DNA of 64,000 nt, taken from Pseudomonadota bacterium. Lineage in GTDB: Bacteria > Pseudomonadota > Gammaproteobacteria > Burkholderiales > JABEVD01. The stretch is taken from assembly GCA_021802545.1 (NCBI GenBank), contig JAJZRS010000007.1, positions 1-64,000 of the forward strand. Direction: 5' to 3'. The notes beneath the pieces are model-generated. The model saw only the letters and a list, made by a program, of their open reading frames with translations, was not told the origin of the DNA and made no database searches. Made by a program: the position numbers and the translations under genes. Positions 1 through 64,000 of this stretch are shown here, piece by piece (within the stretch, counting starts at the first letter, position 1; each line of letters starts with the position of its first letter).

Positions 1-437
1 CCTATTGCCATCCGAACCTGATTAGCGCTCCCCCTGGCCCGCGACTCAATGTGATGTTTAAAGAGAATCGTTCTCGACAGATAAAATAAGAATCTTTGAT
101 TAATAAGATCCGGGCGATTTATTCTTAGGCAAACTGCATTCTGGTTTAGAAATGAGCCAGAAAACTCATGTGAAATTCGCGCAGTCCGCCCCACAACCGA
201 CCCTGGTTGTGTCGGGTGTGACCCCACAGTAGCCACGATAACATCATTGCTTCTCAGTTCATGCTGACTATATTCTTCGAATTTTGAAAGGGGAAGATAA
301 TCGTCATCCTTTGCGACAATTCTATTTCCTTCCATATTAGTGACCTTAACGACATGTATTCCAGCGTCAACATACTCATCCTCTGACCATGCGCCGCCAT
401 TGATGAAATCACATATCTCTCCAAGAACCAGCTTCAC
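1..437 (-). CDS. hsdS: Type I restriction-modification specificity subunit HsdS (partial, C-terminal part beyond left edge)
   Basis: HsdS supplies DNA sequence recognition for a type I restriction-modification complex with HsdM and HsdR. The reverse strand reads without a stop from a GTG at 437 to the window edge, about 145 codons, beginning MKLVLGEICDF. It shows the usual first target-recognition domain, ending in an ARGSANQ stretch typical of these domains. The hsdM stop TAG (441-443) is followed by one AAA codon and then this GTG in the same frame, so no earlier start is possible. The second recognition domain lies off the window. The stretch is visibly more AT-rich than the core genes, as expected for an acquired module. 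hsdR is not in view. Confidence 0.88.
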   Translation of the reverse strand, partial: MKLVLGEICDFINGGAWSEDEYVDAGIHVVKVTNMEGNRIVAKDDDYLPLSKFEEYSQHELRSNDVIVATVGSHPTQPGSVVGRTARISHEFSGSFLNQNAVCLRINRPDLINQRFLFYLSRTILFKHHIESRARGSANQVRMAI

Positions 438-440
438 TTT

Positions 441-2507
441 CTATTCACCCACCAATGCATGGAGATTTTTATCAATCACTGACGTTATCGCATTCGCTTG
501 TAAAACTAGCGCTGATAGTTCGTCATTCATTGCCAGCAAATCGGCGACAAACTCCTCCTCGGTCTTGCCGTCCTCCTCAATCACCACGCCGACGTAGCGC
601 CCTGGGTTCAATGACCAGTCCTGCTCCTTGATTTCGTCGAGGCTCGCGAGCTTGCAAAGCCCTGTGACGTCCTCGTATTCTGCCTTCGGAAAACGGTCCT
701 GCAGCCAGCGCACATGCTGGAAATATTGCTCTGCACTCTTCACTTCCCCATGAAGTTCTTCGAGAGCTGCCTTGAGCGCCTTGGTTTTCCTATCCGTCGA
801 TATACGTTTTCCCTCAAGCTGGGCTTCCTCCGCCATCTTCTTTTCGTGATGGCGGACTGTCCTGTCGAGCGCCTTCAGCCCTTCGTGAAGAGAAGCGAAG
901 AAGGGATCGAAAGCTTCCCTCAGTTCATGCTGCGCCCTGTTTTTTTTGACTATTTCGGATTCAGGCTTCTTCCGGTACATCTCGTGGAGTTCGGAAAGCT
1001 TTTTCAGTCCGGACCATTGCGCAACGAGCCCGCCTACGGCTTCCTTCCCTGCCTCGTCCTCCAGCACTTCCAGGAGCTGGTGAGAGACGGGCTCCACCTT
1101 CTCCTTGTTCTCGAATAGGCGCTCCATGCCTTCCTCGAAATAGCCGTCGATCAGTTCGACGAATTTTTCCCGCTTTCCCTTGTGCAACTGGCTGATGATC
1201 GCGATGTTCTGGATCTGCTCTTCGGAAAACTCCCTGTGGGCGCGGTCGACCTGGGTGAAGATGTTGCGAGCATCTATGAACAGGACCTTGTCGTCATTCT
1301 TGGCCTTGTCGAAGAACCACAGCGTGGCTGGAAGCGTGACCGTGTAAAACATGTTCGAGGGCAATGTCAGCATGCCGTAAATCAGATTGTTCTCGATCAG
1401 AGTCCTGCGGATTTCGGCTTCCGAATGCCTGGCGTCCGAAGCTGAATTCGCCATGACGAGCGCTGCGCGGCCCTGGGGCTTCAATGAAGTGGCGAAAAGA
1501 TTGATCCAGAGGTAGTTCGCGTTTGGAACGGTTTCCTTGCCCTGATCCTCCTTCTTGAGCTTCGTCTTGTTCCTCGGTATGCCGTAGGTGTTGAATCTCT
1601 CGTCCTTTTCGACGCTTGACAAGCTCACGTCGTCCACGTTGAATGGAGGATTGGCGAGAACGTAATCGAAAGATCCGAAGCTGCCGAAAGGATCCTCATA
1701 ATAGCTGTTGGCCTGCTTGATTTCTCCCCTCAGTCCGTTGACCGCCAGGTTCATCTTGGCGAGGTTCACGGTGTCCCGTGTCTTTTCCGTTCCGCAGACA
1801 TAAACGCCGCTTTCCGCCCCCTGCAATTCCTTCCTGTGTTCCTCGATGAATTGCCCGGACTGTACGAACATTCCGCCAGAGCCGCAGGCAGGGTCGAAAA
1901 CCTTGCCGCCGTGCGGTTCTATGATTTCGACCATGAGGCGCACGACCGAGCGCGGAGTGAAAAACTCCCCGCCCTTCTGTCCTTCGCTGCGTGCGAATTC
2001 TGAAAGAAAATATTCGTATATTCGGCCGAAAAGATCCCCGGTAGCATCCACAGGGATGTCCGCAAATATCTTCAGCAGTAGCTTGGGCAGAAGCCTGGTT
2101 TGCTCGGTTCTCGTAAGCGCTGCATATTCGTCCTTGGGGAGCACGCCTTCGAGTTCGGGCTTGTATTCCTCGATGGATTTCATCGCCTCTTTCAGCGCCT
2201 TAGCCATGTCCTTTTCATCAGGAAGCTTCAGGAGGTAATCGTAGCGGGCATGATCTGGAAGATAGAAACCGCATTTCTCTATGGCGATCTCGGAAATAGG
2301 CTTCTCGCGCCTGGAGCCCTTCAGCTTCTGGTATTCCGCTAAGATTTCTTCCTCATGACGCCTGTAATTGTTGTCTGCGAACTTGAGGAAGATCAGCCCC
2401 AGGACAGGAGTGGAATATTCGCTAGATTTGAGATCTGAATTAGCCCGCAGCTTGTCCGCAGCAGACCAGAGATCGTTTTCCAGCTTTTTGAATTGTAATG
2501 GGGACAT
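441..2507 (-). CDS. hsdM: Type I restriction-modification N6-adenine methyltransferase HsdM
   Basis: Modification subunit (688 aa) that methylates adenine using S-adenosylmethionine and forms the core of the HsdM2S enzyme. The N-terminal HsdM_N helical domain covers about residues 5-150. The S-adenosylmethionine motif I, DPACGSGG, is at 205-212, and the N6-adenine catalytic motif NPPF is at 286-289. The C-terminal third is charged and helical, consistent with contact to HsdS. The start ATG at 2507 has no clear Shine-Dalgarno sequence, but the N-terminus MSPLQFKKLENDLW fits the family. hsdS follows three bases after the stop. All motifs are intact, so the subunit looks functional. Confidence 0.95.
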   Translation of the reverse strand: MSPLQFKKLENDLWSAADKLRANSDLKSSEYSTPVLGLIFLKFADNNYRRHEEEILAEYQKLKGSRREKPISEIAIEKCGFYLPDHARYDYLLKLPDEKDMAKALKEAMKSIEEYKPELEGVLPKDEYAALTRTEQTRLLPKLLLKIFADIPVDATGDLFGRIYEYFLSEFARSEGQKGGEFFTPRSVVRLMVEIIEPHGGKVFDPACGSGGMFVQSGQFIEEHRKELQGAESGVYVCGTEKTRDTVNLAKMNLAVNGLRGEIKQANSYYEDPFGSFGSFDYVLANPPFNVDDVSLSSVEKDERFNTYGIPRNKTKLKKEDQGKETVPNANYLWINLFATSLKPQGRAALVMANSASDARHSEAEIRRTLIENNLIYGMLTLPSNMFYTVTLPATLWFFDKAKNDDKVLFIDARNIFTQVDRAHREFSEEQIQNIAIISQLHKGKREKFVELIDGYFEEGMERLFENKEKVEPVSHQLLEVLEDEAGKEAVGGLVAQWSGLKKLSELHEMYRKKPESEIVKKNRAQHELREAFDPFFASLHEGLKALDRTVRHHEKKMAEEAQLEGKRISTDRKTKALKAALEELHGEVKSAEQYFQHVRWLQDRFPKAEYEDVTGLCKLASLDEIKEQDWSLNPGRYVGVVIEEDGKTEEEFVADLLAMNDELSALVLQANAITSVIDKNLHALVGE

Positions 2508-2710
2508 TAATCGGTTTTTAGGAGTTTAGTCTGAGAAGACAGGATTCACATGTGCCCACAATTTCGTTCGGCATCTCCAGCCCTTTTTCCGCAATCGTAA
2601 CATGCGGCGACGTGGTTTGAGGACAATCAGAACTTATAGGTAAGGCAAGGTGCCTGGTCTTGAATTATACGGGGGGACGATTGATGGCGCGGCCTCCCTT
2701 CGTGCCTTCA
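2508..2710. other. Intergenic gap between hsdM and mntA
   Basis: About 200 bases without a convincing gene. On the reverse strand there is a TATAAT hexamer near 2665 without a good -35, which could serve hsdM. An 18-codon reading frame (MPNEIVGTCESC...) sits near 2514-2570, but it is too short to call. No clear terminator was seen. Confidence 0.4.
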
Positions 2711-3025
2711 TCATTTTTCATCCCGCCGATAAAACACCACGCCTACGCGCTCGATATGCGCCAACAGATTGGGGTTGTCGATGTCACACTTCAGCGACAA
2801 ATCCACCTGATAGGGAATGGGAGAATCTTCCAGACTTCCGGCGATTTGCGCCAGCAGGCGATGATCGAGCCCTGCGCCCACCAGCGTCAGGTCGATGTCG
2901 GAGCCTTTGCCGTATGTCCCCTTGGCCCGAGAACCATAGAGGATGGCTTGCTCGATCTCGGGATAGCCGGCCAGGATGGCGCGAACCGTGGCGAGGGTTT
3001 TGTCCGACAATCCGAAACGGGTCAT
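2711..3025 (-). CDS. mntA: MntA-type nucleotidyltransferase antitoxin of a HEPN/MNT pair
   Basis: Minimal nucleotidyltransferase of 104 aa. In characterised HepT/MntA (type VII) systems the antitoxin transfers AMP groups onto a tyrosine of the HEPN toxin and blocks its RNase. The catalytic signature GSX10DXD is exact: GS at 31-32 and the DID metal ligands at 43-45. The ATG at 3025 overlaps the hepT stop by 4 bases, so toxin and antitoxin are translationally coupled with the toxin first. Family membership and catalytic residues are visible; activity on the neighbouring toxin is inferred from the family. Confidence 0.9.
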   Translation of the reverse strand: MTRFGLSDKTLATVRAILAGYPEIEQAILYGSRAKGTYGKGSDIDLTLVGAGLDHRLLAQIAGSLEDSPIPYQVDLSLKCDIDNPNLLAHIERVGVVFYRRDEK

Positions 3026-3438
3026 GCCTGCAGCCTGGCCTGCATTTCCTGTTGCAATGCGAGGAAGGCTTCATGGTAGAGGCCTACGATGTCGCTGACC
3101 AATGCATCAGCGACCTCCTTGTTGTAGGTGTGCGAGGAAAGATTGCGCTTCTCGATCATGTCCATCCACAGCTCGCCGTCGACGAGCAATTCGCGCCTGA
3201 ACGCTTCGCGCACCGCGCTTCGCGACCCAACGATGCCAGTAATGCCCTCGTAGGCAAGATAATCCTTGAGCACATTCCAGGCCAATTCGTGCACTATTTC
3301 GAAGCCTTGGATGACGCCCTGTTTTTCAAGATCGGAAAGGGGACGGCTTCGGGAAAGCTCAACGGCCTGCGTCAATTGTTCGAGTGCCCGCTTGAAATTG
3401 TCGAAGCGTTGCTGCCAGCGGATATCTTGCGTGTTCAT
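3022..3438 (-). CDS. hepT: HepT-type HEPN-domain toxin (HI0074-like)
   Basis: HEPN-fold protein (138 aa), toxin partner of MntA; characterised relatives cleave RNA. The RNase signature RX4HXY is present as R98, H103 and Y105, the tyrosine being the AMP acceptor in studied homologues. I chose the ATG at 3438 (MNTQDIRWQQ) because it matches the family N-terminus and has GAGGT nine bases upstream. A longer reading from 3492 adds 18 unlikely residues. A TATAAT hexamer at 3508-3513 on the same strand is a probable -10. Arginine codons here are mostly CGN, unlike some core genes nearby, which suggests acquisition. Confidence 0.88.
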   Translation of the reverse strand: MNTQDIRWQQRFDNFKRALEQLTQAVELSRSRPLSDLEKQGVIQGFEIVHELAWNVLKDYLAYEGITGIVGSRSAVREAFRRELLVDGELWMDMIEKRNLSSHTYNKEVADALVSDIVGLYHEAFLALQQEMQARLQA

Positions 3439-3473
3439 GCGACCAGTACCTCGTTGAGTTTTTCCAGCAGCAT
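3435..3473 (-). CDS. Possible 12-residue leader ORF in front of hepT
   Basis: A short reading frame, MLLEKLNEVLVA, starts at ATG 3473 behind a good Shine-Dalgarno-like AGGGGACAGGA. Its stop overlaps the hepT start as ATGA. An in-frame TGA lies just upstream, so it is not the tail of a longer gene. It could couple or attenuate hepT translation, or be chance. No homology claim can be made at this length. Confidence 0.25.
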   Translation of the reverse strand: MLLEKLNEVLVA

Positions 3474-3507
3474 TCCTGTCCCCTCTGCTCATAACAACCT
3501 TGATGCA

Positions 3508-3513
3508 ATTATA
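3508..3513 (-). promoter_or_regulatory. Probable -10 element of the hepT-mntA promoter
   Basis: A perfect TATAAT reads on the reverse strand about 70 bases upstream of the hepT ATG. The -35 position (CCGGAC-like at 17 bases) is poor, so an activator or a different spacing may matter. This falls in the gap 3439-3739, which otherwise holds the hepT leader, the mazEF promoter and one arm of the direct repeat. Confidence 0.4.
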
Positions 3514-3610
3514 ACGTCTGCCTTGCGCGGTCCGGTCTCATGCCGGCTCGTAGTACTCAATCGTAACACGGCACAATGCGGATTTGGGCAGTCCGAATAG
3601 ATAGGTAATC

Positions 3611-3635
3611 CCGGACGTGAAAAACCCCAGGCTTG
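3611..3635 (+). repeat. Direct repeat copy A upstream of mazEF
   Basis: 25 bases matching 22 of 25 bases, without gaps, to 4351-4375 downstream of mazF. Copy B forms the 5' arm and loop of the tRNA-Met/mazF terminator; copy A keeps that arm but its 3' arm is degenerate. The two copies are 740 bases apart and bracket mazEF exactly. Confidence 0.7.
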
Positions 3636-3708
3636 GTTCGTCATTTTCGCAATCCGGACACGAATTGGCGCAGGGAAGACAGGGCTTTCATTCCCGCCCA
3701 AGGATGTT

Positions 3709-3714
3709 TATACT
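3709..3714 (+). promoter_or_regulatory. Probable mazEF promoter -10
   Basis: TATACT lies 26 bases upstream of the mazE ATG. A weak -35 candidate, CTTTCA (3685-3690), is 18 bases further upstream. MazEF complexes usually repress their own promoter, so an operator is expected here, but I do not see a clean palindrome. Confidence 0.45.
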
Positions 3715-3739
3715 GTGGTTTAAACGCGAGGAGAAGACC

Positions 3740-3994
3740 ATGGCAGAAGTGACGCTGGACATCAAGGAATGGGGCAACAACCTGGGCGTCAGGCTGCCCG
3801 CCGCAATCGCCCGCGAAGCTCACTTGCGCGCCCATCAGCGCGTCAGGATTTCCGTCGTCGAGGGACAGATCATCATTACCCCCCTGGAGCAGGAAGCATT
3901 GACGCTGGAAGAGAGGCTGGAAAAATTCGATCCTGCAAGGCACGGCGGCGAAGCGATGCAGGAAACCTCGAGGCTCGGCGCAGAAAAATGGTGA
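3740..3994 (+). CDS. mazE: MazE-type antitoxin (AbrB/SpoVT fold)
   Basis: Antitoxin of 84 aa that binds MazF and the shared promoter. The N-terminal swapped-hairpin DNA-binding domain (about residues 1-48) carries the usual WGNNLGVRLP signature. The C-terminal tail (about 50-84) is acidic and presumably the MazF-binding part. The start ATG at 3740 has a strong GAGGAGA ribosome site directly upstream; the reading frame extends further upstream but lacks such a site. The stop overlaps mazF by 7 bases, so both are translated from one message. Confidence 0.9.
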   Translation: MAEVTLDIKEWGNNLGVRLPAAIAREAHLRAHQRVRISVVEGQIIITPLEQEALTLEERLEKFDPARHGGEAMQETSRLGAEKW

Positions 3995-4347
3995 ACTGGG
4001 TTCCGGAAAGACGGGACGTCATCTGGATAGACTGCAATCCCCAGGCGGGCCGTGAAATGCGCGACATCCACCCCTTCCTCGTGCTCTCCCCGGGAAATTT
4101 CAACGACAGGACCTCGCTCGTCATCGGCCTGCCCATGACGACAGCAGAATACAATGCCGACAATCCGTTCGCCGTGCGGCTCGGAAAAGCGCGCAAACTC
4201 GGCAAGACGAGCTACATTCTCTGCCACCAACCCAAGTCCTTCGACTGGCGCGTGAGGGGGGCCAGGGCCCACGAAATCGGAAAGATCGATGAAGCGCTTT
4301 TTGCGGCGGTCTGCGAGCGGCTCAATCAGATCATTCAACTGAAATAG
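3988..4347 (+). CDS. mazF: MazF-type endoribonuclease toxin
   Basis: Sequence-specific mRNA interferase of the PemK/MazF family, 119 aa. The start ATG at 3988 lies inside the last codons of mazE and gives the typical start RRDVIWIDCNPQAGRE. The conserved loop with R-HPFLVLSP and the later GLPMTT strand are recognisable. It is complete and uninterrupted. A strong hairpin follows within 15 bases of the stop and would end transcription. Which RNA motif it cuts cannot be read from the sequence. Confidence 0.9.
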   Translation: MVNWVPERRDVIWIDCNPQAGREMRDIHPFLVLSPGNFNDRTSLVIGLPMTTAEYNADNPFAVRLGKARKLGKTSYILCHQPKSFDWRVRGARAHEIGKIDEALFAAVCERLNQIIQLK

Positions 4348-4350
4348 CGG

Positions 4351-4375
4351 CCGGGCGTGAAAAAGCCCCGGCTTG
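4351..4375 (+). repeat. Direct repeat copy B downstream of mazEF
   Basis: Partner of the copy at 3611-3635, with 22 of 25 bases identical. This copy overlaps the functional-looking terminator that lies behind both mazF and the tRNA-Met gene, so it is probably the ancestral one. Confidence 0.7.
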
Positions 4376-4385
4376 CGGGGCTTTT
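4361..4385. terminator. Bidirectional terminator between mazF and tRNA-Met
   Basis: A perfect 10-bp stem, AAAAGCCCCG with CGGGGCTTTT, around a 5-base loop. It has A and T runs on both sides, so it can stop rightward transcripts from mazEF and leftward transcripts from tRNA-Met. Confidence 0.85.
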
Positions 4386-4391
4386 CGAATT

Positions 4392-4468
4392 TGGTGGTGA
4401 TAGGTGGACTTGAACCACCGACCCCAGCGTTATGAGTGCTGTGCTCTAACCAACTGAGCTATATCACC
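4392..4468 (-). tRNA. tRNA-Met (CAU, elongator type)
   Basis: A 77-base cloverleaf on the reverse strand with an encoded CCA end. The acceptor arms GGTGATA and TATCACC pair fully, and the D-arm (AGCTCAGTTGGTTAGAGC) and T-arm (GGTTCAAGTCC) are standard. The anticodon loop CTCATAA gives CAU. The anticodon-arm layout matches E. coli elongator tRNA-Met rather than initiator tRNA. Its 3' end faces the restriction/toxin block. Confidence 0.95.
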
Positions 4469-4497
4469 GGAGAATGCCGCGAATCGGCAAATATGGT

Positions 4498-4526
4498 ATT
4501 TTAATGATTTTCCGGATTTCTTTCAA
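4498..4526 (-). promoter_or_regulatory. Sigma-70 promoter of tRNA-Met
   Basis: Reverse-strand TTGAAA (4521-4526), a 17-base spacer and TAAAAT (4498-4503), placed about 30 bases before the tRNA 5' end. Confidence 0.75.
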
Positions 4527-4532
4527 GATCGC

Positions 4533-5684
4533 ATGAATTTCGATGCAATCATCGTCGGCGGCGGGCTGGTCGGCTCCAGCCTCGCTGCTTCCCTGTCAAG
4601 GAGCGGCCTCTCGCTGGCACTGGTCGAATCCTCCCCGCATTCCATAGAAAAAACGGGCTGGGACAGCAGGATCTACGCGATCAGCCCCGGTTCCGCCAGA
4701 TTTCTCGAAAAATGCGGCGGCTGGGACAAAATGGACAAAGAGCGTATCAACCCGGTGAGGGAGATGCGCATCTTCGGAGACGATTTGCATTCGGAGCTCA
4801 GGTTCAGTTCCGAGGACGTAGGGGTGTCAGAGCTCGCCTGGATCCTGGAGAGCGGGAATCTTCTCCACGGGCTGGAGAAGGCCATTGAGCATCAGGAAAA
4901 CCTGAAAATCTTCAGGCCGGCCCAATGCACGGATATGCTCTGGTCCGACGACGGAATCGAGCTCGACCTTCAGGACTCGAAGCTCAAGGCCAAATTGATC
5001 ATAGGCGCGGACGGGGCGAGATCCTGGCTCAGGCAGCATGCGGGATTCGAAGCCAACCCCAGGCCATACAACCAGACGGGGATCGTCGCCAATTTCGAGT
5101 GCGAGAAGCCCCATCGCGACACGGCATGGCAATGGTTCAGGAAGGACGGCGTGCTCGCCTTCCTGCCGCTGCCTGAGAACAGGATATCGATCGTCTGGTC
5201 GATCTGGTCGGAACAAGCCGAAAAGCTGGTGGAGGACCCCGAATTCGCGGAGAAGGTGATGGAAGCGTCGGGCGGCAGGCTCGGGCAATTGAAATTGATC
5301 ACGCCCCCCCAGGGGTTTCCGCTGAGGCTCATGCGGGTTTCCTCCCTGGTGAAGCCCAGGGTTGCGCTGATAGGGGACGCGGCACACAATACCCATCCGC
5401 TTGCAGGCCAGGGGGTCAACCTCGGCTTCAGGGACGCGCGCGAATTGTCGGAAGTGCTGCTTGCCAGGGGCCCCCGTAAGGATTGCGGGGACTATCATCT
5501 TCTGCGCCGATTCGACCGCGCGAGGCGCGAAGACATATTGTCCATGCAGAGCACGACCGACATGCTGCAGAAGCTCTTCAACAATGAACTTCCCGGCATT
5601 CCTTTTGTCAGGAATATCGGGCTCAGGATGGTCGAAGGGCAGCCCTGGCTCAAGAACGCGCTGATCCAGCATGCCCTCGCTTGA
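4533..5684 (+). CDS. UbiH/UbiF/VisC-family FAD monooxygenase (ubiquinone ring hydroxylase)
   Basis: Flavin-dependent aromatic hydroxylase of 383 aa that adds a ring hydroxyl during ubiquinone synthesis. The FAD-binding GGGLVGSS is at about 9-16, the DG motif (GADGARS) at about 158-164, and the second FAD motif GDAAHNTHPLAGQG at about 293-306. All are intact and the length is normal. Which ring position it hydroxylates cannot be decided without comparison to UbiH, UbiF, UbiI and UbiM. dsbC follows 21 bases downstream, a pairing I recall from betaproteobacteria. Most arginines early in this gene are AGG codons. Confidence 0.88.
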   Translation: MNFDAIIVGGGLVGSSLAASLSRSGLSLALVESSPHSIEKTGWDSRIYAISPGSARFLEKCGGWDKMDKERINPVREMRIFGDDLHSELRFSSEDVGVSELAWILESGNLLHGLEKAIEHQENLKIFRPAQCTDMLWSDDGIELDLQDSKLKAKLIIGADGARSWLRQHAGFEANPRPYNQTGIVANFECEKPHRDTAWQWFRKDGVLAFLPLPENRISIVWSIWSEQAEKLVEDPEFAEKVMEASGGRLGQLKLITPPQGFPLRLMRVSSLVKPRVALIGDAAHNTHPLAGQGVNLGFRDARELSEVLLARGPRKDCGDYHLLRRFDRARREDILSMQSTTDMLQKLFNNELPGIPFVRNIGLRMVEGQPWLKNALIQHALA

Positions 5685-5705
5685 TTTTTTTATTCGGGAA
5701 ATTTT

Positions 5706-6413
5706 ATGAAATCCATAGGCTACGCAGTTTTCGCATTCCTCTTCTTCATGTCTTCAGCCCAGGCGGACGTCGCAAGCGTCAGGGCGGCGATGCAGAAGAA
5801 ATTCCCCAAGGAGAAGATAATCGAGGTCGTGAAGACGCCCTACGGCGGCCTTTACGAAGTCGCCTTCGAGGACAGCATCGTCTACACGGACGAGAAGACC
5901 GATTTCCTCATCTCCGGCAGCCTGTACGACACGAAGACCATGCAGAACGTGACTGAAGCCAGAGCGGGGCAGCTCTATGCGATCAAGTTCGATTCGCTCC
6001 CCTTCCAGTACGCATTCAAGGAAGTGAAGGGGAACGGCAAGCGCAGGCTCGCGTTGTTCACCGATCCGAACTGCCCTTTCTGCAAGCGCCTCGAGAAGGA
6101 GCTCGAGAAGGTCGACAATGTCACGATCTACCGCTTCATCCTGGCGATCCTGCCCGGCTCGCCCGAGAAGGCCAGGGACATCTGGTGCTCACCCGACCGC
6201 GACAAGGCATGGCGCGATGCGCTGCTCGACGGCAAGACGCCGCCCAAGGCCAAGGCATGCGACACGAGCGCGCTCAAGAAGGTCGCACAGCTCGCGGCCA
6301 AATACAGGATCAACGGCACGCCCGCCATCGTTTTCGCCGACGGATCGATCAATCCGGGCCTCATGCCGGCCGACGAAATCGAGAAGGAGCTCTCCTCGGC
6401 CAGGCCGAACTAG
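5706..6413 (+). CDS. dsbC: Periplasmic thiol:disulfide isomerase DsbC
   Basis: Protein-disulfide isomerase of 235 aa that reshuffles wrong disulfides in the periplasm and is kept reduced by DsbD. A signal peptide spans residues 1-20 with cleavage after AQA. The dimerisation domain follows (about 21-85), then the thioredoxin-fold domain. The active site is CPFC (C123, C126), a variant of the CGYC of E. coli DsbC, and the cis-proline loop GTPAI is present. A second cysteine pair (WCSP and KACD) matches the structural disulfide of DsbC. The TAG stop is the first arm of an inverted repeat. Confidence 0.92.
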   Translation: MKSIGYAVFAFLFFMSSAQADVASVRAAMQKKFPKEKIIEVVKTPYGGLYEVAFEDSIVYTDEKTDFLISGSLYDTKTMQNVTEARAGQLYAIKFDSLPFQYAFKEVKGNGKRRLALFTDPNCPFCKRLEKELEKVDNVTIYRFILAILPGSPEKARDIWCSPDRDKAWRDALLDGKTPPKAKACDTSALKKVAQLAAKYRINGTPAIVFADGSINPGLMPADEIEKELSSARPN

Positions 6414-6490
6414 CGTATCATTTTCGGAAACATGGGCCGGAGGGCCGCATAAACAGGCCCCTTCCTGTTCGTATGCTTTTCGATACGCTA
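6411..6490. terminator. Nested inverted repeat between convergent dsbC and a small gene
   Basis: TAGCGTATC (6411-6419) and GATACGCTA (6482-6490) are perfect 9-base arms; each contains the stop codon of one convergent gene. Inside, GGAA/TTCC and GGGCC/GGCCC pair in register. There is no clear T run, so a bidirectional terminator role is inferred. Confidence 0.4.
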
Positions 6491-6646
6491 GGCTCTGGTG
6501 TCTATTTTGTGGCCGGGCTCGGGAACATGCTCGGTTTCCCGCTTCTCTTCCTCTGCCCCCTCGGGCTTCTTCCTGGAAGGGTGCTTCTCTTCCTTTTTCC
6601 GGCTCAAATTCGGCTCCAGATGGGGAATGGCATTGATTCCGTCCAT
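6488..6646 (-). CDS. Small highly charged protein, unknown function
   Basis: A 52-residue reading frame (MDGINAIPHLEPNLS...) with an excellent AAAGGAGG ribosome site about eight bases before the ATG at 6646. After residue 15 it is almost entirely lysine, glutamate, proline and arginine, so it is probably disordered, ending IDTRA. There is no signal peptide or membrane segment. The strong ribosome site and the use of the stop in an inverted repeat argue that it is real. The frame continues upstream of 6646 but overlaps the divergent gene at 6728. I do not recognise a family. Confidence 0.6.
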   Translation of the reverse strand: MDGINAIPHLEPNLSRKKEEKHPSRKKPEGAEEEKRETEHVPEPGHKIDTRA

Positions 6647-6727
6647 GGACGACCTCCTTTCCCCGGTTAACGGCAACCTATTGGATTTCTTGAGTTTACT
6701 GTACACTTTGCGCGTAAGGGAGGAAAA

Positions 6728-6949
6728 ATGGATAAAAAGCGCAAAAGCAACTGGATCCTGCTCGGGGGAATACTCGCCGCCTTTCTGGCCATGGCAGCGA
6801 CCGGATTTCTGATGAGCCACCCGCCGAAAGCGGTCGATTCGATGCTCAGGAAATCGCTCAAGGATGCTGACGACCAGCTGGGAATGGACGCCATGAAATT
6901 GAAGCTGCCCCGCATAGGCAGCGCCTCTTCGCCTGCCGCAGCGAAATGA
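6728..6949 (+). CDS. Small single-pass membrane protein, unknown function
   Basis: 73 aa with a lysine-rich N-terminus, one hydrophobic segment (about residues 9-29) and a soluble alanine- and lysine-containing tail, so probably an inner-membrane protein with its tail in the periplasm. The start ATG at 6728 follows GGGAGGAA at good spacing. It is divergent from the small charged gene at 6488-6646, with about 80 bases between them. No family is recognised. Confidence 0.6.
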   Translation: MDKKRKSNWILLGGILAAFLAMAATGFLMSHPPKAVDSMLRKSLKDADDQLGMDAMKLKLPRIGSASSPAAAK

Positions 6950-7065
6950 AAGGGGTTTTCAATCCCGCAATCAGCGTGTAATATTGAATCATGACCTGTT
7001 TTTCCGGTATTCGTAATTGCATTTTCAGGTATTTATTATTAAATCATGATATTGCGAGGTAATCC

Positions 7066-7194
7066 ATGATCGAAACAATCACCACCATCTGCTTTTTGAG
7101 CGCCATCCTTTTCGTCGCACTTTCAGGAAGCAAGTCGGGAAAGGAAAAGAGCGAGATGGATGTTGCCAGGGAGAAGCAGGAAAACAAGTCCTGA
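7066..7194 (+). CDS. 42-residue membrane peptide, unknown function
   Basis: A short frame from ATG 7066 to TGA 7194 with GAGGT six bases upstream. The N-terminal half is hydrophobic (about residues 4-20), followed by a charged lysine/glutamate tail, the layout of many small bacterial membrane proteins. The upstream 116 bases are AT-rich and hold two ATCATGA motifs (near 6988 and 7043), suitable for a promoter. It converges with mltA with one base between the stops. It may be chance, but the ribosome site and composition favour a gene. Confidence 0.45.
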   Translation: MIETITTICFLSAILFVALSGSKSGKEKSEMDVAREKQENKS

Positions 7195-7195
7195 A

Positions 7196-8293
7196 CTATC
7201 GCCTGGGGAGAAGGACCCACAGCCTGCCGCGCTGGCGGGTCTTTCCGGCAAGTTCCCCCGCCTTCCTCCCCGATCCCCAGTAGACGTCGGCCCTCACCTT
7301 CCCCCTGATCGCGCCCCCAGTGTCCTGCGCCAGCATGAGGCGTTCGAACGGCTTTTCGCTTTCGGGCCAGGTGCTCGAAAGATAGACAGGCGCGCCCAGT
7401 TCAATGGCGCGGGTGTCGACCGCGATGCTGAGCCCGGGCGACAAGGGAACGCCGAGCGAGCCCGGCGGATTTTCTTCAGAATTCTTCAGGAACCTGAAGA
7501 AGACGTAGCTCGGATTCTCGTCCAGGAGCGCAGCAAGCTTGTCGGGATGGCTTCTTCCCCATGCCTTGATGCCCTCCATCGAGGCCTGGGAGAGGCTCAA
7601 TTCTCCCCGCTCGACCAGCACCTTGCCTATGGACCGGTAGGGATAGCCGTTCTGGTCGGCGTAGCCTATCCTGACCATGTCCCCGTCAGGCAGCATCACG
7701 CGCCCGGAGCCCTGTATCTGCAGGAAAAAGAGATCGATCGCGTCGTCCGCCCAGAGGATCTCGTCCCCCTGCAAGAGATGGGGCTCCCCCGCGATCTGGG
7801 CGCGGCTGTAGTACGGGACCAGCCTGTTCCCCACCACCCTTCCCTTCAGATGCATGTGGGAGAGCTCCGGATAGAGCTCCGAAAGGTCGACCGAGATCAG
7901 GTTCTTGGGCACGCCGTAGACAGGATAGCGGTATCTTGAGCCGGGTTTCAGGCTCCCCCTGATGACTGGCTCGTAATACCCTGTGATCAGCCCTTCATCG
8001 GACCCGTCGGCATTTGAAAGCTCGTAGGGGGTGAAATTGTCCATGAAGAAGGAACGTACGCTCTTCTCGTCCGGGTCCTTTAGGCCCACGGCCTGTTTGC
8101 ACACCTCCGCCCAGGAGGAACGCCTTTGAAGAATCGAGCAGCTTTTTTCGAAGGATTTCCATGAAGGCAGCAGTTCGTTTTTATCCCAGTTTGGCAATTC
8201 GCTCCACGAAACGGCGCGGGGCGCGGGAGGCGCCTTGGGAGCGGTGCAGCAGCCAGCGAACAGGAAAAGCAGAAGGAGCGCGAGTATGGGCAT
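7196..8293 (-). CDS. mltA: Membrane-bound lytic murein transglycosylase A
   Basis: Outer-membrane lipoprotein of 365 aa that cleaves peptidoglycan glycan strands, forming 1,6-anhydromuramic ends. The lipobox LFAGC gives the lipidated cysteine at residue 15. The MltA barrel domain (GYYEPVIRGS and onward) and the C-terminal 3D domain follow. The catalytic aspartate sits in DTGGAIRG near residue 310. The length is usual. It stands alone, convergent with the small gene at 7066 and divergent from the zapB-like gene. Confidence 0.93.
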   Translation of the reverse strand: MPILALLLLFLFAGCCTAPKAPPAPRAVSWSELPNWDKNELLPSWKSFEKSCSILQRRSSWAEVCKQAVGLKDPDEKSVRSFFMDNFTPYELSNADGSDEGLITGYYEPVIRGSLKPGSRYRYPVYGVPKNLISVDLSELYPELSHMHLKGRVVGNRLVPYYSRAQIAGEPHLLQGDEILWADDAIDLFFLQIQGSGRVMLPDGDMVRIGYADQNGYPYRSIGKVLVERGELSLSQASMEGIKAWGRSHPDKLAALLDENPSYVFFRFLKNSEENPPGSLGVPLSPGLSIAVDTRAIELGAPVYLSSTWPESEKPFERLMLAQDTGGAIRGKVRADVYWGSGRKAGELAGKTRQRGRLWVLLPRR

Positions 8294-8338
8294 GGATGCA
8301 TTTTACATGAGGCTTGCCCGCGATTAAAATCAGCCGCG

Positions 8339-8368
8339 TTGACTTGCCTCCTTTTGTTAATCTATAGT
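8339..8368 (+). promoter_or_regulatory. Promoter of the zapB-like/zapA operon
   Basis: TTGACT (8339-8344), an 18-base spacer, TATAGT (8363-8368). Only six bases separate the -10 from the ATG at 8375, so the predicted transcript would begin at or next to the start codon. Confidence 0.65.
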
Positions 8369-8374
8369 CTCAAG

Positions 8375-8575
8375 ATGGACGCAGAACTCAAAGCGCTTGA
8401 AGAAAAAATTGCCCAATTCATCGAATTGAATCACAGGCTGCGCGTGGATAACCTCGCCCTCAGGCAGGACCTCGCCCATGCCCAGGGAGAGAACAGGCGC
8501 CTTGCCGAAAAAATCGACCTCGCCAAGGGCAGGCTCGAATCCCTCCTCTCGAAAATTCCCGGAGAAGAAGCATGA
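8375..8575 (+). CDS. ZapB-like coiled-coil protein (TIGR02449-type)
   Basis: 66-residue protein that is nearly all heptad-patterned coiled coil (LKALEEKIAQFIELNHRL...). Such proteins precede zapA in many proteobacteria and are thought to act with it at the division septum. The start ATG at 8375 removes 12 implausible residues. It has no Shine-Dalgarno sequence and lies right behind a promoter -10. The stop overlaps zapA as ATGA. Assignment rests on position and coiled-coil character. Confidence 0.75.
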   Translation: MDAELKALEEKIAQFIELNHRLRVDNLALRQDLAHAQGENRRLAEKIDLAKGRLESLLSKIPGEEA

Positions 8576-8871
8576 GCAAGAGCCTCGACGTCATCATCGA
8601 CGGACGCCCTTTCAGGGTCGCTTGCGAAGAAGGCGAGGAAGGGGCGCTTCTGGACGCAGTCGCCTATCTGGACAGGAAGATGGGAGAGATCAGGGAAGCG
8701 GGCAAGCTGGTAGGTACGGACAGGATCGCCGTGATGGCCGCGCTCAACATCGCGCACGAATTGCTGACCGTGAAATCCGGCGGACTTGAAATCGGCGAAT
8801 TCAAGCGTAGAATAAACACCATGAAGTCTTCGCTCGAAAAGGCGATGATCGAGCAGGAAGAGCTTTTCTAG
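8572..8871 (+). CDS. zapA: Cell division protein ZapA
   Basis: 99-residue FtsZ-ring stabiliser. The N-terminal half holds the FtsZ-binding globular domain (DVIIDGRPFRVAC, then LDRKM), with NIAHEL at the start of the long C-terminal helix that mediates tetramerisation. It is coupled to the zapB-like gene by a 4-base overlap. The 6S RNA gene follows within a few bases, the usual proteobacterial arrangement. Confidence 0.9.
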   Translation: MSKSLDVIIDGRPFRVACEEGEEGALLDAVAYLDRKMGEIREAGKLVGTDRIAVMAALNIAHELLTVKSGGLEIGEFKRRINTMKSSLEKAMIEQEELF

Positions 8872-8873
8872 TT

Positions 8874-9053
8874 ACTCCCCTGCCGTGTTCGACGAGACCA
8901 TACATTCCTTGAACCAATAGTTGGCATAGAGGCTGCTGACCATTTTCCGCTGTTGAGCCTGTTCCGGACGCGAACGGACCTGATGCGGCAGGAAGGCGGC
9001 CGACTTGAACCTCAGGTTCAGGATGCCCGGTCTTGACGGCATGCGCGGGGGAC
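8874..9053 (+). ncRNA. ssrS: 6S RNA
   Basis: About 180 bases downstream of zapA that fold as 6S RNA, which mimics an open promoter and sequesters sigma-70 RNA polymerase. The closing stem pairs CTCCCCTGCCG at the 5' end with CGGCATGCGCGGGG at the 3' end. Conserved-looking segments GTGTTCG, CCTTGAACC and a late CTTGAACC...GGTTCAGG are present. Position directly after zapA is typical. The 3' end abuts the end of the convergent ppk gene. Ends are approximate. Confidence 0.85.
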
Positions 9054-9056
9054 CCC

Positions 9057-11120
9057 TTAGACCGCTTTCTTCGACGAAAGCAGTTCCGATTGCGCGCAGT
9101 AGAGATTGCTCCTCGCGCGTTTCCTGTGGTAATGCCCTTCCATGTCCATTTCCCATGCCTGGACAGTGTCCTTGAGGTAGGGCTTGAGCCCTTCCTGGAT
9201 CACCCTTCTCTTCAGCTTCGCATCCAGGACGGGGAAGCAGACCTCTATCCTTCTGAAGAAATTCCTGTCCATCCAGTCGGCGCTGGAAAGATAGACGTTC
9301 TGCGCCCCCCTGAAATAGAAGATCCTGCTGTGCTCGAGGAAGCGGCCGATGATGGAGCGCACCTTGATGTTCTCGGAGAGACCGGGTATGCCCGGCCTCA
9401 GGGCGCAAACGCCGCGCACGATGAGATAGATTTTGACCCCGGCCTGGGATGCGTCGTAGAGCGCCTGGATGATTTCGGGCTCCAGCAGCGCATTCATTTT
9501 CGCCGTGATGCCCGAGGGGAGACCTGCCTGGGCGTTCTTCGCTTCCTGCTGGATGGACAGGAGTATCTGCGAATGCAGGGTGAAAGGCGACTGCCAGAGG
9601 TGCTTGAGCTTGCCTGCCCGGCCGAGCCCGGTGAGCTGCATGAAAACGTCGTTCACGTCGGAGCACACTTCCTCCTTGCAGGTGAACAGGCCGAAATCGG
9701 TATAGAGCCTGGCCGTCCTTGGATGGTAGTTTCCCGTGCCGAGATGCACGTACCGCTTCAGGTTGTCCCCTTCCTTTCTCACCACCATGGACATCTTGGC
9801 GTGCGTCTTGTGCCCGACGACGCCGTAGACGACATGGGCTCCGGCCTCTTCCAGCCTTCCCGCCCAGTTGATGTTCGCCTCCTCGTCGAAGCGCGCGAGG
9901 AGCTCGACCACGACCGTGACTTCCTTTCCCTGCTTGGCCGCGCTGATCAGGGCTTCCATGATGACCGAATCCGTTCCTGTCCTGTAGACGGTCTGCTTGA
10001 TGGCGATGACCTTCGGGTCGCTCGCTGCTTCCTGGATGAACCTGATCACGGGCTGGAAGGATTCGAAGGGATGATGGAGCAGGATGTCACCTCTCCTGAT
10101 CATCTGGAAAATGCTGACACCCTTCTTCTGCAGGATGGCCGGCATCCCTGGAATGAACTGGGAGAATTTGAGGTCTGCCCTGTCCACCTTGTCCGGGATC
10201 GTCATCAGGCGGGCGAGGTTGACCGGCCCGTTGACGCGGTAAAGATCGTCCAGCGTCAGGTTGAACTGCTGCAGCAGGAACCCGACCATCGCGTCAGAGC
10301 AGTTCTCTGCGACTTCAAGCCTGACCGCATTGCCGAAATGCCTTTGCGGCAGCTCGCCCTGCAGCGCTATCCTGAGATTCTTGACTTCCTCTTCGTCGAC
10401 GAAGAGGTCGGAATTCCTGGTCACCCTGAACTGCGAGCATTGCAGCACGTTCATGCCGACGAAAAGCTCGTCCACGTGGGCGTGCAAAATCGATGAAAGG
10501 AAGACGAAATCGTGCTCGCTCTCGCAAAGCTCGCGCGGCAATGGGATCACCCTGGGCAATATCCTCGGTGCCTGGACGATGGCCGCCCCTGAATTCCTGC
10601 CGAAAGCGTCCCTCCCCTCCAGCTCTACCGCGAAATTGAGGCTCTTGTTCAGCACCCTTGGGAAGGGATGCGATGGATCCAGCCCGATGGGCGTCAGAAC
10701 GGGCATCAGCTCCCTGAAGAAGAACGCCTTGATCCATTCGCGCTGGGCGTCGTTCCAGTCGCTTCTTCTCAAGAAGCGGATTCCCTGCTCTTCGAGCATG
10801 GGCAGGATGCTTTCGTTGAGGAGCTGGTACTGTCTCGCGACGAGCTCGCGCGACCTTTCGGAGACGAGCTTGAAGACATGCCTGGGATTCATCCCGTCAG
10901 GTCCGCTCGAAGGCGAATCGAGGTTGATCTGCTCCTTGAGCCCCGCGACGCGAATTTCGAAGAATTCGTCCAGGTTGCTGCTGACGATGCACAGGTATTT
11001 CAGCCGCTCGAGCAACGGATGGTTGGGATCCTCGGCCTGGGCCAATACGCGCCTGTTGAACTCGAGCAGGCCGAGTTCCCGGTTCAGGTAGTTCTCTGCA
11101 AGGGGCAGTTTTTTCGTCAT
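9057..11120 (-). CDS. ppk: Polyphosphate kinase 1
   Basis: Makes polyphosphate from ATP reversibly, 687 aa, the usual length. The autophosphorylated histidine is in GHKTHAKM (H440) and the second active-site histidine in FLEHSRI (H597). The N, head, C1 and C2 domains are all present. The stop lies three bases past the 6S RNA end on the opposite strand. The start overlaps the yggX stop by 4 bases (ATGA), so yggX and ppk form one transcript. The product links functionally to ppx and the CHAD protein further right. Confidence 0.96.
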
Positions 11121-11389
11121 GCCTTCGGCGGAACGTACCCCGTAGCTGCGTCAGCGCCTTCGCCGAAGAAATGCTTCTCCATCTGCTCGGCGAGGTATTT
11201 CCTCGCCTGCGGATCGGCCAAATTGAGACGGTTCTCGTTGATCAGCATGGTCTGGTGCTTGAGCCATTGGCCCCATGCTTCCTTTGAAACATGCTCCTGT
11301 ATGCGCTTTCCGAGTTCGCCGGGATAGGGCGGGAAATCCAGCCCTTCCGCTTCTTTCCCAAGCTTGATGCAGTTCACCATTCTAGACAT
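11117..11389 (-). CDS. yggX: Probable Fe(II)-trafficking protein YggX
   Basis: Small cytosolic protein of 90 aa linked to protection of Fe-S clusters from oxidation. It has the typical start with a conserved cysteine ([15 protein letters not shown]7), followed by FPPYPG and [14 protein letters not shown]. It is complete and is the first gene of a two-gene unit with ppk. Confidence 0.93.
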
Positions 11390-11420
11390 GGCTCGAGTTT
11401 ACCTCAAAAATTGAAAAGGA

Positions 11421-12257
11421 TTATGACAGCTTCAGGCGATGCCAAAGGGTCTTCACTGTCTGCGACTGGTTGAGCGTGTAGAAGTGCAGGCCAGGCGCGC
11501 CGTTGTCGAGGAGATTCTGGCAGAGTTTCTCGACGACATCCAGTCCGAAGGCGCGGATGGAATCGACGTCGTCCCGATAGGATTCGAGCTTCTTCCTGAT
11601 CCAGCGCGGGATTTCTGCGCCGCACGCATCCGAAAACCGGGCGAGCTGGGAAAAATTGTAGATCGGCATGATGCCAGGCATGACCGGAATCGACACCCCT
11701 AGCCTGCCGCATTCTTCCATGAAATTGAAGTAGGCGTCGGCATTGTAGAAATACTGGGTGATCGCCGAATCCGCCCCCGCATCGACCTTCCTTTTGAAGT
11801 TCGCCAGGTCGTCCATCGCTGAAGACGCCTGGGGGTGGAACTCGGGATAGGCGGCCACTTCGATGTGGAAATGATTCCCCGTCTTCTCGCGGATGAATTC
11901 GACGAGCTCGTTGGCATAGCGGAATTCCCCAACTGAAGCGGTGCCCGAAGGCAGGTCACCCCTGAGCGCAACGAGGTGCTTCACGCCGCTGGTCTTGTAT
12001 TTTTCCAGGATGGCCGAAATGCTTTCCCGGGTCGAGCCGATGCATGAAAGATGGGGAGCCGCGACATGGCCTTCCGCCTGGATCTCGAGCACTGTCTCGA
12101 GCGTCCTGTCGCGCGTCGAGCCGCCCGCGCCGAAAGTGACGGAAAAGAACCTGGGGTTGAGGCCCGCGAGCTCCCTGCGCACGCCCCGCAGTTTTTCCAT
12201 CCCCTCGGGCGTCTGGGGAGGGAAAAACTCGAAGCTGAAGATGCGATCTTCGAACAT
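11421..12257 (-). CDS. metF: 5,10-Methylenetetrahydrofolate reductase
   Basis: Flavoprotein (278 aa) that makes 5-methyltetrahydrofolate for methionine synthesis. Its N-terminus, FSFEFFPPQTPEG, holds the catalytic glutamate. FGAGGSTRD, HLVALRGD and the late PGIMPI segment are all family motifs. The start ATG (12255-12257) overlaps the ahcY stop by one base, so it is coupled to ahcY. The same frame stays open far upstream through ahcY, but that part is not coding. Confidence 0.95.
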   Translation of the reverse strand: MFEDRIFSFEFFPPQTPEGMEKLRGVRRELAGLNPRFFSVTFGAGGSTRDRTLETVLEIQAEGHVAAPHLSCIGSTRESISAILEKYKTSGVKHLVALRGDLPSGTASVGEFRYANELVEFIREKTGNHFHIEVAAYPEFHPQASSAMDDLANFKRKVDAGADSAITQYFYNADAYFNFMEECGRLGVSIPVMPGIMPIYNFSQLARFSDACGAEIPRWIRKKLESYRDDVDSIRAFGLDVVEKLCQNLLDNGAPGLHFYTLNQSQTVKTLWHRLKLS

Positions 12258-13567
12258 CAATAGCGGTAATGCGCTGGCTTGTAGGGACCGCTCTTGTCCA
12301 CGCCGAGATAGGATGCCTGCTTTTCGGTGAGCTCGGTGAGCTGCACGCCGATCTTGCCCAGATGCAGCCTCGCTACCTTTTCGTCGAGGTGCTTGGGCAG
12401 CACGTAAACGTCGACCGGATACTTGCCTGGGTTGTTCCAGAGCTCGATCTGCGCCATCACCTGGTTGGTGAAGGATGCGGACATCACGAAGCTCGGGTGC
12501 CCTGTCGCGCATCCCAGATTCACCAGCCTGCCTTCGGCCAGGACGGTGATCTTCTTGCCGTCTGGGAAGATCACGTGGTCGACCTGGGGCTTGATGTTTT
12601 CCCACGTGTATTTCCTCAGGGACGCGATGTCGATCTCGGAGTCGAAATGGCCGATGTTGCAGACGATGGCTTCGTCCTGCATCTTCAGCATGTGATCGTG
12701 GGTGATCACGTCGATGTTGCCCGTCGAGGTCACGAAGATGTTGCCCTTGTCGGCAGCGTAATCCATGCTCACGACGCGGTAGCCTTCCATGGCGGCCTGC
12801 AGCGCGCAGATCGGGTCGATCTCGGTGACCCAGACGGTGGCGCCGAGTCCCCTGAACGCCTGGGCGCAGCCTTTGCCCACGTCGCCGTAGCCGAGCACGA
12901 CGCAGATCTTGCCCGCGATCATCACGTCGGTTGCGCGCTTGATGCCGTCGACCAGGGACTCCCTGCAGCCGTAGAGGTTGTCGAACTTGGATTTCGTGAC
13001 CGAATCGTTGACGTTGAAGGCGGGGCACTTCAGCTCGCCCTTGTCCATCATCTCGTAAAGGCGGTGGACGCCCGTCGTGGTTTCCTCGGAAATGCCGCGC
13101 ACATGCTCGAGAAGATGCGGATACTTGTCGTGCATCACCTGGGTGACGTCGCCGCCGTCGTCGAGGATCATGTTGGGCAGCCAGTTGTTCGGCCCGAAGA
13201 TGGTCTGCTCGATGCACCACCAGAATTCCTCCTCGGTCTCCCCCTTCCAGGCGAAGACGGGAATGCCTGCTGCGGCGATGGCGGCAGCGGCTTGATCCTG
13301 GGTGGAGAAGATGTTGCAGGAGCTCCAGCGCACTTCGGCGCCGAGATCGACGAGCGTCTCGATCAGCACGGCGGTCTGGATGGTCATGTGCAGGCAGCCG
13401 ACGATGCGCGCGCCGGCGAGCGGCTGCTTGCCCTTGTATTCTTCCCTCAGGGCCATGAGACCGGGCATTTCGGTCTCGGCGATCCTGATTTCCTTGCGGC
13501 CCCATTCGGCCAGAGAGATGTCTGCTACCTTGTAATCCGTGAAATCGCTTTTGATGACGGCGCTCAT
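12257..13567 (-). CDS. ahcY: Adenosylhomocysteinase
   Basis: Hydrolyses S-adenosylhomocysteine to homocysteine and adenosine, removing the inhibitor of methyltransferases. 436 aa from the ATG at 13567. An ATG at 13579 is in frame, but GGAG lies just before 13567, favouring the shorter form. The NAD-binding [11 protein letters not shown] and the C-terminal [12 protein letters not shown] are diagnostic. It is preceded by an S-adenosylhomocysteine riboswitch and followed by metF, so methyl-cycle flux is controlled by its own substrate. Confidence 0.96.
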
Positions 13568-13593
13568 TTCATTCTCCATTCATGTTTGATGAA

Positions 13594-13670
13594 TGGGCGC
13601 CGTTGTTGCATTGAAACATCCTTTCCGAGCCTGGCCCGATCAAATCGGGTCGCAACGCCCCTCGGAAAGG
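13594..13670 (-). promoter_or_regulatory. S-adenosylhomocysteine riboswitch
   Basis: On the reverse strand the spacer between metK and ahcY contains the conserved elements of the SAH riboswitch in order: CCGAGGGGCGTTGCGACC, then CAGGCTCGGAAAGGATG, then AACGGCGCCC. The CCGAG and CTCGG arms pair, and the late GGCGCC can pair with the GGCGTT segment as the pseudoknot of this class. It is expected to turn on ahcY (and metF) when S-adenosylhomocysteine accumulates. Confidence 0.9.
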
Positions 13671-13678
13671 GGTTTGAT

Positions 13679-14842
13679 TCAGATTCCCGCGTCTGCCTTC
13701 AGGGCCTCCGCCTTGTCTGTCGCTTCCCAGGTGAATTCGGGCTCTTCCCTGCCGAAATGGCCGTAGGCTGCAGTCCTGGTGTAGACGGGACGCATCAGGT
13801 CGAGCGACTGGATGATGCCCTTCGGCCTCAGGTCGAAATGCGCCTCGACCAGTTTCGCGATCTTCGCATCGGGAAGCTTGCCCGTGCCGAAAGTGTTCAC
13901 CATCAGGCTGACCGGCCTCGCAATGCCGATCGCATAGGCAACCTGGACTTCGCATTTGGAAGCGAGCCCTGCGGCCACGATGTTCTTGGCGACATGGCGC
14001 ATCGCATAGGCCGCTGAACGGTCGACCTTCGAAGGATCCTTCCCGGAAAAAGCCCCGCCGCCGTGGCGGGCAGCGCCGCCGTAGGTGTCGACGATGATCT
14101 TGCGCCCTGTGAGGCCGCAGTCGCCCATCGGCCCGCCGATCACGAAGCGCCCCGTCGGGTTGATCAGGAAGCGCGTGTCTGCATTCAGCATCTGCTTGGG
14201 CAATACTGGCTTGACGATCTCCTCGATGACTGCCTCCTCGAGCGCTGCCTGGGAAATGTCGGGATGGTGCTGGGTGGAGAGCACGACGGTTTCGATGTGC
14301 TGGGGCCTGCCTTCCACGTAGCGGATGCTCACCTGGGATTTCGCGTCGGGCCGCAGCCATGGAAGCCTGCCGTCCTTCCTGAGCTCGGACTGGCGCTCGA
14401 CCAGCCTGTGCGCATAATAGATCGGCATCGGCATGAGTCCCGGCGTCTCGTCGCAGGCATAGCCGAACATGAGGCCCTGGTCGCCCGCGCCCATTTCGAG
14501 ATCGAGCCCCTGGCCTTCGTTGACGCCCTGGGCGATGTCAGGAGACTGCTTGTCGTAGGCGGTGAGGACGGCGCAGGTCTTGTAGTCGAAGCCGATGTCA
14601 GAGCTGTCGTAGCCGATCCGCTTGATGGTGTCCCGGGCGATCTGGATGTAATCGACGATGGCGTTCGTGGTGATCTCGCCGGCGAGAACGACGAGGCCGG
14701 TGTTGACGAGCGTCTCCGCGGCTACCCGTGAATACCTGTCTTGGGTTAAGATAGCGTCCAGGATTGCATCGGAAATCTGATCGGCAACCTTGTCCGGGTG
14801 CCCTTCCGAGACCGATTCGGAAGTAAACAGAAACTCGTTCAT
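13679..14842 (-). CDS. metK: S-adenosylmethionine synthetase
   Basis: Makes S-adenosylmethionine from methionine and ATP; 387 aa from ATG 14842 ([18 protein letters not shown]). An upstream ATG at 14863 would add seven residues not seen in the family. The motifs [24 protein letters not shown] and [19 protein letters not shown] are complete. It heads the metK-ahcY-metF cluster, with the riboswitch between metK and ahcY allowing separate control. Confidence 0.97.
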
Positions 14843-14912
14843 GTATGGCCCTTGTAGCGTCAAAAAATAATCCGAAAAATCATAGCAAAGAACAGGCCAT
14901 TTTCAAAGAACT

Positions 14913-15737
14913 ATGTTAAAAGGCTTATTGCGCGCGCTCTCCGGATTGCCGCTTCCATTGATCCATTCGATCGGAAGCATTATGGGCAGGCTGGTCTATT
15001 CTTTATCCCCTTCCTATGCGGCGAGATTCAGGGAAAACCTGAAATTGAGCGGCTGCTATTCGAGCGATGAGGAATTCGAGGAATTGCTCTCGGCTTCGAT
15101 CGCGGAATCGGGAAAGGCGCTCCTTGAGCTCATTCCCCTGTGGTTCGGGAAGGACGCCGAGAAGCGCGTGGCCTGCTCCGACTGGAGTATAGTCGAAGAG
15201 GCGAAAGCGCAAGGACGGGGCATCATCTTCCTCACCCCGCACCTCGGCTGCTTCGAGATTTCAGCGCTTTATTGCGCGAAGATCATGCCGATCACCGTCC
15301 TTTACAGGAGACCGAAGCTGCAATGGATAGAACCCTTGATGAACGAGGGGAGGAAAACCCTCCATCTCGCCCCTGCAGACCTTTCCGGCGTGAGAAAGCT
15401 CCTCAAGGCATTGAAAAAAGGGGAGGCGATCGGCCTGCTTCCTGACCAGGCCCCCGGGGAAGGCGAAGGGGAATGGGCGGATTTCTTCGGCCGCCCCGCC
15501 TACACCATGACGCTTGCCGGAAGGCTCCAGGAAACAGGCGCCGCAGTCATCATGGCCTTCGCAGAGAGGCTTCCTAAGGGGCGAGGCTACATGCTTCATC
15601 TTCATGAACTGAAGGAGAGAATCACGCCGTCATCCCTCAATCGCGCGATAGAGGACCTGGTGAGGACCTGTCCCGCCCAGTACCTCTGGAGCTACAACCG
15701 CTACAAGATCCCCAAAGGGGCGAAGGACATTCCATGA
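14913..15737 (+). CDS. Lysophospholipid/lipid A acyltransferase (LpxL/LpxM type), first copy
   Basis: 274-residue inner-membrane acyltransferase of the HtrB/MsbB family, which adds a secondary acyl chain to lipid A using acyl-ACP. A hydrophobic N-terminal segment (about residues 5-30) anchors it. The catalytic HX4E motif is HLGCFE in TPHLGCFE, near residue 112. The stop overlaps the second copy by 4 bases. It is divergent from metK with a 70-base shared promoter region. The exact acceptor and chain length cannot be inferred. Confidence 0.85.
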   Translation: MLKGLLRALSGLPLPLIHSIGSIMGRLVYSLSPSYAARFRENLKLSGCYSSDEEFEELLSASIAESGKALLELIPLWFGKDAEKRVACSDWSIVEEAKAQGRGIIFLTPHLGCFEISALYCAKIMPITVLYRRPKLQWIEPLMNEGRKTLHLAPADLSGVRKLLKALKKGEAIGLLPDQAPGEGEGEWADFFGRPAYTMTLAGRLQETGAAVIMAFAERLPKGRGYMLHLHELKERITPSSLNRAIEDLVRTCPAQYLWSYNRYKIPKGAKDIP

Positions 15738-16603
15738 CCCGATTCGGGCTCTTCATGATGTGGTTGATGCATTTCCTGCCGCTTCCCATCCTTGCGCTTT
15801 TCGGGCGGATGCTCGGCATGCTGCTCTATTATTTCGCACGCGACAGGAGAAGGGTCGCAAGGACCAATCTGCAGCGCTGCTTTCCGAAGCTGGACGACGA
15901 GGAGCTCGAATCGTTGGTGAAAAGGCATTTCATGGCTTTCGGCAGGAGCTTCCTCGAGCACTGCCTCTTGTGGTGGTCGTCGAAGGAAAGGATCAGGAAG
16001 CTCGTCAGGATCGAGGGAATCGAGCACTGGGAAAAGGTCGCCGACAGGCCCGTGATCTGGTTCGCGCCGCACTTCGTCGGGCTCGACATGGGCGGAATAA
16101 GGCTGAGCTGCGACTATCCCGGCGTATCCGTCTACAGCCACCAGAAGAACAAGCGGTTCGACGCCATGCTGCGCCACGGCAGAAGCCGCTTCGGCACCTC
16201 CACCCTCCTGTCCCGCCAGCAGGGGCTGCGCCCCGTGGTGAGGGCGATGAAGAAAAACCTGCCCTTCTATTATCTTCCTGACATGGATTTCGGCATCAGG
16301 GACGGCAGCTTCGTCCCCTTCTTCGGCGTGCAGGCCGCGACCGTGCACGGCATGTCCAGGCTCGCCTCGATGACCGATGCGGCCGTGGTTCCCTGCGTGA
16401 CGAGACAGCTCCCGGGCGGCCAGGGCTATGTCATGACGTTCTATCCCGCCTGGGAGAACTATCCGACTGAAGATTTGGAGGCCGACGCGAGAAGGATGAA
16501 CGCATTCATCGAGGAGCGGGTGCTCGAGATGCCCGAGCAGTACTTCTGGCTGCACAAGCGCTTCAAGACGAGGCCTGAAGGAGAGGCGAGCTTTTACGCC
16601 TGA
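15734..16603 (+). CDS. Lysophospholipid/lipid A acyltransferase (LpxL/LpxM type), second copy
   Basis: 289 aa, same family as the upstream gene and coupled to it (ATGA). The catalytic motif is HFVGLD, an HX4D variant. The C-terminal EQYFWLHKRFKTRPEGE stretch is typical of LpxL/LpxM. Two tandem acyltransferases would allow two secondary acylations of lipid A. The tRNA-Val promoter appears to lie in its last codons. Confidence 0.88.
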   Translation: MTRFGLFMMWLMHFLPLPILALFGRMLGMLLYYFARDRRRVARTNLQRCFPKLDDEELESLVKRHFMAFGRSFLEHCLLWWSSKERIRKLVRIEGIEHWEKVADRPVIWFAPHFVGLDMGGIRLSCDYPGVSVYSHQKNKRFDAMLRHGRSRFGTSTLLSRQQGLRPVVRAMKKNLPFYYLPDMDFGIRDGSFVPFFGVQAATVHGMSRLASMTDAAVVPCVTRQLPGGQGYVMTFYPAWENYPTEDLEADARRMNAFIEERVLEMPEQYFWLHKRFKTRPEGEASFYA

Positions 16604-16626
16604 ATCGTGGTAGAATGCTCCCCCTC

Positions 16627-16701
16627 GGGCGATTAACTCAGCGGTAGAGTGCCACCTTCACACGGTGGAAGCCACTGGTTCGATCCCAGTATCGCCCACC
16701 A
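16627..16701 (+). tRNA. tRNA-Val (CAC)
   Basis: 75-base cloverleaf with encoded CCA. Acceptor arms GGGCGAT and ATCGCCC pair; the anticodon stem CCACC/GGTGG encloses TTCACAC, giving CAC. A TAGAAT hexamer at 16611-16616, inside the end of the preceding gene, is a likely -10. Confidence 0.95.
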
Positions 16702-17418
16702 TCACCTGGTGATCGCGTATTTCCAGCCCGTCAGCTTCGAAGTCGTGAAAACCGCATGCTTTGACGCATTGTCGTACACGTAGGACACTTCTCCCGAATC
16801 CCTTGCAAGCATTTCTTCGGCAGCCTTTTTCAGGGTTTCGCTGCCCAATTCCCGCGGATCGAGGAAATGGCGGTCGGTCTTGCTGTGCAAAGCGGTTCTT
16901 CCGTCCGGCACGAGTGCGAAAAAGGATGCGCCCTTGTCCAATGAAAGCATCTCCCCTATCCGCTCGGCCAGGGTATCGAGAAAAACCGAGGCGCCTACCG
17001 CCCCGACCGTTTTTCCCGCCCGCTCGACGGGAACGGCGATCACGGCTGAGCGCCTTCCGGTGCTCTTGCTGACGACGAGCGCGCCGATCACCTTCCTGCC
17101 GGAGGCGAGATCGGGGAAATAGTCCCTGTCAGAGAGCTTCATGCCCATGCGCCCCTTGTCGACGGTGTAATATGTGCCGTCGGGCAGCATGTACCAGAGA
17201 ACGATCCCTTTTTCAGATCGTTCGTACTCTTCGAGCAGGCTTTTCGCCTCATTCCATTTTCCCGATTTCGCCGCCCGGGTCGACGCAACGACCTCCAGTG
17301 TGCGCTCGATCGAACCCAGGCGAAGATCGGTGTAGGCGGCGAACGCGGAAAGCTGGCCGCCGTCCCGGGAAAATGCGATCCCCGGAAGAAGGAAAAGCAG
17401 AAACAATATCCTGATCAT
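16702..17418 (-). CDS. Secreted Cache-domain protein, unknown ligand
   Basis: 238 aa with a signal peptide (about residues 1-17, ending AFS) and then a double Cache/PDC-like sensor fold: DLRLGSIERTLEV helix, YMLPDGTYYTVDKG strand pair, SDRDYFPDLASGRKVIGALV pocket and a membrane-distal second half. Such domains bind small ligands in chemoreceptors and sensor kinases, but here no transmembrane or signalling domain follows. It may deliver a ligand to another sensor. The stop directly touches the CCA end of the convergent tRNA-Val. Confidence 0.7.
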   Translation of the reverse strand: MIRILFLLFLLPGIAFSRDGGQLSAFAAYTDLRLGSIERTLEVVASTRAAKSGKWNEAKSLLEEYERSEKGIVLWYMLPDGTYYTVDKGRMGMKLSDRDYFPDLASGRKVIGALVVSKSTGRRSAVIAVPVERAGKTVGAVGASVFLDTLAERIGEMLSLDKGASFFALVPDGRTALHSKTDRHFLDPRELGSETLKKAAEEMLARDSGEVSYVYDNASKHAVFTTSKLTGWKYAITR

Positions 17419-17463
17419 TTCTCCGCCCTCGTCTATGCGCTGATTTCAATTATAGATGCAGGC

Positions 17464-17492
17464 TTGACAGGGCAGGGGCTTGGGCATATAGG
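17464..17492 (+). promoter_or_regulatory. Sigma-70 promoter of the ADP-ribosylglycohydrolase-like gene
   Basis: Consensus TTGACA (17464-17469), a 17-base spacer, TATAGG (17487-17492), then an AGGAGAG ribosome site before the ATG at 17520. Confidence 0.75.
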
Positions 17493-17519
17493 TTGAAAAT
17501 CGGCATTTAGGAGAGAAGT

Positions 17520-18572
17520 ATGGAAGATAGGGCGGCAGGCGCTGTGATGGGCGCATTGATCGGGGACGCGCTCGGCCTGGGTTGCCACTGGTACTACGAT
17601 CTCGATGAGATGCGCAGGGATTTCGGTCCCTGGATAAGCGATTACACCACGCCGAAGCCTCACCGCTATCACGGCGGAATGAAAGCGGGCCAGCTTTCCC
17701 AGTCTGGGCTGATTCTCGTCATGCTGCTCGAATCGGTTGTCGAAAAAGGAGAATACGTCGAGGATGACTTCACGAGGCGGCTCGACGAAGAGCTCTTCCC
17801 CCGTATCGACGGCAGCCCGGTCAACGGTCCGGGAGGATACACCAGCCAGTCGATCAGGGAAGCCTACAGGCGCAGGGTCCTTCAGAAGAAAAGCTGGCGG
17901 GAGACGGGCGGGCATGCCGACACCACGGAAGCCGCAGAGCGCGCGATCGTCCTTGCGGCCAGATATGCCGGCAATCCGCGCAAAGTCGCATCCCATGTCT
18001 CGTCCAACTGCATCCTGACCCAGAGCGACGAAGCGATCGTCGCCATGACCACGGCCTACAATTGCGTCCTCTCCCTGCTCGTCTCCGGAGAGAAGCTCGA
18101 TCCGGAGATATCCGGCAAGCTGATGAGGCTCGTCCAGAAGAACGAGCTTCCCTTCCATTCCGTGATGCGGAAAGATTTCAAGCCGCCCAGATCAGGCGAC
18201 CCCGATCCTCCCCTTGCCGGAAGGTTCTCTTCTCCCGACGCTTTGCTCACGCCGCATTATTGCGCACTTGCCGCAACCGATCCAGGGATCAGGATAGAGC
18301 CCGCCTGGAAGGCATCCATCGTCTACGGGATGCCCTGCGCCATCTACCACCAGCTTCCAGCAGCCTATTATCTGGCTTCCCGCTTTTCAGGGGACTTCGA
18401 GTCGGCCGTCCTGCATGCGATCAACGGCGGCGGGCAGAACATGTCGCGCGCGATGCTGACCGGCGCGCTCGTCGGGGCCCAGGTCGGGCTTTCCGGGATT
18501 CCGGAGCGATTCGTGCAAGGGCTGGAAAACGGCGCAGATCTCGCCGCGTTGTCCATGAGGCTCGGGACCTAG
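17520..18572 (+). CDS. ADP-ribosylglycohydrolase-fold protein (J1-crystallin-like), metal motifs absent
   Basis: 350 aa with the all-helical ARH fold: AVMGALIGDALG at the start and a late INGGGQNMSRAMLTGALVGAQVG helix. Classical members remove ADP-ribose from proteins using two Mg ions bound by a TDDT motif and a late GDTDT motif. Here the first position reads GQLSQSGL and the second GGGQNMS, so the metal-binding aspartates are gone. It may be a non-hydrolytic binder or act on another substrate. It has its own consensus promoter and a good ribosome site, and ends 4 bases inside the end of convergent ovoA. Confidence 0.78.
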   Translation: MEDRAAGAVMGALIGDALGLGCHWYYDLDEMRRDFGPWISDYTTPKPHRYHGGMKAGQLSQSGLILVMLLESVVEKGEYVEDDFTRRLDEELFPRIDGSPVNGPGGYTSQSIREAYRRRVLQKKSWRETGGHADTTEAAERAIVLAARYAGNPRKVASHVSSNCILTQSDEAIVAMTTAYNCVLSLLVSGEKLDPEISGKLMRLVQKNELPFHSVMRKDFKPPRSGDPDPPLAGRFSSPDALLTPHYCALAATDPGIRIEPAWKASIVYGMPCAIYHQLPAAYYLASRFSGDFESAVLHAINGGGQNMSRAMLTGALVGAQVGLSGIPERFVQGLENGADLAALSMRLGT

Positions 18573-20638
18573 CTTGTCCTTTCCCAGATCGTCGCCTGAG
18601 AGATCGTGTGCTGATGCTTGCGCGCGGTTTCCCTGATGACGAAGGGCACGTCGACCGGCTCTCCGATCATTCTGAAATGCTTGCCCAATATTTCCTTCAA
18701 TGCATCGAGGGTGGTGAAATTCTCGCCGTCCTTCTTGAATCCGCCCAGCCATTCCTCCCTTGGCGTATGCTCTTCAAGCCAGGTATAAGGGGAAGCAATC
18801 AGCAGGATGCCTCCGGGATTGATCCGCTCGTGGACGGTGTCCAGGAATTTTTTCGGGCTGTAGAGCCGGTCGACGAGATTGGCCGCGAGGATGAGATCAT
18901 AATTCCTGAAATGCGGCTTCAGGTTGCAGGCGTCCCCCTGCCAGAATTCGACCTTTTTCCTGACATTTTCGAGACCGAGTTCGGAAAGGGAGACGCTCTT
19001 CCATGAAAGGAGCTCCCCTTCCTCCACGCAGGCATAGCGCAGCAAGCCTTCTTCTGCGAGCTGTGCGCCCAGCCCGATGAACCTGGCCGAGAAATCGATC
19101 CCGACGACATGATCGAAATGCTTCGCCAGCTCGAAGCTTGCGCGCCCAACCGCGCAGCCCAGATCGAGCGCCAGCTGCATCGGCTTGCCTTCCATCGCGG
19201 ATACGGCCAGCTCGCACAATGCCCTGGGGAAATTCGGCACATTGAAACGGCTTTCCCCGTAATGGAATTCGGCGTATTCGGAAATGAGCCTGTCCGTCTC
19301 GTAGCGAGAGGAAGGGACTTCGGGCTGGAAATCGGAAACCACATAGCGCAAGCCCGCATGCTGGAAGAAATGCCGTCGGAAAGCGTAGCGTGCGCTCGCC
19401 AACGCCTCGTTCCCGGTGGAAATCCAGGAGCCGCCCTTCATCAGGTTGTGCTGCCCGTCGAAGGTGGGCGTGGTGAAGTCGTCGTACAAGGGGTGGACCT
19501 TGAAGCCCTCGAAAGGATAGATCGGCGTACCCGTCCACTGCCAGACGTTGCCGGTCACGTCGAAAAGATATCCCTGTTTGAAGGCATTCACGGGGCACGA
19601 AGAGGCGTGATGGTCGAGATGGAGATTGGCATCAAGCGGCGAGGACAAATCGAGCAGGCGATACCATTCGTCCTCGGTCGGCAATCTGTAGGGAAGCCCG
19701 GTTTCCATGCGCTTCCAGCTGCAGAAAGCCATTGCTTCCAGGCAGTTCACCTCTGCAGGCCAGTCCCAGGCCATGGGAATCTCTTCGGTCAAGAGGCGCA
19801 GCTTCCATCCGGTTTCTGCTTTTATCCAGAAGGTCGGATGGGCCGCCTTGGCGTAATTTCTCCAGGCGAGTCCTTCCTCGCTCCAGAATCCTTCCTTTTC
19901 GTACCCGCCCGCATCGACGAATTCCAGATATTCGCCGTTCGAGACGAGATGGCGCCCTGCCCGGAACGATCCGATTTCTGCTTCGTGCCGGCCGTATTCG
20001 TTGTCCCATCCGTAGGTCTGGTCGCGCTTGCCGAGCAGCACGCATCCGCCCGGAATCTCGACCAGGCCGTTTTGCGGCGCATCCCCGCTCTGCCTGCAAG
20101 GCTGCCAGGCCGGATGGGGGCGGACATGCTTCAAATCGTGCTGGCGGATCAGAACCGAAGAAGTCTCCAGGTGGATGCGCTCGTGTTCGATGCCCATCAG
20201 GATCGGCCACCACGGGCTTTCCCAGTCGATCGGCAGATCGACGGGAAGCTTTCCCATCAGGTCGTCGACGAGGGCGCGCACCTTTTCCCTGTACCGCCTC
20301 ACTTCATCGACTTTCGGCCAGTCGTAATGGGCGTCGTTCAGATCGTCCCAGCTCATTTCGTCGACCCCGACGGCGAACATGGATTCGAGCCTGTGATCGA
20401 TCCGTCCGTCGATCAGTTTCGCGAGGATGAGCTTGTTGACGAAGAAGGTGGCGGTATGGCCGTAATAGAAGATGAGGGGATGCCGAAGCGGGATGGGCTT
20501 GGCGTAATAGGCTTCTTCGCCTTCAAGCACCTCGAACAGGGATTCGTAGAGGTCGCTCGTTTCGTGGAAATAACGCCTGATCTCTTCCCGCTTCTCTTCC
20601 CTGTCTTGCCCATCGAGATGCGGCATGCGCATTTTCAT
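18569..20638 (-). CDS. ovoA: Ovothiol synthase OvoA (5-histidylcysteine sulfoxide synthase / mercaptohistidine N-methyltransferase)
   Basis: 689-residue three-domain enzyme. Domain 1 (about 15-180) is DinB-like with the iron-binding HX3HXE motif at H152, H156 and E158 and an upstream histidine (H61). Domain 2 (about 190-440) is formylglycine-generating-enzyme/sulfatase-like. Domain 3 (about 460-689) is a class I methyltransferase with the S-adenosylmethionine motif LDLGCAVGR. In characterised OvoA these steps oxidatively join cysteine to histidine and later methylate 4-mercaptohistidine to ovothiol A. A separate PLP lyase is also needed and is not in this window. The start overlaps the cca stop by 4 bases. 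Confidence 0.9.
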   Translation of the reverse strand: MKMRMPHLDGQDREEKREEIRRYFHETSDLYESLFEVLEGEEAYYAKPIPLRHPLIFYYGHTATFFVNKLILAKLIDGRIDHRLESMFAVGVDEMSWDDLNDAHYDWPKVDEVRRYREKVRALVDDLMGKLPVDLPIDWESPWWPILMGIEHERIHLETSSVLIRQHDLKHVRPHPAWQPCRQSGDAPQNGLVEIPGGCVLLGKRDQTYGWDNEYGRHEAEIGSFRAGRHLVSNGEYLEFVDAGGYEKEGFWSEEGLAWRNYAKAAHPTFWIKAETGWKLRLLTEEIPMAWDWPAEVNCLEAMAFCSWKRMETGLPYRLPTEDEWYRLLDLSSPLDANLHLDHHASSCPVNAFKQGYLFDVTGNVWQWTGTPIYPFEGFKVHPLYDDFTTPTFDGQHNLMKGGSWISTGNEALASARYAFRRHFFQHAGLRYVVSDFQPEVPSSRYETDRLISEYAEFHYGESRFNVPNFPRALCELAVSAMEGKPMQLALDLGCAVGRASFELAKHFDHVVGIDFSARFIGLGAQLAEEGLLRYACVEEGELLSWKSVSLSELGLENVRKKVEFWQGDACNLKPHFRNYDLILAANLVDRLYSPKKFLDTVHERINPGGILLIASPYTWLEEHTPREEWLGGFKKDGENFTTLDALKEILGKHFRMIGEPVDVPFVIRETARKHQHTISQATIWERTS

Positions 20639-21840
20639 AATGCGGCCCCGATCGCTTCGATCCTTGCCTGCGCGATCCTTTCCCTGATTTCTATCGGCCC
20701 CTGCGATTTTTTCGCAATGGCCCCGGCATCGACCGAAAGGGCTGCGGAAAGCGCGATCTTCAGCCGCTCGGCCTGCGGATAGGGAGAATCATGATAGCCC
20801 GGCCTTCCCCTGAAATCCGAAGAACAGGCATCGAGGAAATCGGAGAAGCGCTCCGTCTTCCTGAATGCGTCCGTTCCCAGGAAAAGATCGTGGATCGCCT
20901 CAATCCCAAGCTCCATGGCATGATGGGCAGTCCCATGATGGCAAGCGGTTACTATCGCAAGATCCCTGCAGTCGTTGGGCACCCTGATCCGCTCGCAGAG
21001 ATCCTTGACCAGACCGATCCCCCGCTCTTCGTGCCCGGGGTGATGCGGCCACTCTTCCGGCGGAGTCGTGCCCTTCCCGAGATCGTGCGTCAATGCGGAA
21101 AAGCGCACTGCAAGGGAATAGTTTTTCGATGCCGCATGGTCGAGCACGAGCATGACGTGCAGCCCGGTATCGATCTCGGGATGATGGACGGGCGACTGGG
21201 GCACCCCGAAAAGCACGTCGATCTCCGGCAGGATGCGGCTCAATGCGCCGCATTCCTTCAATGCATAGAACATCCTGGAAGGCTTCGCCTCCATCAGCCC
21301 TCTTGCCAGCTCCTGCCAGACGCGCTCAGGAACGAGCGCCTCGACTTCGCCGTTGTGGACCATCTCGTTCATCAAGGACAGGGTCTCGTCTGCGATCCTG
21401 AAGCCGAAGCGCGCGGCGAAACGCGCAACCCTGAGCACCCGCACCGGGTCTTCGGAAAAGGCCGGGCTGATGTGGCGCAAGATTCCCGCTTCCAGGTCGG
21501 CTATCCCGCCGAAAGGATCAATGATGTTTCCTTCATCGTCCTTGGCAATGGCGTTGATGGTGAGATCGCGCCTGGCCAGATCGTCGTTCAGCGTCACTTC
21601 AGGGGCTGCGTAGATCTCGAAGCCGCGGTAGCCCTTCGCCGTCTTGCGCTCGGTTCTTGCAAGCGCATATTCTTCGTGCGTCTCGGGATGGAGAAAAACG
21701 GGAAAATCCTTGCCGACCGGGCGGAAACCCAAGCCGATCAATGCCTCGGGAGAGCTGCCGACGACGACATGGTCGCGGTCCTTGACGGGAAGGCCGAGCA
21801 GTTCGTCCCTCACCGCCCCGCCGACCGAATAGATCTTCAT
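20635..21840 (-). CDS. cca: Multifunctional CCA-adding tRNA nucleotidyltransferase
   Basis: Adds or repairs the 3' CCA of tRNAs; 401 aa from ATG 21840 (MKIYSVGGAVRDELLG). The nucleotidyltransferase head carries GGAVRD and DRD; an HD-type phosphohydrolase domain follows (LTHDLGKG and the HHPGHEERG region), as in gammaproteobacterial and betaproteobacterial bifunctional forms. It overlaps slt upstream and ovoA downstream by 4 bases each, so all three are probably on one transcript. Both tRNAs in this window already encode CCA, so its role may be repair. Confidence 0.95.
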   Translation of the reverse strand: MKIYSVGGAVRDELLGLPVKDRDHVVVGSSPEALIGLGFRPVGKDFPVFLHPETHEEYALARTERKTAKGYRGFEIYAAPEVTLNDDLARRDLTINAIAKDDEGNIIDPFGGIADLEAGILRHISPAFSEDPVRVLRVARFAARFGFRIADETLSLMNEMVHNGEVEALVPERVWQELARGLMEAKPSRMFYALKECGALSRILPEIDVLFGVPQSPVHHPEIDTGLHVMLVLDHAASKNYSLAVRFSALTHDLGKGTTPPEEWPHHPGHEERGIGLVKDLCERIRVPNDCRDLAIVTACHHGTAHHAMELGIEAIHDLFLGTDAFRKTERFSDFLDACSSDFRGRPGYHDSPYPQAERLKIALSAALSVDAGAIAKKSQGPIEIRERIAQARIEAIGAAL

Positions 21841-23759
21841 GGTTCCGTCTTGAAGCTGGCGATCACGCCGAGCCGCTTCTTGAGGGGGATTTCCTCCTGC
21901 CCGAAGTTGCTGGCGTAGTATTCGGTATTGCTCATCACCTTCTTCACATAGTCGCGCGTTTCGGTGAAAGGAATGGTCTCGACATAGATCGCCCCTTCCA
22001 TGGGCTTGCTGCCGATCCACTGCTTTGCCCTGACAGGACCCGCATTGTAGGCTGCAGAAGCCAGAACCGGCTGATTATCAAGGATAGTGAGCACATGCTT
22101 CAAGTAGTATGTTCCGAGACTGATGTTGGTCTCGACCTGGTTCACGAGCGAACGATGGAAATGCCTCAGGCCGAGCTTGGATGCGACCCAGCGCGCCGTC
22201 GCGGGCATCAGTTGCATCAGCCCTGAAGCGCCCACCCCGGAGTGCGCCACCGTGACGAAGCGGCTTTCCTGGCGAATCAGGCCGTATACCCAGGCTTCAT
22301 CCAGCCCGAGCTGCTGGGTCTGCTCGTGCATCACGTCGCGATAAGGCGCCAGAAAACGCAACCCGAAGTCGTTGATGCTCACGGTCTTCTCGGCCGTGTT
22401 GATGGCGCGGTCGTAAAGGCCCTGGCGCCTCGCAAGCTCCGCTGCGGCAAGCAGCTGCCTGTCGTCGAAACCCTTGATCGCCCAGATCCATTCGCTCGTC
22501 GCATCCAGGCGCAAGCCCATCGAATAGAGGAGGAGGGAGCGCTCGATTCCGGGCACGTTCTCGATTTCAGCGATCGCCCCTTCGCTCGCCTTGTAGTTGT
22601 CGGGGGGAAGGGAGGCCACCGTCCCCATTTCCTCCAGGGAGAGCTGTCCGTAGAAATTGCGCTCATGGCTCAGGGCGGCCAGTATGGCATTGGCTTCGCT
22701 GGTCTTGCCCATGGATTTCAGCGCGCGGGCCTTCCAGTAGCGCCACTCAGGCTTGCCTGCAGCGTCTTTCGACATGGCGGTGACGCTGGAAAGCACCTCG
22801 TTCCAGTTCTCTTCGCGGAGGGCGGCGCGCGCCTTCCATGCAAGTTCTTCGTCGTCGAGATGGCCGCCCGAGAACCATTGCAATGCGTCCGGCAGATGCT
22901 TCTTGGCCGCCTGCATGGCCAGCTTTCCCGAAACATAATCCTTGTCGGCCTGGTCGAACCGGCCGCTCAGCTCCGACCAGCGCGATTTCGCCTCTTCCGG
23001 ATCGGATTTGGCGACGCGCAATGCCGCGAAAATCGCGATTTCGCGCTCCGCACGGCTTCTTGGATCGCTGTCCTTCTTGAGGTAATGGAGCGGCCTCTCG
23101 TAGGCGCGAACCAGGGACTTGTCGCTCATTCTCGCGCGTTCAGGCAATAGATCGTTGATTTCGCGTGCCAGGGTGAGGTCACCCGAATCAAGGATCATCC
23201 TGATCCGCTTCCAGATGTCCTGCTCGCTGATTCCGTGCGATGCGATCAACGCATTGAAAAGCGGGCCGCAGCTCGACGGCTGCCCCTTTGGGCTGAACCA
23301 GAGCGATGCGGCCTCTTTCACCGCCCCGGAATCGCCCAGCTCTTCGCGCGCCTGGAGCCAGTCGCAATAGAGCTCAGTATTCGGGCTATCGACCGCAGGA
23401 TACTGATCGTAGAAGGTCTGCCAGTTGTCGGATTTGGCGAGCGCCTTCAGCCAGGCCTTGCGCAGACGCTCGGCAAGCAGGCTGCCCTTGTAGCGCCCGA
23501 GAAAGGATTCGACCGTGGCATCGCTCGTATCGGCCAGGTTCATGGAAAGCCGCCAATACTCGGCATAAGGCTCGAGAGGGCTTCCCTCCAGCTTGGGCGC
23601 ATAGGCTTCCAGCCTCACCGCGTCGCCGTTGGCGTAGGCCTCTCTTGCCGCCATGAAATTTTCGGCCAGATCCGAAGGAAGGCCAAGCTTGGGAAAAAGC
23701 AGCATGCACAAAGCCGCTGCCTTCAAAAATTCAATTGAAAGGGTTTTTAGCGCCCGCAT
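21837..23759 (-). CDS. slt: Soluble lytic murein transglycosylase
   Basis: Periplasmic peptidoglycan-cleaving enzyme of the Slt70 type, 640 aa. A signal peptide is at the N-terminus (positive MRALK, hydrophobic core to about 27). A long alpha-superhelical U/L region (about 60-450) is followed by the SLT catalytic domain (about 470-600), with the catalytic glutamate in RQESRF and the GLMQLMPATA signature. The chosen start overlaps the upstream J-domain gene by 29 bases; a later methionine would lose the charged n-region. Confidence 0.94.
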   Translation of the reverse strand: MRALKTLSIEFLKAAALCMLLFPKLGLPSDLAENFMAAREAYANGDAVRLEAYAPKLEGSPLEPYAEYWRLSMNLADTSDATVESFLGRYKGSLLAERLRKAWLKALAKSDNWQTFYDQYPAVDSPNTELYCDWLQAREELGDSGAVKEAASLWFSPKGQPSSCGPLFNALIASHGISEQDIWKRIRMILDSGDLTLAREINDLLPERARMSDKSLVRAYERPLHYLKKDSDPRSRAEREIAIFAALRVAKSDPEEAKSRWSELSGRFDQADKDYVSGKLAMQAAKKHLPDALQWFSGGHLDDEELAWKARAALREENWNEVLSSVTAMSKDAAGKPEWRYWKARALKSMGKTSEANAILAALSHERNFYGQLSLEEMGTVASLPPDNYKASEGAIAEIENVPGIERSLLLYSMGLRLDATSEWIWAIKGFDDRQLLAAAELARRQGLYDRAINTAEKTVSINDFGLRFLAPYRDVMHEQTQQLGLDEAWVYGLIRQESRFVTVAHSGVGASGLMQLMPATARWVASKLGLRHFHRSLVNQVETNISLGTYYLKHVLTILDNQPVLASAAYNAGPVRAKQWIGSKPMEGAIYVETIPFTETRDYVKKVMSNTEYYASNFGQEEIPLKKRLGVIASFKTEP

Positions 23760-24687
23760 TTTTCAGGATTTCGATCATCTTTGCATCAGCTCTGACTTTA
23801 GCATAAATCATGGCCGTATTGCCCTGGCTGTCCGTCAGGTTGACATCCGCCCCATGGCGGATCAGGAGCCTCGCCATCTTGACATCGTCGTTCTTCACGG
23901 CAATGATCAAGGGCACCTGATTGTTCCTGACCTGATTGGGATCCCATCCGTCTTTCAGCATGCTCTCGACCGCAACCGCATCTCCGCTCGATACTGCGCT
24001 TGCAAGGTCGGAATATTTTTCCTGCAGGACGGGCGCAGGCTGCACGGCGGGCTTGGGCACGGGAACCGGCTTGGGCGCAACTGTTTCGGCCGGCTCACGG
24101 GAGGGAGCAGGTTTCAAGACAGGCCTGGAAGGCGGCTTGACCACAGGTTTGGGCATCTCGACCGGGGCAGGTCTCAAGACCGGCTTGGGCTCACTGGGTA
24201 CAGGCGGCTTAGGCATCTCGACAGGCTCAGGTACGGGAGGCGCTTCAACCATGGGCTTTTTTTCTGGAACCGGCGCGGGTACCTTGATTGCAACCTGCTG
24301 CGGCGCACTGGTTTCATGCCTTTTCCCGAAGATGAAAAAGGCTGCACCTGCAACCAGAAGGAGAATGAAGGTCCCTCCCGCGTAAATCATCCTTTTGTCG
24401 AAAGGCCGCTCCTCCGCTTCCTGCCGAGTGGTCTCTTCACTTGCAGCTTCCTCCTCTAGCGCAGGCATCTCCTCCATGGCAAGCATGGCGTCATAGGCCA
24501 GCCTGGAGGATGGATCGGAAAGGGTCTCGTAGGCATGGTTGATGAGCTTGAGCTGGTTTTCGGCGTCAGGATTATCCGGATTCTTGTCCGGATGATATCG
24601 CTGGACCAGGCTCTTGTAGGCTGCCCTGATCACCGAAACGCTCGCGTTTCGGCTAACCTCGAGAACGTCGTATAGCGTCTGTTTCAC
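23731..24687 (-). CDS. J-domain / transmembrane / proline-rich / ankyrin fusion protein
   Basis: 318-residue protein of unusual architecture. Residues 4-66 form a DnaJ-type J domain with the HPD motif at 32-34, which would stimulate an Hsp70 ATPase. An acidic linker follows (70-95), then one membrane segment (about 100-120). Residues 136-222 are a proline/valine/lysine-rich spacer like that of TonB, long enough to reach into the periplasm. Residues 225-314 are ankyrin-type repeats (ARLLIRHGADVNLTDSQGNTA). The J domain would face the cytosol and the ankyrins the periplasm. It sits between ilvA (3-base gap) and slt (29-base overlap). Domain calls are secure; function is unknown. Confidence 0.85.
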   Translation of the reverse strand: MKQTLYDVLEVSRNASVSVIRAAYKSLVQRYHPDKNPDNPDAENQLKLINHAYETLSDPSSRLAYDAMLAMEEMPALEEEAASEETTRQEAEERPFDKRMIYAGGTFILLLVAGAAFFIFGKRHETSAPQQVAIKVPAPVPEKKPMVEAPPVPEPVEMPKPPVPSEPKPVLRPAPVEMPKPVVKPPSRPVLKPAPSREPAETVAPKPVPVPKPAVQPAPVLQEKYSDLASAVSSGDAVAVESMLKDGWDPNQVRNNQVPLIIAVKNDDVKMARLLIRHGADVNLTDSQGNTAMIYAKVRADAKMIEILKNAGAKNPFN

Positions 24688-24690
24688 GGC

Positions 24691-26202
24691 TCATCCCAGG
24701 AAAAGCCGGTAGGCCGGATTGTCGGTCTCCGCCCAGAACCTGTATCCCAACTGCTCGAGGAAAGCCTCGAATTCGGCCATTTCCCCCTTGGGAACCTGCA
24801 TGCCGATCAATACGCGCCCGTAATCGGTGCCATGGTTGCGGTAATGGAAAAGACTGATGTTCCAATTGTGGCTCATGCTGTTCAAAAACTGCATGAGCGC
24901 GCCGGGGCGTTCGGGAAATTCGAAGCGGTAGACGAACTCGTTTTCGACCTGAGGGGCATGCCCGCCCACCATGTGGCGCACATGCAGCTTGCCCATCTCG
25001 TTCGAGGTGAGGTCGAGCGCCTTGAGATCCGCTTCCTGCAGCGCAGCGAGCAGATTTTCGGTCTCGTGACGACCCTGGACCTGGACGCCGACATACACAT
25101 GGGCTTCCTTCGGGTCTGCATAGCGATAATTGAATTCGGTGATGTTCCTGGCGCCCAGGATGGAACAGAACCGCTTGAAGCTCCCGGGTTTTTCCGGGAT
25201 GGTCACGGCGAATATGGCTTCCCTTTTCTCGCCGAGTTCGGCGCGCTCTGAAATGTAGCGCAGCCTGTCGAAGTTCATGTTGGCCCCGGAAGCGATGGCG
25301 ATCAGGGTCTTGTTTTTGATCTTTTCCCGGTCGACATAGCTTTTCGCGCCTGCGACCGCAAGCGCGCCTGCAGGCTCCAGGATCGAGCGGGTATCCTCGA
25401 ATACGTCCTTGATCGCTGCGCAGATCTCGTCGTTGCTCACCAGGACGATCTCGTCGACGAACTCCCTGCACAGCCTGAACGTTTCCTCACCCACGAGCTT
25501 GACCGCAACGCCGTCAGCGAAAAGCCCGACCTGGTCGAGCTTCACCCGCTCGCCATGCTCGAGGGATCTGTACATCGCATCGGCGTCGACAGGCTCCACG
25601 CCGATGATCCTGATCTCGGGATGGAGGCGCTTGATGTAGACGGCGATTCCCGCGATCAGTCCCCCGCCCCCGACTGGAACGAATATCGCATGGATGGGCA
25701 TGGGCTGCTGCCTCAATATTTCCATGGCAATGGTGCCCTGGCCTGCGATCACGTCGGGATCGTCGTAGGGATGAACGAAGGTCAGCCCCTTCTGCTTCGC
25801 GATTTCCTGGGAATGGGCATATGCCTCGTCGTAGGTGTCGCCGAACAGGACGACCTGAGCGCCCCTTGCCGCAACCGCCTGAACCTTGATGGCGGGCGTC
25901 GTGACAGGCATGACGATCGTGGCCGGCACGCCGAGCTTCTGGGCCGCGAGCGCAACGCCTTGAGCATGGTTGCCGGCGGAAGCGGCGATGACCCCATGTT
26001 CGAGCGCCTCCTTCGGCAGCTTCGCCATCTTGTTGTATGCGCCGCGGAGCTTGAAGGAAAAGACACTCTGCATGTCTTCGCGCTTGATCAGAAGGCGGTT
26101 TTTGAGTCGCGAAGAAAGATTGGTTGCCGTATCCAGCGGCGTTTCGACGGCGACATCGTAGACCTGCGCGGTCAGAATTCTTTCCAGATAATCGGGTTTC
26201 AT
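24691..26202 (-). CDS. ilvA: Biosynthetic threonine ammonia-lyase
   Basis: PLP enzyme of 503 aa converting threonine to 2-oxobutanoate, the first step to isoleucine. The Schiff-base lysine is in FSFKLRGAYN, and the glycine-rich phosphate loop is VGGGGLIAG. The C-terminal third has two ACT-like regulatory domains (from about residue 330 and 420), the form inhibited by isoleucine. It is full-length and first in the leftward run ilvA, J-domain/ankyrin gene, slt, cca, ovoA. It is divergent from rpiA. Confidence 0.95.
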   Translation of the reverse strand: MKPDYLERILTAQVYDVAVETPLDTATNLSSRLKNRLLIKREDMQSVFSFKLRGAYNKMAKLPKEALEHGVIAASAGNHAQGVALAAQKLGVPATIVMPVTTPAIKVQAVAARGAQVVLFGDTYDEAYAHSQEIAKQKGLTFVHPYDDPDVIAGQGTIAMEILRQQPMPIHAIFVPVGGGGLIAGIAVYIKRLHPEIRIIGVEPVDADAMYRSLEHGERVKLDQVGLFADGVAVKLVGEETFRLCREFVDEIVLVSNDEICAAIKDVFEDTRSILEPAGALAVAGAKSYVDREKIKNKTLIAIASGANMNFDRLRYISERAELGEKREAIFAVTIPEKPGSFKRFCSILGARNITEFNYRYADPKEAHVYVGVQVQGRHETENLLAALQEADLKALDLTSNEMGKLHVRHMVGGHAPQVENEFVYRFEFPERPGALMQFLNSMSHNWNISLFHYRNHGTDYGRVLIGMQVPKGEMAEFEAFLEQLGYRFWAETDNPAYRLFLG

Positions 26203-26323
26203 AAAAATTTAATCGAACTTGTCTAGAGTACGGTGTCTTAGTTTACGCGTTTCCCCTTCGCAATTGTGCAAATCGGTCCCAAGCGCTATTCTAACGGCTG
26301 AATCCATAGAAAAGCGGGAAAAT

Positions 26324-26986
26324 ATGACTCAGGATGAAATGAAGCAGGCAGTGGCAAAAGCCGCCATAGAGCATGTGCCTTCCGGATGCATCATCGGAGT
26401 GGGCACAGGATCGACGGCCAATTATTTCATCGACGAACTGGGCAAGATCAAGGGCAAGCTCGACGGGGCGGTGGCGAGCTCGGAGGCGACCGCCAATCGT
26501 TTGAAAAGCCATGGCATTCCCGTGCTCGACCTGAACAGCGTGGACGAGCTCGAGCTTTATGTCGACGGCGCGGACGAAATCACCCACAACATGCACATGA
26601 TCAAGGGCGGCGGCGGCGCGCTGACCCGCGAAAAGATCGTCGCCGCAGTGAGCCGCAAGTTCGTCTGCGTGGCGGACGAAACCAAGCTCGTGGATCTGCT
26701 CGGCCGGTTTCCCCTGCCGGTGGAAGTGATCGCCATGGCAAGAAGCTACGTTTCGCGCGAACTCGTCAAGCTCGGCGGCCAGCCCCAATTGCGGGCGGGC
26801 TTCACGACCGACAACGGCAATGTCATCCTCGACGTTCACGGGCTCACCATCATGAACCCTGTCGAACTCGAGGGCACCATCAACCAGATCACGGGCGTCG
26901 TGACCAACGGCCTGTTCGCGCGCCGCCCTGCCGATCTGCTTCTGCTCGGCACATCAGGCGGAGTCAAGGCGATTCAGGCATCTTAG
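26324..26986 (+). CDS. rpiA: Ribose-5-phosphate isomerase A
   Basis: Interconverts ribose-5-phosphate and ribulose-5-phosphate; 220 aa from ATG 26324 ([12 protein letters not shown]). [18 protein letters not shown] and [12 protein letters not shown] hold the substrate-binding and catalytic residues. The frame continues upstream of 26324 without a plausible start. phoU follows 17 bases downstream, so co-transcription is likely. Confidence 0.96.
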
Positions 26987-27003
26987 GCAGACAAGGAAAT
27001 CAC

Positions 27004-27711
27004 ATGGGCAGCAACGAACATATCTCGAAGCAATTTGACGTCGAACTCGAATCGGTGCGCGCCCTGGTGCTGAAGATGGGCGGGCTTGTCGAGGAGCAGA
27101 TATCGAGGGCGACGGAGTGCCTCAATACCTGCGACCTGGAAGCCATCGAACATACCATCAACAACGATCACCGCGTCAACGCCCTCGAAGTCGAGATCGA
27201 CGAGCTCTGCTCCCAGATCATCGCCCGCAGGCAGCCTGCCGCAGGCGACCTGCGCCTCCTCATGACCGTCGTCAAGACGATCACCGATCTCGAGCGCATC
27301 GGCGACGAGGCTGAGAAGATCGCGCGCATGGCCAAGCTGATCTGCGCCTCGGACCGCATCAATCACCCGAGGTTCAACGAGATCAAGCGGGTCGCCGATA
27401 TCGCGCTCGGCATGCTCAGGGATTCCCTGGACGCCTTCGCCAGGCTCGATGTCGGAACGGCGGCGAAGGTCGTGCGCATGGACCAGGTCGTCGACGAGCA
27501 GTTCAGGAACATCCTGAGGCAGCTCATCACGTTCATGATGGAAGACCCCAGAACCATTTCGACATCGCTCGAAATCCTCTTCGTCGCCAAGGCGATCGAA
27601 CGCATCGGCGACCATTCGAAGAACATGTCCGAATACGTGGTCTATCTCGTCAAGGGGAAAGACGTGCGGCACGTGACGGTCGAGGAAATCGAGCGGGAAA
27701 GCCGGGAATAG
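27004..27711 (+). CDS. phoU: Phosphate-signalling regulator PhoU
   Basis: 235-residue all-helical protein with two PhoU three-helix repeats, each carrying the E/DXXXD metal-cluster motif (LERIGDEAEKIA and IERIGDHSKNMSE). It normally links the PstSCAB phosphate transporter to the PhoR kinase and limits phosphate uptake. pst genes are not in this window; instead ppx follows two bases after the stop, pointing to control of polyphosphate turnover. Confidence 0.95.
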   Translation: MGSNEHISKQFDVELESVRALVLKMGGLVEEQISRATECLNTCDLEAIEHTINNDHRVNALEVEIDELCSQIIARRQPAAGDLRLLMTVVKTITDLERIGDEAEKIARMAKLICASDRINHPRFNEIKRVADIALGMLRDSLDAFARLDVGTAAKVVRMDQVVDEQFRNILRQLITFMMEDPRTISTSLEILFVAKAIERIGDHSKNMSEYVVYLVKGKDVRHVTVEEIERESRE

Positions 27712-27713
27712 CA

Positions 27714-29216
27714 TTGGGGCTCGAGTATTCAACACTGGCAGCGGTCGATCTCGGCTCCAACAGCTTCAGACTGCAGATAGCGCGCATCGTTGACGACCAG
27801 GTCTATCCCCTCGACTCGCTGCGCGGCACGGTCAGGCTCGCGGCAGGGCTCACCCCGGACAATTACCTCGACGAGGCAGCCGAAGCGAGAGCGCTGGAAT
27901 GCCTGAACCAGTTCGGCGAACGCCTCAGAGGTCTCCCCCCTCATGCCGTGAGGGCTGTCGGCACCAATACATTGAGAGTGGCGACGAATGCCCAGGAATT
28001 TCTCGAGAAGGCCGAATATGCGCTCGGATTTCCCATCGAAGTGATCGCCGGACAGGAAGAAGCCAGGCTCATCTACCTCGGGGTTGCACACGGTTTGCCC
28101 GCATCCGGCGAAAACCGCCTCGTCGTCGACATAGGCGGCGGCTCGACCGAATTCATCATCGGCAACCGCCTGAAGCCGTTGAAGCTCGCAAGCCTTTACA
28201 TGGGCTGCGTGAGCTACAGCATGCGCTTCTTTCCGGAAGGCCGGATCACCAAAACGAATCTGAAGCAGGCCGAGCTCGCTGCAAGCCTGGAATTGCAGCG
28301 CATTTCGGGCGAGTTCTACCATGGGCAATGGCGGGAAGCCATCGGTTCTTCCGGGACGGCAAGATCCCTGGCCGACATTCTCGAACAGAACGGCTTCAGC
28401 TCTTCCGGCATCACGCTGGACGGGCTGGAGAAGCTGCGCGCCCTGCTCCTGAAGGTGGGAGACGCCAGGCGCCTGCAGCTTCCGGGCCTGAGGGCTGAAC
28501 GTGCGCAGATCCTTCCTGGCGGATTCGCCATCATGCACGCTGCCTTCTGCGAACTCGGCATCGAGCAGATGAACCCCGCATCCGGCGCCCTGAGGCAGGG
28601 CGTGCTCTACGACATGCTGGGCAGGTTCCATCACAAGGACATGCGCGACGTGACGACCCAGCAGTTCATGAGGCGCTATCATGTCGATGCGGTCCAGGCG
28701 GAGCGCGTCAGGGCGCTCGGCGCCTTCCTCGGTCAAAAGCTGATCGGCGAAGAAAGCGAGCTCCAGTTTCTTTGCTGGTCGGCGAAACTGCACGAAATCG
28801 GCATTTCGGTTGCGCACAACGGCTACCACAAGCATTCCGCCTACATCCTGGCCAACGCAGACATGCCCGGCTTTTCCAAGAAGGAACAGACGAGGCTGAG
28901 CCACCTTGTGCTCGCCCACAAGGGATCGCTCTCCAAGATGCAGGGGCTGCTTCAGCACCCCGCCGATCTTTCACTGGTTTTTTCCCTGAGGATGGCCGCC
29001 CTGTTCTACAGGAGCAGGGCAGACATCGCGCTGCCTGTCATGGAAGCCAAATCCACTTCCCTCGGGTTCGACCTTTCGCTCGAGGCTGGATGGCTTGCAA
29101 GGAATCCCCTGACCTCGACTGCCCTGAAGGAGGAGGTCAGGGAATGGAAGACGCTCGGCGTTGAACTCAACCTGATCGAACTTTCCGCTAAAACTCGAAA
29201 ATCTCGCCAGGCCTGA
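27714..29216 (+). CDS. ppx: Exopolyphosphatase (Ppx/GppA family)
   Basis: 500-residue enzyme that releases phosphate from polyphosphate ends or hydrolyses pppGpp. The sugar-kinase-like ATPase fold has DLGSNSFRLQ near the start and VDIGGGSTEF near 140; the C-terminal half is the HD-like helical domain of long Ppx forms. The N-terminus requires a TTG start at 27714, two bases after the phoU stop; there is no ATG nearby. The last 29 bases overlap the end of the convergent metallo-beta-lactamase-fold gene. Ppx versus GppA cannot be settled here. Confidence 0.92.
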   Translation: MGLEYSTLAAVDLGSNSFRLQIARIVDDQVYPLDSLRGTVRLAAGLTPDNYLDEAAEARALECLNQFGERLRGLPPHAVRAVGTNTLRVATNAQEFLEKAEYALGFPIEVIAGQEEARLIYLGVAHGLPASGENRLVVDIGGGSTEFIIGNRLKPLKLASLYMGCVSYSMRFFPEGRITKTNLKQAELAASLELQRISGEFYHGQWREAIGSSGTARSLADILEQNGFSSSGITLDGLEKLRALLLKVGDARRLQLPGLRAERAQILPGGFAIMHAAFCELGIEQMNPASGALRQGVLYDMLGRFHHKDMRDVTTQQFMRRYHVDAVQAERVRALGAFLGQKLIGEESELQFLCWSAKLHEIGISVAHNGYHKHSAYILANADMPGFSKKEQTRLSHLVLAHKGSLSKMQGLLQHPADLSLVFSLRMAALFYRSRADIALPVMEAKSTSLGFDLSLEAGWLARNPLTSTALKEEVREWKTLGVELNLIELSAKTRKSRQA

Positions 29217-29952
29217 CCGCCCTCGGGGAAAATTCAGGGCAAAGCGAAAGGATCTCCCGCATCGTCTCATCCTCCCTGCCGGCTTCCATGTGCGTGATCA
29301 GCATTTGTGCGGGACGCCTGAGCATCCCGAATGCTCGCTTCAAGAGGCTCGGCGTCATGTGGCCCGATGTTTTGGCCCGCGAACCCGCCGAATCCAGGAA
29401 AGTCGCCTCGACCATCACGTAGCGCAGATTATCAAGCTCGTTGAGCCTGTCCCAGAAGGCTTCGCAAAGGGTTGAGTCTCCGCTGAAGGCGAAGGAAGCC
29501 TTGCCGCTGTCGATCAGGAATCCCGCAGCAGGAACCGAATGGCGCGCCGGAAGCGCAGTGATTCCCTTGCCCGGAAATTCGATCGTCTGGCCTATCCCGA
29601 TCTCTTCGAACAGGACGTAGGGATGCTCAATGCTCGGCAGGGCCGTATAGTCGGGCCAGAGCTGGCCGTTGAAGACATGGGATTTCAGTATCGAAATTGT
29701 CTCGGCCAAGGCGTGCACCTTGAGCGATTCGGACCTGAAATTTCCCGCGCTGTCGGCAAGCATGGGCAACAGTGCCACATGATCGAGATGGGAATGCGTC
29801 AGGAAGATGCGCTCTATGCCGATCATCGCCTCGAGCGAAAGCTCCCCTGCCCCCGTTCCGCAATCGATCAGGGTATCCTCGTCCAGCAGCAGGCAGGTGG
29901 TGCGCAAAGCGCCGCCAACGCCCCCGCTCGATCCCAGTATTGAAAGCCTCAT
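29188..29952 (-). CDS. Metallo-beta-lactamase-fold hydrolase (class II cyclic nucleotide phosphodiesterase-like)
   Basis: 254 aa with the metal-binding HSHLDH motif (THSHLDHVALLP), an upstream LIDCGTGAGE strand and a late ITHMEAG histidine. The layout resembles class II 3',5'-cyclic nucleotide phosphodiesterases more than RNase Z or glyoxalase II, but the substrate is not certain. It converges with ppx, overlapping it by 29 bases, and is divergent from the pyruvate-kinase-like gene. Confidence 0.75.
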   Translation of the reverse strand: MRLSILGSSGGVGGALRTTCLLLDEDTLIDCGTGAGELSLEAMIGIERIFLTHSHLDHVALLPMLADSAGNFRSESLKVHALAETISILKSHVFNGQLWPDYTALPSIEHPYVLFEEIGIGQTIEFPGKGITALPARHSVPAAGFLIDSGKASFAFSGDSTLCEAFWDRLNELDNLRYVMVEATFLDSAGSRAKTSGHMTPSLLKRAFGMLRRPAQMLITHMEAGREDETMREILSLCPEFSPRAVRPGEIFEF

Positions 29953-30055
29953 GTTCGCTCCCCAGCGTTTACACTTTAGATGTCGCTTGGAATCATTTCA
30001 AGCCTTCACCGAATTGTCACATGAAACAGGTATGTTAGCTTCAGGGGGAATCGCA

Positions 30056-31873
30056 GTGAGCGAAGAAGCCTTTCTCATTCAGCTGGCCAACCGGGTAAAA
30101 GCGCTGGACGTATCGGTCAGGGCTACCCAGGCGGAGCTCATGGCGCGCTGGCAACCCCATCTCGTCAATCCCGAATTCCTTCAAAGCGCGGCCAACCTCG
30201 CAGCCTACATCGGTTTGCGGCGGCACGATCTCAGAGAACTGCAGAATGACCTTGCAGCGCTCGGGCTGTCCTCGCTCGGGCGGTGCGAAGGGCATGTGCT
30301 TGCGACCCTGAATGCAGTGATCCAGGCGTTGAAGCGCATGCAGGGAGAACCCGTTACCCCGGAGGAGCAGGAAAAGACGAGGGCCGACATGAAATCGGAC
30401 CAGTTTCTCCTCAAGCGCCACACCGACAGGCTCCTCGGGGAGGCGCCCGCCCATCGCTGGACCCGCTTCATGGTCACCTTTCCCACCGAAGCGGCAACGG
30501 ATTATCCTTTCGTCCGCGACCTGCTTTCTCGCGGCATGGGCATTGCAAGAATCAACTGCGCCCATGACGATTCGTCCTCATGGAAGAACATGATCGACAA
30601 CCTGAAGCGCGCCGAGGTTGAAGTCGGAAAGCGCTGCAAGGTGCTGATGGATCTAGCCGGGCCGAAATTGCGCACGGGCCCCGTCGCACCCGCCCCCCCA
30701 TTCCTGCACCTCAATCCGAAACGGGACAGGGAAGGCAAAATGATCGGGGAGGCGTTCGTCGTCCTTGACGCAACAGGCCGTCCTGGAAGCGCGCTTCGCC
30801 CTTCCCTGAGCGTACCGCGAAGCTGGCTGAAGAAGCTTCGCCCGGGAGATACCGTCAATTTCAAGGACAATCGCAATCGCTCGCGCAAGCTTCGCATCCT
30901 GGAGCGGATTTCTTCCCAGGAAGCGCTCGCCTCCTGTTCAGCGAGCGCTTACATCGGCCCGGGCACCCGGCTCGAGCACCATTCAGGCAAAGCGGAAACC
31001 GGGCAATTCACACCGGACCCCCTTGAAATCCGCCTTTTCAAGGGGGACACCCTGCTTCTGACCAGGGCACCCGTCCCGGGAAAACCGCATCAGACCGATG
31101 CTTACGGGAACATCGTGTCCTCTGCCCATATTGCCTGCCAGCAGATCGACGTGTTCTCGTCGATTTGTGCGGGGCAGAAGGTCTGGATCGACGACGGGCG
31201 GATCGGCGCGCTGATCGAGACGGTCGACGACGCCGGCGCCTGGATGAAAATCACGCATGCGCGCAAGCAGGGGGAAAAGCTGGGGGCCGAGAAGGGGCTC
31301 AATTTCCCCGACAGCGACATCCGCCTGCCCATGCTTTCCGAAAAGGACAAGGAAGACCTCGCTTTCGCCGTCGAGCATGCGGACATCGTCGGGCTTTCCT
31401 TTCTTCACGAGGCATCCGACATCGACGAAGTGATCCGCCTGATGGATGGGCTTGGCGGAAAGCGGCTCGGCATCATCGCCAAGATAGAAACCCAAAAAGC
31501 GGTAAAGAATCTTCCGGAAATCATCGTCCACGGATCGTCCCACGATTTCGGAATCATGATTGCGAGAGGAGACCTTGCGCTCGAAATCGGTTACGAGCGA
31601 TTGGCCGAAATTCAGGAGGAAATCCTCTGGGTTTGCGAAGCCGCCCATTTTCCTGTCGTCTGGGCGACCCAGGTACTCGAAAACATGGTCAAGATCGGCC
31701 TGCCCTCACGCGCGGAGATCACCGATGCCGCCATGGCCGAGCGCGCAGAATGCATCATGCTCAACAAGGGGGAATATCTGGTCAATGCGCTTGCCGTGCT
31801 GGACAGCGTTGTCGTTCGCATGCAGAACCATCAGAGCAAGAAGGTCTCGAAGTTCCGCGCGCTGCACTGGTAG
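30056..31873 (+). CDS. Pyruvate-kinase-like protein with N-terminal helical extension
   Basis: 605 aa. After about 130 residues of predicted helical extension (containing GLSSLGRCEGHVLA) comes a pyruvate kinase TIM barrel: ARINCAHDD, LMDLAGPKLRTG, a B-domain insert, LPMLSEKDKEDLAF, IIAKIETQKAV with the catalytic lysine, ARGDLALEIG and WATQVLENM. The C-terminal regulatory domain of ordinary pyruvate kinases is missing; the protein ends about 45 residues after SRAEITDAA. I chose GTG 30056 because AGGGGGA precedes it; ATG 30032 is in frame. It could phosphorylate something other than ADP. sixA follows on the opposite strand. Confidence 0.8.
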   Translation: MSEEAFLIQLANRVKALDVSVRATQAELMARWQPHLVNPEFLQSAANLAAYIGLRRHDLRELQNDLAALGLSSLGRCEGHVLATLNAVIQALKRMQGEPVTPEEQEKTRADMKSDQFLLKRHTDRLLGEAPAHRWTRFMVTFPTEAATDYPFVRDLLSRGMGIARINCAHDDSSSWKNMIDNLKRAEVEVGKRCKVLMDLAGPKLRTGPVAPAPPFLHLNPKRDREGKMIGEAFVVLDATGRPGSALRPSLSVPRSWLKKLRPGDTVNFKDNRNRSRKLRILERISSQEALASCSASAYIGPGTRLEHHSGKAETGQFTPDPLEIRLFKGDTLLLTRAPVPGKPHQTDAYGNIVSSAHIACQQIDVFSSICAGQKVWIDDGRIGALIETVDDAGAWMKITHARKQGEKLGAEKGLNFPDSDIRLPMLSEKDKEDLAFAVEHADIVGLSFLHEASDIDEVIRLMDGLGGKRLGIIAKIETQKAVKNLPEIIVHGSSHDFGIMIARGDLALEIGYERLAEIQEEILWVCEAAHFPVVWATQVLENMVKIGLPSRAEITDAAMAERAECIMLNKGEYLVNALAVLDSVVVRMQNHQSKKVSKFRALHW

Positions 31874-31881
31874 CTAACGCC

Positions 31882-32334
31882 CTAGAGCAGGTCCGGGGAA
31901 ACCATAGCCCTCAGGACGGTCTGCGTTTCGTCCCTTCTCGTCCTGTTGCTGAACCACCATATCGCCCCCTTCTTGACGCTCCATGCGTTCTCGACCCCAG
32001 AGAGCAGGAGGGAGGCGACCTGTCCCAGGGTGGGCTGATGCCCGACCACGACGACGCAACCCTTGGCGTCGGGCCAGCCCGTCTCGGCAAGCAGGGATGC
32101 GAAGGAGGCGCCGGGACTCAGGGCGTTCGAGACGGGGAATTCGGCATTCAAGGCCTTGGCTGTCTGCCTCGTCCGCTTCGTCGGGCTCGAAATCAGCCTG
32201 TATTCCTTCGGCAGCCTGGATCTCAGCCAGGCTGCCATGAGTTCGGCCTGCCTCACCCCCCTTTCCGTCAGCGCCCTGCCTTCGTCGGGAAAGCCGTCTT
32301 CTGCCTCGGCGTGGCGCCACAATATCAGGTCCAT
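31882..32334 (-). CDS. sixA: Phosphohistidine phosphatase SixA
   Basis: 150-residue histidine-phosphatase-superfamily enzyme with the catalytic RHG-type motif LILWRHAEAEDG and a second histidine in VVGHQPTLG. SixA dephosphorylates phosphohistidine on signalling or PTS proteins. Start ATG 32334 has AAAGGA at good spacing and gives the family N-terminus MDLILWRHAEA; an ATG at 32349 overlaps the CYTH-CHAD stop. It is coupled to the CYTH-CHAD gene upstream. Confidence 0.9.
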   Translation of the reverse strand: MDLILWRHAEAEDGFPDEGRALTERGVRQAELMAAWLRSRLPKEYRLISSPTKRTRQTAKALNAEFPVSNALSPGASFASLLAETGWPDAKGCVVVVGHQPTLGQVASLLLSGVENAWSVKKGAIWWFSNRTRRDETQTVLRAMVSPDLL

Positions 32335-32345
32335 TGCAATTCCTT

Positions 32346-33818
32346 TCATCTCCAAAAAGGATCGATATCCTTGTATTTTTTCCAGGCCTTGTCCAGCCCC
32401 GCTATCCTGTGCCCCACCTCGCTCGCCACCCAGCCCCTGACCAGCCATGCAGCCTCGTTGCCGGGCAGCTCCTCGAGCAGATGGCTCGTCGTCGAAGCAT
32501 CGTTGATCGCGCCGAGCATGTCCTGAAGAGAGGCCATCTCGCGCAGAAAGCTGCGCGACGCGCGAGCAGGATAGAGCGTGGAGAAGAATTCAGCAGCATA
32601 GCGAAGCTTTTTCCCGCTGATGCGCAAGGCGTGCAATCCTGCCGCATCGAGCGAGGCGATTCCGCGCCCCCCCCTGATGAAACGGCGGTAGCGCTTCTCC
32701 AGCGTCTTTTTTGCGAAATCGCCGACCGTCTCGCCCTGGATCCAGTTCTCACGGCTCAAGACAAGCCCCAGCCCCAGGATCAGCTTCTGGAACCGTTGCG
32801 AAGAAACGGCGGCTTGAGCCCTTGCCCCGCACTTTTCCCGTGTCGCATCGCCCGCCCTGCGCAATGCCTCGAGGCCGGCATGATCGGGAAAAGCGGAAAA
32901 AATGGGGGGAAACGTCTCCTCCATGAAGACGTCCCAGTTTCTCGCAGGGCCCAATTCAGAACCCAGCCATTTCAATTCAGGCAAAACATCTGAAAAAGCA
33001 GGCCGGGCGAAGGCGAAGACGCTCAGGGCCGAACGCATCCGCCTCAAACCGACGCGCATCTGGTGCAGGTATTCGCTGTCCGGATCGCGATCCAGGAGCC
33101 CCTGGCGATTTCCCTGGATCTGCAGCAGGCAGCCTCTGACGATTTGCCTGCATGCCTCCCCTGCATCCAGCTTGCCTTCGAACTCCACGAAAGCAGCCTT
33201 CGTCACCTTGCGGCCTTTCGTGCCCAGGAAAAGCGCATAGCCGCGTTCGGCCTTGCTTCTTTCTTCGACCTGGAGCGGCACCGTGTTCTGCAGTTCAAGC
33301 GCGAACTCGAAAAGCGCCGAAGGCTCGCCCGATTTCAACTCGAGTTCGAGTTCCGAAATGGTCTCCTCCTGATCTCCCGCCAGGATCTTGCCCCTGTCGA
33401 GACAGCATTCGATGACGCTCCCTGAAAATTCGACCGGAACGGTTTTCCTCGAAAATTCGGTGGAAAATACAGGAACGAGGCTGTTGCGCAGCTCGGGATT
33501 GCCGAACAGCTTGACCAGATGCGGATCGTCAATCTTGGTGAAATCCAGGGCGCCTCGCGCAACCGCATATTCCCATTCGCATCGGGTATGCACACCGGCC
33601 AGCACGCCCCCTCCGCCCTTGACGGTCTGCACCCATTTCCCCCCGACCTTCCTGAGGCGGAGCGCCACGGCTTTCGATTTGAGATCGAGAAAAGGGGTAT
33701 CGAAATAGACGCTCGAAACCCGCGCCGAGCGGAAGGCAGACTGAAGAAGCGGATGGCGGACAAGCTTCGCCATCGAACCTTTCGGCACCCGCAGCTTGAG
33801 CTCGATTTCGACGTTCAT
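32346..33818 (-). CDS. CYTH-CHAD domain protein (inorganic triphosphatase, polyphosphate-binding)
   Basis: 490 aa. The N-terminal CYTH domain (about 1-200) begins with the EXEXK signature (E4, E6, K8) that binds triphosphate with metal. The C-terminal CHAD domain (about 215-490) is a histidine- and arginine-rich helical bundle (MRVGLRRMRSAL, ALRISGKKLRYAAEFF) known to bind polyphosphate. E. coli YgiF has the same layout and is a tripolyphosphatase. The start ATG 33818 gives MNVEIELKLR; 33833 is an alternative. sixA follows in the same direction. Confidence 0.9.
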   Translation of the reverse strand: MNVEIELKLRVPKGSMAKLVRHPLLQSAFRSARVSSVYFDTPFLDLKSKAVALRLRKVGGKWVQTVKGGGGVLAGVHTRCEWEYAVARGALDFTKIDDPHLVKLFGNPELRNSLVPVFSTEFSRKTVPVEFSGSVIECCLDRGKILAGDQEETISELELELKSGEPSALFEFALELQNTVPLQVEERSKAERGYALFLGTKGRKVTKAAFVEFEGKLDAGEACRQIVRGCLLQIQGNRQGLLDRDPDSEYLHQMRVGLRRMRSALSVFAFARPAFSDVLPELKWLGSELGPARNWDVFMEETFPPIFSAFPDHAGLEALRRAGDATREKCGARAQAAVSSQRFQKLILGLGLVLSRENWIQGETVGDFAKKTLEKRYRRFIRGGRGIASLDAAGLHALRISGKKLRYAAEFFSTLYPARASRSFLREMASLQDMLGAINDASTTSHLLEELPGNEAAWLVRGWVASEVGHRIAGLDKAWKKYKDIDPFWR

Positions 33819-33852
33819 GTCCAATTGTAGCATCCTGAAAGTTCAGCCTGAT

Positions 33853-33880
33853 TTGATTAATTATATATACGGTATATACT
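33853..33880 (+). promoter_or_regulatory. Promoter and palindromic operator of the H1-like gene
   Basis: TTGATT (33853-33858), a 16-base spacer, TATACT (33875-33880). A perfect palindrome, ATATAC-G-GTATAT (33865-33877), covers the spacer and overlaps the -10, an operator-like position. Confidence 0.6.
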
Positions 33881-33920
33881 GTAAACAAGCCGCATCTGCG
33901 GTATTCCCCAGGAGGACGAA

Positions 33921-34286
33921 ATGAGCACTATGGAAAAAAACCCAGCAGCCAAGGCAGCGGCAAAGCCTGCTCCAAAAGCGGCCGAGAAACCTGCGCCCAA
34001 GGCGGCGGCCAAACCGGCGCAGAAAACTGCGGATCCGAAGCCTGCAGCAAAACCCGTCAAATCCAAGGTGATCAGGGACAGCTTCACCTTCCCCGAAGCC
34101 GATTACCAGAAGATTTCCGAACTCAAGAAAGCCTGTCTCGCCATGGGCATCAATGCGAAGAAGAGCGAGATCCTGCGCGGCGGACTCCATGCGCTCGCCT
34201 CCCTGGACAAGGCGAAGCTGAAGGATCTGATTTCGAGGGTGGAAAAAATCAAGACGGGCAGGCCGCTCGGATCCGACAAACCGTGA
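33921..34286 (+). CDS. Histone H1-like lysine/alanine/proline-rich protein
   Basis: 121 aa. Residues 5-50 are repeats of the AKPAPKAA kind, like AlgP, PhaF and bacterial H1-like tails that bind DNA or polyphosphate non-specifically. Residues 50-121 form a conserved-looking helical domain (SKVIRDSFTFPEADYQKI, KKSEILRGGLHAL) found in small betaproteobacterial proteins, possibly a dimerising DNA-binding unit. A ribosome site CAGGAGG precedes the ATG. It is divergent from the CYTH-CHAD gene. Function is not established. Confidence 0.7.
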   Translation: MSTMEKNPAAKAAAKPAPKAAEKPAPKAAAKPAQKTADPKPAAKPVKSKVIRDSFTFPEADYQKISELKKACLAMGINAKKSEILRGGLHALASLDKAKLKDLISRVEKIKTGRPLGSDKP

Positions 34287-34307
34287 CCGGGGCGGGCGTC
34301 GCCAACA

Positions 34308-34336
34308 TTGACGCCCGTGCCGCCTGACGCTAGAAT
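34308..34336 (+). promoter_or_regulatory. Predicted mgtA promoter
   Basis: TTGACG (34308-34313), a 17-base spacer, TAGAAT (34331-34336). The -35 lies in the second arm of an 8-bp inverted repeat (34293-34300 with 34310-34317) that might end the H1-like transcript. It would leave a leader of about 200 bases before mgtA. Confidence 0.6.
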
Positions 34337-34354
34337 TTCCGAGTTTTCTACACC

Positions 34355-34432
34355 ATGAGGGCCGCCGAGTTGGGCAGGAACTATTTCTGTAACAAATGTG
34401 AAGTAAACTCGTCCGTCAGGCGGCAGCCCTAA
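34355..34432 (+). CDS. Possible 25-codon upstream ORF in the mgtA leader
   Basis: Starts with ATG 34355, about 12 bases after the predicted transcription start, and ends at TAA 34432. The peptide contains a CNKC pair. No Shine-Dalgarno sequence is visible. GGGCCGCC near its start and GGCGGC near its end could pair. The rest of the gap 34433-34545 holds nothing I recognise. Confidence 0.3.
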   Translation: MRAAELGRNYFCNKCEVNSSVRRQP

Positions 34433-34545
34433 CTCCGTAGTACTGCTTTGGCTTCCGCTGGCGCAAGGGAAGGCATGGCAGAAGATTTTCCAATCTCTGC
34501 ACATCGCTCAATTCAATATGTGCTTTTAATGACCAGGGATTGGAA

Positions 34546-37266
34546 ATGAAGTTTGAATACATCAGCGCAGACAAGCTGTCCGGTTTTTTTTCCAAGTTGA
34601 CGACGGTCCAGCCCGCTTCGACCGCCCTGGTAGGCCAAGTCTCCAGGCGCATGATCGAAGTCGCCGTCATGGATACGGCGACCCTGCTGCAGGACATGGG
34701 AAGCTCTCCAGAAGGCCTGCTCGATCGCGAAGCGGAAGAACGGCTCGAGCAATACGGCCCGAATGCCGTCGTGCACGAAAAGCACAAGAGCATCGCCGTC
34801 GAACTCTTCGAGCGCTTCAAGAATCCGCTCAACCTGCTCCTTCTGGTGCTGGCCGCCATTTCCTTCTTCATGAAGGACTACGATTCCACTTTCATCATCT
34901 CGACCATGGTGCTGCTCAGCGTGGGCGTTTCCTTCGTGCAGGAGCACCGGTCAAGCAATGCGGCCGAGAAATTGCGTGCCATGGTCAGCACGACCGCCAC
35001 GGTGAGAAGAAAGGACAGGCGCGAAGGCGTTCCTCCTGAAATCACCGAAGCCTTCCACATCAGGCTTTCCCCATCCAAATCGCAGAGCAAGGAAGTGCCG
35101 ATCGAGACGCTGGTTCCGGGGGATCTCATTCAGCTCTCGGCAGGCGACATGATCCCGGCGGACCTGCGCCTGCTCTCGGCCAAGGATCTTTTCGTGAGCC
35201 AGTCATCGCTCACCGGCGAATCCCTTCCGGTCGAGAAATTTTCCGGCATTGCGGACAGGGATTCCAAGAACCCCATCGAGCTGCCCAACATCTGCTTCAT
35301 GGGCACCAACGTGGTGAGCGGAACGGCGACAGGCGTCGTCGTTCAGACCGGAATCAACACCTATTTCGGCGCGCTCACCAGCACCATGGCAGGAAACCGC
35401 GTGCTGACCAGCTTCGACAAGGGGGTCCACAAATTCACCTGGCTGATGATCAGCTTCATGGCCGTCATGGTCCCCACCGTGTTCCTCATCAACGGCTTCA
35501 CCAAGGGCAACTGGATGGAAGCCTTCCTGTTCGCTACATCCGTGGCCGTGGGCCTCACCCCTGAAATGCTGCCCATGATCGTCACGGTGAACCTGGGCAA
35601 GGGCGCGGTCTCCATGTCGCGCAAGAAAGTGATCGTTAAACGCCTGAATTCCATACAGAATTTCGGCGCAATGGACGTGCTCTGCACGGACAAGACAGGC
35701 ACATTGACCCAGGACAGGATCATTCTGGAAAAGCATGTCGACATCAACGGAGACGAATGCGAAGACATCCTGGAATACGCCTATCTCAACAGCTATTACC
35801 AGACCGGGCTGAAAAGCCTGCTCGACGTCGCCGTGCTCAACTACATCGAGCTGAAAAGCAGCCTGAGGGTCGAAAGCGACTACCGCAAGGTCGACGAGAT
35901 CCCCTTCGATTTCGTGAGGCGCCGCATGTCGGTGGTCGTCGAGAAAAGCAGCGCGCACAAGCATATCCTGATCTGCAAGGGCGCCGTCGAGGAAATCTTC
36001 AGCATCTGCAGCCGCGGCGAGATCAACGGGGAAACCTTCCATCTCGAGCAATCCCATTTCGAACGCCTTCAGGAAGTGACCCGGAATCTCAACGAGGACG
36101 GATTCAGGGTGATCGCCGTGGCCTACAAGGAAGTACCGCCGGAGCAGCCGACCTATTCGGTCAAGGACGAGGCCGAGCTGACCCTGCTCGGCTACATCGC
36201 CTTCCTCGACCCGCCCAAGGACAGCGCAACCGAAGCGATCGCCGCGCTCAACCGGCACGGCGTCGCCGTCAAGGTGCTGACCGGCGACAACGACGCGGTG
36301 ACGAGGAAGATCTGCAGGGAAGTCGGCCTGCCTGTCGAGCATGTCGTCCTGGGGAGCGAAATCGAGCCGATGAGCAACGATGAGCTGGAGACGGTAGCGG
36401 AGACCGCGACCGTTTTCGCCAAGCTCTCCCCGATGCAGAAGGCGAGAGTCATCAAGGCGCTGCAGCGGCGCGGGCATGTCGTCGGATTCATGGGCGACGG
36501 CATCAACGACGGTCCTGCGCTGAAGGCGGCTGATGTCGGAATTTCCGTCGACACCGCAGTCGACATCGCCAAGGAATCCGCGGACATCATCCTGCTCGAA
36601 AAGAGCTTGATGGTGCTCGAGGAAGGGGTGCTCGAAGGGCGCAAGGTGTTCGGCAACATCATCAAGTACATCAGGATGGGGGCGAGCTCCAATTTCGGCA
36701 ACATGTTCAGCGTGCTGGGCGCGTCGGCCTTCCTGCCGTTCCTTCCCATGGCGCCGATCCAGATCCTGACCAACAACCTGCTCTACGACTTCTCCCAGAC
36801 CGCCATCCCGACCGACAACGTCGACGAAAGCTATCTCGCCAAGCCGAGGAAATGGGATATCGGCGACATCACGAAATTCATGGTCTTCATCGGGCCGGTC
36901 AGCTCGATCTTCGATTACGCGACCTATTTCACCATGCTTTACGTCTTCGATGCATGGCACAATGCGTCCCTTTTCCAAACCGGCTGGTTCGTCGAATCGC
37001 TGCTTTCGCAAACCCTGATCATCCACGTGTTGAGGACGGGGAAACTGCCCTTTCTGCAGAGCTGGGCGAGCCTGCCCCTCACGATCACGACCGTCGTGGT
37101 GAGCGCGATCGGCACCTGGCTCCCCTTCTCGCCTTTCGCGTCCTTCCTGGGCCTCGTCCCGCTTCCCGGGAAATACTGGTTTGCGCTCACCGCCATCCTC
37201 ATGGGCTACCTGGTGCTGACGCAATGGGCGAAGTCCATGATCATCAAGAAATTCGCCCTGCACTGA
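34546..37266 (+). CDS. mgtA: Magnesium-translocating P-type ATPase MgtA
   Basis: 906-residue P3B-type ATPase importing Mg into the cytosol. It has the actuator-domain TGES motif (SSLTGESLPVEK), the phosphorylated aspartate in CTDKTGTLTQD, the KGAVEEI nucleotide-binding segment, TGDNDAVTRK and GDGINDGPAL. Membrane helices M1-M10 are present, with the intramembrane PEMLPMIV segment typical of MgtA/MgtB. The ATG at 34546 has AGGGA upstream; a TTG two codons earlier is an alternative. The stop overlaps the porin start as TGATG. Confidence 0.95.
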   Translation: MKFEYISADKLSGFFSKLTTVQPASTALVGQVSRRMIEVAVMDTATLLQDMGSSPEGLLDREAEERLEQYGPNAVVHEKHKSIAVELFERFKNPLNLLLLVLAAISFFMKDYDSTFIISTMVLLSVGVSFVQEHRSSNAAEKLRAMVSTTATVRRKDRREGVPPEITEAFHIRLSPSKSQSKEVPIETLVPGDLIQLSAGDMIPADLRLLSAKDLFVSQSSLTGESLPVEKFSGIADRDSKNPIELPNICFMGTNVVSGTATGVVVQTGINTYFGALTSTMAGNRVLTSFDKGVHKFTWLMISFMAVMVPTVFLINGFTKGNWMEAFLFATSVAVGLTPEMLPMIVTVNLGKGAVSMSRKKVIVKRLNSIQNFGAMDVLCTDKTGTLTQDRIILEKHVDINGDECEDILEYAYLNSYYQTGLKSLLDVAVLNYIELKSSLRVESDYRKVDEIPFDFVRRRMSVVVEKSSAHKHILICKGAVEEIFSICSRGEINGETFHLEQSHFERLQEVTRNLNEDGFRVIAVAYKEVPPEQPTYSVKDEAELTLLGYIAFLDPPKDSATEAIAALNRHGVAVKVLTGDNDAVTRKICREVGLPVEHVVLGSEIEPMSNDELETVAETATVFAKLSPMQKARVIKALQRRGHVVGFMGDGINDGPALKAADVGISVDTAVDIAKESADIILLEKSLMVLEEGVLEGRKVFGNIIKYIRMGASSNFGNMFSVLGASAFLPFLPMAPIQILTNNLLYDFSQTAIPTDNVDESYLAKPRKWDIGDITKFMVFIGPVSSIFDYATYFTMLYVFDAWHNASLFQTGWFVESLLSQTLIIHVLRTGKLPFLQSWASLPLTITTVVVSAIGTWLPFSPFASFLGLVPLPGKYWFALTAILMGYLVLTQWAKSMIIKKFALH

Positions 37267-38570
37267 TGCGCATTGTCAAATGCCTCGGCACGGCATGTCT
37301 CTTCCTGTCACTGGAAACGGCATGGGCCGACATCACCCAGCCATGGGGATTGCACAGCCAGTTCACCCTGGTCAGCCAGGGGCATCCGACATTTTCAGCC
37401 CCCTATTCGGGAAGAAACAGCCTCAATCCCGCATCCATCAACAACGAAACGACGGATATCACGCTGTATGCCGGCATGCGCATCTCCGCAAACGGCGAAA
37501 TATGGATCAACCCCGAAATCGATCAGGGATTCGGCCTCAGCGACACGACGGGAATGGCTGGATTTCCCAGCGGGGAAGCCTACAAGGTCGGCGCCAATGC
37601 TCCCTACCAGCGTCTTCCCAGGCTTTTCTACCGCAAGACGATCAGCCTGGGCGGACAATCGGAGCAGATAGCATCCGGCGAAAATCAGCTGGCAGGCTCA
37701 GTCGCGACAGACAACCTCGTCCTGACGCTCGGCAAGTTCTCGGTAGTGGATGTCTTCGATACCAATGCCTATGCGCATGACCCGCGGATGGATTTCATGA
37801 ACTGGTCCGTCATCGAATCGGGCGCATTCGACTATGCAGCCGATGCCTGGGGATACACTTATGGTACCTCGCTCGAATGGACGAAATCGTGGTGGACGGT
37901 ACGTGGAGGGCTTTTCGACATGTCCAAGACACCCAACAGCACGAAACTGGACCCGACATTCGCTCAGCACGAATGGGTGGGAGAGTTCGAGGAAAGACAC
38001 CGGTTTCTCGGGCATCCGGGAAAGCTCAAGCTCCTCGGATACATCAACTATGCCAAAATGGGAAGCTATGCAGACGCACTCAGATCGGCAAGACAAACAA
38101 ATTCCATTCCGGGCACGTCTTTGGTCAGCCGCGGCAGCTCAAATTCAGGAATGGCCCTGAACGTCGAGCAGGAATTGGCATCCGATACGGGCGCTTTTGT
38201 TCGCGCAAGCTATAGCGGAGGAGCTGAGCAGGCCTACGATTTCACGGAAATCGACCGTTCTGTTTCGGCAGGAATTTCCATGAAGGGAAGCCGCTGGGGA
38301 AGAAGCGGCGACACTTTCGGTCTCGCCGTCGCATTCAACGAACTTTCAGGCGCAGCCCGGGATTATTTCGCTGCTGGAGGAATGGGAATCCTGATCGGGG
38401 ATGGCGGGCTCAATTACGGCCCGGAGAGAATCATGGAGTCCTATTATGAACTGAGGACTTCCGACCAAGCCTACATCACTTTCGACTATCAGTATGCCGT
38501 GAACCCTGCCTACAATCGAGATCGCGGCCCTGTGAACATCTACGGAATTCGCCTGCACCTAGAATACTAG
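37266..38570 (+). CDS. OprB-type carbohydrate porin family outer membrane protein
   Basis: 434 aa with a signal peptide (about 1-20, ending TAWA) and a beta-barrel composition of alternating strands and short turns, ending in a C-terminal tyrosine (HLEY) as outer-membrane proteins do. The pattern YKVGANAPYQRLPRLFYRKT, LTLGKFSVVDVFDTNAYAHDPR and FMNW is typical of OprB-like porins. It starts one base inside the mgtA stop. A role in letting Mg reach MgtA is an inference from coupling; the family usually carries sugars. Confidence 0.8.
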   Translation: MRIVKCLGTACLFLSLETAWADITQPWGLHSQFTLVSQGHPTFSAPYSGRNSLNPASINNETTDITLYAGMRISANGEIWINPEIDQGFGLSDTTGMAGFPSGEAYKVGANAPYQRLPRLFYRKTISLGGQSEQIASGENQLAGSVATDNLVLTLGKFSVVDVFDTNAYAHDPRMDFMNWSVIESGAFDYAADAWGYTYGTSLEWTKSWWTVRGGLFDMSKTPNSTKLDPTFAQHEWVGEFEERHRFLGHPGKLKLLGYINYAKMGSYADALRSARQTNSIPGTSLVSRGSSNSGMALNVEQELASDTGAFVRASYSGGAEQAYDFTEIDRSVSAGISMKGSRWGRSGDTFGLAVAFNELSGAARDYFAAGGMGILIGDGGLNYGPERIMESYYELRTSDQAYITFDYQYAVNPAYNRDRGPVNIYGIRLHLEY

Positions 38571-38582
38571 GGCATTGACCCC

Positions 38583-38963
38583 TTAGTGCAACACTCTGGG
38601 CACGCTCAGCACGAATTCGGGTATGGAAACGTCGAAATGCTCACCGCTTTCGGCGACCATCTGGTATTCCCCGCGCATCGTCCCGACCGGGGTTGCGATC
38701 GCGGTGCCGCTGGTGTACCTGAAGCTCTCCCCCGGCTTCAAGAGGGGCTGCTCCCCAACGACGCCCAGCCCGCGAACCTCCTGGGTCTGTTCGGATGCGT
38801 CTGAAATGACCCAGTGCCGGCTGATCAGCTGAACGCCGACCGCGCTTTCGTTGGTGATGGTAATGGTATAGGCGAAAACGTAATGTCCGCGCTCCTCATC
38901 CGACTCCTCGGCAATGTAGTGCACGGAGGTATCAATCTTCACATCGTAATCTTTAAGTGCCAT
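38583..38963 (-). CDS. apaG: ApaG protein
   Basis: 126-residue immunoglobulin-like beta-sandwich protein (ISRHWVISDA, GVVGEQPLLKPGESFRYTSG, GTMRGEYQMV). ApaG has been linked to Co/Mg resistance and binds nucleotides or pyrophosphates; its role is still unclear. It converges with the porin gene, with a 12-base gap and no clear terminator. It is divergent from rpe, as often seen in betaproteobacteria. Confidence 0.93.
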   Translation of the reverse strand: MALKDYDVKIDTSVHYIAEESDEERGHYVFAYTITITNESAVGVQLISRHWVISDASEQTQEVRGLGVVGEQPLLKPGESFRYTSGTAIATPVGTMRGEYQMVAESGEHFDVSIPEFVLSVPRVLH

Positions 38964-39033
38964 GGCGCCTCGTACATGCTTCTAGTTGGCGCGGGGTTTC
39001 ATGTAGAATAGCCTCTTTTGCCGAGGAATACCG

Positions 39034-39699
39034 ATGCCCCACTACCAGATTGCGCCAAGCATACTCTCCGCCAACTTTGCCAAATTGGGCGAAGAGATCG
39101 TCGACGTAATCGACGCAGGCGCAGACATCGTTCATTTCGATGTCATGGACAACCATTATGTACCTAACCTGACGATTGGTCCACTCGTTTGCGAGGCGAT
39201 ACGCCCGCTGACGAAGGCGCCGATCGATGTCCACCTGATGGTGAAGCCTGTCGACAGGATCATTCCCGACTTCGCGAAAGCCGGCGCGAACATCATTTCC
39301 TTCCACCCCGAAGCTTCCGAGCATATCGACCGCACCATCGGCCTCATCAAGGACCAGGGATGCAAGGCCGGTCTCGTTTTCAACCCGGCCACGCCGCTTT
39401 CCTACCTTGACCATGTGATCGACAAGCTCGACCTCATTCTGATCATGTCGGTCAATCCCGGTTTCGGCGGGCAGAAATTCATCCCAGAGGCGCTCAACAA
39501 GCTCAGAACAGTGCGCAGAATGATCGACGAAAAAGGTCTCTCCATCATGCTCGAGATCGACGGCGGCGTGAAGGTCGACAACATCGCCGAAATCGCCCGC
39601 GCAGGCGCAGACACCTTCGTCGCTGGCTCGGCCATCTACAACACGCCCGACTACAAGGCCACGATTGACCAGATGCGCGCGGAGCTCGCAAAAGCATGA
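39034..39699 (+). CDS. rpe: Ribulose-phosphate 3-epimerase
   Basis: 221-residue TIM-barrel enzyme of the pentose phosphate or Calvin pathway. [25 protein letters not shown] and the phosphate-binding [11 protein letters not shown] are complete. It heads the rpe-gph-trpE-trpG-trpD run and overlaps gph by 4 bases. Confidence 0.97.
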
Positions 39700-40370
39700 C
39701 GCTTGTCGTCAAGGCGGTCATGATCGACCTCGACGGCACCCTGCTCGATACCGCGCAGGACCTCGCCACAGCGGCGAATCTCGCGCTCGATGAGCTCGGG
39801 CTTGCCAAGGTCGACCCCGAGATCATCAAGACCTTCATCGGCAAAGGGGTGGCCAATCTGATGCGCCGCTCGCTCATCGCGTCCACCGGAAAAGAGCCCA
39901 TGGATGCCTATTTCGATGGCGCCATGGAAATCTTCGAGAAGCATTACGACAAGGTGGTCTCCAAGGATTCGCGCCCCTTTCCGGGCGTCGTCGAAGGGCT
40001 GGATGCCATGAAGACGGAAGGATTCAGTCTCGCCTGCATCACCAACAAGGCTGCGCGCTTCACGATCCCGCTCCTCAAGGACACGAAACTCTACGATTAT
40101 TTCGACATCGTGCTTTCGGGAGACAGCCTGCCGAAAAAGAAACCGGATCCGCTGCCGCTGCTTCACGCGTGCGAACATTTCGGAATTTCCCCGTCCGAAA
40201 TGCTGCTCATCGGCGACTCCCTGAACGACGTGCAGGCTGCGCGCGCCGCGGGCTGCGCTGTGTTCTGCGTGCCTTACGGTTACAACGAGGGGCGGGACGT
40301 CAGGGAGCTCGATTCGGACGCCCTGGTCGAAAGCCTGGTGGAAGCTTCTGGCATGATTACCCGATCATGA
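39696..40370 (+). CDS. gph: Phosphoglycolate phosphatase
   Basis: HAD-superfamily phosphatase of 224 aa with the nucleophile motif [10 protein letters not shown], motif III lysine in [10 protein letters not shown] and metal-binding [14 protein letters not shown]. It removes 2-phosphoglycolate formed during DNA repair or by RuBisCO. It is coupled on both sides by ATGA overlaps, to rpe and to trpE. Confidence 0.94.
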
Positions 40371-41842
40371 ACGAAACAGAATTCGAGCGTCTCGCCAGGG
40401 AAGGCTACAACCGTATTCCCGTCGTGCTCGAGACTGCGGCCGACCTAGACACCCCGCTTTCCGTCTATCTCAAGCTTGCCGGAATGCCCTATTCCTATCT
40501 GCTTGAATCGGTCGTCGGCGGAGAGCGTTTCGGGCGCTATTCGATCATCGGGCTGCCCGCGAGATGCACGCTCAAATTCTTCGGCAACAGCTATCGCGTC
40601 CTGCTCGACGGAATAATCTCTGAAGAGGGCGAAACGGAAGACCCGCTCGGATTCGTCGAGTCCTTCGGGAACCGCTTCAAGGCCGCGCCGATTTCGCTTC
40701 CCCTGCGCTTCTTCGGCGGGCTGGTCGGCTATTTCGGCTACGATGCCGTACGCTACATCGAGCCCAAGCTCGCCAAAACGGAAAAGAAAGACACGCTCGG
40801 CACGCCTGACATCCTCCTGATGGCATCCGAAGAGCTCGCCGTATTCGACAATCTCTCCGGGAAGCTCTACCTCATCGTCTATGCTGATCCGGGGCAAGCC
40901 GATGCCTTCGAACGCGCGCACGAGCGGCTCGATGAATTGAGGCGCAAGCTGCGCGCTCCCGTGAGAATCCCGGAATACACGCCGAAGTCCGAAATCCCTG
41001 AGGCGAAATCCGAGATCGGGGAAGCAGCCTATCTGGATGCGGTCGACAAATCGAAGCGCTACATCGTGGACGGCGACATCATGCAGGTGCAGATATCGCA
41101 GCGCATCACCCTGCCTTTCGATGCGCCGCCCATCAATCTCTACAGGGCGCTGCGCTCGATCAACCCCTCTCCCTACATGTTCTACTTCGACCTCGAGGAC
41201 TTCCATATCGTCGGCGCCTCCCCCGAGATCCTGGTCAGACAGGAGCAGGACAAGATCACCGTGAGGCCGATCGCCGGAACCCGCCCGAGAGGGGCCACGC
41301 CCGAGCAGGACAAAGACCTCGAGCAGGACCTCCTTTCGGACCCGAAGGAGCGGGCCGAACATCTGATGCTGATCGACCTGGGCAGGAACGACATCGGGCG
41401 CGTCGCCGAAACGGGCTCGGTGAAAGTGACCGAAAAAATGGTGGTCGAGCGGTATTCGCACGTGATGCACATCGTCTCGAACGTCGAAGGCAGGATCAAG
41501 CCCGGCATGAGCGCGATCGAGCTCTTGAGGGCGACCTTTCCTGCAGGCACGGTAACGGGAACGCCCAAGGTCAGGTCGATGGAAATCATCGACGAGCTGG
41601 AGCCTTCGAAGCGCGGCATCTATGCCGGGGCGGTCGGCTATATCGGCTACAACGGCAACATGGATCTCGCGATTGCGATCAGGACCGCGGTCATCAAGGA
41701 CGGCATGCTGAATGCGCAGGCTGCGGCCGGCATCGTCGCCGACTCCATTCCCGGAAACGAATGGCTCGAGACCTGCAACAAGGCGAGGGCCGTGATGCGC
41801 GCGGCCGAAATCGCGCTCGCGGGATTCGATTCGGAGAACTAG
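40367..41842 (+). CDS. trpE: Anthranilate synthase component I
   Basis: 491-residue chorismate-using subunit that forms anthranilate with ammonia from TrpG. The chorismate-binding domain has [38 protein letters not shown] and [19 protein letters not shown]. The tryptophan-feedback site near LLES is present ([18 protein letters not shown]). Start ATG 40367 overlaps gph by 4 bases; trpG follows with no gap. Confidence 0.97.
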
Positions 41843-42409
41843 ATGCTGCTGATGATCGACAATTACGACTCCTTCACCTACAACCTGGTCCAGTATTTCG
41901 GGGAGCTCGGGCAGGAAGTCGACGTGAAACGGAACGACGAAATCGGCCTCGACTACGTCGACAAGGCCAGGCACGACTACATCGTCATTTCGCCCGGCCC
42001 CTGCACGCCGAACGAAGCGGGCATATCGGTTCCGCTCATCCAGAAATACGCGGGAATCATCCCGATCCTGGGCGTCTGCCTCGGGCATCAGAGCATCGGC
42101 CAGGCCTTCGGCGGCAGAATCATCCATGCCAAGGAACTCATGCACGGCAAGACCTCCCTGATCCACCATCTGGACAAAGGCGTATTCAAGGGCCTGCCCA
42201 GCCCGTTCATCGCAACGCGGTACCATTCCCTCGTCATCGAGCGCGAAACCATGCCCGACTGCCTGGAGATCACTGCCTGGACGGAAGACGGTGAAATCAT
42301 GGGCGTGCGCCACAAGACGCTGGACGTGGAAGGCGTCCAGTTCCATCCAGAATCGATTCTGACCGAATACGGTCACGACATGCTGAAGAATTTCCTGGAA
42401 AATCGATGA
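41843..42409 (+). CDS. trpG: Anthranilate synthase component II (glutamine amidotransferase)
   Basis: 188-residue class I glutamine amidotransferase supplying ammonia to TrpE. The catalytic cysteine is in [15 protein letters not shown], and the His/Glu pair in [10 protein letters not shown]. It starts directly after the trpE stop and overlaps trpD by 4 bases. It may also serve folate synthesis, since many bacteria share this subunit. Confidence 0.96.
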
Positions 42410-43434
42410 CGCCCCAGGCAGCGCTCAACGCACTGATCGAAAGAAGGGATCTATCCGAAGAGGAAATGACCTCGGTCATGCGTCAAACCATGTCCGGGGA
42501 ACTGACCCCGGTTCAGATCGCCGGCATCGTCGTCGCACTGAGGGCCAAGGGGGAGACGGTGACTGAAATCGCGGCGGCGGCTTCCGTGATGCGCGCGCTT
42601 TCGGCAAAAGTCGAAGTGCAGGAAGATCTGCACCTCGTCGACACCTGCGGCACGGGCGGTGACGGCACCCATACCTTCAACATTTCCACCGCTTCGGCGA
42701 TCGTCGCTGCAGCATGCGGCGCAAAAGTGGCGAAGCACGGCGGGAGATCGGTCTCCAGCACCTGCGGCAGCGCGGACGTGCTCGAGCATCTCGGCGTGAA
42801 CGTCAGCCTCACGCCGTTTGACGTCGCAAAATCGATCACGGAAGTGGGGCTGGGCTTCATGTTCGCCCCCAGCCACCACAGCGCAATGCGCTTCGCTGCG
42901 CCCGTGCGGCGCGAGCTCGGCGTCAGGACGATCTTCAATCTGCTCGGCCCCTTGACCAATCCGGCGGGCGCCAGAAATCAGGTGATCGGCGTCTATCATC
43001 GTGACCTCGTCAGAAAATTCGCAGAAGTGCTGAAAATCATGGGAAGCCGCCATGTACTGGTTGTCCACGGCATGGACGGGCTCGACGAAATCTCGATCAG
43101 CGGAAAAACCATGGCTGCCGAGCTCAAGGACGGCAAAATCAGCGAATTCAACCTTGCCCCCGAAGACTTCGGGCTTGCCCAATCCCCCATCGAATCGATC
43201 AGGGTAGCGGACGTGGATGGCGCCAAGCGATTGCTGCTGGATGCGCTCGAAGGCAGGGAAGGCCCCGCCCGCGACATCGTCATGCTCAATGCAGGCGCTT
43301 CGATTTATGTAGCCGGGCTCGCAAAGAGCATCGCCGAAGGGGTGGAAAAGGCGAAGAAAGCGATGTCTAGCGGCGGCGCGCTGAAAAAGCTCGAAGAGCT
43401 GGTCGCCCTCACCAACCGACTCAAAGCTGGATGA
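42406..43434 (+). CDS. trpD: Anthranilate phosphoribosyltransferase
   Basis: 342 aa; transfers phosphoribose to anthranilate. The glycine-rich PRPP loop [26 protein letters not shown] and [12 protein letters not shown] are present. trpC, which normally follows, is absent here. The last 14 bases overlap a convergent gene of unknown function. Confidence 0.96.
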
Positions 43435-44983
43435 AGGCGGCGCGCTCGTAATCGGCCCCCTTCCCGAGAAGCTCGGTGAGCTTCAGCTCCATGGACAGAT
43501 TGTCCTTGTCCCTGATTTCGACCACCCTGTTCCTGAGATACCATCCCTTAGGCATCACGAGACTCTGCTTTTCCCCATGATGGAGCAGAGCGGCCTGGAC
43601 ATACTTGGTCGAAACGGTGAGATTGATTCCCGTCTGTCGGACCGCGACGGCCTCGGCCCTCCCATCCAGAAGACCGAGTCCCATATTGACGCTGCCGTCC
43701 AGACCCTCGATCACCCAGCGGATGACGCAGGGAGAAAAACGCTCGTTCGATTTGATGCCGACGATATGCCCTGGGCTCACGCGCATGCCCTTGTCTTTCC
43801 TGATCAGGGAAAAACCCTTGCTTGTTTCGTCCTGTACGGCCCAGTTTTCCATCTCGACCCCTGCTTCCCGCTCTTCCTTGGAAATCACGCGTCCGAAAAT
43901 CCTGATCTCCTCGTGCTGCTTCTTGCTGAGCTTCGATTCCGCGCCTGGCTGGGAGAAAGGCTTTCCGGAAAGATATTGATGGACGGCAGGTAAACCGAAG
44001 CAAACCTCGGTACTGTGGCTGATGCTGCGGGCCTCGAACATGCGCGCAACCTTGCCCTCGCACCAGCAGCGATGCAGGCGCTGGACGAGCGCAAGGCATG
44101 TTTCGGCTGGAAGTTCACCGAGACCGAGCTGGTCCGGCGGCTTGCCCTGCTCAAGGAGAACAGCCTGGATCTTGAGGTGCTTGCCGAGTTCGGTTGTGTC
44201 GAGATAGCGCATGTCCTTGCCGGATGGGCTGACGCAGCGTGCGGCATCCAGGTCGACGGGTATCGGAGGGGACAGCTTCGCCGATCTGGGCATTTCCTTC
44301 GAGATCGAAACCATGGAAACCCATTCGTCCACCCAGCGGCTCACGATGTCGAACTGGCTGCGCTGGATCTCGTAGGGATCGGCCTGGCCGATCAGCAAGA
44401 TTCGGGCGAAATAGTCGGCGCAGGAAGACGGGCCGGGATGCAGCTTCAGGCTCTCGAGAACGGGAAGCGTGGCAAATCCGGCCTCTTCTGAAAACCTGTA
44501 GAGCCTGAAGAACTGCAGCCAGAGACCCCCATCGACCTGATGGGAAAGACGCATGTTTTCAATAATCTGGGCGCCCGTATAGCGCAGGCAGCGCTGGCAG
44601 ATCAGCGCAAGGTGGCGTGAATCGCCCTTGGTGCCTGCATCCAGGCAATGCCCATAGGAAACCACCACCGCTTCCCAGAGCAATACGATCTCGTCGAATA
44701 TTTGGGCCTCGATTTCATTGAGCGGAAGCGGCTTGCCGACGATCTTTCTGGCATAGCCGCTTTGGACGATGCCCACTGTTTCGCGCAATTGCTCGGTGAT
44801 TTTCAGCCTGTCCAGGGGGGGAAGCTTCGCGTGGTTCAATTCCCAGAATTTCTTCGAAAGCGTCTGGTGGGCGAGCCGGATATCGGTCAGCTGGAACTGG
44901 GATATCCAGCGTGCGCATGAAGCGGCGTCAGTGAACGCTAGCTTCACTTTCGCATCGGTTTGCGGAAGATTCAGGAAATCCAT
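43421..44983 (-). CDS. Uncharacterised protein with PilZ-like C-terminal region
   Basis: 520 aa, no signal peptide or membrane segment. The N-terminal two thirds are predicted helical, with a GTKGDSRHLALICQRCLRYTGAQI stretch that looks conserved. The C-terminal part (from about 365) is beta-rich with a PilZ-reminiscent pattern: WAVQDETSKGFSL, a short basic loop, VSPGHIVGIK, then VIRWVIEGLDGSVNMGLGLL. PilZ domains bind cyclic di-GMP, and the next gene in the same direction is a GGDEF-EAL protein, but RXXXR is not clean here, so binding is only a possibility. The 3' end overlaps trpD by 14 bases. Confidence 0.6.
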   Translation of the reverse strand: MDFLNLPQTDAKVKLAFTDAASCARWISQFQLTDIRLAHQTLSKKFWELNHAKLPPLDRLKITEQLRETVGIVQSGYARKIVGKPLPLNEIEAQIFDEIVLLWEAVVVSYGHCLDAGTKGDSRHLALICQRCLRYTGAQIIENMRLSHQVDGGLWLQFFRLYRFSEEAGFATLPVLESLKLHPGPSSCADYFARILLIGQADPYEIQRSQFDIVSRWVDEWVSMVSISKEMPRSAKLSPPIPVDLDAARCVSPSGKDMRYLDTTELGKHLKIQAVLLEQGKPPDQLGLGELPAETCLALVQRLHRCWCEGKVARMFEARSISHSTEVCFGLPAVHQYLSGKPFSQPGAESKLSKKQHEEIRIFGRVISKEEREAGVEMENWAVQDETSKGFSLIRKDKGMRVSPGHIVGIKSNERFSPCVIRWVIEGLDGSVNMGLGLLDGRAEAVAVRQTGINLTVSTKYVQAALLHHGEKQSLVMPKGWYLRNRVVEIRDKDNLSMELKLTELLGKGADYERAAFIQL

Positions 44984-45019
44984 GTCGGGCTCGCTTAGGG
45001 GACTCCGATTTTAACCTGA

Positions 45020-47374
45020 TCAGTGCAAAGAGGTCGACTGGAAAAGCTGGGTCATTCCCTCCCCCGGAAGAGGCTCGCTGAAATAGAATCCCTGGAACCC
45101 GTGGCATCCCTGGTCCTTGAGATGGCTGAACTGATCCGGCGTCTCCACCCCTTCGGCGATGACCTTCAGCTTCAGGCTGCGGGCCATTGCAATGATCGCG
45201 GCGACAATTGCGGCATCGTTGGAGTCCGCCGTGATGTCCCGGACGAAAGACTGGTCTATCTTGAGGACATCCAGCGGAAAGCGCTTCAAATAGGAAAGGG
45301 AGGAATACCCGGTCCCGAAATCGTCCAGGGAAAGCTTGACGCCGAGCTGTTTGAGGTGGGTCAGCATGTCGAGCGTCGACTCGGTATTCTGCATCAGCAT
45401 GCTTTCCGTCATCTCGAGTTCGAGCCGATTGGCGGAGAGCGCCGTCTCGCCGAGAATCTTCTCGATCATCTTCGAGAAGTCGCCTTCCCTGAACTGCCTC
45501 GGCGAAACATTGACCGAAATGCGCTGCGTCTCGTTGAGCAATCCAGCCATCTGCCAGACCTTCATCTGGGCGCAAACCGTTTTCATCATCCATTCGCCGA
45601 GCTGGACGATCACCCCGCTCTCCTCGGCGAGCGGAATGAACTGCGCAGGCGGAATCCAGCCTCGGGCTGGGTGCTTCCAGCGCATCAGCGCTTCCATGCC
45701 GGTGACGAGACCCGTTCCGATATCGACCTGGGGCTGGTAGTGAACTTCGAGCTCTTCCCGCTCTATCGCCTTGCGCAAATCGCTTTGCATGGAAATCCGC
45801 TCCAGGGTCAGCATATTCATTTTTTCGGAATAGAACTGATAATTGTTGCGCCCCTGCGATTTCGCGTGGAAAAGCGCGGTATCCGCGCTTTTGATGATGT
45901 CTTCTGCGCATCTCGCATCCGACGGATAGAGCGAGATGCCGAGGCTCGCTGTAACCAGCACCTCCTTGCCGTCGAGGAGGAAGGGGTCGGATAGCGCCGA
46001 CCTGATTTTTTCTGCAATGAACGCTGCGATCTGGGCAACCTCCCCGATCTCGTTGCGGCCGAGGCTAGACAGGATGACCACGAATTCGTCTCCGCCCAGC
46101 CTTGATACGGTATCCCCCTCCCTCACGCAGGCAATGAGACGCTGGGCCACGGTCTGAAGCAGGTTGTCCGCGCCCGAATGCCCGAGCGTATCGTTGACCG
46201 TCTTGAAATGGTCCAAGTCAAGAGAAAGCACGGCGAACTGCCTTCCTTCCCGCCCCGATTGGTTGATCAGCATCTCCAGCCTGTCCATGAGGAGCAGCCT
46301 GTTCGGCAGGCTCGTCAGCGTATCGAAATAGGCCAATTGATGGATCTGCTCTTCGGCAAGCTTGCGCTCGGTGATGTCGAGAGCGATGCCGACATAATGC
46401 GTAACCTGACCGGAATCGTCGCTTACCGCATTGATTTCGAGCAGTTCGGGATAGATTTCGCCGTTTTTTCTGCGGCTCCACACTTCCCCCCGCCAGTTTC
46501 CGCACTGCTTGACCGATTCGCGCATGACGTCCTCGTGCTTGCGCGATCTCAGCATGTCCATGGGTCTGCCTTCGACCTCTTCCGGAGCATAGCCGGTGAT
46601 GGCGCAGAAGGCGGGATTGACGCTGACGATGCGGTAATGCCTGTCGGCGATGAAAATGCTCTCCAGGTTGTGCTCGAAAACAGATGAAGCGAAGCGGAGC
46701 TGCTGCGCCGTGCGCCTTGTCTCGGTGACATCATCCAAGGTGCCGAAATAGCCCTTGATGCTTCCGGAAGCATCGCACATCGACTCGGCGTAGATTTCGA
46801 CCCATCTTGTTCCGCCGTTCTCGAGCAGCAGACGCAATTCGTACCTGCAATGCCCGGCGTCCGCGGCCAGCCTCAGCTTTTCGAAATGTCTGGGCGCATC
46901 TTCAGGATGGATGAAGTCCGTGAGCGATTTGCCGAGGGAATCTTCCACCCGGCGCAGCATGATGCCTTCCCATGCCTTGTTGAGGAAAGTCAGGCGGCCG
47001 TGGGGATCGATCTCGAACACGGCTTCCTTGAGCCTGTCGATGACGCCCGGATGATGGACATGCGCCCTGCCCAATTTCAGGGTCACGCCATTGATCGCGC
47101 CGTCCCCACCCCGCCTTGGTGATGCCGTCCCTTCGACGGAAACCTTTTTTCCACGGCGATCGAGCAACAGGGCGGGTTTGCCGTCCAGCATGCGCTCCAC
47201 GACATTCCAGATCCGCTTTCCCGTTGCCGGGTCAATCAGGCAGCATACCTCGTGGAGCGGACGTCCGGCCGCATCCTGGGTGCGCCAGCCCGTCAGCCGC
47301 TCGGCTGTGTCGTTGAGCTGGACGATCCTGCACGATTTGTCAGCCGTTATCTCGGCGTCTGCCATCGGTTCCAT
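45020..47374 (-). CDS. PAS-GGDEF-EAL cyclic di-GMP signalling protein
   Basis: 784-residue soluble protein. The N-terminus starts inside a PAS fold (1-100), followed by PAS domains at about 115-220 and 228-335, a GGDEF domain (about 345-515) with intact GGDEF at 427-431, and an EAL domain (about 525-780) with EALMRW at 561. The later EAL metal motifs (ELEMTESMLMQN, LDDFGTGYSSL, KIDQSF) are also intact, so both synthesis and breakdown of cyclic di-GMP are possible. No transmembrane part is seen, so it senses internal signals. The AT-rich 65 bases upstream could hold its promoter. Confidence 0.93.
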   Translation of the reverse strand: MEPMADAEITADKSCRIVQLNDTAERLTGWRTQDAAGRPLHEVCCLIDPATGKRIWNVVERMLDGKPALLLDRRGKKVSVEGTASPRRGGDGAINGVTLKLGRAHVHHPGVIDRLKEAVFEIDPHGRLTFLNKAWEGIMLRRVEDSLGKSLTDFIHPEDAPRHFEKLRLAADAGHCRYELRLLLENGGTRWVEIYAESMCDASGSIKGYFGTLDDVTETRRTAQQLRFASSVFEHNLESIFIADRHYRIVSVNPAFCAITGYAPEEVEGRPMDMLRSRKHEDVMRESVKQCGNWRGEVWSRRKNGEIYPELLEINAVSDDSGQVTHYVGIALDITERKLAEEQIHQLAYFDTLTSLPNRLLLMDRLEMLINQSGREGRQFAVLSLDLDHFKTVNDTLGHSGADNLLQTVAQRLIACVREGDTVSRLGGDEFVVILSSLGRNEIGEVAQIAAFIAEKIRSALSDPFLLDGKEVLVTASLGISLYPSDARCAEDIIKSADTALFHAKSQGRNNYQFYSEKMNMLTLERISMQSDLRKAIEREELEVHYQPQVDIGTGLVTGMEALMRWKHPARGWIPPAQFIPLAEESGVIVQLGEWMMKTVCAQMKVWQMAGLLNETQRISVNVSPRQFREGDFSKMIEKILGETALSANRLELEMTESMLMQNTESTLDMLTHLKQLGVKLSLDDFGTGYSSLSYLKRFPLDVLKIDQSFVRDITADSNDAAIVAAIIAMARSLKLKVIAEGVETPDQFSHLKDQGCHGFQGFYFSEPLPGEGMTQLFQSTSLH

Positions 47375-47439
47375 TCATTGTTTTTGCAGAATGCATTGTT
47401 TAATACTTTTGGCAGATTAAACCACAAGTTAATAAAGAT

Positions 47440-48567
47440 TTACAATAATCTGCTCTTGTCTCCTAAAGAAAAACATGAAGAAACCGGAGCGCATTGCCTG
47501 GAAAAAGCGATGACCTTGAACAATTCCCCCATTTCGGCCGGGCTGACCAGCTTCTGGAGCTCGGCCGAGAGGGGAAGGTAGGAAGATGCATCCAGGGGAG
47601 AAACCCTTCCCAGTATTTCAGTGATGCCGCAATTGATCAGAAAATGCGCCTGATTCGTGTAGCCGGCAAATTGCAGCCCGGAATCGACAGCTGCTTCCGC
47701 GATGGCGCTGAAATCGACATGGGTGGTGATGTCCTGCAAACCGGGAAGAAAGAAGGGATCGTCGTGCGCATGATGGCGATAATGACACATCAGCGTGCCC
47801 CGGTTTCTGTCGGGGTGATAATATTCCCCCCTGCCGAAACCGTAATCGAAAAACAGCAGCATGCCGCGCTTCAATATCGCCGACAGCCCGGTTACCAGCG
47901 AACGCGCCTGAAGCTGGATTTCGCTGACATAGCCTGCAGGCACATGGATGGCTTTCGCCGCATCATAAAGCGGGCCGCTTGTCATCGCCCTGTCCTGCCA
48001 GGCCAGCTTCTCTTCATCGATGCAGACGCCCCGTTCGAAAATGCATCCTTCCTCCCAGCGCACGAGATTGCAGGGAACGGCATCCAGCACTTCGTTCGCC
48101 AGGATCAGCCCCTCGAAATTTCCGGGAAGCTCATCCAGCCAAACAACGGGAAGCCCTTTCAGGCGCTCTTCCTGCCTCTTTCGCAAGTCTGCGCTCACTT
48201 CCAGTATAAAATAGGTTCTCGGCTTGATATCGAGCTCGCTCAAGAGATCGAAGGCAAGCTTTCCGCTTCCCGCCCCGAGCTCGAGGACATCCGTGTCAGG
48301 ATTCGAATCCAGCCATGCCTTGACGAGGCGGGCCAGGGTTTTTCCGAAAAGCGAAGAAATTTCGGGCGCGGTGACGAAGTCACCCGAAGCGCCGAACTTG
48401 GCCGCCCCCGCGCTGTAATAACCCAGCCCTGGCGCATAAAGGGCGAGCTGCATGTAGTCGGCGAAGGGGATCCATCCCCCAGCTTCCACGATTGTCTTGC
48501 GGATCAGCGCCAGAAGGCGCCGGCTGTGCGCGAGGGCATCCTCGCCGGGATCGGGTAGTGGCGGCAT
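47440..48567 (-). CDS. MidA/NDUFAF7-type SAM-dependent methyltransferase
   Basis: 375 aa from ATG 48567 (MPPLPDPGEDALAHS). It has the family start helix, then IPFADYMQLALYAPGLGYYS, the S-adenosylmethionine motif VLELGAGSGKLAFDL and the ANEVLDAVP motif of the MidA/COG1565 family. The mitochondrial member methylates an arginine in respiratory complex I; bacterial substrates are not settled. It is divergent from the pteridine reductase-like gene, the usual neighbour in betaproteobacteria as I recall. Confidence 0.88.
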   Translation of the reverse strand: MPPLPDPGEDALAHSRRLLALIRKTIVEAGGWIPFADYMQLALYAPGLGYYSAGAAKFGASGDFVTAPEISSLFGKTLARLVKAWLDSNPDTDVLELGAGSGKLAFDLLSELDIKPRTYFILEVSADLRKRQEERLKGLPVVWLDELPGNFEGLILANEVLDAVPCNLVRWEEGCIFERGVCIDEEKLAWQDRAMTSGPLYDAAKAIHVPAGYVSEIQLQARSLVTGLSAILKRGMLLFFDYGFGRGEYYHPDRNRGTLMCHYRHHAHDDPFFLPGLQDITTHVDFSAIAEAAVDSGLQFAGYTNQAHFLINCGITEILGRVSPLDASSYLPLSAELQKLVSPAEMGELFKVIAFSRQCAPVSSCFSLGDKSRLL

Positions 48568-48613
48568 CGAGACTATGGTAAATTGTCCGGCATTCAGTTT
48601 AGAGGAGATTTTC

Positions 48614-49354
48614 TTGCAAGGCAAAGTCGTCCTGATCACGGGAGGAGCGCGGCGCGTAGGCGCTGCGATCTGCCGCAGGCTGCACGAGCGGGGGGCGAAT
48701 CTCATGATCCATTACCGCTCTTCCGAAAACGAGGCCCAGGCGCTCGCGGACGAATTCAACGCCCGCCGGCCAGGTTCCGCTGCGCTCGTCCAGGCCGATC
48801 TCCTCGACATCCCTTCGCTCCCGAAACTCGTCTCCAAGACGGTCGAACAATTCGGCAGGCTGGACGTCCTCGTCAACAACGCTTCCAGTTTTTTCCAAAC
48901 CGCGCTCGGCGAAATAGACGAACAGGCCTGGGAAGATCTGATCGGGACCAACCTCAAGGCGCCGCTTTTCCTGTCCCAGGCGGCAGCACCTGAAATCAGG
49001 AAGCATCACGGCTGCATCGTCAACATCGTCGACATCCACGCAGAGCGGCCGCTCGAGAACTATCTCGTCTACACCACGGCAAAAGGTGGGCTGGCTGCCC
49101 TGACCCGCTCCTTGGCGCGCGAAATCGGGCCGGAAGCCCGCGCCAATGCGGTTGCCCCGGGCGCGATCCTCTGGCCCGAGGACGAAACCTGGTCCAACGT
49201 CCTGGAGCGGCAGCAGATCATCAACCAGACGCTGCTGAAACGGGTGGGAGAACCCGACGACATCGCCAAGACGGTCGCCTTCCTCGTTGCAGACGCGCCC
49301 TACATCACCGGCGAAGTGATCGCAGTGGACGGCGGAAGAAGCATCAATCTGTGA
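48614..49354 (+). CDS. Pteridine reductase-like short-chain dehydrogenase
   Basis: 246-residue SDR enzyme with the NADPH-binding [10 protein letters not shown] (the TGXXXRXG pattern of pteridine reductases such as FolM/PTR1), NNASSF and the catalytic YTTAK. It probably reduces dihydropterins or dihydrofolate. I place the start at TTG 48614 because AGAGGAGA lies upstream and the protein then begins [11 protein letters not shown]. An in-frame ATG at 48575 would add 13 unlikely residues. The end overlaps ttcA by 11 bases. Confidence 0.85.
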
Positions 49355-50213
49355 CCTGATCGAAAAGGGTATCCCCCCCTTCGAGCGTCTCGAAATCGAA
49401 AAGCGTCTTGTCCATGAGGTGGGAGGGCGTCACGTCGGACAAGGCGTTGAACATGTTCTTCAGCCTTCTCGGATCTTCCTTCTCCCATTGATTCAGCATC
49501 TCGCGCATCGCCTGGCGCTGCAGATTGGGCTGGGAACCGCACAGATTGCAGGGAATGATGGGGAATTCCATCGCAGCCGCATATTTCTTGATGTCCGCCT
49601 CCCTGCAGTAGGCGAGCGGCCTGATCACGATATGATTGCCGTCGTCTGAACGCAGCTTGGGCGGCATGGCCTTCAGCTTTCCGCCGAAAAACAGGTTGAG
49701 CATCAGGGTCTGGAGAATGTCGTCCCGATGATGGCCCAGCGCGATCTTCGTCGCGCCCAGCTCTTTCGCCGTGCGGTAAAGGATCCCCCTGCGCAGGCGC
49801 GAGCAGAGCGAGCAGGTCGTCTTGCCCGGCGCGATCTTCTCTTTCACGATGCTGTAGGTGTCCTGCTCGACGATCCTGTAGGGAACACCTTTGCTTTCAA
49901 GGTAGCCGGGCAGCACATGTTCGGGAAAACCGGGCTGCTTCTGGTCCAGGTTGACGGCGACGATGTCGAAATTGATCGGGGCTACCGTCTGCAAATACCT
50001 CAGCGTATCCAGCATGGTGTAGCTGTCCGCGCCGCCGGACAGGCAGACCATCACGAGATCCCCCTCGGAGATCATGTTGAAATCGATGATGGCCTTGCCC
50101 GTGAGTTTCCTGATCTGCTTCTGCAGCTTCTCGACACTGAGCGAAAGATGGCGGTCTTCGGCAGATGATCCGGGATGAAACTCGATAACTGAAGTGTCGT
50201 TTTCGTACGTCAT
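49344..50213 (-). CDS. ttcA: tRNA 2-thiocytidine synthetase TtcA
   Basis: 289 aa; ATP- and Fe-S-dependent thiolation of cytidine 32 in tRNA. The PP-loop SGGADS is at 59-64. The cluster-binding cysteines lie in [10 protein letters not shown] and in PCNLCGSQ. It overlaps the argA stop by 4 bases at its start and converges with the pteridine reductase-like gene at its end. It is full-length. Confidence 0.95.
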
Positions 50214-51505
50214 AACTGCTTCATGAACACCTTGGAGCGGCGCTGGTAATTGTAGAGCGACTGTTTTTCTTGCGGCAATGCATCGACGCCCGCTTCCTTG
50301 AAGCCTCTTTCGACGAACCAGTGGGCCGTTCTGGTAGTGAGCACAAACACGCGTTTCACGCCTTGTTTCTTGGCCCGCTCCTCGATTCTCGAGAGCAGCC
50401 TGTCGCCGACGCCTGAATTGCGGTATTCGGGATGAACCACGAGGCAGGCGATCTCCCCTTCATCGCCGAAAGGATAGAGCGCGGCGCAGCCGATCACCCG
50501 CCTGTCGTGCTCGAGCACCAGGAAGCGTCCTATTTCCATTTCCAGCCGCTCGCGATTTCTGCGCACCAGAACGCCTTCCGCCTCCAATGGCTCGATCAGG
50601 GCGAGTATTCCGCCCACGTCGTCGATCGCCGCCTCTCTCAGCTGCTCGAGCGTATCCTGGGTGAGCATGCTGCCTATCCCCTCGTGGGTGAAAAGCTCGA
50701 GCAGGATTCCCCCGTCCACATGGCGGCTCACGAGATGCACGCGGCCGACCCCTTCCCTGCAGCATTTCACTGCGCGGGGAAGATAGGTTCGGATGTCCTC
50801 GGAAAGATCGCGTCCGGACAGCAGGGATTCCCCCATGGCGGGAGAAAGCTCCCTGATGAGCTTTCCGTCTTCGTCCTTCACGCCTTCCTCGTCCATGAGG
50901 AAGATCAGCTTGTCCGCCTTGAGAACGATGGCTGCTCGCGAGGCGACTTCCTCGAGGGTCAGGTTGAACACCTCGCCGGTCGGGGAATAGCCTACGGGAG
51001 GAAGCAGGACGATCTCCCCATCATCGAGCCTGTTTTTGATCGCCTGCGCATCGATTTTGCGGACCGTCCCCGTGTACATGAGATCGACCCCTGAGATCAC
51101 GCCGAGCGGCTTCGCCGTCACGAAATTTCCGCCCGCCACGCGGATGTCGGCGTTGGCCATGGGGGAATTGGCGAGCCCCATCGTGAGCAGCGCCTCGATT
51201 TCCATCCTCAGCCTGCCCACCGATTCCTTGACCTTCTGCAGTTCTTCGATGCCCGTGACGCGCATGCCTTCGACATATTGATCAGCGAGCCCGGCATCTT
51301 TCAGCCTCGATTCGATCTGGGGCCTTGCGCCATGGACAAGCACGATCTTTACCCCGAGGCTGGCCAGCAGATTGATGTCATGGGTGAGTTCGACGAACCG
51401 GCCGTCTGCGACCACTTCGCCGCCGAAAGCGAGAACGAATGTCTTCCCCCTGAAAGCGTTGATGTAGGGGGAGGAATACCTGAACCAGTTGACGAATTCC
51501 TTCAT
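50210..51505 (-). CDS. argA: N-acetylglutamate synthase
   Basis: 431 aa; first step of arginine synthesis. The amino-acid-kinase domain (about 20-280) has [10 protein letters not shown] and [12 protein letters not shown] and serves arginine feedback; the C-terminal GNAT acetyltransferase domain (about 290-431) has [17 protein letters not shown]. The ATG at 51505 ([16 protein letters not shown]) matches the family start; the frame upstream to 51559 does not. It is followed by ttcA with a 4-base overlap. Confidence 0.95.
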
Positions 51506-51540
51506 GTTTTTTCCGTTTTCGGACAAGTATATACCGAACC

Positions 51541-52257
51541 TCAGGAAAAATCCCCCCAAAGCGCGGAAAGGGCTGCGAGCGCGGCCAGTCCCGCCGTTTC
51601 CGTCCTCAGGATGCGCGGACCAAGGCTCAGGGCCTTGAAGCCAGAATTAGCTGCATGCTCCTCCTCCTCGAGAGTGAGCCCTCCCTCAGGGCCGACCAGG
51701 ATGTGGATCTCGCCCTCCGGGCGAAAGAATTCTCGCAACGGCTTGCCTTGCGGCGAAAGAAACAGCTTCTTGCCTCCTCTGGGCATCGAAAGCCAAGCCT
51801 TCACCGGCACAATGGGCAAAATTTCCGGAACGACGTTTCTTCCGCATTGTTCGCAAGCCGAAATCGCGACCATGCGCCAATGCTCTTCGCGCTTTCTCGC
51901 CCGATCCCCCGAAAGCCTTACCGTGCATCTTTCCGTTTCGACCACCTGTATCGATTTTGCGCCGAGCTCCACTGCTTTCTGCACCACCCAGTCCATTTTC
52001 TCGGTAGAGACGAGCGCCTGGACGAGGGTCACGTCGAGCACTGACTCCCTGTCCACGGCTGCCTTTTCCAGGATCTCAACGAAAGGCGCATCGATGATCC
52101 TGCATTTCGCCTCGATGCCCTTGCCGTCGAAAATTGCGAGCTCTTCGCCCTTGGCCATCCTCAGCACCCTGAAGGCATGATGCGCGGCGGCATCAGGAAG
52201 GCAGATGCTGCCTGAAGCAGGAATTTCCAGTGGGCAATGAAATCTGGGTATGGCCAT
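51541..52257 (-). CDS. rsmE: 16S rRNA m3U1498 methyltransferase
   Basis: 238-residue SPOUT-class enzyme. AAHHAFRVLRM near the start and the C-terminal knot motifs LVGPEGGLTLEEE and LGPRILRTETAGLAAL are diagnostic. The start ATG 52257 gives MAIPRFHC; ATG 52272 is equally possible, and neither has a good ribosome site. It lies 35 bases upstream of argA in the same direction. A TATATT-rich divergent promoter region separates it from the next gene. Confidence 0.93.
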   Translation of the reverse strand: MAIPRFHCPLEIPASGSICLPDAAAHHAFRVLRMAKGEELAIFDGKGIEAKCRIIDAPFVEILEKAAVDRESVLDVTLVQALVSTEKMDWVVQKAVELGAKSIQVVETERCTVRLSGDRARKREEHWRMVAISACEQCGRNVVPEILPIVPVKAWLSMPRGGKKLFLSPQGKPLREFFRPEGEIHILVGPEGGLTLEEEEHAANSGFKALSLGPRILRTETAGLAALAALSALWGDFS

Positions 52258-52331
52258 GGCTAAAAAAGGCATCGAGTGAGTGAGTGATGATAATATATTG
52301 TCCTTTCGAAAAAAAAGATCAGGAGAGAAAA

Positions 52332-52880
52332 ATGGTCAGCCTGCAAACCCCCGTCTGCGATTTTGGCTGGAATCCGCCGGATTTCGATCTGCCTGGCGTC
52401 GACGGAAAGCGCCATACGCTCGCCTCAAGCTGCGGGAAGAATGGCCTGCTCGTGATGTTCATCTGCAACCATTGCCCCTATGTCCAGGCCATACGTCCAC
52501 GCCTCGTGAAAGACCTTGCCGATCTCAAGACACACGGAATCAACGCGATTGCCATCATGTCGAACGATCCCACCGATTACCCGGAAGACTCATTCGAGCA
52601 CATGAAGCAAGTCGCAAAAGAATTCGATTTTCCTTTCCCCTACGTGATTGACGAGACCCAGGAAGTCGCCAAGGCCTACGGTGCGGTCTGCACGCCCGAC
52701 TTTTTCGGATTCAACGCGAACCTCGAGCTGCAGTACAGGGGGCGTTTCGACGCATCGCGCAAGGAAACCGCCGCCGATTCGAGCCGTGATCTTTTCAACG
52801 CGATGCTCCAGGTCGCCCAAACCGGAAAAGGCCCCCAGGAACAGATCCCCAGCATAGGCTGTTCGATCAAGTGGAAATGA
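52332..52880 (+). CDS. Thioredoxin-fold (AhpC/TSA-like) CxxC protein
   Basis: 182 aa, cytosolic. It has an AhpC/TSA-type start (WNPPDFDLPGVDGKRHTLAS) but the redox site is CNHC in MFICNHCPYVQ, the form seen in a broad family annotated as thioredoxin-like peroxiredoxins. The strong AGGAGAG ribosome site fixes the ATG at 52332. The physiological substrate is unknown. It overlaps the next gene by 4 bases (ATGA). Confidence 0.8.
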   Translation: MVSLQTPVCDFGWNPPDFDLPGVDGKRHTLASSCGKNGLLVMFICNHCPYVQAIRPRLVKDLADLKTHGINAIAIMSNDPTDYPEDSFEHMKQVAKEFDFPFPYVIDETQEVAKAYGAVCTPDFFGFNANLELQYRGRFDASRKETAADSSRDLFNAMLQVAQTGKGPQEQIPSIGCSIKWK

Positions 52881-53662
52881 ACCTCATCGGCGAGGTGGCA
52901 TCCATCGTCCGCAGGATTTCCGAAACGGAAATCCTGCCACGCTACCTCAAGGTGGCGCGGCTCAGAAAGGCGGACGGCAGCCTCTTCACCGAGGCCGACC
53001 TTGCCGTCCAGGAAGCCTTGCGCCGTGAGCTTACGAAAATCAATCCCGTTCCGCTGATCGGCGAGGAAATGGAAAAGGCGGAGCAGGCAACTCTCTGGAA
53101 TTCCGGAGAGCTCTGGTGCGTCGATCCCATCGACGGCACCTCGAACTTCGTCAACGGCATCCCCTATTTTGCCGTTTCCGTGGCGCTGATGCGAAAGGGA
53201 AGAAGCGTCCTCGGCGCGGTCTACAACCCCGTGTCGAAGGAAATGTTCACCGCCATGAAGGGAGAAGGCGCTTATCTCGATGGTGAAAGACTGCCCTTGA
53301 GGCAGGCCAACGAACAACTCAATGGGTCGATCGCAGCAGTCGATTTCAAGCGGCTGCCCAGGGCGCTCGCCACTCGCCTCGTCGCCTCCCCGCCCTATTC
53401 TTCTCAGCGAAATTTCGGCGCCTGCTCGCTCGAATGGTGCTATGCAGCAGCAGGGCGGGTGGACCTTTATTTGCACGGCGGACAGAAATTGTGGGATTAT
53501 GCCGCCGGCGCGCTCATCCTGGAAGAATCGGGGGGGTGCGTCTGCTGCATCGACCAAGACGATTTCTGGGAAGCATCACCCTGGACCCGTTCGGCCATCG
53601 CTGCCGGGAACCGGGGCCTATTCGAGAAATGGCGGAACTGGATCAGAGAAGGCGGAACATGA
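52877..53662 (+). CDS. Inositol monophosphatase family protein
   Basis: 261-residue Mg-dependent sugar-phosphate phosphatase. The metal sites are GEEME, DPIDGTSNF and WDYAAGALILEESGG. Relatives include SuhB, CysQ and histidinol-phosphate phosphatase HisN; a HisN or PAP phosphatase role is possible but not shown. ATG 52877 overlaps the preceding stop; a GTG at 52871 is in frame. It is coupled to trkA by another ATGA. Confidence 0.85.
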   Translation: MNLIGEVASIVRRISETEILPRYLKVARLRKADGSLFTEADLAVQEALRRELTKINPVPLIGEEMEKAEQATLWNSGELWCVDPIDGTSNFVNGIPYFAVSVALMRKGRSVLGAVYNPVSKEMFTAMKGEGAYLDGERLPLRQANEQLNGSIAAVDFKRLPRALATRLVASPPYSSQRNFGACSLEWCYAAAGRVDLYLHGGQKLWDYAAGALILEESGGCVCCIDQDDFWEASPWTRSAIAAGNRGLFEKWRNWIREGGT

Positions 53663-55032
53663 AAGTCATCATTCTGGGGGCTGGAAGGGTAGGATCGACG
53701 GTTGCGGAAAGCCTGGTCGGGGAGGCGAACGACATCACGATCGTCGATGTCGACCCTGAAAGGCTCAGGCAATTGCAGGACAGGCTCGATCTGCGCACCG
53801 TGGTCGGAAACGCATCGCATCCGGAAATCCTGATGCAGGCCGGCGCGGAAGATGCGGACATGATCCTCGCTGTGACCCAGAACGACGAAACCAATCTGGT
53901 CGCCTGCAAGCTGGCCTCGATCATCTTCAACATTCCGACCAAGATCGCCAGAATACGCGCGTCCGATTACCTTTCTCATCCCGAAATCTTCAATCCCGAG
54001 AATTTTTCCGTCGATTTCACGATCTGCCCTGAACAGATACTGACCGATTATATCGTCAAGCTGATCGAATTCCCCGAAGCGCTGCAGGTGCTCGATTTCG
54101 CCGACGGCAAGGTCAACCTCGTCGGCATGCGCGCCTTCCCGGATGGAACCCTGGTGGACCAGGAGCTGCAGAACCTGAAGAAGCACATGCCCAACGTCGA
54201 AACCCGCGTTGCCGCGATTTTCCGCAAGGGCAGGGCGATCATGCCCGAACGCGACACCATCATCGAAGCGGGAGACGAAGTGTTTTTCATCGCTGCCGCC
54301 AAGGACATCCGCATGGTCATGAGCGAGCTCAAGCGCATGGACAAGCCGATCAGACGCGTCATGATCGCAGGCGGCGGCAACATCGGCAGCAGGCTTGCCA
54401 AGTCGATCGAAGAAAACCACCAGGTGAAACTCATCGAATACAACAAGAAGGTCTGCGAACGCTTGGCCGCACATCTTTCAAAAACCCTGATTTTGCACGG
54501 CGACGCCACTGACGAGGCATTGTTCGAGGCGGAAAACGTCGACGAGATGGACCTCTTCTGCGCGCTCACCAACGACGATGAGAACAACATCATGGCCGCC
54601 CTGCTCGCGAAAAGGATGGGCGCAAGGAAGGTGATCGCACTCATCAACCGCAGCGTTTACGTCGATCTCGTCCAGGGCGGAGAAATCGACATCGCCATTT
54701 CCCCCTCCCAGGCGACCATCGGCAGCCTGCTCACCCATGTGAGGCGTGCCGACGTCACGGCAGTGCATTCGCTGCGCCGCGGCGCAGCAGAAGCGCTCGA
54801 GCTCGTCGCTCACGGCGATGCCAAATCGTCCAGAGTGGTCGGCAGGAGGATCGATGAAATCGACCTTCCTCCGGGGGTGAGCATAGGCGCAATCGTGCGC
54901 GAGATGCAGGTGCTCATCGCTCACCGCGATACCGTGATCGAGCAGGACGATCATGTCATCGTCTTCGCCATCAACAAGGAGCTCATCCCCAAGGTCGAAA
55001 AGCTGTTCCAGGTCGCGGTGGGATTCTTCTGA
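53659..55032 (+). CDS. trkA: Trk system potassium uptake regulatory subunit TrkA
   Basis: 457 aa; cytosolic NAD-binding ring that gates TrkH. It has two Rossmann (RCK-N) domains with ILGAGRVGSTVAESL at the start and IAGGGNIGSRLAKS near 235, each followed by a TrkA-C domain (around 140-220 and 370-455). The complete tandem arrangement is the full-length form. It overlaps trkH by one base (TGATG). Confidence 0.96.
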   Translation: MKVIILGAGRVGSTVAESLVGEANDITIVDVDPERLRQLQDRLDLRTVVGNASHPEILMQAGAEDADMILAVTQNDETNLVACKLASIIFNIPTKIARIRASDYLSHPEIFNPENFSVDFTICPEQILTDYIVKLIEFPEALQVLDFADGKVNLVGMRAFPDGTLVDQELQNLKKHMPNVETRVAAIFRKGRAIMPERDTIIEAGDEVFFIAAAKDIRMVMSELKRMDKPIRRVMIAGGGNIGSRLAKSIEENHQVKLIEYNKKVCERLAAHLSKTLILHGDATDEALFEAENVDEMDLFCALTNDDENNIMAALLAKRMGARKVIALINRSVYVDLVQGGEIDIAISPSQATIGSLLTHVRRADVTAVHSLRRGAAEALELVAHGDAKSSRVVGRRIDEIDLPPGVSIGAIVREMQVLIAHRDTVIEQDDHVIVFAINKELIPKVEKLFQVAVGFF

Positions 55033-56489
55033 TGCACAAGATACTGTCAGTGGCCCATATTCTCGGCAAGGTCCTGATGGTGTTCAGTCTGACCTATTTC
55101 CTGCCCATCCTGACCTCGTTCATCTACCATGACGGGCAGGCGGCCGACTTCGCCAGATCGCTGCTGCTCACGGCCGGATTCGGCGCACTCATCTGGTACA
55201 TGACCAAGCATTTCAGACGCGAGATGAAGCCGCGCGATGGATTTCTGCTTGTCGCCTCGACCTGGCTCGGGGTAGGCGCCTTTTCCACGCTGCCGCTGCT
55301 GCAATCGATCCCCGGGCTCTCCTTCACCCACGCCTTCTTCGAATGCGTGTCGGGACTCACGACCACAGGGGCGACCGTGCTCTCGGGGCTCGACAACCTG
55401 CCCCAGTCGATCAATCTCTGGCGGCACGAACTCACCTGGATAGGCGGCATGGGCATCATCGTGCTGGCCGTGGCCATCCTCCCCCTGCTCGGCGTGGGCG
55501 GCATGCAGCTCTACAAGGCCGAAACCCCGGGCCCCATGAAAGACAGCAAGCTCACGCCGCGCATCACGGAAACCGCGAAGAATCTCTGGTTCGTCTACTT
55601 TCTCATCACCATGGCTTGCATTTTCTCATTGAGGATTGCCGGGATGAGCTGGTTCGATGCAATATGCCATGCCTTTTCCACCATGAGCCTGGGCGGCTTT
55701 TCCACCCACGATGCGAGCATCGGCTATTTCCATTCCCCGGCCATTGAAATCGTCCTGATCATTTTCATGCTGCTCGCCGGAATCAATTTCGCAACCCACT
55801 TCCTCGCCCTGCGCGGCAGGAACATCAATGTCTATCGGGCAGACAGGGAAGGCATCGCCTTTCTCAAGCTGGTGTTGGGAAGCGCTGTGGGCATCGCCCT
55901 TTTTCTGTGGCACAGCGGGACCTATGGCAGCTTCTGGACGGCATTGCGCCATGCCGCCTTCAATCTCGTTTCCATTGCCACCGATTGCGGCTTCGCCAGC
56001 GTCGACTTCGGCACTTGGCCCATTCTCGCCCCGCTCTGGATGCTCTTTCTGAGCTGCATTTCCGTCAGTTCCGGCTCTACGGGAGGCGGAATCAAGATGC
56101 TCAGAACCATGGTGCTGGTCAAGCAGAGCGAGCGGGAAATGCTGAGGCTACTCCATCCATCCATCATCAACCCCATGAAAATCAACGGCCAGGTCGTCCA
56201 GAACAACGTGGTCTATTCCGTCCTCGGGTTCATCTTCCTCTATTTCATGAGCGTGGTCGTCTTCGTCTTCATGCTTGTCGGAAGCGGCCTCGACTTCGTC
56301 TCCTCCTTCAGCGCAATCATCGCCTGCATCAACAATGCAGGGCCGGGGCTCAACCAGGTGGGTCCCGCTACGACTTACGCTAACCTCAACGATTTCCAGA
56401 TATGGGTCTGCATTTCGGCGATGCTGCTCGGCCGCCTCGAAATATTCCCCATCCTGATCCTGTTCACGCCCGCCTTCTGGCGCAAATAG
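55032..56489 (+). CDS. trkH: Potassium transporter TrkH
   Basis: 485-residue inner-membrane K channel-like transporter with the repeated membrane-pore-membrane units of the Trk/Ktr/HKT family. Filter-like segments include SGLTTTGATVLSG, STMSLGGFSTHD, ATDCGFASVDF and NNAGPGLNQVGP. The SSGSTGGGIKMLR segment is characteristic. It is paired with trkA and works only with it. Confidence 0.95.
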   Translation: MHKILSVAHILGKVLMVFSLTYFLPILTSFIYHDGQAADFARSLLLTAGFGALIWYMTKHFRREMKPRDGFLLVASTWLGVGAFSTLPLLQSIPGLSFTHAFFECVSGLTTTGATVLSGLDNLPQSINLWRHELTWIGGMGIIVLAVAILPLLGVGGMQLYKAETPGPMKDSKLTPRITETAKNLWFVYFLITMACIFSLRIAGMSWFDAICHAFSTMSLGGFSTHDASIGYFHSPAIEIVLIIFMLLAGINFATHFLALRGRNINVYRADREGIAFLKLVLGSAVGIALFLWHSGTYGSFWTALRHAAFNLVSIATDCGFASVDFGTWPILAPLWMLFLSCISVSSGSTGGGIKMLRTMVLVKQSEREMLRLLHPSIINPMKINGQVVQNNVVYSVLGFIFLYFMSVVVFVFMLVGSGLDFVSSFSAIIACINNAGPGLNQVGPATTYANLNDFQIWVCISAMLLGRLEIFPILILFTPAFWRK

Positions 56490-56516
56490 CAAATTGCGAA
56501 GTGCTACAATGTAGCA

Positions 56517-57077
56517 ATGAGCAGCCTCGACCTTACCGACCATTTCCTGATCGCCATGCCCGGCATGATGGACCCGATATTTTCAAAGTGCCTGCTGTAC
56601 ATCTGCGAGCACCATGAACAGGGCGCGCTCGGTGTCGTGGTGAACCGCCCCATCGCCATGAACCTGGCCACCCTGCTTTCGGAACTGGGCATGGAGGCAT
56701 CGAGCCCGGAATCTGAAAACATTCCCATCTATTTCGGCGGGCCGGTCGAAATGGAAAGGGGCTTCATCCTGCACGAGCCTGTCGGACAATGGCAGTCGAC
56801 CATATCCGTCACGCAAAACATGGGCCTCACGACGTCCAGGGACATCCTCGAGTCGCTCGGCAAGGATATGCAACCGGAGCATGTTCTGATCGCGCTCGGC
56901 TATTCCGGCTGGGCGCCGGGACAGCTCGAGCATGAACTGAGCCAGAATGCCTGGCTCACCACGAAAGCGTCCCTGGGTGTCATTTTCGAAACCCCGCCTG
57001 AAGAACGCCTCCCCGCCACGCTCAGGATGATGGGCATAGACTGGGCCCAACTCAGCGAATCTGCCGGGCATGGCTGA
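56517..57077 (+). CDS. yqgE: UPF0301/AlgH family protein YqgE
   Basis: 186 aa with the family start LTDHFLIAMPGMMDP and GALGVVVNRP, YFGGPVEMERGFILH and GYSGWAPGQLE. The fold is known but the function is not established, although AlgH was linked to alginate regulation. The 8-base overlap with ruvX and the order yqgE-ruvX-pyrR-pyrB-pyrC' match Pseudomonas as I recall. Confidence 0.92.
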   Translation: MSSLDLTDHFLIAMPGMMDPIFSKCLLYICEHHEQGALGVVVNRPIAMNLATLLSELGMEASSPESENIPIYFGGPVEMERGFILHEPVGQWQSTISVTQNMGLTTSRDILESLGKDMQPEHVLIALGYSGWAPGQLEHELSQNAWLTTKASLGVIFETPPEERLPATLRMMGIDWAQLSESAGHG

Positions 57078-57504
57078 AGTACTCGCTTTCGATTTCGGAG
57101 CGAAAAGAATAGGCGTTGCGCTCGGCAACACTGAGATCGGAACGGCGCATCCGCTTGCAACCATTGCCTGGGAAAAAAAATCGGAATGCTTTTCCGCGAT
57201 CGACCTGTTGATCAAGGAGTGGCAACCCGCCCTTCTCGTGGTAGGATTGCCACTGTCGATGGACGGTAGCGAACACGAACTCACCCGGCTATCGAGGCTT
57301 TTTGCGAGAAGACTGGCGGCACGCTATGAATTGCCTATAGAATTCGTGGACGAGCGCCTGAGTTCGTTCGCAGCGGAAGAAGCCCTGAAAGAAGCCGGCG
57401 TCTCTGGAAGAGCGCAGAAAGCGCATGTCGACCAAGTCGCCGCGCAATGCCTGCTGCAGGCTTACCTGGAGGAAAGCAAACGTGGAATTGCCCAGGGCCA
57501 GTGA
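57070..57504 (+). CDS. ruvX: RuvX/YqgF Holliday-junction resolvase-like RNase
   Basis: 144-residue RNase H-fold protein with catalytic acids in AFDFGAKRIGVALG, in FVDERLSS and in HVDQVAAQCLLQ. It is implicated in 16S rRNA 5' maturation and in resolving junctions. It overlaps yqgE by 8 bases and pyrR by 23 bases. Confidence 0.93.
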   Translation: MAEVLAFDFGAKRIGVALGNTEIGTAHPLATIAWEKKSECFSAIDLLIKEWQPALLVVGLPLSMDGSEHELTRLSRLFARRLAARYELPIEFVDERLSSFAAEEALKEAGVSGRAQKAHVDQVAAQCLLQAYLEESKRGIAQGQ

Positions 57505-57985
57505 CATTCTGGGAACCCTAGCAGAATCCATCCGGAACAAGTTGACGGAGGATACGGTGCTGGTCGGAATCCACACGGGAGGGGCCTGGATCGCCGAAGC
57601 GCTGCATCGCATGCTCGGCTTATCCACGCCGCTCGGCATGCTGGACATCTCCTTCTATCGCGACGATTTCGAGCAGATCGGCCTGCATCCCGAAGTCAAG
57701 CCTTCAGACATCCCTTTCGATGTGGACGGGGCCGACATCCTGCTCGTCGACGATGTGCTCTACACGGGGCGCACGGTGAGGGCGGCGATCAACGAGCTTT
57801 TCGATTACGGCCGGCCGGCCAGGATCAGGCTCGCCGTGCTCGTCGACAGAGGGGGGCGGGAATTGCCCATCGAACCGACCTTTTCGGGGTTCCACCTGGA
57901 TCTCGACAGGCCGATCGATCTGTTGCGCAACGAGAATGGAGAACTGGAGCTCAGACTGAGGGGACATGCAAAGACAGATCAATAA
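57482..57985 (+). CDS. pyrR: PyrR-type bifunctional regulator / uracil phosphoribosyltransferase
   Basis: 167 aa. The PRPP-binding motif is [17 protein letters not shown], preceded by [16 protein letters not shown]. In Gram-positives PyrR also binds pyr leader RNA; here no leader attenuator is evident because the gene is embedded in coding sequence. Start GTG 57482 has GGAGG nine bases upstream. It overlaps ruvX (23 bases) and pyrB (20 bases). Confidence 0.92.
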
Positions 57986-58910
57986 GAACGGTGAGCTGCA
58001 ACACCTTTTGACCATCGAAGGCCTGCCCCCATCGATGCTCCATCACATCCTCGATACGGCCGAGTCTTTCGTCAGCGTTACCGAAAGGGAAGTCAAGAAG
58101 GTGCCGCTGCTGCGCGGAAAGGCCATCTTCAACCTGTTCTTCGAGCCGAGCACGAGGACCCGGACCACTTTCGAGATTGCCGCGAAAAGGCTTTCCGCAG
58201 ACGTCATCAATCTCAATATCAGCGCCTCTTCCCAAAGCAAGGGGGAGACCCTGCTCGACACGGTCAACAATCTCTCGGCGATGCATGCGGACATGTTCAT
58301 CGTGAGGCACGCCATGAGCGGCGCGGCCCATCTGATCGCCGACCATGTCGCGCCCGAAATCCACGTGATCAACGCAGGCGACGGCCGCCATGCCCACCCC
58401 ACGCAAGCCCTGCTCGACATGTACACGATCAGGCATTTCAAGCGCCATTTCCACGAACTGAAGGTGGCAATCGTCGGCGACATCATGCATTCCCGCGTGG
58501 CGCGCTCGCAGATCCACGCGCTCACCACCCTCGGCGTCCCGGAAGTCCGGGTGATCGCGCCCAAAACCCTGCTTCCCAAAGGCGTGGAACATCTCGGCGT
58601 GCATCCCTATCACGACTTGGCCAAGGGGCTGAAGGACGTGGACGTGCTGCTGATGCTGAGGCTGCAGAATGAACGAATGCAGGGCGCGCTGCTGCCGAGC
58701 GCGCAGGAATATTTCAAGTATTACGGCCTCACCCCGGAGAAGCTTGCGCTCGCCAAGCCCGACGCCATCGTCATGCACCCGGGCCCCATGAACAGGGGAA
58801 TCGAAATCGATTCAGCCGTCGCCGACGGCCCGCAATCGGTCATCCTGCCTCAGGTGACCTTCGGCATCGCCGTGCGCATGGCGGTCATGAGCATACTCGC
58901 CGGAAGCTGA
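57966..58910 (+). CDS. pyrB: Aspartate carbamoyltransferase catalytic subunit
   Basis: 314 aa; commits carbamoyl phosphate and aspartate to pyrimidine synthesis. Carbamoyl-phosphate motif STRTRTTFE and aspartate-domain [11 protein letters not shown] are intact. It is followed two bases later by an inactive dihydroorotase, the layout of class A enzymes, where that partner is structural. It overlaps pyrR by 20 bases. Confidence 0.96.
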
Positions 58911-58912
58911 AC

Positions 58913-60193
58913 ATGAAGATCCACATCAAGAACGGCCGCATCGTCGATCCAAAAAACCGCACGGACAGAGCTGCGGATATTTTCATCGCGGCGGGCAAGG
59001 TGGTCTCCATCGGAGAAGCGCCGCAGGGCTTTCATGCCAACCAGGAAATCGATGCGCAAGGCCTCGTCGTCTGCCCCGGACTCGTCGATCTGGCCGCGCG
59101 GCTCAGAGAACCCGGATACGAATACCGCGCAACCCTCGAATCGGAAATGGAGGCAGCGATCGCAGGCGGCATCACTTCCCTTTCCTGTCCGCCCGATACC
59201 GATCCGCCTCTCGACGAACCCGGACTTGTCGAGATGCTGAAATTCAGGGCGAGGAGCCTGAACCAGGCCCACGTGTTCCCTGTCGGGGCGCTGACCCAGG
59301 GCCTCAAGGGGGAAAACCTCACCGAAATGGCCGAACTCAGGGATGCCGGATGCATGGCGTTCAGCCATGCAGACAGGCCGCTCGACAACGCGCTGGTGAT
59401 GATGCGGGCGATGCAGTACGCAGCAACTTTCGACCTCTCAGTCTGGCTGAGGGCGCAGGATGCGAGCCTCTCGAGAATAGGCGTGGCTCACGAAGGCGAG
59501 GTGGCAACGAGACTCGGGTTGCCCGGAATCCCGACCTGCGCTGAAACGATTGCGCTTTCGAAAATCCTTCATCTCGCCAGGGAAACCGGCGCCAGGATCC
59601 ACATTTGCCGCATCTCGAGCGCGGAAGGGGTGGACATGCTCAGACAGGCAAAGAAGGACGGCCTTCCGGTCACCTGCGACGTGTCGATGAACCACCTGCA
59701 CTTATCCGAAATCGATATCGGCTTCTTCAACTCGCACTGCCATCTGATCCCCCCCTTGAGAAGCGGAAGGGACAGGGACGCATTGCGTCGCGGCCTGAAG
59801 GATGGCGTGATCGACGCGGTCTGCTCTGACCATTGCCCGGTCGACGACGACGCGAAGCTGCTTCCCTTTGCCGAAGCAGAAGCCGGAGCGACAGGGCTCG
59901 AACTGCTGCTTCCCCTGGTCCTGAAGTGGGCCGAAGAATCGAAAATCCCGCTCGCCGATGCGCTATCCAGAATCACTTCTCTTCCCGCGGCCATCATCGG
60001 CATCGATTCGGGGGGCATTGCTCCGGGAGATTCGGCCGATCTGTGTCTCTTCGACCCCAACGACTACTGGATGGTCGAGGCAAAATCCCTCAAGAGCCAG
60101 GGAAAGAATACGCCTTTTCTCGGCCTCGAGCTGAGAGGCCGGGTGAAATACACGCTCGTGGGCGGCCATGTCGTCTTCAAGGCGAATTCGTGA
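58913..60193 (+). CDS. pyrX: Dihydroorotase-like protein PyrC' (PyrX), catalytically impaired
   Basis: 426-residue amidohydrolase-fold protein. The metal-binding HXH of active dihydroorotases (DLHVHLREPG) is replaced by DLAARLREPG; a later histidine (ICHXS) reads IHICRIS, and the DHAPH loop reads DHCPVD. So it cannot bind the zinc pair in the usual way. In Pseudomonas the equivalent PyrC' is inactive and needed to assemble aspartate carbamoyltransferase. A true dihydroorotase must be elsewhere. The stop overlaps xth as GTGA. Confidence 0.9.
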   Translation: MKIHIKNGRIVDPKNRTDRAADIFIAAGKVVSIGEAPQGFHANQEIDAQGLVVCPGLVDLAARLREPGYEYRATLESEMEAAIAGGITSLSCPPDTDPPLDEPGLVEMLKFRARSLNQAHVFPVGALTQGLKGENLTEMAELRDAGCMAFSHADRPLDNALVMMRAMQYAATFDLSVWLRAQDASLSRIGVAHEGEVATRLGLPGIPTCAETIALSKILHLARETGARIHICRISSAEGVDMLRQAKKDGLPVTCDVSMNHLHLSEIDIGFFNSHCHLIPPLRSGRDRDALRRGLKDGVIDAVCSDHCPVDDDAKLLPFAEAEAGATGLELLLPLVLKWAEESKIPLADALSRITSLPAAIIGIDSGGIAPGDSADLCLFDPNDYWMVEAKSLKSQGKNTPFLGLELRGRVKYTLVGGHVVFKANS

Positions 60194-60957
60194 AGATTGC
60201 CACATGGAACGTCAACTCTCTCAAAGTGAGGCTTCCTCATGTGCTCGAATGGCTGGAAGCCAACGAGCCTGACGTGCTTTGCCTGCAGGAAACCAAGCTC
60301 ACCGACGAAAACTTTCCCATTGAGCCTATCCGCGCGGCCGGCTATGACGCGCTCTACTCTGGACAGAAAACCTACAATGGCGTGGCCATACTGAGCAGGC
60401 ACCCCTTTTCCGAAAGGACGGACGGGATACCCGGTTTCGAAGACGAGCAGAAGCGGGTGCTCTCCGCGACAGTGAGCGGCATCCGGATCATCTGCGCCTA
60501 TGTTCCGAACGGAGAATCGCTGGATTCAGCAAAATTCCCGTACAAACTGAAATGGCTGGAGGCTTTCTCCGCTTGGCTGAAAGAAGAACTCGTTCATCAT
60601 TCGCATATGGCGGTCCTCGGCGACTACAACATCGCGCCCGAAGACCGGGACGTGCATGACCCCAAAGCCTGGGAAGGCAGCGTTTTGGTAAGCCCGGAAG
60701 AAAGAGCCGCTTTTTCCAGGGTTCTGGGTCTCGGATTCAGGGACAGCTTCAGATTGTTCGACCAGGAAGACAAATCCTTCACTTGGTGGGACTACAGGAT
60801 GAATGCATTCCGCCGTAATATGGGGTTGAGGATAGACCATATCCTCCTGAGCGATGCGCTCGCGGAAAAATGCATCAGCTGCAGCATAGACCGGTTGCCG
60901 AGAAAGCTGGAACGGCCCTCGGACCACACGCCGGTCATTGCGGAGGTAATAATGTGA
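60190..60957 (+). CDS. xth: Exodeoxyribonuclease III
   Basis: 255-residue AP endonuclease and 3'-5' exonuclease of base-excision repair. KIATWNVNSLKVRL, the metal-binding CLQETKL, GDYNIAPEDRDVHDP and the terminal SDHTPVIAEV are complete. Start GTG 60190 overlaps the upstream stop by 4 bases; no better start is near. It is linked by a second GTGA to the HDOD gene. Confidence 0.95.
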   Translation: MKIATWNVNSLKVRLPHVLEWLEANEPDVLCLQETKLTDENFPIEPIRAAGYDALYSGQKTYNGVAILSRHPFSERTDGIPGFEDEQKRVLSATVSGIRIICAYVPNGESLDSAKFPYKLKWLEAFSAWLKEELVHHSHMAVLGDYNIAPEDRDVHDPKAWEGSVLVSPEERAAFSRVLGLGFRDSFRLFDQEDKSFTWWDYRMNAFRRNMGLRIDHILLSDALAEKCISCSIDRLPRKLERPSDHTPVIAEVIM

Positions 60958-61847
60958 CCGGAAAAAGCATCAACGAATGGGTTGTCCGTCTGACCCAAAG
61001 CGATCTGCCCGTTCTGAGAAGAACGGCAAAGGAGATCGAGCGGCTCAGAAAGATCGAGGACAGGATCACCGCCAAGGACATTTCCGTAATCGTGCTGCAT
61101 GACCCGATGATGACCATCAAGGTGCTGCGCTTCATCGAGTCCAGAAGGAAGGCGGGAAGCTCTGAAATCACCACCATCTCGCACGCCCTCATGATGATGG
61201 GGACAGGCTCGTTCTTCGATCATTTCTCTTCCTTCACCACCATCGAAGATCTGCTCGCAGACAAGCCGGACGCCCTCTACGGCATGCTCTCCGTCGTAAG
61301 CCGAGGCAGGCACGCGGCGATCTATGCGCAGGACTGGTCGCTCATGAGGCACGACCTGGAATCGGATGAGGTGACCATCGCAGCTCTCTTGCACGACATG
61401 GCGGAAATGCTGCTCTGGTGCTATCTTCCCGACGAACTGATCGAAATCAGGCGAAGGATGATGCGCGACTCGGCATTGAGGAGCACGGACACCCAGATGG
61501 CCGTTCTGGGCTTCGATCTCAAGAAGCTCCAGACGCTGCTCGCTGCGATGTGGAAGCTGCCTGCGCTCCTGCGCTCCCTGATGGATTCGAACCAGGCAAA
61601 ACATCCCAGGGTGATCAATGTGACATTGGCGGCTTCCTTGGCCAGGCATTCCGCGCACGGCTGGTACAATGCAGCCCTGCCCGACGATTTCGCGGCAATC
61701 AAGGAATTCCTGGGCATGGGCGCCGAGAACATGATGGAATACATCAACCGGAACGTGCTTGTCGCCGCGAGGGAATGGCGTTGGTACAATTTGCGGCCGG
61801 CAGCGGCCTGGCTGCCCATGCTTCCAGGAGAATGGCCCGTCGAATAG
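60954..61847 (+). CDS. HDOD-domain protein
   Basis: 297 aa. An HDOD domain (about 10-215) covers KDISVIVLHDPMMTIKVLRFIES, the TTISHALMMMG helix and AALLHDMAEMLLW with an HD pair. HDOD proteins are regulatory relatives of HD phosphohydrolases, often tied to stress or cyclic di-GMP signalling. Start GTG 60954 has GGAGG upstream and overlaps xth by 4 bases. Its stop directly touches the ntrC stop on the other strand. The target is unknown. Confidence 0.82.
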   Translation: MTGKSINEWVVRLTQSDLPVLRRTAKEIERLRKIEDRITAKDISVIVLHDPMMTIKVLRFIESRRKAGSSEITTISHALMMMGTGSFFDHFSSFTTIEDLLADKPDALYGMLSVVSRGRHAAIYAQDWSLMRHDLESDEVTIAALLHDMAEMLLWCYLPDELIEIRRRMMRDSALRSTDTQMAVLGFDLKKLQTLLAAMWKLPALLRSLMDSNQAKHPRVINVTLAASLARHSAHGWYNAALPDDFAAIKEFLGMGAENMMEYINRNVLVAAREWRWYNLRPAAAWLPMLPGEWPVE

Positions 61848-63236
61848 TCAGGCTTCTTCCAGGCCGAGCTCCTGTATCTTCCTCGTCAGCGTGTTTCTGC
61901 CCAGTCCGAGCAGTGTCGCCGCCTCGATCCTGCGCCCCCCGGTATGGCGCAATGCCCTGAGTATCAGCGTCTTCTCGAAAAGCGGGGTCAATCTTTCCAT
62001 GATCGAAGTCTCCCCCCTGCCGATCCAGAAATCCGCTTCGCTGGCCAAGGCATCGACCCAGCTTTCAGGGCCTGCCGAAGGCGTTTCGCTCTTCAATTCC
62101 TGTGGCAGGTCATTGACGTCGACGTTCTGCCCTGGCGCCATGACGGTCAACCAATGGCACAGGTTCTCGAGTTGCCTCACGTTTCCCGGGAAGTCGAGCG
62201 CGCTGATGTAGGTGATGGCCGAGTCGGAAAGTTTCTTGACCTCGACGCCGAGCTCCTTCGCGCTCTTTTGAAGGAAAAACTTGGCAAGCAGCTCGATGTC
62301 CTCGCGCCGCTCGCGTAGGGGCGGCAGCTTCAGCCTGATGACGTTCAGCCTGTGAAAAAGATCTTCCCTGAAGAGTCCCTGCTTCACCCTGTTTTCGAGA
62401 TCCTGGTGGGTCGCTGCGATGACCCTGATGTTCGCCTTGATGGGCTGATGGCCGCCTACGCGGTAGAAATGACCGTCGGACAGGACACGCAGCAGCCGCG
62501 TCTGAAGATCGGCCGGCATGTCGCCTATTTCGTCGAGGAACAGCGTGCCGCCTTCCGCCTGCTCGAATCGCCCGCGCCGCATCGCCTGCGCGCCGGTGAA
62601 AGCGCCCTTCTCGTGGCCGAACAGCTCGGATTCAAGCAGATCCTTCGGGATCGCTGCGGTGTTGATCGCGACAAAAGGCTTGCCGGCTCTAGGGCTGTGC
62701 CTGTGCAGCGCGTGCGCGACGAGCTCCTTCCCCGTTCCGGATTCTCCCGTGATCAGGACAGTGGCATGGGATTGGGAAAGCCTGCCGATCGCCCTGAATA
62801 TGCCCTGCATGGAGGCCGCCTTGCCCAGGATTTCGGGCGTGCTGAAACTCTCTTCGGGTGCGCCGCCCACTTTCGTGCTCTCCTCGAGCGCACGGCGTAT
62901 CAGCTGGATCGTATGATCCACGTCGAACGGTTTGGGAAGATATTCGAAGGCGCCGCCCTGAAACGCTGAAACCGCGCTTTCCAGATCGGAATAGGCGGTC
63001 ATGATGATGACGGGAAGATCCGGGTTCCTCGACTTGAGCGCCTGCAGAAGATCAAGCCCTGAACCGCCCGGCATCTGGATGTCGCTGACGACCACCTGGG
63101 GTTTCTGGGTCATCGACGCATCGAGCGCTTCCCTTGCCGAAGAGAATATTTTGAAGTCGATGCCCTCGCGGCTCAATGCCTTTTCGAATACCCAGCGTAT
63201 GGAGGGATCATCGTCGATTATCCAGACAGGATTCAT
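61848..63236 (-). CDS. ntrC: Nitrogen regulation response regulator NtrC
   Basis: 462-residue sigma-54 activator. The receiver domain has the phosphoacceptor aspartate in [13 protein letters not shown]. The AAA+ domain has GESGTGKE (Walker A), the sigma-54-contacting GAFTGA and [12 protein letters not shown] (Walker B). The C-terminal Fis-type helix-turn-helix ([20 protein letters not shown]) binds DNA. It starts one base after the ntrB stop and converges with the HDOD gene with no gap. Confidence 0.95.
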
Positions 63237-63237
63237 G

Positions 63238-64000
63238 TCAGTAGCTTTCAGTCAATGGCAGGAGAACGGTGAAGGTTGTCATGCCGGGACGGCTCGCGCA
63301 TTCGATCACGCCGTGATGCTGGTTGACGAAGGTCTGGGCAAGCGTGAGTCCGACCCCGTGCCCCCCTTCCCGCCCGGACACAAGCGGGTCGAATATCCTG
63401 TCCCTGATCGCCTCGGATATGCCAGGGCCGTTGTCGATGATTTGCATCGATATGGCCAGTTTGTAGCGCTTCTTGGCAATCGTCACCTGGCGCGCGATTC
63501 TCGTCCTGAAAACGAGCCTTCCCTTGCCCTGCATGGCCTGGGCGGCATTTCTTGCAATGTTCAATACAGCCTGAATCAATTGTTCCTTGTCTCCGATGAA
63601 AACCGGCAGGCTGGTATCGTATTCCCTCGATACGGCAATGCCCTCCGGAAATTCCGCCAGAATCAGGCTCCGCACTCGCTCCAGCACTTCGTGAATGTTC
63701 ACTTCGCTGAAATGGGGCGGCCTGTTCGGCGTCAACAGGCGGTCCAGCAGGGACCTCAGTCTGTCCGCCTCTTTCATGATCACCTGCGTGTATTCGAGCA
63801 AATGCTTCGCCCCGAGTTCACGCTCCAGCAGCTGCGCCGCCCCCCTGATGCCGCCGAGAGGGTTCCTGATCTCGTGCGCCAGGTTCCTGATCAATGCCCG
63901 GTTGGCCTGGCTCTGGTCCATGAGTCGCTCTTCGCGCGCGATCTTCAATTGCTGGTCGATCTTCTGAAATTCGAGCAATATCCGTGCCACTTTGTATTCG
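63238..64000 (-). CDS. ntrB: Nitrogen regulation histidine kinase NtrB (partial, N-terminus beyond right edge)
   Basis: The last 254 codons of the NtrC kinase. The frame is open to the window edge (reading EYKVARILLEFQ), so the internal GTG at 63990 is not the true start and the PAS sensor domain is missing from view. The H-box NLAHEIRNPLGGIRG carries the phosphorylated histidine; N-box NIARNAAQAM, DNGPGI and GHGVGLTLA follow. It is expected to be followed upstream by glnA. Confidence 0.93.
   Translation of the reverse strand, partial: EYKVARILLEFQKIDQQLKIAREERLMDQSQANRALIRNLAHEIRNPLGGIRGAAQLLERELGAKHLLEYTQVIMKEADRLRSLLDRLLTPNRPPHFSEVNIHEVLERVRSLILAEFPEGIAVSREYDTSLPVFIGDKEQLIQAVLNIARNAAQAMQGKGRLVFRTRIARQVTIAKKRYKLAISMQIIDNGPGISEAIRDRIFDPLVSGREGGHGVGLTLAQTFVNQHHGVIECASRPGMTTFTVLLPLTESY

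Follow-up and report, generated by a model that had tools for sequence, protein, structure and literature searches.

Which function may be assigned to a gene that joins a J domain, a membrane helix, a proline-rich spacer and ankyrin repeats in a single product, and that lies between ilvA and slt, is the question raised by the locus described here. The gene, here named JANK, was found in a window of 64,000 nucleotides (that is, the whole stretch of DNA analyzed).

Domain Architecture of JANK

The gene and the parts of its product are the following:

23731-24687, minus strand: J-TM-Pro-ANK gene (JANK), 318 aa, GTG start; from the ORF call, Pfam and the orthologs in 9/9 family genomes
24490-24675, minus strand: J domain, residues 5-66, HPD intact; Pfam DnaJ, E 2.3e-22
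24397-24489, minus strand: acidic linker from the J domain to the membrane helix, residues 67-97; charge count and AF2 model
24331-24387, minus strand: membrane helix, residues 101-119; hydropathy 2.18, AF2 helix 98-121
24022-24324, minus strand: proline-rich spacer, residues 122-222, 32 Pro/101; composition, with residues 122-220 lacking regular structure in the AF2 model
23734-24018, minus strand: ankyrin module, residues 224-318, three helix pairs; Pfam, AF2 model and Foldseek

Most of these parts had been recognized in a preliminary description of the sequence, and they were recovered here. Indeed, the intact HPD-bearing J domain that it proposed is matched by Pfam DnaJ; its one membrane helix corresponds to the single hydrophobic segment found by the hydropathy scan (mean hydropathy 2.18 over residues 101-119); and the ankyrin repeats that it placed after the spacer were retrieved by Pfam (Ank_2, residues 230-313, E 9.1e-11), by the AF2 model of the module alone (three helix pairs, pLDDT 76.2, pTM 0.72) and by a Foldseek search with that model, whose top matches were ankyrin proteins, both designed and natural (TM about 0.64, lowest E 2.8e-3, no match reaching E <=0.001). 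The spacer, described as TonB-like and about 85 residues long, is indeed rich in proline; its length is 101 residues, and the likeness to TonB is one of composition only. JANK was rejected as a TonB protein, since no TonB match was found in the window's protein at E up to 0.1; among six scanned orthologs, one (L089) gave a weak match to TonB polyproline (E 0.0038, below the cut-off). The linker has a net charge of -9 across residues 70-97. The full-length AF2 model, built on two sequences, weak and of low overall confidence (pLDDT 64.7), contains the J helices, the helix at 98-121 and the ankyrin helices, and residues 77-97 of the linker have a pLDDT <50.

No Pfam match to the DnaJ C-terminal domain was found in the window's protein at E up to 0.1, and JANK, having a J domain with HPD and no other DnaJ regions, fits the class C J-domain proteins. 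According to the available part of PMC8215388, this class is very heterogeneous, and its members may have transmembrane regions as well as domains for protein interaction. DjlA of E. coli is, as JANK is predicted to be, a J protein of the inner membrane; it acts with DnaK and, in the available part of PMC11709261, it has a helix near the N terminus, a TerB-like domain and a C-terminal J domain, its periplasmic end being short. The identification of JANK as DjlA was rejected, since the order of its parts is J domain, helix, spacer and ankyrin module, and the NCBIfam DjlA model gave 20.8 bits against a cut-off of 162. DjlB and DjlC of E. coli, fixed to the inner membrane as JANK would be, are tail-anchored and assigned to HscC (PMC8215388, same part); this identification was also rejected, because about 200 residues follow the helix of JANK, which thus has no tail anchor.

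Conservation of JANK and Exchange of Its Membrane Part

The search for this architecture and its neighbours proposed in the preliminary description revealed JANK orthologs in 9/9 genomes of the family (the G005 copy being cut by the contig end), with the ilvA-JANK order kept. Thus, the gene is real and not a product of chance, and JANK is conserved in one small family of bacteria. No full-length homologue outside the family appeared among the matches listed when samples from the order (399 genomes) and the phylum (299 genomes) were searched, four or five candidates being scored per genome, with a profile of eight orthologs that omits the cut G005 copy. In the scan of named genomes, the full-length relative among the matches listed was L001, whose protein reads identical to that of G006; of the plasmid records, 294 match JANK and 0 cover 80% of it, so that they are uninformative beyond the J domain. 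A literature search, limited in its coverage, returned no paper on this combination, and the work of Barriot et al. 2020 cited in PMC8215388, reportedly a domain survey of bacterial J proteins, may already contain the architecture.

The orthologs are 57-64% identical to the window's protein, and conservation is concentrated at the two ends. In pairwise comparisons of eight orthologs, identity averages 82% for the J domain, 81% for the ankyrin module and 40% for the spacer, and the invariant positions number 42/70, 55/95 and 13/153 in the J domain, the ankyrin module and the region between them, respectively. The HPD motif is present in 9/9 family members, and cysteine is absent from all eight orthologs compared.

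The membrane part exists in two forms. Four genomes (G000, which is the window's own, G001, G005 and G006) harbor the single-helix form, whose 19-residue hydrophobic segment is strong in all of them (hydropathy 2.18 to 2.91); in the other 5/9 (G002, G003, G004, G007 and G008), a DUF2628-like multi-pass block replaces the helix. The matches of DUF2628 (PF10947) to this middle block have E 3e-5 to 6e-3, one protein being above the cut-off, and the Pfam scan gave no such match in the window's JANK. A six-frame search found PF10947 in 6/60 relatives, four of them in JANK's genus (above the cut-off), and missed G008; among the papers listed in a literature search, none mentions DUF2628. In the slt tree, a branch supported at 95/97 unites the three single-helix rows with two of the DUF2628 form, the remaining three of that form lying outside, which makes the DUF2628 form more likely to be ancestral, the single-helix form of the window then representing a loss; the ilvA tree did not order the two forms. 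Since both ends persist while the membrane part was exchanged, selection would appear to keep the link itself.

A Possible Role for JANK

On the basis of these features, we tentatively suggest, granting the whole slightly less than an even chance, that JANK belongs to the class C J-domain proteins and is inserted N-in in the inner membrane, and that its J domain would recruit DnaK to the inner face of this membrane. The proline-rich stretch would act as a stiff rod, some 100 residues long and about 30 nm when fully extended, that carries the ankyrin module with its three repeats into the periplasm; there, this module might bind an envelope protein. DnaK activity would thus be placed near a chosen envelope partner, and the most likely role would be to help make, insert or hold this partner at the membrane. 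Slt, encoded by the overlapping gene, would be the leading, putative, candidate.

Gene Order and a Possible Link with Slt

The neighbours of JANK are the following:

21837-23759, minus strand: slt, soluble lytic murein transglycosylase, 640 aa; Pfam SLT 4.3e-25, SLT_L 2.6e-8
23731-23759, minus strand: overlap of the JANK end with the slt start, 29 nt; kept in 7/8 loci
24691-26202, minus strand: ilvA, threonine ammonia-lyase, 503 aa; TIGR01124 854.6 bits, cut-off 411.3

The slt product scores 266.3 bits with the full-length NCBIfam murein transglycosylase model, under the cut-off of 536. As previously described, slt follows JANK with a 29-base overlap, its ORF beginning inside JANK; at the other side, the ilvA stop codon lies 3 nt before the JANK start. 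The ilvA-JANK order is kept in 9/9 genomes and the JANK-slt order in all eight loci that are long enough, the ninth ending inside JANK. In those loci showing both genes, the slt ATG falls inside JANK with the sole exception of L189, where the overlap is lost, and this conservation speaks for a coupled translation of JANK and slt.

Outside the family, 26 slt matches were obtained, 22 of which with loci (flanks of at most 1.5 kb, those of L205 and L222 being too short to tell), and in 4/22 of these loci ilvA directly precedes slt, without room for JANK. On its simplest reading, this adjacency means that ilvA and slt formed a pair before JANK was inserted between them; if so, the position of JANK may be inherited, which weakens a functional link with Slt. 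Hence, of the connection with peptidoglycan turnover drawn in the preliminary description, the overlap holds in most loci, and the functional link between Slt and JANK is only suggestive.

The two forms also differ upstream of the gene. The five DUF2628-form genes (L184, L185, L186, L189 and L190) possess a leader with TATAGAAT located 47-61 nt before the JANK ATG and with a CTGT(T/A)TT element at constant spacing from it, an arrangement that is promoter-like; in the four single-helix genes, the start lies 3 or 4 nt past the ilvA stop, and none of these genes abutting ilvA showed such a leader. A gene possessing its own promoter-like leader, an overlap gone in one genome and the ilvA-slt pairs devoid of JANK are all in agreement with the idea that JANK is the trans-membrane J protein outlined above and has a partner unrelated to Slt, the gene having landed between ilvA and slt and sharing a common transcript. 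We consider this idea to have close to one chance in two, even though the overlap has been kept in 7/8 loci although the proteins are just 57-64% identical to that of the window.

A second possibility assigns to Slt a different fate, in that the ankyrin module might inhibit or tether Slt in the periplasm, the J domain adding the help of DnaK during the export of the precursor. The model for it is Bd3460 of Bdellovibrio, described in the available part of PMC4686830 as an exported, periplasmic ankyrin protein with a signal peptide and six repeats, which binds the DD-endopeptidase of the adjacent gene and blocks it. JANK resembles Bd3460 in its ankyrin fold and in adjoining a peptidoglycan hydrolase gene (slt, eight loci), and both the conserved overlap and the exported type of the ankyrin relatives among the matches listed fit such a role. 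However, JANK has three repeats against the six reported in that part of the source, it comes before slt whereas the Bd3460 gene comes after that of its enzyme, and it was probably inserted into an older gene pair, so that we regard an inhibitor or tether of this kind as unlikely.

Other genes of the window were observed in passing. A polyphosphate kinase (9063-11150), a Ppx/GppA phosphatase (27714-29213) and a CYTH-CHAD protein (32352-33842) may concern polyphosphate, and an HsdM-type DNA methylase at the edge of the window (N6_Mtase, HsdM_N; 447-2525) perhaps belongs to a type I restriction system.

The Probable Hsp70 Partner and the J-Domain Lineage

The window's genome, rated 99.98% complete, contains five J-domain places above the cut-off. 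The Pfam HSP70 search of this genome retrieved one full-length match, a protein of 638 aa encoded beside dnaJ, that is, DnaK; the other match is partial (105/599 positions), so that no HscC partner of the DjlB/DjlC type was found. Since a single full-length Hsp70 match exists, DnaK is by elimination the probable partner of JANK. The earlier proposal that the J domain recruits DnaK is therefore supported as to the identity of the partner, and we infer the recruitment itself.

In a tree of 36 J domains, the eight JANK sequences and 14 others are separated from 13 DnaJ/CbpA sequences and L107 with a branch support of 100/99; the tree has few columns and hand-chosen rows, with long branches meeting at the join (a warning of the program). 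Nine of these 14 proteins have one clear helix after the J domain; in L136, L138 and L170 the helix falls below the cut-off used, two helices, both late, are seen in L249, and L142 is without any after the J domain. Most of them belong to the N-terminal-J proteins of the order (L135-L138, L154, L162, L170, L243-L248 and L002), all of which, except L244 and L246, group with JANK at this branch. They share with JANK the N-terminal J domain and, usually, one helix followed by a variable tail; unlike JANK, no ankyrin match was reported in their tails, and no confident Pfam family was found in the tails of those scanned. L002 is a record of Massilia yuzhufengensis, which we take to be placed in the same order as the host of JANK. 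By eye, the tails of L002, L136-L138, L154, L162 and L243-L246, all with a J-helix-tail layout, look alike (GYP ... VDN ... VK(L/V)-like); L135 and L247, of the same layout, have a common SPGRYG stretch near the end, and L170 was grouped with both. A DNA pattern for the VIRAAYK stretch matched 5/150 genomes and missed the window's own gene; it therefore says nothing on the prevalence of the lineage.

A variant of the same plan is encoded at the following position of L234 (G030):

234-1484, minus strand: J-helix-Pro-Trypsin_2 protein; Pfam and printed sequence

This protein has a J domain without HPD, one helix and a proline-rich stretch, and it carries Trypsin_2 (E 2.4e-17) where JANK has ankyrin; it lies outside the J tree. 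One might imagine a trans-envelope J lineage, in which a cytosolic recruiter of DnaK would be combined with exchangeable periplasmic modules, such as ankyrin in JANK and other domains in its relatives, and periplasmic binding would place DnaK, the partner being in the present case newly exported Slt; we judge so broad a scheme improbable.

J domains without HPD do occur, as indicated by L234 and by L233 (YDPD instead of HPD), both from related genomes, and by L084 of the window's genome (G000:C32:130291-130464, within a 385-aa frame), whose DUF2189 match is under the cut-off. In L084, several hydrophobic stretches were also noticed by eye. Such proteins, the replaceable membrane part and the statement that J domains are late add-ons in some cases (PMC8215388, available part) might suggest that the J domain of JANK is a mere N-terminal leftover or anchor, the ankyrin module being the working part and DnaK uninvolved. 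However, HPD is retained in 9/9 members, and the J domain, with 42/70 positions invariant in eight orthologs, is as conserved as the ankyrin module, so that we give this view little credit.

Membrane Topology

The topology assigned to JANK in the preliminary description, with the J domain inside and the ankyrin module in the periplasm, appears likely but not secure. The charges give mixed evidence, because the margin of the single-helix form is small and the flanks of the DUF2628 form disagree. Indeed, when K+R are counted over 15 residues on either side of the single helix, three members give 4/2, 4/2 and 3/2 (before/after), a slight excess that points to N-in. As to the DUF2628 form, its loop preceding the last helix contains 7, 7, 7, 6 and 4 K+R and 4, 5, 3, 3 and 6 D+E in L089, L090, L091, L092 and L093, respectively, and it is net basic in 4/5 and net acidic in 1/5; judged by its 15-residue flanks, the last helix would cross outward in two of them (2/1 and 3/1) and in the reverse direction in three (3/4, 2/4 and 1/3). 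The helix count of this form depends on the cut-off, being three in L091 and L093, two in L090, and, in L089 and L092, three with a further, false call in the ankyrin module; a weaker, uncounted segment lies upstream, and the parity would change if it crossed the membrane.

Stronger support than that of the charges comes from the ankyrin relatives outside the family: among the matches listed, the repeats are preceded by a hydrophobic export-like segment in 25/27, which favours a periplasmic ankyrin module. This is a hydropathy reading made with no signal peptide predictor, the true start being uncertain in some relatives and the segment of L295 resembling membrane helices; no export-like segment was found in the other two (L228 and L302), nor in L281, an ankyrin relative from the window's genome. 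The stand-alone exported ankyrins of the order (e.g., L225) are the closest to the JANK module among the matches listed, and in several of them a YDD stretch, similar to one in JANK, starts the mature part. They differ in having a signal peptide-like start in place of the J-TM-Pro part of JANK, and L225 has more repeats. Some of their genes lie near ORFs resembling, by eye, tmk, holB, tatD and mltG-like genes.

The idea that JANK replaces a missing separate ankyrin protein was rejected, since 9/9 family genomes carry at least one further ankyrin match. In the window's genome, such matches occur on C12 and C48, the latter without an export-like segment. Within the former, L280 (G000:C12:8300-10300) showed by eye a rhodanese-like domain followed by ankyrin repeats, with no export segment seen.

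That both ends are cytosolic, the segment not crossing the membrane or the DUF2628 form having an even parity, with the ankyrin module binding a cytosolic protein, would agree with the mixed charge flanks and with the three relatives devoid of an export-like segment, but is rendered quite improbable by the strength of the 19-residue segment in all four single-helix members, by the multi-pass block that the other five orthologs have at this position and by the exported appearance of 25/27 listed relatives.

Discussion

Taken together, the domain content of JANK, its orthologs and their HPD in 9/9 genomes, the conservation of both ends around swapped membrane parts, the single full-length Hsp70, the exported type of 25/27 listed ankyrin relatives, the grouping of the J domains at 100/99, the overlap kept in 7/8 loci and the precedent of Bd3460 lead us to favour, with the caution expressed above, a J protein inserted N-in that would recruit DnaK inside and bind an envelope partner outside, with Slt as the leading candidate. 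This explanation is weakened by the mixed charges, the cut-off-dependent helix count, the 4/22 loci in which ilvA and slt are adjacent, the lost overlap of L189 and the weak full-length model.

As far as the available parts of the sources describe them, the membrane J proteins of E. coli have either a short periplasmic end (DjlA) or a tail anchor (DjlB and DjlC), unlike JANK. If the proposed explanation is true, the conserved folded module at the far side of the membrane would allow the cytosolic Hsp70 to be steered directly by the state of the periplasm.
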